Positions 1-24,692 of a DNA stretch of 24,692 nt are shown here, piece after piece. The stretch covers positions 1 through 24,692 of IMG/VR virus record IMGVR_UViG_3300043567_000469. One strand, written 5' to 3'. Position 1 is the first letter of the stretch. Each line of letters opens with the position of its first letter. The position numbers were made by a program, and so were the translations under genes. The notes beneath the pieces are model-generated. The model saw only the letters and a list, made by a program, of their open reading frames with translations. It had not been told where the DNA came from and searched no databases. This DNA is from a virus.

Positions 1-20
1 CGATTGTAGAGTTTAGTCAT
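1..20 (-). CDS. Start of a gene cut by the window edge
   Basis: An ATG at 20 opens a frame reading MTKLYN before the window ends. Its first 8 bases overlap the end of the preceding gene (GATGACTAA), the same 8-nt overlap used by other gene pairs here. Nothing can be said about function. Confidence 0.45.
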
Positions 21-189
21 CTTTTTTTACACAACTAATAAATCCACAACCTTCTTCACCACAACCACACACAACATAAGAATATTTTGTTGGTTGTTCA
101 ATTTCTCCTCGTTTTATTCTTGAATTTAGAATATTCTGTGCTCTTACGGCAGCAGAAAGGTCTTTAGGTGTCATCCAACGAAAACTCAT
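13..189 (-). CDS. Small Cys-rich hypothetical protein, 58 aa
   Basis: A 58-residue frame begins MSFRWMTPKDLSAAV and ends with a cysteine cluster, CGCGEEGCGFISC at about residues 41-53. Four cysteines in this arrangement could bind zinc, which is inference. The start overlaps the upstream stop by 4 nt (ATGA), so translation is probably coupled to the 80-aa gene before it. I do not recognise a family. The compact fit between two neighbours supports a real gene. Confidence 0.65.
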   Translation of the reverse strand: MSFRWMTPKDLSAAVRAQNILNSRIKRGEIEQPTKYSYVVCGCGEEGCGFISCVKKDD

Positions 190-428
190 TTTACTACCTC
201 ACACATAGGAAAGATTTTAGTTCTTGAAATAAATCCTGGTTTTGTATATTTTTCTCTGTATTCTGCTGCGAACTCTTTTGCTTCTTCTTTGGTTTCAAAA
301 ACTCCAAAGTATCTATGAAGTCCCTCTACACCTTCATATTTGTTATAAAGTCCCACTATCCACTTATGAGAATGTTCTGGGTAGGTGTCGTTTTCGGCAA
401 TCCAGTCGTAGTATGCATCCTTATTCAT
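186..428 (-). CDS. Hypothetical protein, 80 aa
   Basis: The frame starts MNKDAYYDWIAENDTYPEHS and is rich in aromatic and acidic residues, with no signal peptide or membrane segment. The segment around RYFGVFETKEEAKEFAAEYR (residues 40-59) looks like a strand followed by an acidic helix, a layout common in small phage alpha/beta proteins. It overlaps both neighbours by 4 nt (ATGA), placing it inside a coupled operon. No function can be assigned. Confidence 0.75.
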   Translation of the reverse strand: MNKDAYYDWIAENDTYPEHSHKWIVGLYNKYEGVEGLHRYFGVFETKEEAKEFAAEYREKYTKPGFISRTKIFPMCEVVK

Positions 429-694
429 TTCAGTTCCTCTTCAACTTTCTCAATCTCAAAGATAGCATTTAGAAACTCCAGACCATACTTACCAACAACC
501 CAAGCATCCTTATCCTCAAAAAATCGGTCTCCAACTGTTCTCATATTATAGCATTCTTTGTCTTTATCAAAGAAAGCAACGACATAGCAATACTCTCTTT
601 CCTCACAACCATCTACTTCTGCCTTATACCAGCGGATAAGTTCATACTTTTTGTTACAGGTGCTCCATCTAAATTCTATGTTTCTAAATCTCAT
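425..694 (-). CDS. Hypothetical protein, 89 aa
   Basis: The frame starts MRFRNIEFRWSTCNKKYELI. The N-terminal half has alternating beta-type residues, and the C-terminus is a charged helix ending EIEKVEEELK. Five cysteines are scattered without a clear metal-binding pattern. It overlaps the upstream and downstream genes by 4 nt each. Family not recognised. Confidence 0.75.
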   Translation of the reverse strand: MRFRNIEFRWSTCNKKYELIRWYKAEVDGCEEREYCYVVAFFDKDKECYNMRTVGDRFFEDKDAWVVGKYGLEFLNAIFEIEKVEEELK

Positions 695-864
695 TCTTCA
701 TCCTCCGCAGGAAACAGATTAGCATACTCTTCATCAGTAAGAGTAAGATACTCTACATCAGCATATCGGTGTTCTTCGGCATACACCAGTTGATAGTGAA
801 CAAAGTCAGTCAAACTGGTGCTGCCGTATTCTACGACACCATCAACAAGGCAAAGGTAGTTCAT
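691..864 (-). CDS. Small acidic hypothetical protein, 57 aa
   Basis: The frame reads MNYLCLVDGVVEYGSTSLTD onward and ends in the acidic tail PAEDEE. It fits exactly between two neighbours with 4-nt ATGA overlaps at both ends, which is the main evidence that it is expressed. It has no membrane segment and no recognisable motif. Confidence 0.7.
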   Translation of the reverse strand: MNYLCLVDGVVEYGSTSLTDFVHYQLVYAEEHRYADVEYLTLTDEEYANLFPAEDEE

Positions 865-1076
865 TCAATAATTTCCCAATCTTTACAAGTTTTGTCACCG
901 AAACGATTACTGCCAGTACGAATACTGACCCAGAAACTGTACTTACGATTTTCAGAAACGAGGAACCAATCACCATCACATTCCTGTTCCACAGTACAAA
1001 CAGGATTACCTTCCATAATGTTGAATAATCTATTTTTAGATTTACTGGATTTAGGTTTGACTGTGACCTTTCGCAT
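861..1076 (-). CDS. Hypothetical protein, 71 aa, first gene of a block
   Basis: The frame starts MRKVTVKPKSSKSKNRLFNI, a basic head followed by a beta-rich body with three cysteines and DGDWFLVSENRKYSFWVSIR near the middle. It is the first gene after the TATAAT module at 1099-1157, so it leads the transcript running toward the left edge. The leader is short. Family not recognised. Confidence 0.75.
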   Translation of the reverse strand: MRKVTVKPKSSKSKNRLFNIMEGNPVCTVEQECDGDWFLVSENRKYSFWVSIRTGSNRFGDKTCKDWEIIE

Positions 1077-1098
1077 CGGTTTGTTTGTTTATAAAGTC

Positions 1099-1157
1099 AT
1101 TATACAACCAAAAAGGGCACCCGTGAAGTGCCCTTGTGCCAGTTTGTCAAGTGTCTC
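1099..1157 (-). promoter_or_regulatory. Terminator-promoter module 1
   Basis: Read on the minus strand, this holds GACACTTGACAAACTGGCACA, then an 8-bp stem hairpin (AAGGGCAC/GTGCCCTT, plus positions 1113-1120 and 1128-1135) followed by Ts, then TATAAT at 1104-1099. It lies directly after the stop of the 76-aa gene and before the 71-aa gene. The hairpin should end upstream transcription and the -10 box restart it. A TTGACA is present but about 40 bases from the -10, too far for a normal -35. Confidence 0.65.
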
Positions 1158-1386
1158 AACTTCCCCAAGTAATACCAAATAGTTCAAAAGCAAATCCAAA
1201 CTTCCAACACCAGAAGATAATATCAATCAAACGATTGTTTCCAATTCCAATTTGAAGATAAGGAAGGTCAGGATATCCGTTCCAGTAGAAACTGAATTGT
1301 AAAAATGAACGCCTCTTACCTTTGAGTAAAGTGAAGACATACTCTGGTCCAAAGTCTTCTTTCCTATAAAAATCAATAAGTTTCAT
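1156..1386 (-). CDS. Aromatic-rich hypothetical protein, 76 aa
   Basis: The frame starts MKLIDFYRKEDFGPEYVFTL. The C-terminal third (around LIDIIFWCWKFGFAFELFGI) is very hydrophobic and could be membrane-associated, although charged residues interrupt it. It overlaps the upstream gene by 4 nt and ends right before module 1, so it is the last gene of its transcription unit. Function unknown. Confidence 0.7.
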   Translation of the reverse strand: MKLIDFYRKEDFGPEYVFTLLKGKRRSFLQFSFYWNGYPDLPYLQIGIGNNRLIDIIFWCWKFGFAFELFGITWGS

Positions 1387-1580
1387 TCTACTATTTCCTG
1401 TGCTAATTGAAGTAAATCTTGTTTATCCAGAACAATCATATCATTCTGGGCATTATAAAACTTCACGGTTTCGGCAGCAACCTGTAGAATTGCGGAAACC
1501 AGTTTCTCTTCGGTATCGGCACCCTGATTGTTTCTACAGTCCCATACCGCTTTCATAAACTCCTGTGCTCTTTCAGTCAT
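1383..1580 (-). CDS. Helical hypothetical protein, 65 aa
   Basis: The frame reads MTERAQEFMKAVWDCRNNQG and continues as amphipathic helix-forming sequence to QLAQEIVE. No motif is recognised. It overlaps the upstream 55-aa gene by 8 nt and the downstream gene by 4 nt, consistent with coupled translation. Confidence 0.75.
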   Translation of the reverse strand: MTERAQEFMKAVWDCRNNQGADTEEKLVSAILQVAAETVKFYNAQNDMIVLDKQDLLQLAQEIVE

Positions 1581-1740
1581 TTCTCATAATGATAAGTTTT
1601 CCCAGTATTATACCATAATAAGTTTGTGTGGTACTATCACCTTCACATCGTTTGATTTCAAGTTTTGTAAGATGAATGAGACTTTGGATTTCTTCTTTAC
1701 TTAAGTTCCAGTCTGTGAGATTATGTTCGGTTACTTCCAT
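1573..1740 (-). CDS. Small hypothetical protein, 55 aa
   Basis: An ATG at 1740 opens a frame reading MEVTEHNLTDWNLSKEEIQS and ending IIMRND. It overlaps the end of the upstream membrane protein by 20 nt and the start of the downstream gene by 8 nt. The sequence suggests two short helices (SKEEIQSLIHLTKLEIKR) before a beta segment. A TATAAT-like string near 1602-1607 lies inside this gene and is more likely coding sequence than promoter. Confidence 0.6.
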   Translation of the reverse strand: MEVTEHNLTDWNLSKEEIQSLIHLTKLEIKRCEGDSTTQTYYGIILGKLIIMRND

Positions 1741-1942
1741 TTACACAACGCTGTATTTCATAATTTGGAAAATGGTGAGTACGAAGGGCATTATAGACAA
1801 TAAATGCATTTGTAATAAAAATGGACAAAAACATTATAAGACGGACAACTGCCACTTGGTCGGCTTCTTTATCATTCTTACCCGACTTTTCACCTAATGA
1901 TTTTGCGATAATTCTCCATACACTATTTTTCTGGTTCTTCAT
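1721..1942 (-). CDS. Small single-pass membrane protein, 73 aa
   Basis: Starting at the ATG at 1942 (MKNQKNSVWRIIAKSL), a basic and acidic head is followed by one clear transmembrane stretch, RLIMFLSIFITNAFIVYNAL, at about residues 34-53. The start is chosen because GGAG lies 3 nt upstream; an in-frame TTG at 1960 would add six residues. It overlaps the upstream gene by 20 nt. It probably sits in the host inner membrane; role unknown. Confidence 0.65.
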   Translation of the reverse strand: MKNQKNSVWRIIAKSLGEKSGKNDKEADQVAVVRLIMFLSIFITNAFIVYNALRTHHFPNYEIQRCVNGSNRT

Positions 1943-2117
1943 AATCTCCAATAATTTCAATACTATCCCACTTGTCCGGATACACTAGCATACAAACATC
2001 TCTAACTTTATGGTCGTAGGTTTCAACGCAGATTGTAATGTACTGATTTGAGATGAACCTTACGACTCCGGTATGATTTTTGTATTTAACTAAAAGACCT
2101 TCGGTGAATGTCATCAT
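1923..2117 (-). CDS. Small beta-rich conserved phage protein, 64 aa
   Basis: The frame begins MMTFTEGLLVKYKNHTGVVR and alternates hydrophobic and polar residues through FISNQYITICVE, suggesting a small beta barrel of the SH3/KOW kind. The start at 2117 gives a 4-nt ATGA overlap with the upstream gene; an in-frame GTG at 2126 and a second ATG at 2114 also exist. Similar short proteins occur in cyanophages as I remember them, but no function is known. Confidence 0.7.
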   Translation of the reverse strand: MMTFTEGLLVKYKNHTGVVRFISNQYITICVETYDHKVRDVCMLVYPDKWDSIEIIGDYEEPEK

Positions 2118-2404
2118 ACAAAACACATTTCCAGCGATGTTTTCTTCAGCGGCATAGCAGTATAAGGAGTTGTATTATCTATGCTGACTTGTTTACCAAT
2201 TGTCTTTGAATTCACCGGAGCATAGTATTCTTTTTTCTTTGGAGAATAGAAACCCCATACTGTTTTGGTGGGGGCACCAAGATTGTAATCAAACTTACGA
2301 GTACAGCACAACCAAATACGAATGGTTCTTGTATTGAACTGTTCGTACTCATAAGAATAATCTTTTGTGGGTGCCTTATGCGGAAACTCAATCAATAGTG
2401 ACAT
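2114..2404 (-). CDS. Hypothetical protein, 96 aa
   Basis: The frame from ATG 2404 reads MSLLIEFPHKAPTKDYSYEY. A GTG at 2416 would add four residues, but the ATG overlaps the upstream stop more tightly (17 nt). The middle contains tryptophan and paired cysteines (RIWLCCTRKF), and the C-terminal half is lysine/threonine rich. No known domain is recognised. Confidence 0.65.
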   Translation of the reverse strand: MSLLIEFPHKAPTKDYSYEYEQFNTRTIRIWLCCTRKFDYNLGAPTKTVWGFYSPKKKEYYAPVNSKTIGKQVSIDNTTPYTAMPLKKTSLEMCFV

Positions 2405-2558
2405 CAGGAACAGCACGAAGAAACTGAGGATTATGCCCTAAGGCAAGATATGATTGAAGTTTTTGGTCGGATTCTTCTCTTGTAAGACCGGATGCCGATT
2501 CATCAATCAGCGCCCAACCATTTGTAAACATTTCTTCAATACGATAAAGTTGTGTCAT
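2388..2558 (-). CDS. Conserved small cyanophage protein, 56 aa
   Basis: The frame reads MTQLYRIEEMFTNGWALIDE and ends FLRAVPDVTID. The segments MTQLYRIEE, GWxLIDE and LRAVPD match a short protein I remember as recurring in T4-like cyanophages, though I cannot check this. It overlaps the upstream gene by 4 nt. Predicted soluble; function unknown. Confidence 0.75.
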   Translation of the reverse strand: MTQLYRIEEMFTNGWALIDESASGLTREESDQKLQSYLALGHNPQFLRAVPDVTID

Positions 2559-2785
2559 GTGGTAAATGTCTCCAGAATGCCGGACTCATACTCATCAACA
2601 AGAGCAAACTTTTGTGCCGTGATTATTTTTTCCATAATACGGTCAACATAGCGATCATCAAAGGATTGTTCCTGTGATAAAATCTGAAATGCTTCTGTGT
2701 CTGACTCGGCAATCAGATTGATGATTCCACCATATTCAGAGGAAGGAAAAGGAACCCAATAATCAACAATGTACAAATACTTCAT
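2555..2785 (-). CDS. Conserved small cyanophage protein, 76 aa
   Basis: The frame begins MKYLYIVDYWVPFPSSEYGG and continues with an alpha/beta pattern (IINLIAESDTEAFQILSQEQ) resembling small conserved cyanophage proteins with a YWVPFPxSEYGG head. It overlaps the downstream 56-aa gene by 4 nt and follows the 56-aa GTG-start gene by 13 nt. No catalytic motif is visible. Confidence 0.75.
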   Translation of the reverse strand: MKYLYIVDYWVPFPSSEYGGIINLIAESDTEAFQILSQEQSFDDRYVDRIMEKIITAQKFALVDEYESGILETFTT

Positions 2786-2798
2786 TTCTTGTCTTTAA

Positions 2799-2969
2799 TT
2801 ACTTTTCAATTTTAGCAGAATGTTGCACACAAGTCAACTGGCGTCTCAACTCACAGCGAACAGGAATCAAATGGCGGGAGATAAAGATTTCCCACTGATT
2901 ACCCTCAACCAGTTTCATCACATTCTCCAGTTGTTCCAGAGCAAGTAGAATCTTAATATCGTTTTTCAC
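2799..2969 (-). CDS. Small helical protein with GTG start, 56 aa
   Basis: A GTG at 2969 opens a frame reading MKNDIKILLALEQLENVMKL and ending SAKIEK. The GTG overlaps the upstream stop as GTGA, the same coupling used by its ATG neighbours, and this is why the start is chosen. It is amphipathic with two cysteines in the C-terminal third. Family not recognised. Confidence 0.65.
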   Translation of the reverse strand: MKNDIKILLALEQLENVMKLVEGNQWEIFISRHLIPVRCELRRQLTCVQHSAKIEK

Positions 2970-3109
2970 AGAAACTCCGCAACAAAGTAATCAACCGTCA
3001 GTTCCAGTTTGGCAGCGGTATTCTCAATATATTCATCAATCAATTCGGGAGCATCCTGCTGAAGAATGGCATAGTAACTATACCAGAGAGGAGAAAGAAC
3101 TTCATTCAT
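2966..3109 (-). CDS. Small acidic helical protein, 47 aa
   Basis: The 47-residue frame MNEVLSPLWYSYYAILQQDA continues through an acidic helix to YFVAEFL. It is linked by a 4-nt overlap at each end (ATGA upstream, GTGA downstream). The tight packing and clean amphipathic pattern support a real gene. Function unknown. Confidence 0.65.
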   Translation of the reverse strand: MNEVLSPLWYSYYAILQQDAPELIDEYIENTAAKLELTVDYFVAEFL

Positions 3110-3255
3110 TTGGAATAACGACAATCAGGATGGGGTTGTGGAAGTGAGGCACATACAGAATCATATGCCTTGAAGAGCTCTACATCACGTTTGGCAAGTG
3201 CTGCATTATACATCAAAATGCCAATAAATGCAAGAAAAATGTAAGTGACTTTCAT
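3106..3255 (-). CDS. Small exported or membrane-anchored peptide, 49 aa
   Basis: The frame MKVTYIFLAFIGILMYNAAL then AKRDVELFK has a positively charged start, a hydrophobic core (residues 4-20) and an A-L-A cleavage-like site near residue 21. The remainder is about 28 residues with two cysteines (C35, C45) that could form a disulfide in the periplasm. It could be a Sec-exported peptide or a single-pass membrane protein. It overlaps its neighbours as TGATG upstream and ATGA downstream. Confidence 0.65.
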   Translation of the reverse strand: MKVTYIFLAFIGILMYNAALAKRDVELFKAYDSVCASLPQPHPDCRYSK

Positions 3256-3488
3256 CAGCAGGCACCATTCATAGGGTTGACATTAGCAGGTTGAGTATTG
3301 AATCCGGTCACTTCATAACCAAGACCAATACGCTCATCACACTCACGCTCAAAGTCACGTTTGGTGATACATTTGGTGCTCATTACATCCACACCCTGAA
3401 ACTTGAGAACCTTGTAGATAAACTGAGTATCACCTGCCACGGGGAAATAATCCACAACCATCGTGCCGGTGGTAGAAGTGAGTTGCAT
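3255..3488 (-). CDS. Hypothetical protein, 77 aa, first gene of a block
   Basis: The frame starts MQLTSTTGTMVVDYFPVAGD. It looks beta-rich followed by a helix (CITKRDFERECDERIGLGYE) and ends in NGAC. It is the first gene after module 2, whose TATAAT lies about 26 nt upstream. A leader AAGGT may act as a ribosome site but is rather far from the ATG. Family not recognised. Confidence 0.7.
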   Translation of the reverse strand: MQLTSTTGTMVVDYFPVAGDTQFIYKVLKFQGVDVMSTKCITKRDFERECDERIGLGYEVTGFNTQPANVNPMNGAC

Positions 3489-3497
3489 CTGGTGTTC

Positions 3498-3568
3498 CGT
3501 TGATTACCTTGTAATTATAGGGCATCAGCAGCACCACAGGAGTGCCGCTGTGCCAGTTTGGAAATTGG
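3498..3568 (-). promoter_or_regulatory. Terminator-promoter module 2 (leader class A)
   Basis: On the minus strand this reads CCAATTTCCAAACTGGCACA, then an imperfect hairpin (GCGGCAC/GTGCTGC, plus 3528-3534 and 3542-3548), then TATAAT at 3519-3514, then the leader TACAAGGTAATCAAC. The same leader follows the -10 in modules 3 and 5. The layout suggests a terminator for upstream RNA and a promoter for the 77-aa gene. Confidence 0.6.
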
Positions 3569-3722
3569 TTTTGAGTGTCTGGGATACCATAGGCAGCGGT
3601 CGGTGCTTGGAGAGGCACCCAGACCCCTTGCAAACACTAGGGTCAAAACCTGATTTTTTGCGATTTTCGCCCAACAGGCAGTATGACAGGGACCGTGCAG
3701 GCAGAATCCGCTGTTTTTTGAA
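3569..3722 (-). other. Structured GC-rich stretch, candidate non-coding RNA
   Basis: This gap between two coupled gene blocks is visibly more G/C-rich than its neighbours and carries no convincing gene. On the minus strand it holds small inverted repeats: GCGA-AAA-TCGC, GACCC...GGGTC (13-nt loop) and GGTGC...GCACC (8-nt loop). A TATAAT overlaps the upstream stop codon at 3727-3722, and module 2's hairpin lies at the other end, so an RNA of roughly 180 nt could be made. It could instead be a decayed gene. Function unknown. Confidence 0.3.
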
Positions 3723-3723
3723 A

Positions 3724-3933
3724 TTATACTCCTTTCAGAATAAGACGCTCCGAAATACACATCGACAGTTCCGCAGCAACCATATCATCCACATTACCAA
3801 GTTTGGATTGAATCGCATCAGGAATCAATTGTACCATCAAGTCAAAAAACTCAGGTTGGTCCATAATATAATCGGCAACATCCTTAGAGAGTGCCTCAGA
3901 CAGTTTGATGATTGTGTTATTGGAGAGTGCCAT
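3724..3933 (-). CDS. Conserved small cyanophage protein, 69 aa
   Basis: The frame reads MALSNNTIIKLSEALSKDVA and is helical throughout, with FMVQ/LIPDAIQSKLG-type sequence in the middle. This resembles a small conserved cyanophage protein with a MALSxxTIIKLSxAL start, from memory only. It starts 2 nt after the preceding stop. The stop TAA overlaps a TATAAT at 3722-3727. Function unknown. Confidence 0.75.
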   Translation of the reverse strand: MALSNNTIIKLSEALSKDVADYIMDQPEFFDLMVQLIPDAIQSKLGNVDDMVAAELSMCISERLILKGV

Positions 3934-3935
3934 AA

Positions 3936-4103
3936 TTAAGCAGGAGTGACTTCAACGGAACGGATAAGATTTGTGCGGTCTTGTGCCAGGCAATCATCGA
4001 CAATCTTACCACAGGATGAACGTGAGCGAATCATACGTTCTTCAAATACATTCTCATTCTCATCAGGAACCCAGTACTCAATCACCATACGATAGTTCTT
4101 CAT
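3936..4103 (-). CDS. Small hypothetical protein, 55 aa
   Basis: The frame MKNYRMVIEYWVPDENENVF continues with EERMIRSRSSCGKIVDDCLA and ends EVTPA. It overlaps the upstream gene by 4 nt (ATGA) and ends 2 nt before the next start. One strand, a helix and two cysteines are visible; no family is recognised. Confidence 0.7.
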   Translation of the reverse strand: MKNYRMVIEYWVPDENENVFEERMIRSRSSCGKIVDDCLAQDRTNLIRSVEVTPA

Positions 4104-4336
4104 TTGCGGGGAAACACAAGATTGTACTTGGAAATCAAAAGGTCACGGACAAGTTCACGGTCAATACTATCACCACAGAACTCTTCATTCTTAATTTGAA
4201 GAATCTGAATCAAATCATCGGTTGCTTGCTGAATCAGGGGAAGAGTTGCGCCCATAGGATAGATTCCACCTTCACCATAGAAGGAGAAAACATAATCCAC
4301 AAACTCATCAAGTTGTTGCTCAGTTTGAGTCATCAT
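4100..4336 (-). CDS. Conserved small cyanophage protein, 78 aa
   Basis: From the ATG at 4336 the frame reads MMTQTEQQLDEFVDYVFSFY, then GEGGIYPMGAT and a helical tail with GDSIDRELVRDLL. The start is chosen because GAAGG lies 8 nt upstream; the longer frame to 4378 would run into the previous gene. The FYGxGGIY and GDSxDRExVRDL strings recall a conserved cyanophage family of unknown function. Confidence 0.75.
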   Translation of the reverse strand: MMTQTEQQLDEFVDYVFSFYGEGGIYPMGATLPLIQQATDDLIQILQIKNEEFCGDSIDRELVRDLLISKYNLVFPRK

Positions 4337-4337
4337 T

Positions 4338-4535
4338 TCAGTTACCTTCAGCAATTTGATTGAGAACGTTACGGGCAAACTTCATAAAACCATAAGCAGT
4401 CACATCATCAACAGAATAACCATCCAACATATCAGAACCGTTGTAGGTGTTGACAATCATCAGGCAGGCATCATAAAGTGCCGCTTGGTGCTCCTCTTTA
4501 GAATGAAAGGAGATGGCGCTGTAAGAAGGAAGCAT
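4338..4535 (-). CDS. Small helical hypothetical protein, 65 aa
   Basis: The frame starts MLPSYSAISFHSKEEHQAAL and is mainly helical, ending VLNQIAEGN. It leads the block after module 3, with the -10 about 30 nt upstream of the ATG. Its stop lies just before the next ATG. No motif is recognised. Confidence 0.75.
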   Translation of the reverse strand: MLPSYSAISFHSKEEHQAALYDACLMIVNTYNGSDMLDGYSVDDVTAYGFMKFARNVLNQIAEGN

Positions 4536-4550
4536 CTGGGGCGGTGTCCG

Positions 4551-4622
4551 TTGATTACCTTGTAATTATACTGCCTGCATCAGGCGGTTCGGGAACCAGT
4601 GTGCCACTTTGGGAGCTGGCAC
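4551..4622 (-). promoter_or_regulatory. Terminator-promoter module 3 (leader class A)
   Basis: On the minus strand a GTGCCA...TGGCAC dyad (4622-4601) is followed by two small hairpins (GGTT/AACC and GCCTG/CAGGC), then TATAAT at 4570-4565 and the leader TACAAGGTAATCAAC. Unusually, the last codons and the TAA stop of the metallopeptidase-like gene run right through the module, so the stop codon is part of the -10 box. Confidence 0.6.
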
Positions 4623-5063
4623 ACCCTGTTTATCAATTAAGTACTCCACATATAGGGTTTCTTCTTGCTCTCGTGCCTCTATTTCGTGTGGTTGATGCCA
4701 ATAGTCGTAATCTTCCATACATTCTTTACCATAATACATTTTTCCACGTTTCTGGCGGAGAGAACCGACTACCCACTGCCTCAGGTGGGTCAGTTCGTGA
4801 AAAAGAGTTTTTATATACAACTCCTCATCCATATAGGTATTCAGTTCAATCAGGAACTCTCTGGGGCGGTAGGTTTCGCCCAGAACATCACACCACCCAT
4901 AAACACCCTCACGCCTCAATCCACGGTGAACAATCTCAACATAGATTTTGTGGCGTGGAAAGAACTTATTCAAAAACCAAGAGGTAACATCTTCGCAAGT
5001 GCGCTTGCGAAAACCATATCCAGAAATAGCGATGACAGATTGCATAACCAGTGCATAAACCAA
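4566..5063 (-). CDS. Putative zinc metallopeptidase (HExxH)
   Basis: This protein of about 165 residues has HELTHLRQW near residues 89-97, a classic HExxH zinc site. About 35 residues later a second conserved acidic stretch, HEIEAREQEE, could supply the third ligand, as in SprT-like and related gluzincin folds. The substrate is unknown. The frame extends to a TTG at 5063 (MVYALVMQSV); an ATG at 5045 is the alternative start, and neither has a good ribosome site. The last 19 or so residues are encoded by module 3, suggesting that the module was inserted at, or has evolved into, the gene end. It is the last gene of its transcription unit. Confidence 0.7.
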   Translation of the reverse strand: MVYALVMQSVIAISGYGFRKRTCEDVTSWFLNKFFPRHKIYVEIVHRGLRREGVYGWCDVLGETYRPREFLIELNTYMDEELYIKTLFHELTHLRQWVVGSLRQKRGKMYYGKECMEDYDYWHQPHEIEAREQEETLYVEYLIDKQGVPAPKVAHWFPNRLMQAV

Positions 5064-5090
5064 AGAAAGGACGAAATAAAAATAAGTTTA

Positions 5091-5180
5091 TCAGTCTTTG
5101 TCATTATTTGAATGTAAACAGTAATTAAAGAATAGACACAGTGTTGCCAATCCTAACCACCAAAAGAAAATTGTAAGCAT
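5091..5180 (-). CDS. Tiny membrane peptide, 29 aa
   Basis: Two bases after the upstream stop, an ATG at 5180 opens MLTIFFWWLGLATLCLFFNY followed by CLHSNNDKD. One strong hydrophobic helix (about 18 residues) and a short polar tail make it a plausible single-pass membrane peptide. Its position in a coupled operon is the main support. Confidence 0.5.
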   Translation of the reverse strand: MLTIFFWWLGLATLCLFFNYCLHSNNDKD

Positions 5181-5182
5181 AA

Positions 5183-5608
5183 TCAGCAACCAAACATTAG
5201 AGCACCGAGTCCGGCACCAAAAATACCCCACGAATTACTTCTCTTATTTCCATAAGAATAGTTGTAACTACCAGAGTTACGATTGCGAGTATAGTTAGAA
5301 TTGTAGTTGTATCCGGTTTGACCTGAGAGAGCAGTCGCTAGTCCATAACCAACGGCAGCACCCGCAGCAGGGTTACAAACTCTCTGTCGCTGATAGGTTG
5401 GATTCCAGTTACCACCACTTACCTGATTACAAGGAACATTATAGGATTGAGTCTGAACTCCACCCGGATAGTAGTTTCCGTACTGGTCATAACCACCAGG
5501 AACATATACTTCCTGATATTGAGTACAGACACCGTATTGATTCACTTGCTGTGCCATCACGGGCATTGGGACAAACAGAAGTGCGGAGAGAAGAAGAAGT
5601 TTTTTCAT
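5183..5608 (-). CDS. Exported Tyr/Asn/Gly-rich protein, 141 aa
   Basis: From the ATG at 5608 the protein starts with a classic Sec signal peptide, MKKLLLLSALLFVPMPVMA, with cleavage likely before QQVNQ. The mature part is rich in Tyr, Asn, Gln and Gly, contains CTQYQEVYVPGGYDQYGNYY, and has four cysteines. Near residue 93 and at the C-terminus are glycine-zipper-like segments (AAGAAVGYGLATAL and FGAGLGALMFG). This suggests a periplasmic or envelope-associated protein made during infection. The start is supported by the 4-nt ATGA overlap; a longer frame to 5635 would lose the signal peptide layout. Similar exported proteins exist in cyanophages as I remember them. Role unknown. Confidence 0.8.
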   Translation of the reverse strand: MKKLLLLSALLFVPMPVMAQQVNQYGVCTQYQEVYVPGGYDQYGNYYPGGVQTQSYNVPCNQVSGGNWNPTYQRQRVCNPAAGAAVGYGLATALSGQTGYNYNSNYTRNRNSGSYNYSYGNKRSNSWGIFGAGLGALMFGC

Positions 5609-6051
5609 TTTGCGTACAGATAGGAACCTGCCCAATCGGCATTTTCAAACAACCATTCACGCTGCTCAATAATGCGAAGGTCATAACGAACACCTTTGGC
5701 AGGAGACTTGAACGATGCTGCTTTATAAATCTCTCCAGTTTTCTTATCCACAAAAGCGTGAACAGACCTTTGTCCAGCAGCATTCATAATGATTTTGTGA
5801 TACTTCTTACCAGACTCAAAAGTGAAGTCATAATCACACTTACCATTCTTCAGGTCGGTGATGCAGGCATCGTGGTACTCTACATCAGATGTGCGAAGTG
5901 CGTGAGAACGAATACTGTAGTCAATAAAGTTCTGTCGCAGTGCCTCACACAGTTGCCAGCAATACTTAACAACATTCAGTTGGATGGTATTCTGGGCATC
6001 ACGTTGAGCACAGAAGTCACTGAAATCCTTGGTGAGAAAAACAGAAGTCAT
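5605..6051 (-). CDS. Conserved cyanophage hypothetical protein, 148 aa
   Basis: The frame starts MTSVFLTKDFSDFCAQRDAQ. The C-terminal half, around KYHKIIMNAAGQRSVHAFVD then KTGEIYKAASFKSPAKGVRY and the tail ENADWAGSYLYAK, matches a conserved cyanophage protein I remember, still of unknown function. It leads the block after module 4, with the TATAAT 22 nt upstream of the ATG. It overlaps the exported protein gene by 4 nt. Confidence 0.8.
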   Translation of the reverse strand: MTSVFLTKDFSDFCAQRDAQNTIQLNVVKYCWQLCEALRQNFIDYSIRSHALRTSDVEYHDACITDLKNGKCDYDFTFESGKKYHKIIMNAAGQRSVHAFVDKKTGEIYKAASFKSPAKGVRYDLRIIEQREWLFENADWAGSYLYAK

Positions 6052-6059
6052 CGGGTTCG

Positions 6060-6127
6060 TTGCGTATGAAAGTATTATAGGGCATCCAGAGGGGTCTGGA
6101 GTGCCCTGTGTGCCAGTTCTTCAAGTG
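6060..6127 (-). promoter_or_regulatory. Terminator-promoter module 4 (leader class B)
   Basis: On the minus strand TGGACACTTGAAGAACTGGC begins inside the methyltransferase stop region. A long hairpin follows (GGGCA-CCAGA...TCTGG-TGCCC, plus 6080-6106), then TATAAT at 6079-6074 and the leader ACTTTCATACGCAA. The leader matches modules 6 and 8. It separates the nuclease/methyltransferase block from the next one. Confidence 0.65.
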
Positions 6128-6795
6128 TCCATAAAGGACAAAATACTTTCACTTTGTTCATAGATTCTGTTCTTAGTCATTGCAAAATATTCTGCGTTCA
6201 TTTCAATTCCAATGAAGTTTCTACCGCATTGCTTAGCAGCAACACCAATCGCACCACTTCCCATACAAGGATCCAATACTGTATCACCCACATTTGAACT
6301 TGCCTCAATCAACCTTGACATAAGTTTGACTGGTTTAGGTGTGGGGTGGTCTTTATAATGTTCAATAGGATTACGCCATACTGCAGACTTACAGTGCTCA
6401 TTAAATACTGCTCCGGACTTTTTAGCAAACACACAGTTCTCTATGCTGGAGAGCCAGATATATTGCCCATTCATCGGAGAAGGATTGGTTTTTTCCCATA
6501 TACAGTGTCTTACAGATAATCCGTGATCTATCAGGCGACTGCGAATATGTGATACTTGAACTGAACCGCAAAAGATATAAATGCTCCCAGAAGTCACACG
6601 AACAACTTCATCGATAAAGTCATCCAGTGGAAATGTAATGATATCTGCGTGACTCTTATCCAGATTTCTTAATCCACCACTCTTACGATTTACCTCATCA
6701 TATGGTATATCTGTAAGAGTAAGCGAAATGCTCCCGTCAGCAAGTGATGGGAGTACATTCATACAATTATCGTTATAAAGTTTTACATCATTCAT
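6121..6795 (-). CDS. DNA methyltransferase (N4/N6 type, beta class)
   Basis: The 224-residue protein has the catalytic motif TDIPYDE at residues 28-34 (a DPPY variant), HPTPKPV at 150-156, and the SAM-binding motif DPCMGSGAIG at 175-184. Catalytic motif first and SAM motif last is the beta-class order of N6-adenine and N4-cytosine DNA methyltransferases (Pfam N6_N4_Mtase family). It should methylate a specific DNA site using S-adenosylmethionine; the target is not readable. It is translationally coupled by an 8-nt overlap to the upstream putative nuclease and ends at module 4. It may protect phage DNA from that nuclease or from host restriction. Confidence 0.9.
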   Translation of the reverse strand: MNDVKLYNDNCMNVLPSLADGSISLTLTDIPYDEVNRKSGGLRNLDKSHADIITFPLDDFIDEVVRVTSGSIYIFCGSVQVSHIRSRLIDHGLSVRHCIWEKTNPSPMNGQYIWLSSIENCVFAKKSGAVFNEHCKSAVWRNPIEHYKDHPTPKPVKLMSRLIEASSNVGDTVLDPCMGSGAIGVAAKQCGRNFIGIEMNAEYFAMTKNRIYEQSESILSFMDT

Positions 6796-7414
6796 AGTTG
6801 AAAATTATTGTACTTGGACATACCTTAGTTAGGCGACTCCAATCAATAGGAACACTAATTGTAGTCCAACCGTTGTTTTTTGCATACTTCCTATTTCTCA
6901 TAGAAAATTTACTCTTCTCAAGTCCTTCCTTCAGTTCTTTGCGTAGCACTAGTGCTGCTTTTTTATGTAAAGGGAGGATGTAAAGTATAGCATCATTAAT
7001 CTTGTGGTTGCAAAGTGCCCATCCGGGAACTGGCATTTTATTAGAGTAGAGACCAAAGTCCTGACTCACAATTTCTGCAAGAAAATCATCCCAAGGTGCA
7101 TTTGGATCACGCAACTTATAATCGAGTGTAAATCCTTTCTGAAGAACTTTCCCCGTCTTACAACTCACCAAATCAAAAGAGGCATCAACACCTGCTTTAT
7201 TTCTAAACTTAGAGAAACTATCATCTCCATAATTGTCCTCGAAAGTATCAAAATCTATGCGAATGTTATGACGATTTTGATACTCAACATTCAGTTGGTG
7301 GACAATTGCAAGGTGATCTCCTCTTTCAATAGATTGCCTTTCTTTTTCAAGAGATTGATGAAAATCGTGAACTTTATGATTTTTAAGATAAGGTTGTTGA
7401 ATAGAATAAGTCAT
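6788..7414 (-). CDS. Putative PD-(D/E)XK nuclease beside the methyltransferase
   Basis: The 208-residue frame starts MTYSIQQPYLKNHKVHDFHQ. Around residues 75-102 it reads GVDASFDLVS...FTLDYKLR: an aspartate (D77) ending a strand, then D98-Y-K100 after about 20 residues, which fits the PD-(D/E)XK nuclease core used by many type II restriction enzymes. Its 8-nt overlap with a DNA methyltransferase strengthens a restriction partner role, but that is inference. It could also be a phage nuclease for host DNA breakdown, or an unrelated protein. The start overlaps the upstream stop by 1 nt (TAATG). Confidence 0.5.
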   Translation of the reverse strand: MTYSIQQPYLKNHKVHDFHQSLEKERQSIERGDHLAIVHQLNVEYQNRHNIRIDFDTFEDNYGDDSFSKFRNKAGVDASFDLVSCKTGKVLQKGFTLDYKLRDPNAPWDDFLAEIVSQDFGLYSNKMPVPGWALCNHKINDAILYILPLHKKAALVLRKELKEGLEKSKFSMRNRKYAKNNGWTTISVPIDWSRLTKVCPSTIIFNYE

Positions 7415-7569
7415 TAGAATTTTTGTGGAGGAGGAAGTTTAGGTGCATTCATTTCTACAGTAGTTTTCTGTAGGTTGAGCATCATACCATCTAGGGCACC
7501 AGCAACTGGAGTGAATCCAATCGTCGCAACAATAATACCAAAGATGGTTCCGGAAATGAAATTAATCAT
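7414..7569 (-). CDS. Small membrane protein, 51 aa
   Basis: The frame MINFISGTIFGIIVATIGFT has one transmembrane helix of about 20 residues at the very N-terminus, then a short soluble tail ending KLPPPQKF. Short MINFISG-type membrane proteins recur in T4-like cyanophages as I remember them. It overlaps the upstream gene by 4 nt and the nuclease-like gene by 1 nt. Probably in the host inner membrane; role unknown. Confidence 0.75.
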   Translation of the reverse strand: MINFISGTIFGIIVATIGFTPVAGALDGMMLNLQKTTVEMNAPKLPPPQKF

Positions 7570-7889
7570 ACGGTAAGAGCACTAGAAGGATGTGTTTCCC
7601 AATTTTGTTCCCATTGATTTTGATTAATCTGTGACTTTAATTCATTATGTTTCCATATGCCATAAAAATGAAGTTTAATCACATCAAATCCAAACTCCTG
7701 ATTGATATTTTTTCCAGCAATTTTTGTCAATCTGCAAAAGTTTGGAGCATCTCCATATGAAAGAACGTTCCTCCATTGAGGGCATTCTTTTGCATACTTA
7801 TACCAACTACGATTAAAAGTTGGATTTGCTTCTGGATTTGAAACTTGATTGCGAATCCAGTCTTCAATTCCTTCTATAGAATATTTCAT
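7566..7889 (-). CDS. Trp-rich hypothetical protein, 107 aa
   Basis: The frame begins MKYSIEGIEDWIRNQVSNPE and carries seven tryptophans, including NRSWYKYAKECPQWRN and QNQWEQNWETHP. There is no membrane segment and no known motif. It starts 3 nt after the 128-aa gene and overlaps the membrane protein gene by 4 nt, within the transcription unit that also holds the nuclease and methyltransferase. Confidence 0.75.
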   Translation of the reverse strand: MKYSIEGIEDWIRNQVSNPEANPTFNRSWYKYAKECPQWRNVLSYGDAPNFCRLTKIAGKNINQEFGFDVIKLHFYGIWKHNELKSQINQNQWEQNWETHPSSALTV

Positions 7890-7892
7890 AAG

Positions 7893-8279
7893 TCAAACAG
7901 CAAGAGCGCCAGAGGGGATTTCAACAATTTCGGGGAGTTTATCATCTTCAAACTGATTCATATTATAGCACACCCATTCACCATTGCGGAAGACATAAGC
8001 ATACTCTTCGCTGTTGTCAGGAAGAAGATACTCGCAGAGGTCAGCATCAAGGCGAGGAGGGCAATCTTCACCACGGGCAGAGTAATACTCGGGTTGATTG
8101 TTATCGTTCCAAGCAACAGACATATCACCACCGTCAATCAGTTCGGCAGCAAGTTCTTTGCTGTTGTAGTGAGTCTTCAGAATGCGACCCAACCAGGACT
8201 CATAACCGTCCCAGTGGTGGTAGGCAGAAAGAATAGAACCATCGGCAAGTTCAAGACCGATGCGAGCGCGGGTTGCCAT
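7893..8279 (-). CDS. Conserved phage protein (MATRARIG family), 128 aa
   Basis: The frame starts MATRARIGLELADGSILSAY with HHWDGYESWLG at residues 21-31 and ends with EIVEIPSGALAV. The MATRARIGL...HHWDGY...YYSARGEDCPPRLD layout matches a small protein family common in cyanophages and other marine phages, of unknown function. It leads the block after module 5, with TATAAT about 26 nt upstream. The putative restriction-modification pair belongs to this same block. Confidence 0.85.
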   Translation of the reverse strand: MATRARIGLELADGSILSAYHHWDGYESWLGRILKTHYNSKELAAELIDGGDMSVAWNDNNQPEYYSARGEDCPPRLDADLCEYLLPDNSEEYAYVFRNGEWVCYNMNQFEDDKLPEIVEIPSGALAV

Positions 8280-8289
8280 TGAGGGCGTT

Positions 8290-8362
8290 TGTTGATTACC
8301 TTGTTATTATAGGGCATCCAAGGCGTCCTACAAGGTCTCTTGTGCCACTTCAGGAACTGTCC
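8290..8362 (-). promoter_or_regulatory. Terminator-promoter module 5 (leader class A)
   Basis: Right after the CP12-like stop the minus strand reads GGACAGTTCCTGAAGTGGCA, then a weaker G/C-rich inverted stretch (about 8313-8340), then TATAAT at 8311-8306, then the class A leader ACAAGGTAATCAAC. The hairpin is less perfect than in modules 1, 4, 6 and 8, so terminator strength is uncertain. Confidence 0.55.
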
Positions 8363-8575
8363 TCAATCGTCGTAAAATCTACATTCTAGTGCATCAGGAT
8401 GAGCATCGCAATAAAGTTCCAAAGGTGTGGGGTCGTGGTCATCTTCTGGATGATGCTGCTTATACACTTGTAGTGCTTCTAATTCTTCTGCAGTATGGCG
8501 ACGTGTTTGTGGAGAGATAGTGGGGTCATCAAGAACTTGTTTATCCCTTTCAATATGTTGATCTATATTGCCCAT
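8363..8575 (-). CDS. cp12: CP12-like Calvin-cycle inhibitor
   Basis: The 70-residue protein ends with the CP12 C-terminal signature: CDAHPDALECRFYDD at 56-70, with the paired cysteines C56 and C65. In plants and cyanobacteria CP12 binds glyceraldehyde-3-phosphate dehydrogenase and phosphoribulokinase, switching off the Calvin cycle. Cyanophage copies are thought to push carbon into the pentose phosphate pathway for nucleotide synthesis. The N-terminal AWD_VEEL motif is not well preserved; RRHTAEELEAL sits where it could be expected. I chose the ATG at 8575 because the result matches the usual length and start (MGNIDQHIERDK); an in-frame ATG further out at 8647 exists. An AATAAATA box lies 24 nt upstream. 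Confidence 0.85.
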   Translation of the reverse strand: MGNIDQHIERDKQVLDDPTISPQTRRHTAEELEALQVYKQHHPEDDHDPTPLELYCDAHPDALECRFYDD

Positions 8576-8598
8576 AGGACTTGTTAAATTAGTTGTAG

Positions 8599-8606
8599 TA
8601 TTTATT
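8599..8606 (-). promoter_or_regulatory. Late-promoter-like AATAAATA before CP12
   Basis: The minus strand has AATAAATA here, 23 nt from the chosen CP12 start. It resembles the T4/cyanophage late promoter box (TATAAATA and variants). An A/T-rich 8-mer can occur by chance, and phage CP12 is usually discussed as a host-takeover gene rather than a late gene. Confidence 0.35.
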
Positions 8607-8804
8607 TTAATAATTTGTTGGTTCTGTTTGTGAGGATACACAGTCACCTTTACCGTACAGTGACCTTACAAACAGTTCGGTGAATTTTTCCATTTTTTGA
8701 GGGCAAACTTGACTTGGATCGTAATTAATTGCTTCTCTCAAAGCATTCAGCTCGTTCCACTCTTCTTTAGTGAGATAGTCTGCGCTTGTTTTGGAAAGTG
8801 TCAT
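8607..8804 (-). CDS. Conserved small cyanophage protein, 65 aa
   Basis: The frame reads MTLSKTSADYLTKEEWNELN and contains PQKMEKFTELFVRSLYGKGD, a string I remember as conserved in a small cyanophage family of unknown function. It is mostly helical. It ends 31 nt upstream of the CP12 start. Confidence 0.75.
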   Translation of the reverse strand: MTLSKTSADYLTKEEWNELNALREAINYDPSQVCPQKMEKFTELFVRSLYGKGDCVSSQTEPTNY

Positions 8805-8861
8805 TTCATTAAATTGGAATGTTAGGATTTTAACACAAATCCTTTACTATTATGTAGAAAC
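8805..8861 (-). other. Short intergenic gap with a small hairpin
   Basis: The minus strand has AGGATTT-GTGTTA-AAATCCT, a 7-bp stem without a run of Ts, and a TAAAAT that could be a weak -10 for the 65-aa gene. Neither is strong enough to call a terminator or promoter with confidence. Confidence 0.3.
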
Positions 8862-9233
8862 TTAATAATCTCTTTTGTTTTCTGTAAACTTTTCTAAAGC
8901 ATCCAAATCATCTTTGAGTTCTTTTTCTTTCTTTTGGTCATGATAATAAGACCACAGGGCATTATGAACTTCCATCAGACCATCAACCCAGAACCCAGTA
9001 GGATAAATGCCAAGTTCATCCATTAATCCTCTGTGACTGGTTCCTTCTTTCTCTGCCTTACACATAATATGGCAGATTGCCTGAACCATATCAAGTTTGT
9101 CTGATTCGGAAAGCATAAAGTACTTTCCTACTGCTCGTTGTTTTGCCTCTTCACTTTCTTTTTGAAGTTGTTTACAAGATTCAGAATCCCACCATTCTTG
9201 TAGTGCCTTACCAAATTCGTTAGGTTCAGTCAT
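8862..9233 (-). CDS. Conserved cyanophage protein, 123 aa
   Basis: From ATG 9233 the frame reads MTEPNEFGKALQEWWDSESC and continues helical, with GKYFMLSESDKLDMVQAICH then a GTSHRGL...LGIYPTGFWVDGLMEVHNAL stretch. These strings resemble a conserved cyanophage protein from memory. The start gives an 8-nt overlap (ATGACTGA) with the upstream gene; an in-frame start at 9257 would overlap further. Function unknown. Confidence 0.8.
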   Translation of the reverse strand: MTEPNEFGKALQEWWDSESCKQLQKESEEAKQRAVGKYFMLSESDKLDMVQAICHIMCKAEKEGTSHRGLMDELGIYPTGFWVDGLMEVHNALWSYYHDQKKEKELKDDLDALEKFTENKRDY

Positions 9234-9459
9234 CGCCAGTTCCAAAGATAGTTCCAAAGAAACCAGAGTCTCCCGGTTTACGATTTTCCAGTTTATCTAG
9301 CATCGCATCAGTATGCATCAGAGTGTCAATTCGTGAAATCATATCCGCAACCACACTACAAACCATTGGGCGTTCTTGTCTTGCTGCGAAGGCAAGTGCA
9401 TTCCTTAGTGATGCTTCTGCTTCTTTAAGTGATTCTTCAACTGATTTAGATAGTGCCAT
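9226..9459 (-). CDS. Conserved small helical cyanophage protein, 77 aa
   Basis: From ATG 9459 the frame reads MALSKSVEESLKEAEASLRN, helical to a glycine-rich end, GDSGFFGTIFGTGDD. A perfect AAGGAG lies upstream with good spacing, so this start is preferred over the in-frame ATGs near 9489. It matches, from memory, a small family found across T4-like cyanophages. Function unknown. Confidence 0.8.
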   Translation of the reverse strand: MALSKSVEESLKEAEASLRNALAFAARQERPMVCSVVADMISRIDTLMHTDAMLDKLENRKPGDSGFFGTIFGTGDD

Positions 9460-9460
9460 T

Positions 9461-10276
9461 TCAATTCTCCTTAATCCAGAATCCATCATCAGTCATTGTA
9501 TATCCTGCGGTAATCATTTCATCATAAGTTTGTGGAACTTTTTTCAGAGTCCACACCCCATCTACCATTTTATATCCAGCAGCAAGCATTTTATCTCGGT
9601 ATGGATCACTCCAAGATTTTTTAAGAAGAAAACTACCATCTCCCTTGTCCACCCATTCAATTTGGTCTCCTTCTTTGAGATTTGCTGCTTCTAATAGGTC
9701 ATCGGGAAAAGTGATGAATTGCATCTCTCCAAGTTCTTCAACTGGAAGAACCCACTTCTTCACTTTATCTACATCGCTTTGAGTCGCACTTGGCATTATC
9801 TTGCGATGCCAATCTGGTCTTGAAAGTGCTTCCATATCACTATGTCCCCAAGGAGGCATACAATCATCACTTACTTCTTCTGAGTCCCAAAAGTTATTCC
9901 AGGCACCTTTACATTCAGGTGACTGGTCATCTTTATCGCAGGTGACTGGAGAAATATAAGAAGGAGTCATATTTCCTGCCGTATCAACATTAAAAAAGGC
10001 AGTATTCTCTTCTTTACCGGCAACAACAGTCTTATCAGTCTCCCACTCTCTGGCATACTCATCATATGCTTGAATGTGTCCTTTACCATTACCATTCAGG
10101 AGTGCCAGAAGTTCATAGCATCGTTCTGTGTGATGTTTGAAATAATGATAGTTTTCTTCGGTTGCTTTTTTAATTACATCATATATTTCTTGTGAAGATG
10201 CCTCCGAAGACAAAAGAGTATCATTCATCCACTCTTCAAGTCTTTCAAGAGAATGCTTCTTGTAGTCAAAGTCCAT
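9461..10276 (-). CDS. AbrB-like domain protein with C-terminal repeats, 271 aa
   Basis: The N-terminal half is helical and acidic (MDFDYKKHSLERLEEWMNDT...). Around residues 187-223 it reads FITFPDDLLEAANLKEGDQI and continues to EWVDKGDGSFLLKK, which fits the short swapped-hairpin AbrB/MazE-type DNA-binding domain. Two copies of a motif, YxxMxxAGYxMxDGxWxxKx, follow in tandem at the C-terminus (ending TLKK and WIKEN). It may be a phage DNA-binding regulator, but the AbrB call rests on one motif. It overlaps the upstream gene by 11 nt. Confidence 0.7.
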   Translation of the reverse strand: MDFDYKKHSLERLEEWMNDTLLSSEASSQEIYDVIKKATEENYHYFKHHTERCYELLALLNGNGKGHIQAYDEYAREWETDKTVVAGKEENTAFFNVDTAGNMTPSYISPVTCDKDDQSPECKGAWNNFWDSEEVSDDCMPPWGHSDMEALSRPDWHRKIMPSATQSDVDKVKKWVLPVEELGEMQFITFPDDLLEAANLKEGDQIEWVDKGDGSFLLKKSWSDPYRDKMLAAGYKMVDGVWTLKKVPQTYDEMITAGYTMTDDGFWIKEN

Positions 10277-10448
10277 TATTAAAGTCCTTGATTGCTTGTT
10301 CCATTATAATCTGAATTTCCTTGCTCGTCAAGTTGTTAAGAAAGCACCATTTAGGGTCATTTTTGTCCCATTCTGCCGAAAAAGAACCATCTTCATTTTG
10401 AATTACTCTAAAAGTATCAATCTCTTGGTTTGGGTTTGTTGCACTCAT
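10266..10448 (-). CDS. Conserved small cyanophage protein, 60 aa
   Basis: The frame reads MSATNPNQEIDTFRVIQNED and contains GSFSAEWDKNDPKWCFLNNL before a helical end. EDGSFSxxWDxNDxxxxFLN is a pattern I remember from small cyanophage proteins. It overlaps the zinc-finger gene end by 32 nt in a different frame. Function unknown. Confidence 0.75.
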   Translation of the reverse strand: MSATNPNQEIDTFRVIQNEDGSFSAEWDKNDPKWCFLNNLTSKEIQIIMEQAIKDFNNGL

Positions 10449-10566
10449 TACAATAATAAGAATAACCGTGTTTAAATGATTTTACCACCTGATAGTGCTC
10501 TGAGTCAAGTGGTTTCTCTTCACCACATTTGGAACAAATCCTAGTTTGGGTAGTAGTCTCCATCCC
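10417..10566 (-). CDS. Small zinc-finger protein, 49 aa
   Basis: From ATG 10566 the frame reads METTTQTRICSKCGEEKPLD, then a short linker and YYCNECNKPKPRD. CxxC...CxxC with a linker of about 26 residues is a treble-clef/zinc-ribbon arrangement like the zinc domain of some HNH-nuclease-associated and transcription-modulating phage proteins. It overlaps the upstream gene by 26 nt and the downstream gene by 32 nt in other frames. The frame stays open to 10734, but that extension is an unlikely start. Confidence 0.6.
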   Translation of the reverse strand, partial: GMETTTQTRICSKCGEEKPLDSEHYQVVKSFKHGYSYYCNECNKPKPRD

Positions 10567-10738
10567 AGTCAGATTTTTCTTTCTTACGGAGGCTCTTAAG
10601 TTCTTTGTAAAGTTCCTTGATTTGCTGATAAGCTTCTTCTGGCGTGATTTTATCTGAGATTTCAAGTCCTGCAATGAGTCCGACTTTATCGCCAAACCTA
10701 GCAAGAGTTCGTTCAAATTCTGTGAGAGTTTCATACAT
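10541..10738 (-). CDS. Conserved small cyanophage protein, 65 aa
   Basis: From ATG 10738 the frame reads MYETLTEFERTLARFGDKVG and includes KITPEEAYQQIKELYKELKS before a charged end. It resembles a small helical cyanophage family from memory. The start gives an 8-nt overlap with the upstream gene; a GTG at 10753 is the alternative. Function unknown. Confidence 0.75.
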   Translation of the reverse strand: MYETLTEFERTLARFGDKVGLIAGLEISDKITPEEAYQQIKELYKELKSLRKKEKSDWDGDYYPN

Positions 10739-10943
10739 CGTTAATACATCCACATTTTTCTACAAGAATATCTATACGAGCATCCAATGAGTTTTGAAGA
10801 CGATAAAGTTCATTTGTGGTTGAAATGTTTTCATCCTCTAACTTTAGAATACGCTGCTCAAGTTCTTCTATTTTTCTGAATAAAATATCTGTGGGTACTT
10901 CCGGAGTTCCCCACTTCTTCTGAAACCAATTTGGGTCACTCAT
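10731..10943 (-). CDS. Small coiled-coil protein, 70 aa
   Basis: The frame starts MSDPNWFQKKWGTPEVPTDI and continues as a leucine-spaced helix (RKIEELEQRILKLEDENIST) typical of a coiled coil, ending with a two-cysteine tail (EKCGCINDV). It overlaps the upstream stop by 1 nt (TAATG). Probably an oligomeric structural or scaffold-type small protein; this is inference. Confidence 0.75.
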   Translation of the reverse strand: MSDPNWFQKKWGTPEVPTDILFRKIEELEQRILKLEDENISTTNELYRLQNSLDARIDILVEKCGCINDV

Positions 10944-11107
10944 TACAAAACTCCAACTTCTTTTAAATAACGACGATATGCTAAAAATCTACCAACACTT
11001 GGTTGATTTGGTACATTTAGTTGATGACATATTTCACAATATGCCAGAAACTCATACCAGGGTGTGGTAGGGTCTAAAATATGATATGGATAATCAGAGT
11101 TTTCCAT
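10943..11107 (-). CDS. Small hypothetical protein, 54 aa
   Basis: The frame MENSDYPYHILDPTTPWYEF continues with LAYCEICHQLNVPNQPSVGR and ends LKEVGVL. It overlaps the upstream gene by 15 nt and the downstream one by 1 nt. A CxxC pair and an HQ segment are present but too little to call a metal site. Family not recognised. Confidence 0.65.
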   Translation of the reverse strand: MENSDYPYHILDPTTPWYEFLAYCEICHQLNVPNQPSVGRFLAYRRYLKEVGVL

Positions 11108-11300
11108 CAACAGTTCCCTGATGGATTTTTACTTCTTCAAATCCTTCTTGAAGACCTTTAAGATAGAACCTTGTGGCATCAATACAAGTTTGCTCAGTTG
11201 GAGAAGTAATTAAACACTTACCATCTCTATTATAGGAGTCCCAAGTTCCCCACTTCTTTGCTTCAACATAGAAGCAATCATCAATCAGTGTTCTATCCAT
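11094..11300 (-). CDS. Conserved small cyanophage protein, 68 aa
   Basis: The frame reads MDRTLIDDCFYVEAKKWGTW with SPTEQTCIDATRFYLKGLQE in the second half and ends DGKL. The KxWGxWDxYN...GxTRFxLKGxQEGF pattern resembles a conserved small cyanophage family from memory. It overlaps neighbours by 14 and 8 nt. Function unknown. Confidence 0.75.
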   Translation of the reverse strand: MDRTLIDDCFYVEAKKWGTWDSYNRDGKCLITSPTEQTCIDATRFYLKGLQEGFEEVKIHQGTVDGKL

Positions 11301-11475
11301 TTTTCAAATCAGGATGAGGAGCATAAAGAGGACCTTGATAGTTCCCAGCAAAGTTACTTTCTTCATTTACTTTCTGTACCGTTTCGTGAAGTTGCTTAAG
11401 TTCCTCAATAGTTTCTGGAGTTTCTTCCCATTCCCATTGATTTTCGTTTTTATCTGTAAAAGTACGATTTGTCAT
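11293..11475 (-). CDS. Small acidic hypothetical protein, 60 aa
   Basis: From ATG 11475 the frame reads MTNRTFTDKNENQWEWEETP, acidic with a helical middle and ending PHPDLKNG. The start gives a 4-nt ATGA overlap with the dehydratase gene; four more residues upstream are possible in frame. No motif is recognised. Confidence 0.7.
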   Translation of the reverse strand: MTNRTFTDKNENQWEWEETPETIEELKQLHETVQKVNEESNFAGNYQGPLYAPHPDLKNG

Positions 11476-12530
11476 AGAGTAATCCACCTGTTATTGTTGA
11501 GAGTCCAATTAGTAACGTCTGCAATGCGTTCCCGAACTGATTTTGCAGGAACCCATCCCAGTTGCTTCATTTTATCACCATCCAGAGCATAACGCAAATC
11601 GTGCCCAGGACGGGAAGAATGGAAATCAACCAATTCATATTTGAGTTCTTTACCTTGAGCATTAGCAATAATCTGAGCAAGTTCAAGATTATTCAGTTCC
11701 TCTGCACCCACAATATTAAATTTAGGGCACTTAGCATTTCCCCAAGTAGGTTCAAAGGTTCCTTGATAGTTCACAAGAAATAGAATCGCATCCGAAACAT
11801 CCTCGGCATGAATGTAATGACGTGAACCGGGAATGGTTCTTGTGCTATCACTGTGAATGGTTACAGTTTCTCCATCACGAATCTTGCGAATGCACATAGG
11901 AATGTACTTCTCTGGATGCTGACGCTCACCAAATACATTCATCGTATGAGTGATGTAAACAGGCAGTCCATAGGTATTCTCATATGCCACGGCAAGTTCC
12001 TCACCGCCCGCTTTAGATGCACTGTAGGGGTTTGTAGAGTTGTACCTATCGTTCTCTTTGTACTTAATCCCGTCAGGAGCAGGACCAAATACTTCATCGG
12101 TACTGAAGTAAACAAACCTTTCAAGATTGGTTTGGGTGCGGGCAAACTCAAGAATGTTGCAAGTTCCCACTACATTATCAAGTACAAACTCCATAGGATA
12201 TTCGATACTACGATCAACGTGAGAACCAGCAGCAAGGTGTAGAATATAATTAACCTGCCCAATTTCGCTACGAACAAGGGGATTTAATTCTGCTTTTAGA
12301 TCGTGATGCACAATCTTAACTCGCTTTCTAACATCCTCAGGAAAAGAAAGCATAAGATCGTGAAGACGATTCAGATTACCACTATAATCTAATCGATCAA
12401 GAGTGACAATATCCCAATCAGTATTTGAAAGAATTCTTCCAATAAGATGATGAGCAATGAATCCGGCACCACCAGTAATTAAAACTCTCTTCATATTTTT
12501 GTCTTTGTTTGCATAATTATGATTGGTCAT
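11472..12530 (-). CDS. NAD-dependent sugar-nucleotide dehydratase (RmlB-like)
   Basis: The 352-residue protein has the Rossmann motif GGAGFIA at 20-26, STDEVFG at 143-149 (carrying the Thr-Asp-Glu trio of dTDP-glucose 4,6-dehydratases) and catalytic YxxxK at Y169-K173 in PYSASKAGGEE. dTDP-glucose 4,6-dehydratase converts dTDP-glucose to the 4-keto-6-deoxy sugar, the first committed step to rhamnose-type sugars. Only this step is visible here, so substrate and pathway stay open; UDP- or GDP-sugar dehydratases are alternatives. Phage copies are often linked to modifying host surface polysaccharide, which is inference. I chose ATG 12530 because it overlaps the upstream stop by 4 nt; an internal ATG at 12494 (MKRVLITGG) is equally good for the fold. 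Confidence 0.85.
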   Translation of the reverse strand: MTNHNYANKDKNMKRVLITGGAGFIAHHLIGRILSNTDWDIVTLDRLDYSGNLNRLHDLMLSFPEDVRKRVKIVHHDLKAELNPLVRSEIGQVNYILHLAAGSHVDRSIEYPMEFVLDNVVGTCNILEFARTQTNLERFVYFSTDEVFGPAPDGIKYKENDRYNSTNPYSASKAGGEELAVAYENTYGLPVYITHTMNVFGERQHPEKYIPMCIRKIRDGETVTIHSDSTRTIPGSRHYIHAEDVSDAILFLVNYQGTFEPTWGNAKCPKFNIVGAEELNNLELAQIIANAQGKELKYELVDFHSSRPGHDLRYALDGDKMKQLGWVPAKSVRERIADVTNWTLNNNRWITL

Positions 12531-12718
12531 TGTTCGTTTTTGTAGATAATAGTGTAATCTTTCTTCTTAAATTTGTTACGGGCAATATACTTTTGAGCGT
12601 GGTCTTCGGTTTGAAAATAGCAGGTTTTACTATCCTTCAACTCTTTACCATCTTTATGTATGATTTTAATTGGAAATCCATCTCCGTGAGGAAACTCATC
12701 TTTAATTGGTTTAATCAT
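12527..12718 (-). CDS. Small basic hypothetical protein, 63 aa
   Basis: The frame reads MIKPIKDEFPHGDGFPIKII and ends KKKDYTIIYKNEQ. The basic composition and predicted beta strands recall small nucleic-acid-binding proteins, but no motif is recognised. A GGAG lies 12 nt upstream of its ATG. It overlaps the dehydratase start by 4 nt. Confidence 0.7.
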   Translation of the reverse strand: MIKPIKDEFPHGDGFPIKIIHKDGKELKDSKTCYFQTEDHAQKYIARNKFKKKDYTIIYKNEQ

Positions 12719-12754
12719 TGTTAGTGAACTCCGGATTCAATAGTTTTTGAGATT

Positions 12755-12925
12755 TCAGTCATAAACATTCTGCTCTTGCTGTATTCGGTCTAGGTAATGA
12801 TAGATTGTGCTGTAAGAGTAATCAAATTCTTTAAATCGGTCTGGTTTACTTTCCTTCATTTTGACAAGCATATTCATCCAATCATAATGAGTATTCACAA
12901 CCCAACCATAATGTGTGTCGTTCAT
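12755..12925 (-). CDS. Small hypothetical protein, 56 aa
   Basis: From ATG 12925 the frame reads MNDTHYGWVVNTHYDWMNML, then a lysine-rich helix and YSTIYHYLDRIQQ. The start gives a 4-nt ATGA overlap; eight further in-frame residues upstream are possible. About 36 nt separates it from the next gene, which may hold only a ribosome site. Function unknown. Confidence 0.65.
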   Translation of the reverse strand: MNDTHYGWVVNTHYDWMNMLVKMKESKPDRFKEFDYSYSTIYHYLDRIQQEQNVYD

Positions 12926-13488
12926 TTTCCTTTGCCGTGAATAGGGCAATCACCATTTACCCATTTTTTATCGTCGGGCATTTCTTCATTATCCATCACA
13001 GGACATTTACATCCATTTTCAACAGCAGCATAACTACCAGGAACTAAATTATCCCAAGACCTATACAGTTCCGAAAAATCGATTTTTCCATACTGCTCTG
13101 GAAGAATATCAGCAAGTTTTGCCTTCAGGTCACGAACTTGTGCTTCCAGTTTCTTGATTTCTTCATCCTGTTGAGCATCATATTCTACAAGTTTTTTGTG
13201 ATAATCTTCGGCAAGAACCAGGTCATACTCTTCGGCAGTCTTACGCATCTCTTCGGTGGTTCGCATTTCATTGAATGCGACATATGCGGCACCCTTGGCA
13301 ATACCATCAGTATTATGCCCCATAGCATAACAGAACTTCTCAAAGAGTTGAAAGAGTTGAATGGTATTGAGGTCTTCCGCAGGAACCTCAAAAGTGTAGT
13401 GTTCCTCTGGAAGAATCTCTTCATCATAAATGCCACCTTTATGATCCCAAACGGAATCATACTTCAATGTAACTTTTGCCGAGTACAT
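12922..13488 (-). CDS. Coiled-coil protein with Cys-rich C-terminal tail, 188 aa
   Basis: The N-terminal half is beta/alpha mixed (MYSAKVTLKYDSVWDHKGGI). Residues 85-130 form a long charged coiled coil (EEIKKLEAQVRDLKAKLADI). The C-terminus reads AAVENGCKCPVMDNEEMPDD then GDCPIHGKGK: a GCxCPVxDN...CPxHG tail that I remember at the ends of assorted phage proteins and that could bind a metal. It is the first gene after a strong sigma-70-type promoter and leads the long operon running to CP12. Exact role unknown. Confidence 0.75.
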   Translation of the reverse strand: MYSAKVTLKYDSVWDHKGGIYDEEILPEEHYTFEVPAEDLNTIQLFQLFEKFCYAMGHNTDGIAKGAAYVAFNEMRTTEEMRKTAEEYDLVLAEDYHKKLVEYDAQQDEEIKKLEAQVRDLKAKLADILPEQYGKIDFSELYRSWDNLVPGSYAAVENGCKCPVMDNEEMPDDKKWVNGDCPIHGKGK

Positions 13489-13517
13489 AATGCGGGTTTT
13501 GCGGAATCAATAAACAT

Positions 13518-13546
13518 ACTATAAGACCCCTGACAGGAAATGTCAA
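13518..13546 (-). promoter_or_regulatory. Sigma-70 promoter before the coiled-coil gene
   Basis: On the minus strand TTGACA (13546-13541) is spaced 17 nt from TATAGT (13523-13518). Spacing and -35 are perfect for a host primary sigma factor, and the -10 matches five of six consensus bases. The gene starts about 30 nt downstream. The -35 lies inside a hairpin stem. Confidence 0.75.
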
Positions 13547-13551
13547 GGGTC
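13525..13551 (-). terminator. Hairpin between the 57-aa and coiled-coil genes
   Basis: The minus strand has GACCCTTGACA-TTTCC-TGTCAGGGGTC, an 11-bp stem with one mismatch and a 5-nt loop, followed by TTAT. It likely ends the preceding small-gene transcript while its left arm contains the -35 of the next promoter. Confidence 0.5.
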
Positions 13552-13574
13552 AGTGGACGGTTTTTAAACTGGAT

Positions 13575-13748
13575 TTATGTACTTAAGATTTCTCTACACA
13601 CTCTCTTACACTCCGTTTGATTATCATTACATTCAATTAAACACTGATAATAATCATTAATTATTTCACTTTGTTCTATGAACTCATCAAGTGTATTTTC
13701 AAAGTGTCTCCAAGAAGCTAGTTGATTGTAAGAAATTAAATTGTGCAT
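13575..13748 (-). CDS. Small Cys-containing hypothetical protein, 57 aa
   Basis: From ATG 13748 the frame reads MHNLISYNQLASWRHFENTL and ends with cysteines spaced in ECNDNQTECKRVCREILST. A GGAGG lies 5 nt upstream of this ATG and only 2 nt from the adjacent in-frame ATG at 13751, so the downstream ATG is preferred. It seems to be a single-gene unit with its own TATAAT about 26 nt upstream and a hairpin after it. Function unknown. Confidence 0.7.
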   Translation of the reverse strand: MHNLISYNQLASWRHFENTLDEFIEQSEIINDYYQCLIECNDNQTECKRVCREILST

Positions 13749-13773
13749 CATAACCTCCACGCACAAGAAAAAC

Positions 13774-13779
13774 ATTATA
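13774..13779 (-). promoter_or_regulatory. TATAAT box before the 57-aa gene
   Basis: A perfect TATAAT on the minus strand lies 25 nt from the chosen start, with the GGAGG ribosome site between. No -35 is seen at 17 nt, so it could depend on an activator or simply be chance in A/T-rich DNA. Confidence 0.45.
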
Positions 13780-13860
13780 ATAAAAGATTTTATGCTGTAG
13801 TACTCTCACTGATACTAATTTAGCACAAAATCTCTCATTTATGTGCGGTTCTTAACACAA

Positions 13861-14049
13861 CTACATACCACCTTCTATTTTAAGACGCTTGAAATACTCC
13901 TTATAGTATTTCTTTTTTAGAGTATTGATAAACTCCAATTCTTCCGGTTCATCTAGGCAACTCAACAAATAAGAAACGCCTTCCAGTTCAGATAGAAGGC
14001 GAGCAATTGTTGTTGCTTGAGTGGGATTTACATTCCACTTACTTTTCAT
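13861..14049 (-). CDS. Small basic hypothetical protein, 62 aa
   Basis: The frame MKSKWNVNPTQATTIARLLS continues with helices and a lysine-rich tail (KKKYYKEYFKRLKIEGGM). It overlaps the upstream membrane protein by 11 nt. About 110 nt of A/T-rich DNA with only weak promoter-like strings follow it before the next gene. Function unknown. Confidence 0.7.
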   Translation of the reverse strand: MKSKWNVNPTQATTIARLLSELEGVSYLLSCLDEPEELEFINTLKKKYYKEYFKRLKIEGGM

Positions 14050-14272
14050 ACTCTTTCATCAGGTCTCTTGCCATTTTATCGTATTTCCACTTCATCATCA
14101 AGTTGGTGACGGGATTACGAGGATGAAATCTTATCATCCATAGCATTCTCTCAGTATTGACTTTGAGTATCTTGAATATCAAAGTTAAGTATATTACCAC
14201 ATTTTCATCCACCCACATAAGATATGCCAGTATTCCAAAAATAACAAGGCAACCTGATTGAAATGGAGTCAT
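14039..14272 (-). CDS. Conserved small membrane protein, 77 aa
   Basis: From ATG 14272 the frame starts MTPFQSGCLVIFGILAYLMW with a first hydrophobic helix, a second around VVIYLTLIFKILKV, and a basic soluble tail (HPRNPVTNLMMKWKYDKMAR). This closely resembles, from memory, a conserved T4-like cyanophage membrane protein. The start is set by the TAATG 1-nt overlap. Role unknown; probably host inner membrane. Confidence 0.75.
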   Translation of the reverse strand: MTPFQSGCLVIFGILAYLMWVDENVVIYLTLIFKILKVNTERMLWMIRFHPRNPVTNLMMKWKYDKMARDLMKEYEK

Positions 14273-14820
14273 TAGTCCCACCATAGTTCTAGAGATTTGA
14301 GAGCACGAAAGAATTGCCCCGCATAGTATGTATCAACATTATACATCTTCTGTAATTCTTTGATGTATTGAATAATACCTTCTGTGGCAGGATTTATCTC
14401 AAAATACTCATAGAACCGAAAGACATCAAACTTCTCATTGTACTGGAACATTGTATTCCAGTTTTCCTGAAATCCTTTCGTATAAACATCCTCTCTTTCA
14501 AGACCATTATCATTCAAGAATTCAATTGGAATAACTCCATCTTCATCTTCACCTTGAATTCTATCCAATAAATCTTTTCCGGTCTTCTTGTTAATAACCC
14601 GAAGACCATCGGAATATTTCTGAAAAAGGTCTAGGTCCTGAACAATTTCAGTTTTCTTCCATTCCTGACACTCATCCAGAAATCTCTGCTTTGTGCTGTA
14701 GTATTCATCATCAGTATCAGATGCACGAAAAACAAGGTTGATTTTATAGCAACCTTGTTCGTGATATGATGGCCACTTTCTTTGAGAAAAGTGAAGTATT
14801 TCAAATGATGATTGAGTCAT
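14272..14820 (-). CDS. Hypothetical protein, 182 aa
   Basis: The frame begins MTQSSFEILHFSQRKWPSYH and ends LKSLELWWD, mixed alpha/beta with a long acidic middle (QGEDEDGVIPIEFLNDNG). Many aromatic residues lie in the last third. A TCTAAATA box sits just upstream. It is not recognised as a known enzyme or structural family. Confidence 0.75.
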   Translation of the reverse strand: MTQSSFEILHFSQRKWPSYHEQGCYKINLVFRASDTDDEYYSTKQRFLDECQEWKKTEIVQDLDLFQKYSDGLRVINKKTGKDLLDRIQGEDEDGVIPIEFLNDNGLEREDVYTKGFQENWNTMFQYNEKFDVFRFYEYFEINPATEGIIQYIKELQKMYNVDTYYAGQFFRALKSLELWWD

Positions 14821-14854
14821 TATTCAGTTCACGGAGATATTTTATGAGTGAGTG

Positions 14855-14862
14855 TATTTAGA
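14855..14862 (-). promoter_or_regulatory. Late-promoter-like TCTAAATA
   Basis: The minus strand has TCTAAATA here, overlapping the TAA stop of the 71-aa gene and 34 nt from the next ATG. It resembles the degenerate late box of T4-like phages (TATAAATA/CTAAATA). It may be coincidental because its first part is coding. Confidence 0.35.
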
Positions 14863-15073
14863 CCCCAAATCCTTTGGTCTTAACTTTTTCCTTACGCTTG
14901 GATTTGTCAAGTACGTTTATAAAGTCCAAATAATCGGGAATTTGATGGTGGACGAACCAATACCCCTGAGCGTCCTCCCAATCGTCAAAAAATACGGTTT
15001 TGCCCGTTTTGAGGACAATTTCGTAGTTGTGACGGTCGTATGGGACATCAGAAGTCTGCCGAAACACCTCCAT
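14858..15073 (-). CDS. Conserved small cyanophage protein, 71 aa
   Basis: From ATG 15073 the frame reads MEVFRQTSDVPYDRHNYEIV and has DDWEDAQGYWFVHHQIPDYL near the middle, then a basic tail (KRKEKVKTKGFGV). The TGATG overlap fixes the start. The DDWExxxxYWxxHxQxPDYL string resembles a small cyanophage family from memory. Function unknown. Confidence 0.75.
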   Translation of the reverse strand: MEVFRQTSDVPYDRHNYEIVLKTGKTVFFDDWEDAQGYWFVHHQIPDYLDFINVLDKSKRKEKVKTKGFGV

Positions 15074-15273
15074 CACTGAACTCCATCAAACTGGCGGACA
15101 AACAGCAGACACTTCTTAAATTTTTGGAATTCGGCATCCGAAAAATTATCAGAGGCATAAGGAATTCCAACGATTGCCGCACAAAGACGATTGACATTCA
15201 AAGTCACCATCATTTCATTTGCCGATGCTGGTTGAATGAACAGAAGAGGCAGAAGGAAGGCAATTTTTTTCAT
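15073..15273 (-). CDS. Small exported protein, 66 aa
   Basis: A signal peptide, MKKIAFLLPLLFIQPASA, is followed by NEMMVTLNVNRLCAAIVGIP and a helical tail with a second cysteine (C31 and C55). The cleavage site looks like ASA-NE. A mature periplasmic peptide of about 48 residues with one possible disulfide is expected. It resembles a conserved exported cyanophage peptide from memory. It overlaps its neighbours (ATGA upstream, TGATG downstream). Confidence 0.8.
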   Translation of the reverse strand: MKKIAFLLPLLFIQPASANEMMVTLNVNRLCAAIVGIPYASDNFSDAEFQKFKKCLLFVRQFDGVQ

Positions 15274-15515
15274 AGGTAGTTTTCCAGACTGGATGAAGAT
15301 TTCCTTTTTCTTGGAGTTTGTGAGACCTTTTTCTTGATGTATTCTTTGGCAGTTGTAAGATTATTGGCAGTATGAACCTGTTCACCATTACAAATGATGA
15401 CAAACTTATTCCCCCAAGGAACCGCTGCCCATTTACCGTCCTTAGTTACATAACCATCAGGGTCCGAAGGAACACTATCCAACAGACCCGAATTGGGAAT
15501 AAAGGGAAGATTCAT
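15270..15515 (-). CDS. Hypothetical protein, 81 aa
   Basis: From ATG 15515 the frame reads MNLPFIPNSGLLDSVPSDPD and has a beta-rich middle (AAVPWGNKFVIICNGEQVHT) and a basic serine-rich tail (RKRKSSSSLENYL). The ATG at 15515 overlaps the upstream TGA by 1 nt and is preferred over the in-frame start at 15524. Function unknown. Confidence 0.7.
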   Translation of the reverse strand: MNLPFIPNSGLLDSVPSDPDGYVTKDGKWAAVPWGNKFVIICNGEQVHTANNLTTAKEYIKKKVSQTPRKRKSSSSLENYL

Positions 15516-15670
15516 CAAAACCAACTGTTGCTATGGGGAACCGTTACGTTGACGATGCGGGCATTCGGATTCCGTGCCATCACAACTTGCTGTGCCTCAC
15601 GAGGACTATTGGCGTGAACCTGCTCACTCAACCGCTGATTGCCAGCAACAAAAATCACTTCGTATTTCAT
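15515..15670 (-). CDS. Small hypothetical protein, 51 aa
   Basis: The 51-residue frame MKYEVIFVAGNQRLSEQVHA continues with SPREAQQVVMARNPNARIVN, a compact beta-alpha-beta pattern. AAAGGAG lies upstream of the ATG with good spacing, and module 6 supplies the promoter. It leads a short block of small genes. Confidence 0.75.
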   Translation of the reverse strand: MKYEVIFVAGNQRLSEQVHANSPREAQQVVMARNPNARIVNVTVPHSNSWF

Positions 15671-15679
15671 TTGGAGAAT

Positions 15680-15753
15680 CTCCTTTTGTGTATGTAAGTA
15701 TTATAGCAGAAAAGGGGTCCGCTGGGAACCCCTTGTGCCAGTTTGGGAACTGG
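15680..15753 (-). promoter_or_regulatory. Terminator-promoter module 6 (leader class B)
   Basis: On the minus strand a CCAGTT-CCCA-AACTGG dyad (15753-15738) with GCACA is followed by a hairpin (AAGGGGT/ACCCCTT, plus 15712-15718 and 15728-15734) and a T run, then TATAAT at 15705-15700 and the leader ACTTACATACACAAAAGGAG. It lies directly between the ParB-like stop and the 51-aa gene. It is one of the cleanest copies. Confidence 0.7.
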
Positions 15754-15754
15754 T

Positions 15755-16813
15755 TCAGAGCAGTTGAATTGCTTCAGTTTCTCCTTCGATTTGAGGAGCA
15801 GCCCACAATTCAAGAGGGAGTTCATCAAGAGACACAGTAGGAGGAGTAATCATACCCCCAAACTGAGCGTGAAGCTTCTCACAGTAGAAGTTGATAGGTC
15901 CGAGAAACACTTCTTCCATAACCTTGACAATTTCGTCGCGTTCTGCTTCGATGTCAGATTCGTGCTCGGCATAACTGTTACAAATTACGCGAACCGATTC
16001 ACCCTTTCGCCAGGCAGATATCGCCCACTTGAGAATGTCTCCAGCATAACGATAAGTAAACTGAGAGTCAAGAATCTTGTGTCGGGTTGCAACTCCATCA
16101 ATAGAGGAGTAATTGTTAGAACCAAACATAGGATTTACTTTAATCCATTGCTTGATTTCTTCTTTAGTTGTGTTAAAAACTTTGGTTGATTTAGTCTTTC
16201 TATCTAGAATAGCGTTTTCAATTGCCGTGATGACAGGTTTGTGAGCATACCGCGAAGTAATGCCACAGATGTCTAGCAATTCCCTGACAACATCACGAGT
16301 CAGAGGAAGACTCTCATCTTCGATAACCAACTTCACAACGTTGATGAAGTCATTCTGAACTGCATTTACCGTACCATCAATTGCATTGGCATACAAACCC
16401 ATCAAACTTAAAGCAGAATTGTGAGAAAGATTGTCGTAAAGTTCGTTACCGGTATCCTTTCGCACATACAACGCAACAGGAACGGAGTGATAGTTGTTCT
16501 CCTTCACTGCCTTCAGAAGGTGACGGTGGTCGAACAAACTCTCATTGCCATCGTCATCTACAAAGACACTAAATGGCCACTGTTTGACTGCCCATCCTTC
16601 TTTTGTTGATGCGATCAGAACATCCAGATTGCCTTTGGCAAGTTCAGTCTTGCGGGGATAGTTGGCAGTTGTGGGAACGATTTTGGAAGTTAATCGTGGA
16701 ACGAAGTTATCGTCAATTAACTGTAGTAGTGGGTATTGAGGTCCGTCTTCAGCAGTAACCTCAACACTATGAACAGGAAAAACCTGTCCTGAGTGAACTT
16801 TAATTTTTTTCAT
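15755..16813 (-). CDS. ParB-like (ParB/Srx domain) protein, 352 aa
   Basis: The N-terminal 140 residues contain a region near 86-112 reading GNESLFDHRHLLKAVKENNY then SVPVALYVRKD. This fits the ParB/sulfiredoxin-fold pattern of a turn, a short helix and the following strand (DHRHLLKA in place of the usual G-x-x-R). The long C-terminal part is helical and not recognised. ParB-fold proteins can bind DNA, act as nucleases or hydrolyse CTP; which applies is unknown. It is a single-gene unit preceded by a near-consensus sigma-70 promoter and followed by module 6. It may be an early regulatory or nuclease protein. Confidence 0.6.
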   Translation of the reverse strand: MKKIKVHSGQVFPVHSVEVTAEDGPQYPLLQLIDDNFVPRLTSKIVPTTANYPRKTELAKGNLDVLIASTKEGWAVKQWPFSVFVDDDGNESLFDHRHLLKAVKENNYHSVPVALYVRKDTGNELYDNLSHNSALSLMGLYANAIDGTVNAVQNDFINVVKLVIEDESLPLTRDVVRELLDICGITSRYAHKPVITAIENAILDRKTKSTKVFNTTKEEIKQWIKVNPMFGSNNYSSIDGVATRHKILDSQFTYRYAGDILKWAISAWRKGESVRVICNSYAEHESDIEAERDEIVKVMEEVFLGPINFYCEKLHAQFGGMITPPTVSLDELPLELWAAPQIEGETEAIQLL

Positions 16814-16862
16814 TTAGTTTAATGCAATGTGTATTGCCCATCAATTGATTGAGCATATGAGT

Positions 16863-16891
16863 ATCATATACCAAAAAGAAGTCTTTGTCAA
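16863..16891 (-). promoter_or_regulatory. Sigma-70 promoter before the ParB-like gene
   Basis: On the minus strand TTGACA (16891-16886) is separated by 17 nt from TATGAT (16868-16863). This is the best host-type promoter in the window. Upstream of the -35 lies GAACTGGCACAAGGGG, the dyad motif also found in the other modules but here without the G/C-rich hairpin. The gene starts about 50 nt downstream. Confidence 0.85.
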
Positions 16892-16897
16892 TCCCCT

Positions 16898-16907
16898 TGT
16901 GCCAGTT
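16898..16907 (-). promoter_or_regulatory. AACTGGCACA site (module 7)
   Basis: The minus strand has AACTGGCACA directly after the stop of the last oxygenase-like gene, at the same relative place as in the other boundary modules. It marks the boundary between the oxygenase block and the ParB-like gene. It may be a binding site or an RNA structure; function unknown. Confidence 0.55.
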
Positions 16908-16908
16908 C

Positions 16909-17394
16909 TCAATCTGGACACTCTACACCATATTTTATGGCAACTGAAAAGCGGTGTCGATCATAAAAAGATGTTGCTTTATGGAGTAAACTTGCATTAA
17001 AAGCAACTAGGCGATTTGGAATAGGTAGAATTCCATAAAGTCTTTCATCAATAAAAAATTGTGTTTCTCCACCATCATTCAAGTCCCAAGTTTCATTCGG
17101 ATAATATAGAAATGTAACTTCTTCGCTACCCCCATCAGTATGGAAATAAGGATTTTCTGATGGAGCAAAACAATTTATGTACATTCTATACAATTTGAGA
17201 TTTGTAACTAATCCCTTAAGTTTAGTTTCAAATAGATTATAAATTGGTTCAGTTTCTGAAATATTATGTATCATTCCAGTAGGTGGATGATTCTCATCGT
17301 CTGCTTCACCATAAATGTACACAGAAGATTTACAATATTCTAGGACAAAATTAAATTCTTCTTGTGATAGAAAATTATCGGTTACTTCAATCAT
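16909..17394 (-). CDS. 2OG-Fe(II) oxygenase-like protein, 161 aa
   Basis: The fold hallmark is clear: YFHTDG with an H-x-D (H85, D87), a second histidine in LLHKATSF (H138) and RHRFSVAIKY (R148) that would bind 2-oxoglutarate. This matches the prolyl-4-hydroxylase-like 2OG-Fe(II) group; the substrate is unknown. From ATG 17394 it overlaps the preceding, very similar oxygenase by 4 nt, with GAGGGG upstream. The two share many strings (YYPNETWDLxDGGET), so they are likely duplicates. It is the last gene of the four-oxygenase block. Confidence 0.85.
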   Translation of the reverse strand: MIEVTDNFLSQEEFNFVLEYCKSSVYIYGEADDENHPPTGMIHNISETEPIYNLFETKLKGLVTNLKLYRMYINCFAPSENPYFHTDGGSEEVTFLYYPNETWDLNDGGETQFFIDERLYGILPIPNRLVAFNASLLHKATSFYDRHRFSVAIKYGVECPD

Positions 17395-17981
17395 ATGCAC
17401 CCCTCATAATGAATGCCGTACTTTATGGCAATTGAAAAACGATGCCGATTACGAAAGGGTGTTGCCGTATGTTCTAAATTAGCATCAAATGAAATTAAAC
17501 GATTGGGGATTGGTGGGATACCATAAAATCCCCCATCAATAAAAAATTTGGTTTCTCCACCATCATCTAAGTCCCAAGTTTCATTTGGATAATATAGAAA
17601 TGTAGTTCCAACCTCCCCATCGGTATGAAAATAAGACTTTTCTAATGCGGCAAAACAATTGATGTAAATTCTTGTAATATCTTTTGATTTGTACTGTGGA
17701 AATCGAGTTTCTATTGAACTTGAAAATAGATCAAACATTTTTTTTTGATTTATAATTTTCGTAGGGTCTCCTCCAATTAAATGAGATTCTTCTGGTAATG
17801 GATTATCTTCGGTGTAGTGATAAACTTCATGAACTAATCCAGTACAGTATTTAAAATTAGTCACAGAATTAGAGTCTGAACCTCCACCTTCACCATAAAA
17901 ATAAGATGCTTTGATGCAATAGTCTAATATAAAATTATATTCTTCTTTGGTAAAAAAATTATCATAAACATCAATACTCAT
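17391..17981 (-). CDS. 2OG-Fe(II) oxygenase-like protein, 196 aa
   Basis: Motifs: FHTDG with H119-x-D121, the second histidine in LEHTATPF (H171) and RHRFSIAIKY (R181). It has an extra insertion of about 35 residues in the N-terminal half compared with its neighbour (SDSNSVTNFKYCTGLVHEVY). It is predicted to use O2, Fe(II) and 2-oxoglutarate to hydroxylate an unknown target. Overlaps are 4 nt at both ends. The close resemblance to the next gene suggests local duplication. Confidence 0.85.
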   Translation of the reverse strand: MSIDVYDNFFTKEEYNFILDYCIKASYFYGEGGGSDSNSVTNFKYCTGLVHEVYHYTEDNPLPEESHLIGGDPTKIINQKKMFDLFSSSIETRFPQYKSKDITRIYINCFAALEKSYFHTDGEVGTTFLYYPNETWDLDDGGETKFFIDGGFYGIPPIPNRLISFDANLEHTATPFRNRHRFSIAIKYGIHYEGCI

Positions 17982-18634
17982 ATTGATTCATCTCCGTACT
18001 GCAAAACCTTAAGATTCATAGCAATTGTTATACGAGGATAATCTTCAGTATAAACACAAGGATTAACTGAATGTTTAAGATATGATGGAAACATTATGAA
18101 ATCTCCTTCTTCAATTTCCGGTTCATATTTACTATTATATTGATTCCTACCAAACTCAAGTGAAAAGCATCTTAATTGCTCTAGAGGGTCTCTAAAAATA
18201 GGAGGTTTATGTCTGGATTTATCAAATGAAAGAAAATGAATACACGAAAAATGAACCGTATTAAAAGGTCCACTTAGATGATCGTGCTCTTCTTGATATT
18301 CTCCATCAGTATAGCAATTGTACCATATCTCATCAATCATAATTTGATATGTTGAGTCAAAAAAACTATCAAGACATTTTGCGTATTTTTTTTCTAAAAT
18401 TGATTGATATGTATTGTCTTCTCCAAAAAAGATTTCGTTTCCGGATTTTTCTCCAGAGAAAGATGTCTTAAGTTTATGAGTAAACCATCCTTCAGGAATC
18501 GGAAGCTCCTCAGAATCTTTGAGAATCTTTGGAACTAACATTTCTTTTATTTCATCATTATTTTCAACTTTACTGTGAAAAAATGATATTGGAAAAATAG
18601 GAATCCTACTTTGCTTATCAAAATTTTTATCCAT
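17978..18634 (-). CDS. 2OG-Fe(II) oxygenase-like protein, 218 aa
   Basis: A different subfamily from the two following genes. The iron site appears as EEHDHLSGPF (H117-D118-H119) and the distal histidine in FPSYLKHSVNP (H188), with the 2-oxoglutarate arginine in YPRITIAMNL (R201). The arrangement fits the putative 2OG-Fe(II) oxygenase families common in T4-like cyanophages. H-D-H instead of a plain H-x-D/E means the exact ligands are uncertain. It overlaps the upstream gene by 8 nt and the downstream one by 4 nt. Confidence 0.75.
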   Translation of the reverse strand: MDKNFDKQSRIPIFPISFFHSKVENNDEIKEMLVPKILKDSEELPIPEGWFTHKLKTSFSGEKSGNEIFFGEDNTYQSILEKKYAKCLDSFFDSTYQIMIDEIWYNCYTDGEYQEEHDHLSGPFNTVHFSCIHFLSFDKSRHKPPIFRDPLEQLRCFSLEFGRNQYNSKYEPEIEEGDFIMFPSYLKHSVNPCVYTEDYPRITIAMNLKVLQYGDESI

Positions 18635-19319
18635 TCACACAATCTCCAATTTTTACTTTAATATTTCCAGAAATACTTATTCTATAGTCGTCAGAAGTAT
18701 AAAATGGATAAACACTATGATTTAACCAGGATGGAAACATTACCATAGTTCCCTCCCAAGTTTTATCTATAAACAAAGGCAAAGTCTCCATTTCCCCATC
18801 TGGAGAGATGAACTGAAATTCAAATAAAGAATTTAAGGATTCATTTGAATTTTTACAATTTTTATGATTTAACTCATTTGTTAAATCATAAGGAATACGC
18901 ATCCAAATTACAAATGAATAATCTCCTGCGTGAGAATGTCTTGGATTAAATTCGTATTTTTTTTGTAAGTTAATCCAAAGACTTTCAAGTTCATAATTAA
19001 CTTCCTTCTCAAAAAAATCACTATCGTGGTCAAATTTTTTGACAGGATTTAATTGCTCATCCTCTATTACTTGAAAATAACCTTTAGCAACCTCAATGGA
19101 AAAATCCTCAATTAAATGTGAGGATTTAGTGGAAAGTTTATATTCTTCTTCAATATTTCCCGCCAAGTATTCATTCCATTTTTTAAGATTAGATTTATTC
19201 TCCAAAATAAAATCTACATCTTCATTTATTTTTTCAAGTATATCCTCAGGAACTTTTGTCCTAACATAGTATAAGGATGTGATTGGTTCGGCATATATTT
19301 TTAATTGCTCTTGGTTCAT
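18627..19319 (-). CDS. 2OG-Fe(II) oxygenase-like protein, 230 aa
   Basis: The C-terminal half has RHSHAGDYSF (H128 and H130), then FPSWLNHSVYP (H201) and DDYRISISGNI (R213). This parallels the third oxygenase (FPSYLKHSVNP...YPRITIAMN), so the two share a fold. The H-x-H in place of H-x-D is a departure from the classical motif and may mean altered metal binding. The N-terminal half is helical. It leads the block and starts 22 nt after a TATAAT. Confidence 0.7.
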   Translation of the reverse strand: MNQEQLKIYAEPITSLYYVRTKVPEDILEKINEDVDFILENKSNLKKWNEYLAGNIEEEYKLSTKSSHLIEDFSIEVAKGYFQVIEDEQLNPVKKFDHDSDFFEKEVNYELESLWINLQKKYEFNPRHSHAGDYSFVIWMRIPYDLTNELNHKNCKNSNESLNSLFEFQFISPDGEMETLPLFIDKTWEGTMVMFPSWLNHSVYPFYTSDDYRISISGNIKVKIGDCVNG

Positions 19320-19341
19320 ATCTAATTAACTTCATCATCTA

Positions 19342-19347
19342 ATTATA
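19342..19347 (-). promoter_or_regulatory. Extended -10 promoter before the oxygenase block
   Basis: The minus strand reads TGGTATAATTAG, with TG-G-TATAAT as an extended -10, 22 nt from the start of the first oxygenase gene and 5 nt after the helicase stop codon. No good -35 is seen. It could drive the four-gene oxygenase block. Confidence 0.55.
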
Positions 19348-19352
19348 CCACA

Positions 19353-20588
19353 TCAGCGGGTGATGGTGCTGATTGCCACGTCACCCTTCTGGAAGATAAT
19401 GTCCACCACGTTCTGGACCTTCTGTGCGGTGCTCGTAGATGCCTTGTCAAAGGTCGGGCAGACCACCAGACCATAGGATTTGGTGTAGGAGTCCAGAGCA
19501 CCCGCCTGAAGGGCACCAGAGCGGATCCCAGCGGCATCCTGGGGGTGCAGGCGCAGCGTCCTACCGACCGTTTGACCGATGCCCACGATGTCCATAGAAC
19601 GCATAAACACAACCGCTTCCAGAGCAGAGATGTTGATGCCTTCTGCCAGAATGCTGTGATGAAGAACCACAAACTTCTTGTCGGCATCCTTACCCCACTC
19701 ATTCAGAGTGTCAAAGAACACCTCACGGTTGACTTTCTGACCGTCAATAAATGCACCGTGCTTGGAAGTAATGTGCATCACGGAATAACCCTCTTCTGCC
19801 AGTTGTTCGGCAAAGTCAGATTCGGACAGAAGTTGAATGATATTCTTGGTAGTCTTGGCACAAATCAGAATCTTATCAACAGGATTATCCTGAATAATCT
19901 CAAGCAGATACTCACAGTCCCGTTGACCCACATCCTCACCTTTGATGGAAAGACGAAGTTGCTTGGCAATCACCTTAGGAGGAATGATATAACCGTTCTG
20001 CACCAGTTGAGGAGCAGGAACCTTGGCAATAATCTGACCGTAAACATCAACGTCATTCATACCTGCCTTACCCACAACGGTAGAATATTTGGGAGTTGCG
20101 GTGAAGAAATAGCAACGCTTTGCCTCCGCAGAAAAATGCTCTACGGCAGGAAAGAAGTGACGTTGAATGCTATTGTGTGCCTCGTCAAAGTAGATCGTAT
20201 CCACATCCACATCTGCCTTGGCAAGTTGACCCAAAGAGTTGTAGGTGGTGAAAATCAGTTTGTTCTGAGTGCTGCTATTGACAAACCAATTGATTTTTGA
20301 AGGATTGGTAGAAACAAAGTGATGAGTCTCACCACTATGAACGTGCATCACGGCAGCATTCGTGATAAACTCAAGATACTCAGAAGAAAGTTGTTCGGCA
20401 AGCAGAATGCGAGGAGCAACCACAACAATCACTTTGTTGGTGGCATTCTCAAACTGCTTCGAAGCATCAAAGATACCAACGTTGGTTTTACCACCGCCGG
20501 TAGGGAACACACAAATACCTTTAGAATGCTGCTGGAGAGCATCAAGGGCATCTTGCTGGTGAGGACGAAGTTGAATCACGAATCTCAT
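19353..20588 (-). CDS. SF2 DEAH-box helicase, 411 aa
   Basis: Motifs in order: Walker A FPTGGGKT at 28-35, DEAH at 135-138, TATP at 163-166, and motif VI QTVGRTLR at 339-346. This is a complete superfamily 2 helicase of the SSL2/type III restriction Res group, acting as an ATP-dependent DNA or RNA translocase. T4-like phages carry UvsW of the same superfamily, but size and motif form do not let me equate them. The ATG lies only about 14 nt after the module 8 TATAAT, so its leader is very short. Its sequence uses more G/C than the oxygenases after it. Confidence 0.88.
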   Translation of the reverse strand: MRFVIQLRPHQQDALDALQQHSKGICVFPTGGGKTNVGIFDASKQFENATNKVIVVVAPRILLAEQLSSEYLEFITNAAVMHVHSGETHHFVSTNPSKINWFVNSSTQNKLIFTTYNSLGQLAKADVDVDTIYFDEAHNSIQRHFFPAVEHFSAEAKRCYFFTATPKYSTVVGKAGMNDVDVYGQIIAKVPAPQLVQNGYIIPPKVIAKQLRLSIKGEDVGQRDCEYLLEIIQDNPVDKILICAKTTKNIIQLLSESDFAEQLAEEGYSVMHITSKHGAFIDGQKVNREVFFDTLNEWGKDADKKFVVLHHSILAEGINISALEAVVFMRSMDIVGIGQTVGRTLRLHPQDAAGIRSGALQAGALDSYTKSYGLVVCPTFDKASTSTAQKVQNVVDIIFQKGDVAISTITR

Positions 20589-20662
20589 TTGCGTATGAAA
20601 CTATTATAACAGCAAAAAGGGGTCTCACAGGACCCCTTGTGCCAGTTCTTAAAGTGTCCTAG
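20589..20662 (-). promoter_or_regulatory. Terminator-promoter module 8 (leader class B)
   Basis: On the minus strand GGACACTTTAAGAACTGGCA and CAAGG precede an 8-bp hairpin (AAGGGGTC-CTGTGA-GACCCCTT, plus 20617-20638) and a T run, then TGTTATAAT (an extended -10, TATAAT at 20608-20603) and the leader AGTTTCATACGCAA. It is the cleanest hairpin of the family. The helicase ATG follows immediately. Confidence 0.7.
20614..20638 (-). terminator. Intrinsic-terminator-like hairpin of module 8
   Basis: The 8-bp stem with a 6-nt loop is followed by TTTTT (counting the last stem bases). Its position, after the late fibre gene and the TTGACA promoter at 20690-20718, fits termination of upstream transcripts. 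Confidence 0.6.
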
Positions 20663-20689
20663 TATCTCATCTTCAACGGAGACAAACCT

Positions 20690-20718
20690 AGTCTACAGAG
20701 ATTTAGAGATTATGTCAA
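20690..20718 (-). promoter_or_regulatory. Possible sigma-70 promoter upstream of the helicase module
   Basis: The minus strand has TTGACA (20718-20713), 17 nt, then TAGACT (20695-20690). The -35 and spacing are perfect but the -10 matches only four of six bases. Transcription would reach the module 8 hairpin after about 60 nt, giving a very short RNA or, if read through, helicase mRNA. Confidence 0.5.
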
Positions 20719-20722
20719 GCCC

Positions 20723-22744
20723 CTATGGAACTAAAACTGTACTAAGAACTCCTGCATTACTTACAATTAATCTGTACTTAGTTCCATTAGCAGATGTGAG
20801 AATTAAACCAGTAGAAGTGTTTATACCAACAGAAACATCGCCACTAATCACTCTTGCAGGTCCGTTTACCAGTAATCTTGTTCCTAAGGGATTATCTACG
20901 TTTGTGGTTCCAATACCGACTGTACCAAAAACTGTGTCTACTTCTGAGGCATCAATACCAAGACCAAATCTAATTGAAGTTGTTCCAATTCCTATTCCAG
21001 ATGAATTAATAACTACGGCATCTTCTGGATTGATTAAATAATCACCACCAATATGTAAAGGTTGTAATGGATTTGTATTTCCAATACCAATTCTTTGGTC
21101 AAAAAATCCATGATTAGTAACATTAATATCAAAGAAAGTTGATATTCCCGAAGTTGCATTTACATTTTCATCACCTCCACCCATGATTTGATTTCCATTA
21201 GCATCAAGAAGTCCGGATTGACCTTCTAAAATATAAAGTGTTCTAACACTCGTACTGGTTGCTGCTCCAGTTGCAACAATATTTTGAGATACATTTAAAG
21301 AAGAAACACTTACATTTCCAGAAACTTGAAGTTTACTTGTAGGATTCGTAACACCAATTCCAAGATTTCCTCCATAAGTTAGCGTCATTAATGGACTACT
21401 GATATTAGAAGAATCTGGTCCATACAACCAATTAAAATTACCAGTTCCTACTCCAGCAGCACCATAATGTAAATAGTAATTCAAATTTCCAGTATCATAA
21501 TTAATAATATCTAAAGACTTAGTTGTACTGGATGGATATAGACCAGAAGTATTTCCAAACCTTAGAGCACCATTACTTCCGGTAAGAGTTATGTCTCTAC
21601 CTACTGCAACAATTGCTTCTGCAGTATCACTCGTAACTTGTAATCTAGATGCAGAACTTCTTCTAATGTGAATATCAGAAGAAGGAGAGTTTGTACCTAC
21701 TCCAATTGATTCTGCATAAAGTCTGGTGGAAACTGTTGAGATTCCAATTGAAGAAGTTTGAGATGCAATATGTGTAATACTTACTCTTGCATCAGAAGTT
21801 AAATCTCTTGCCGTACTAGCAATACCAACTACATTACCAGTAAGTTGCCCAACAAATCTAGATGCTGTTACAATACCAGCAGAAGCAGTAATACCTCCAG
21901 AATTAATTGTAACTCCACTACCAACAACAATACTTGTTGCGGTTGCGCTTCCTAGTACAGGAGTTACAAGAGTTGGTGAGGTCGCAAATACATTCGCACC
22001 ACTACCAGTTTCATCAGATAGTGCCGCTGCTAATTGTGATGATGTAAAAGAACCTAATGATGTTGTGGTATTATTGGATGTAATCGCACCCGTTAAATTT
22101 GGTATATTGGTTGTTGTGGAGGCAGTACCAGTTAGGTTTCCAACAAAACTAGTTGCCGTAACAATACCACCACTAATTGTGACACCAGTTCCTACTTTAA
22201 GTGTGGAGAAAGTAGAAATACCATTTGAATTTACATTTCCTGTTAGGTTTCCAACAAAACTAGGTGCAGTTAGTATTCCAGTTGTGTTTACATTTCCAGT
22301 AAGTGCATCAATAGATAATCCATTTCCAGTAATAGGATCTTGACCCACCTGTAAAGAATAATTTGGAATATCTGTTCCTATACCTACTTTTGATGTAGTG
22401 GAAATAGTTCCTGCGCTAATATACCATCCATCAACCGCAATTGCATAAATGCTAGTCAATCCAACGGCACTTCCATAAAATGCCGTGGCACTTACAATTC
22501 CCGTAGAGGCATTAAGTGTAATTCCTGAACCAACCCTTACATTACTATAAAAAGTAGAAATTCCTGTGATTGTCAGATTCGTTGCCGTAACTAATCCAGT
22601 AACCTTTGCGGTTCCGTGAACATCCAAAAACTCTCTAGGAATTGATGTTCCAATTCCAACCAGACCATTTGCATTTACAATAAAGTTGTCATTATCAACC
22701 TGAACTCCATTTCTAAAGTTAAATGACTTGTTATAATTTGCCAT
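20723..22744 (-). CDS. Repetitive tail-fibre or structural protein, 673 aa
   Basis: The protein starts MANYNKSFNFRNGVQVDNDN and is built of short beta-type repeats: GIVTATSFVGNLTG-like units around residues 83, 153, 193 and 285, and GIGT/GVGT turns throughout. Such sequences form a slender trimeric beta-helical or collagen-like shaft and are typical of T4-like cyanophage fibres. No receptor-binding tip domain or S74 end is recognised; it ends STVLVP. A late-promoter-like AATAAATA lies 18 nt upstream. It follows the glycine-rich adhesin-like gene, suggesting a host-contact gene group. Confidence 0.8.
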   Translation of the reverse strand: MANYNKSFNFRNGVQVDNDNFIVNANGLVGIGTSIPREFLDVHGTAKVTGLVTATNLTITGISTFYSNVRVGSGITLNASTGIVSATAFYGSAVGLTSIYAIAVDGWYISAGTISTTSKVGIGTDIPNYSLQVGQDPITGNGLSIDALTGNVNTTGILTAPSFVGNLTGNVNSNGISTFSTLKVGTGVTISGGIVTATSFVGNLTGTASTTTNIPNLTGAITSNNTTTSLGSFTSSQLAAALSDETGSGANVFATSPTLVTPVLGSATATSIVVGSGVTINSGGITASAGIVTASRFVGQLTGNVVGIASTARDLTSDARVSITHIASQTSSIGISTVSTRLYAESIGVGTNSPSSDIHIRRSSASRLQVTSDTAEAIVAVGRDITLTGSNGALRFGNTSGLYPSSTTKSLDIINYDTGNLNYYLHYGAAGVGTGNFNWLYGPDSSNISSPLMTLTYGGNLGIGVTNPTSKLQVSGNVSVSSLNVSQNIVATGAATSTSVRTLYILEGQSGLLDANGNQIMGGGDENVNATSGISTFFDINVTNHGFFDQRIGIGNTNPLQPLHIGGDYLINPEDAVVINSSGIGIGTTSIRFGLGIDASEVDTVFGTVGIGTTNVDNPLGTRLLVNGPARVISGDVSVGINTSTGLILTSANGTKYRLIVSNAGVLSTVLVP

Positions 22745-22761
22745 CTCGGAGACTTTTTAAG

Positions 22762-22769
22762 TATTTATT
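22762..22769 (-). promoter_or_regulatory. Late promoter AATAAATA before the fibre gene
   Basis: The minus strand reads CAATAAATAC in the 36-nt gap before the fibre gene, 17 nt from the ATG. It matches the T4-type late box well and its position upstream of a structural gene makes it credible. Confidence 0.65.
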
Positions 22770-22780
22770 GAGTTTATTAA

Positions 22781-23755
22781 TTAAGTAGGGTTAGTGTTAT
22801 AAATTATTGGTCCAACTATGGATCCCCCGACATTTGATATAGATGTTCCGCTTCCATCATTGTAGATAATAATTGCTCTTCCTTGAGATCCTCCCACATT
22901 TCCACTTCCATTACCACCATTGCCGCCGTTAGATCCACCAGCACCGGCAAAATTTCCGGCACCACCGCCAGCTCCTCCGGGTGTAAGTCCACCACCTCCA
23001 CCAGGGCTTCCATTATTACTTGCGCCGCCGCCAGCAGCGCCGCCTGCACCACCGGGGAATCCAGATCCTCCCCCACCTCCAGCACCCGCTGTACGTACTT
23101 CTGTTCTACGTCTTGTAATAGACCCTGTTCTTCTTGATTGATTGGTCCAAGAACCACCACCACCACCACCTCCACCAGATTGAATGTAACCTCTATTTGT
23201 AACAACAGTTGGATATTGAATTCCTAAGGCACTACTTCCATTACCACCTGGGGTTGAATTAATAAGGCTACTATCTGCTCCTTTTCCCCCATTTCCTCCA
23301 GAACCATAAAGTTGCCCACTTGGACCAATTTCAAGTTCTAATTGCGTATTCCCTTCCCATCCTCCAGTTGCCAGTGCGACATTATTAATTGAACCTAAAT
23401 CAGAACCAATAATACTATTTACATTAATAATAACTCTTGTATTTGCACTACTTGGTGGTCTAGTTTTAAATCCACCAATCACGGTTACATTTTGATTATT
23501 ATATCTAACACGAGCTGTCTGTCTTGTAGAAAAGTTTGGAATTGAATGAAGATCGACGACAACATTTAATTTTTTGGAATAAAAATTACTAAATCCAATT
23601 TGACCTGATTGTGGAATTCCAGTATCTAAAGGAAGGTTTGATAATGTTCCAACAGTTTGACTAACTCGGTAAGCTCCTAGATTTTTTCCTGTAGGTATAC
23701 CAAACTCATTCGAAATTTGAGAGAAGGAAATAGGTCCTGATGCCTGTAGTGTCAT
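22781..23755 (-). CDS. Glycine-rich adhesin-like tail protein, 324 aa
   Basis: The N-terminus, MTLQASGPISFSQISNEFGI, and the TGKNLGAYRVSQTVG segment look like a virion-attachment domain seen at the start of cyanophage structural proteins. From about residue 147 to 300 it is dominated by GGxGG runs such as GGGGGGGGSW and GNGGNGSGNVGG. Glycine-rich loops of this kind form polyglycine-II sandwiches in T4-type gp38 adhesins (Salmonella phage S16), and by that analogy may bind the host receptor; this is inference. It starts 2 nt after the S74 fibre gene and lies within the late block. Confidence 0.75.
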   Translation of the reverse strand: MTLQASGPISFSQISNEFGIPTGKNLGAYRVSQTVGTLSNLPLDTGIPQSGQIGFSNFYSKKLNVVVDLHSIPNFSTRQTARVRYNNQNVTVIGGFKTRPPSSANTRVIINVNSIIGSDLGSINNVALATGGWEGNTQLELEIGPSGQLYGSGGNGGKGADSSLINSTPGGNGSSALGIQYPTVVTNRGYIQSGGGGGGGGSWTNQSRRTGSITRRRTEVRTAGAGGGGGSGFPGGAGGAAGGGASNNGSPGGGGGLTPGGAGGGAGNFAGAGGSNGGNGGNGSGNVGGSQGRAIIIYNDGSGTSISNVGGSIVGPIIYNTNPT

Positions 23756-23757
23756 CT

Positions 23758-24692
23758 TTACTTAACTCCTTTAAGTTCGTTGATTTCTGCTTTGAGTTCC
23801 TTAATTGCCTCAATCAATAGAGGAACAAGTTTTTCATAACGAACTGCAAGATAACCATTATCTCTAGTGGTTACTGCTTCTGGAAGTACTTCTAGGATTT
23901 CTTGTGCGACAACACCAACATCGGAACCTTCTTTTTCCGACTTCTCATTCCAATCAAATGTATTGCCACTGATTGAAAGTACCTTATCAAGAGCATTAGG
24001 AATTGGAGTAATATTATCTTTGAGTCTTTGGTCTGAAGTAAAGAATGCCGTGATGTCTCCAGTTACACTGAGATTGCCACTTGGATCAAGAATCATTCTT
24101 ACAGTGAAATTATTTGCCCCATCATGAGTATACCATCTATGTGTTGTTCCATCTTGTTGAAATGCACATCCAGGAGTTCCATCAGAAACCCAATTAGTAC
24201 CATTCCACCATGTATTATTTGCTAAATGCGTATAATTTGACCCATCGCCAGAGGATAGATAAGCATTTCCAACTCTTATACGAAGATTATTTGAAACATC
24301 CACATTTGAATTAAGTGTAGTAGTTCCAGAAACAGTAAGATTATCATCAATCGTTGTAGTACCACCAGCAGAATCAATTGTTAAGTCTCCCGTAGAAGTA
24401 TCAATCTCATTATCGCCAGCAATTCCAATACGAATATTGTCAATTGTTGCTCCAGCATTGGCATCTAGAAGACCTGATAATGTTGCTGAACTAAGAGTTG
24501 TTGCACCAGTAACTCCCAAAGTACCATTGACGCTCAGATCATCATCAATTGTTGTGGTTCCACCAGCAGAATCAATTGTTAAGTTTCCTGTGGAAGTATC
24601 AATTTCATTATCACCAGCAACACCTATTCTTACGTTATCAATTGTTGCACCGCCATTGGCGTCTAGAAGACCGGTGAGAGTAGAAGTTCCAC
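23758..24692 (-). CDS. Tail fibre with S74 chaperone end (partial, 5' end outside)
   Basis: The frame stays open to the window edge, so the N-terminus is missing. The C-terminal part begins around TSDQRLKDNITPI, the Ser-Asp site of the peptidase S74 intramolecular chaperone that cuts itself off after the fibre trimer folds. It continues with DVGVVAQEILEVLPEAV and ends in a leucine-rich coiled coil (KLVPLLIEAIKELKAEINEL). Upstream is a shaft with GLLDANxGATIDN repeats of 66 residues. It is the first gene of the three-gene fibre block. Confidence 0.85.
   Translation of the reverse strand, partial: GTSTLTGLLDANGGATIDNVRIGVAGDNEIDTSTGNLTIDSAGGTTTIDDDLSVNGTLGVTGATTLSSATLSGLLDANAGATIDNIRIGIAGDNEIDTSTGDLTIDSAGGTTTIDDNLTVSGTTTLNSNVDVSNNLRIRVGNAYLSSGDGSNYTHLANNTWWNGTNWVSDGTPGCAFQQDGTTHRWYTHDGANNFTVRMILDPSGNLSVTGDITAFFTSDQRLKDNITPIPNALDKVLSISGNTFDWNEKSEKEGSDVGVVAQEILEVLPEAVTTRDNGYLAVRYEKLVPLLIEAIKELKAEINELKGVK
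24338..24692 (-). repeat. 198-bp tandem repeat in the fibre shaft
   Basis: Two near-identical units are offset by exactly 198 bp (66 codons); for example TCTAGAAGAC starts at 24464 and 24662, and AGAT(T/C)ATCATCAAT at 24338 and 24536. Each encodes GLLDANxGATIDNxRIGxAG followed by DNEIDTSTG. The second unit is probably cut by the window edge and more may follow. Unit number could vary by recombination. Confidence 0.8.

Follow-up and report, generated by a model that had tools for sequence, protein, structure and literature searches.

A probable restriction-modification cassette in a T4-like cyanophage

A 24,692-base IMG/VR virus record (hereinafter, the window), a fragment of a T4-like cyanophage genome, carries two overlapping genes that probably represent an accessory type II-like restriction-modification (R-M) cassette of such phages. 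One of these genes encodes a 208-aa putative PD-(D/E)XK nuclease, a candidate restriction endonuclease (NU; positions 6788..7414, minus strand; catalytic candidates E25, D77, D98 and K100), and the other one a 224-aa beta-class amino (N6/N4) DNA methyltransferase (MT; 6121..6795, minus strand; motif IV TDIPY, motif I DPCMGSG). At the sequence level, the R-M assignment is suggested by the homology of MT, the invariant active-site pattern of NU, the overlapping gene order, the asymmetric co-occurrence of the two genes and the repeated gain and loss of NU. Under the R-M scenario, MT would methylate, probably at adenine, a short site in the replicating phage DNA, and NU would cut the same site when it is unmethylated, the likely targets being the host chromosome and co-infecting phages that lack MT. 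NU would then be an accessory module that recombination has placed upstream of a methylase otherwise common in phages, and phages with MT only, often accompanied by a ParB-like protein (X), would be protected from rivals that carry NU. The R-M scenario leads over the alternatives because homing lacks both a carrier-specific difference in MT and a conserved junction, and a housekeeping nuclease is a poor fit to the frequent loss of NU.

Gene layout and the methylase

The closest annotated DNA relatives of the window are Synechococcus T4-like phages, in particular, S-SRM01 (Kyanoviridae), S-SKS1 and others. The genes in this region are mostly located on the minus strand and are tightly packed. 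The end of NU and the start of MT overlap by 8 nt (6788..6795, minus strand), and this order and overlap are retained in nearly all MT-linked relatives. Immediately 5' of NU lies a 51-aa ORF (7414..7569, minus strand) whose stop overlaps the NU start (junction TAATG), and 3' of MT, outside the pair, lies a gene with matches to the DUF7717 and PHROG 818 families (5605..6051, minus strand). The coordinates, strand, protein lengths (208 and 224 aa), 8-nt overlap, D77, D98, Y99, K100 and both methylase motifs are exactly those given in the initial annotation.

MT belongs to the N6_N4_Mtase family (Pfam, E=2.4e-28) and matches a PHROG DNA methyltransferase family (7e-60), in full agreement with the beta-class assignment made at first. 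As expected of a type II R-M system, NU thus adjoins a DNA methyltransferase in which the catalytic motifs (IV, residues 28-32; I, residues 175-181) are intact. The aspartate in the first position of motif IV presumably points to adenine as the methylated base, given the general features of this family. The relatives of MT in the PDB include MboIIA, DpnA-type and CcrM structures; derivation of the methylation site from such relatives (the Helicobacter pylori DpnA-like enzyme and MboIIA) was abandoned because the identity is too low.

The predicted nuclease

Searches of Pfam, NCBIfam, PADLOC, PHROGs and PDB sequences yielded nothing significant for NU, so that these libraries show neither kinship to a known restriction enzyme nor membership in a non-nuclease family. 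When phage genomes were searched with tblastn, the sole match, at E=2e-4, was to a tail/baseplate region of Pseudomonas phage PG1 that carries the annotation DNA circularization protein; this match was taken to be fortuitous or unrelated. In an alignment of 25 NU sequences, where most relatives show 57-75% identity to the protein from the window and one shows 37%, E25, G75, D77, D98, K100 and E114 are invariant, and because of this, the NU motif, as judged by conservation, is more than a chance resemblance. R102, D110, D119, G131 and W132 are invariant in this alignment as well, and the equivalent motif columns are also invariant in a separate alignment of six sequences led by the most divergent relative (36% identity).

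The AlphaFold model of NU (pLDDT 85, pTM 0.81) places D77 where a beta strand (78-84) begins, and D98 and K100 in the next strand (90-101), i.e. an acidic residue and a (D/E)xK motif on adjacent strands, the layout expected of the PD-(D/E)XK superfamily. The best Foldseek matches of this model in the PDB are BglI, I-Ssp6803I, the SPARDA nuclease and RecU, followed at a lower rank by HinP1I; each of these is a PD-(D/E)XK enzyme, so that the top true-fold matches come from this superfamily. These matches are weak, with low TM-scores, the best E-value of 0.008 and none below 0.001 among the PDB structures. Taken together, the layout of the model, the fold neighbours and the invariant residues provide good support for a predicted PD-(D/E)XK fold. 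Hence, by prediction, MT is paired with a protein that has the nuclease fold and catalytic residues typical of a type II R-M partner; the core proposed in the initial annotation is present in the predicted structure.

The reading frame of NU is intact in all informative contigs, where no decayed copies were seen, and the gene is subject to purifying selection (dN/dS of about 0.05-0.2 at moderate divergence).

Asymmetric linkage of the nuclease and the methylase

When only the NU alignment was used as the query, 35 viral contigs were detected, two of which end within NU, leaving 33 informative ones. In 31 of the 33, MT overlaps the 3' end of NU. The other two (L110/L111) represent one lineage with a divergent NU whose 5' end overlaps the end of an unrelated gene that encodes a CPPYYD motif and matches PADLOC MTase_II (1.6e-7), a PHROG (1.8e-6) and Pfam (5e-4, below the cut-off); these profile matches, weak but consistent, suggest that this neighbour is methylase-like. 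Thus, as expected of R-M, the nuclease gene does not occur without a methylase: MT or the methylase-like gene is adjacent in 33/33 informative contigs. The self-protection postulated in the initial annotation stands in this weak sense, of constant adjacency, whereas a specificity shared by the two enzymes is a conjecture. Conversely, MT (at least 70% identity) is found without NU in 22 informative contigs and, clearly, has a role without NU. A restriction nuclease requires its methylase, whereas a methylase can stand alone; given that NU is never found without a methylase or methylase-like gene in the informative contigs and MT is often alone, the pattern fits R-M.

The NU-MT unit is embedded in about ten or more contexts of neighbour genes. 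The identities of NU and MT are uncorrelated across relatives (Spearman 0.09), and the contigs L099 and L104 combine almost identical MTs with NUs from different clades. A strictly co-evolving pair was accordingly rejected, as the identity-correlation test found none. The lack of visible co-evolution can be reconciled with R-M only on the condition that a single site is recognised by all NU alleles.

Gain and loss of the nuclease gene

One relative, L025, differs from the window by the precise absence of NU: the 51-aa ORF is directly followed by MT, and the DNA homology stops and resumes at the borders of NU. On the MT tree, the presence of NU changes about ten times, of which at least six fall on well-supported branches, so that six is the minimum number of gains or losses of NU. 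NU is therefore a dispensable, single-gene cassette, often gained or lost, an unstable member of its own transcription unit. The earlier contention that this is not a stray insertion, based on the shared transcription unit, does not survive the exact absence of NU in L025, the frequent gain and loss, and the numerous occurrences of MT alone or with a ParB-like partner.

The comparison of L025 with the window reveals a dispensable gene flanked by conserved ones, which is what would be expected of a free-standing (intergenic) homing endonuclease, and for this reason, homing is the strongest rival to R-M. Such a selfish NU would cut the flanking gene in phages without NU and copy itself in. Apart from the precision and the repeated turnover of the cassette, the swapping of NU alleles in front of near-identical MTs is in line with this possibility, as is the second PDB fold match, the PD-(D/E)XK homing enzyme I-Ssp6803I. 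Cyanophages are known to contain free-standing homing endonucleases inserted in the intervals of conserved genes (PMC6083498, PMC3037559), but decayed homing genes are also reported there (PMC3037559), unlike the uniformly intact NU. Furthermore, there are no fixed differences in MT between phages with and without NU, so that a site inside MT would be cut in the carriers too, and no alteration of the target that would make the carriers immune is apparent; on these grounds, homing into MT was dropped as the leading model. On the other side of NU, the upstream neighbour varies across about ten contexts, among which no common upstream junction, and hence no common insertion site, was found, and NU adjoins a methylase-like gene even in the lineage without MT. 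All considered, homing appears unlikely.

The same observations bear on the possibility that NU is a phage DNA-processing nuclease, either a RecU-like junction resolvase or a general nuclease that attacks host DNA, and that it overlaps MT simply because genes in an operon are packed closely. Enzymes of this sort are required by T4-like phages, the neighbouring genes are indeed tightly packed and RecU structures are among the fold matches, but with E=0.13, TM<0.4 and no family match, NU shows no strong match to a RecU-type resolvase in particular. For an important enzyme, one would not expect six or more gains and losses among close relatives, nor a constant association with a methylase across about ten genomic contexts, and a 188-kb phage contig with MT and X contains no NU anywhere along its length. 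A DNA-processing role is, accordingly, quite unlikely.

A bacterial origin of the cassette was considered as well. No match was found in plasmids, and a genome scan gave a single contig, in a Bacteriovorax-labelled MAG, that was taken as phage contamination given its phage-like neighbours. This contig (L098, DDIK01000135.1) carries an NU-MT-X triad, with neighbours matching phage loci, and was probably assigned to the MAG through a binning error.

A ParB-like protein in loci without the nuclease

In many loci without NU, a gene for a protein of roughly 335 aa, X, is located just 3' of MT (e.g. L025:4773-5777, L041:4788-5786 and relatives). X belongs to PHROG 27790 (unknown function), and its N-terminal part is predicted to adopt a ParB/sulfiredoxin fold. 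Among the contigs with enough flanking sequence, X is present in 2 of the 26 with NU vs 11 of the 17 without it, a near-exclusion (Fisher p of about 1e-4, relatedness not corrected) that could be construed to mean that NU and X are alternative partners of MT, with NU functioning as an accessory subunit or regulator rather than as an active nuclease. However, NU retains every one of the PD-(D/E)XK catalytic residues without variation, and NU, MT and X occur together in three divergent loci (L064, L098 and L165), which makes such a role very unlikely. Another ORF in the window (352 aa, 15755-16813, minus strand) contains a stretch that looks ParB-like (DHRHLLKAVKENNYHSVPV); it has no match in Pfam or PHROG and, by tblastn, is unrelated to X.

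A second nuclease-methylase pair

The cultured phage S-SKS1 encodes a 176-aa protein, SWZG_00206, that contains the pattern SPDF...DIECKSS and whose gene overlaps the gene for the DNA methylase SWZG_00205. Relatives of SWZG_00206 (NU2) were identified in 41 viral contigs and in the cultured phages S-CAM4 and ACG-2014j, with P49-D50 and E64-x-K66 invariant. A methylase (MT2) follows NU2 in 40 of the 41 contigs, overlapping it in 25 and separated from it by one gene in 15; the remaining contig ends before the position of MT2. Judging by its motif, NU2 seems to be a second PD-(D/E)XK-like family, apparently unrelated to NU, that is linked to a methylase in phages of this type. The genes between NU2 and MT2 (in 15 of the 41 contigs L114-L154) encode one of several unrelated proteins of 317-500 aa, i.e. 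a fixed insertion point with variable cargo; some of these look ParB-like, and one has a weak match to the DpnI_C helix-turn-helix.

A broader and much more tentative proposition, which we consider possible but rather doubtful, is that such pairs are exchangeable cassettes in a restriction-based competition among T4-like cyanophages: unrelated PD-(D/E)XK nucleases, NU and NU2, each tied to a methylase, would be swapped at many sites, whereas in sister phages the methylase would be retained without the nuclease, in many cases together with the ParB-like protein, and would serve as an ‘antidote’ when a relative with the nuclease infects the same cell.

Relation to known systems

Complete R-M systems are rare in phages, with 9 found in 831 genomes (PMC4176335). 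The type II R-M systems of chloroviruses, for which degradation of host DNA by the packaged enzymes has been suggested, similarly consist of a virus-encoded nuclease gene next to a methylase gene, and these viruses also possess orphan methylases (PMC7019647), but these systems operate in eukaryotic algal hosts and their enzymes are characterised, whereas NU has no detected sequence similarity to any solved enzyme. Another precedent is the marseillevirus GATC R-M, where the nuclease gene was missed by domain searches, lies beside an adenine methylase and shows a patchy distribution; exclusion of rivals was proposed for it, and no degradation of host DNA was seen (PMC7253447). In marseilleviruses, both genes come and go together, whereas in the case of NU-MT, the methylase persists without the nuclease. 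With type II restriction endonucleases such as BglI and HinP1I, NU shares the predicted fold and the catalytic pattern, without a sequence match. Homing endonucleases of the free-standing kind, such as F-CphI, which occur in T4-like phages and in cyanophages, are likewise intergenic single-gene cassettes polymorphic for presence and absence (PMC6083498), but the catalytic motif of F-CphI differs from that of NU, and no systematic pairing with methylases is known for homing genes. MT without NU is equivalent to an orphan phage DNA methyltransferase; in the window phage, its gene and that of a candidate nuclease overlap.

Should NU-MT and NU2-MT2 prove active, widespread cyanophages would possess restriction enzymes of their own, in nuclease families that annotation misses. 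The retention of orphan methylases by phages could then be explained as protection against the nucleases of other phages and not only against host restriction. The presence of the second pair in the cultured phage S-SKS1 makes it testable at once.

Two further groups of genes in the window are worth recording. A 165-aa ORF (4566-5063, minus strand) matches PHROG 10499 and, weakly, SprT/DUF6782, and contains a HELTH-like zinc-peptidase motif. Four successive ORFs (16909-19319, minus strand) resemble 2OG-Fe(II) oxygenases by eye and are adjoined by a ResIII-type helicase (19353-20588).
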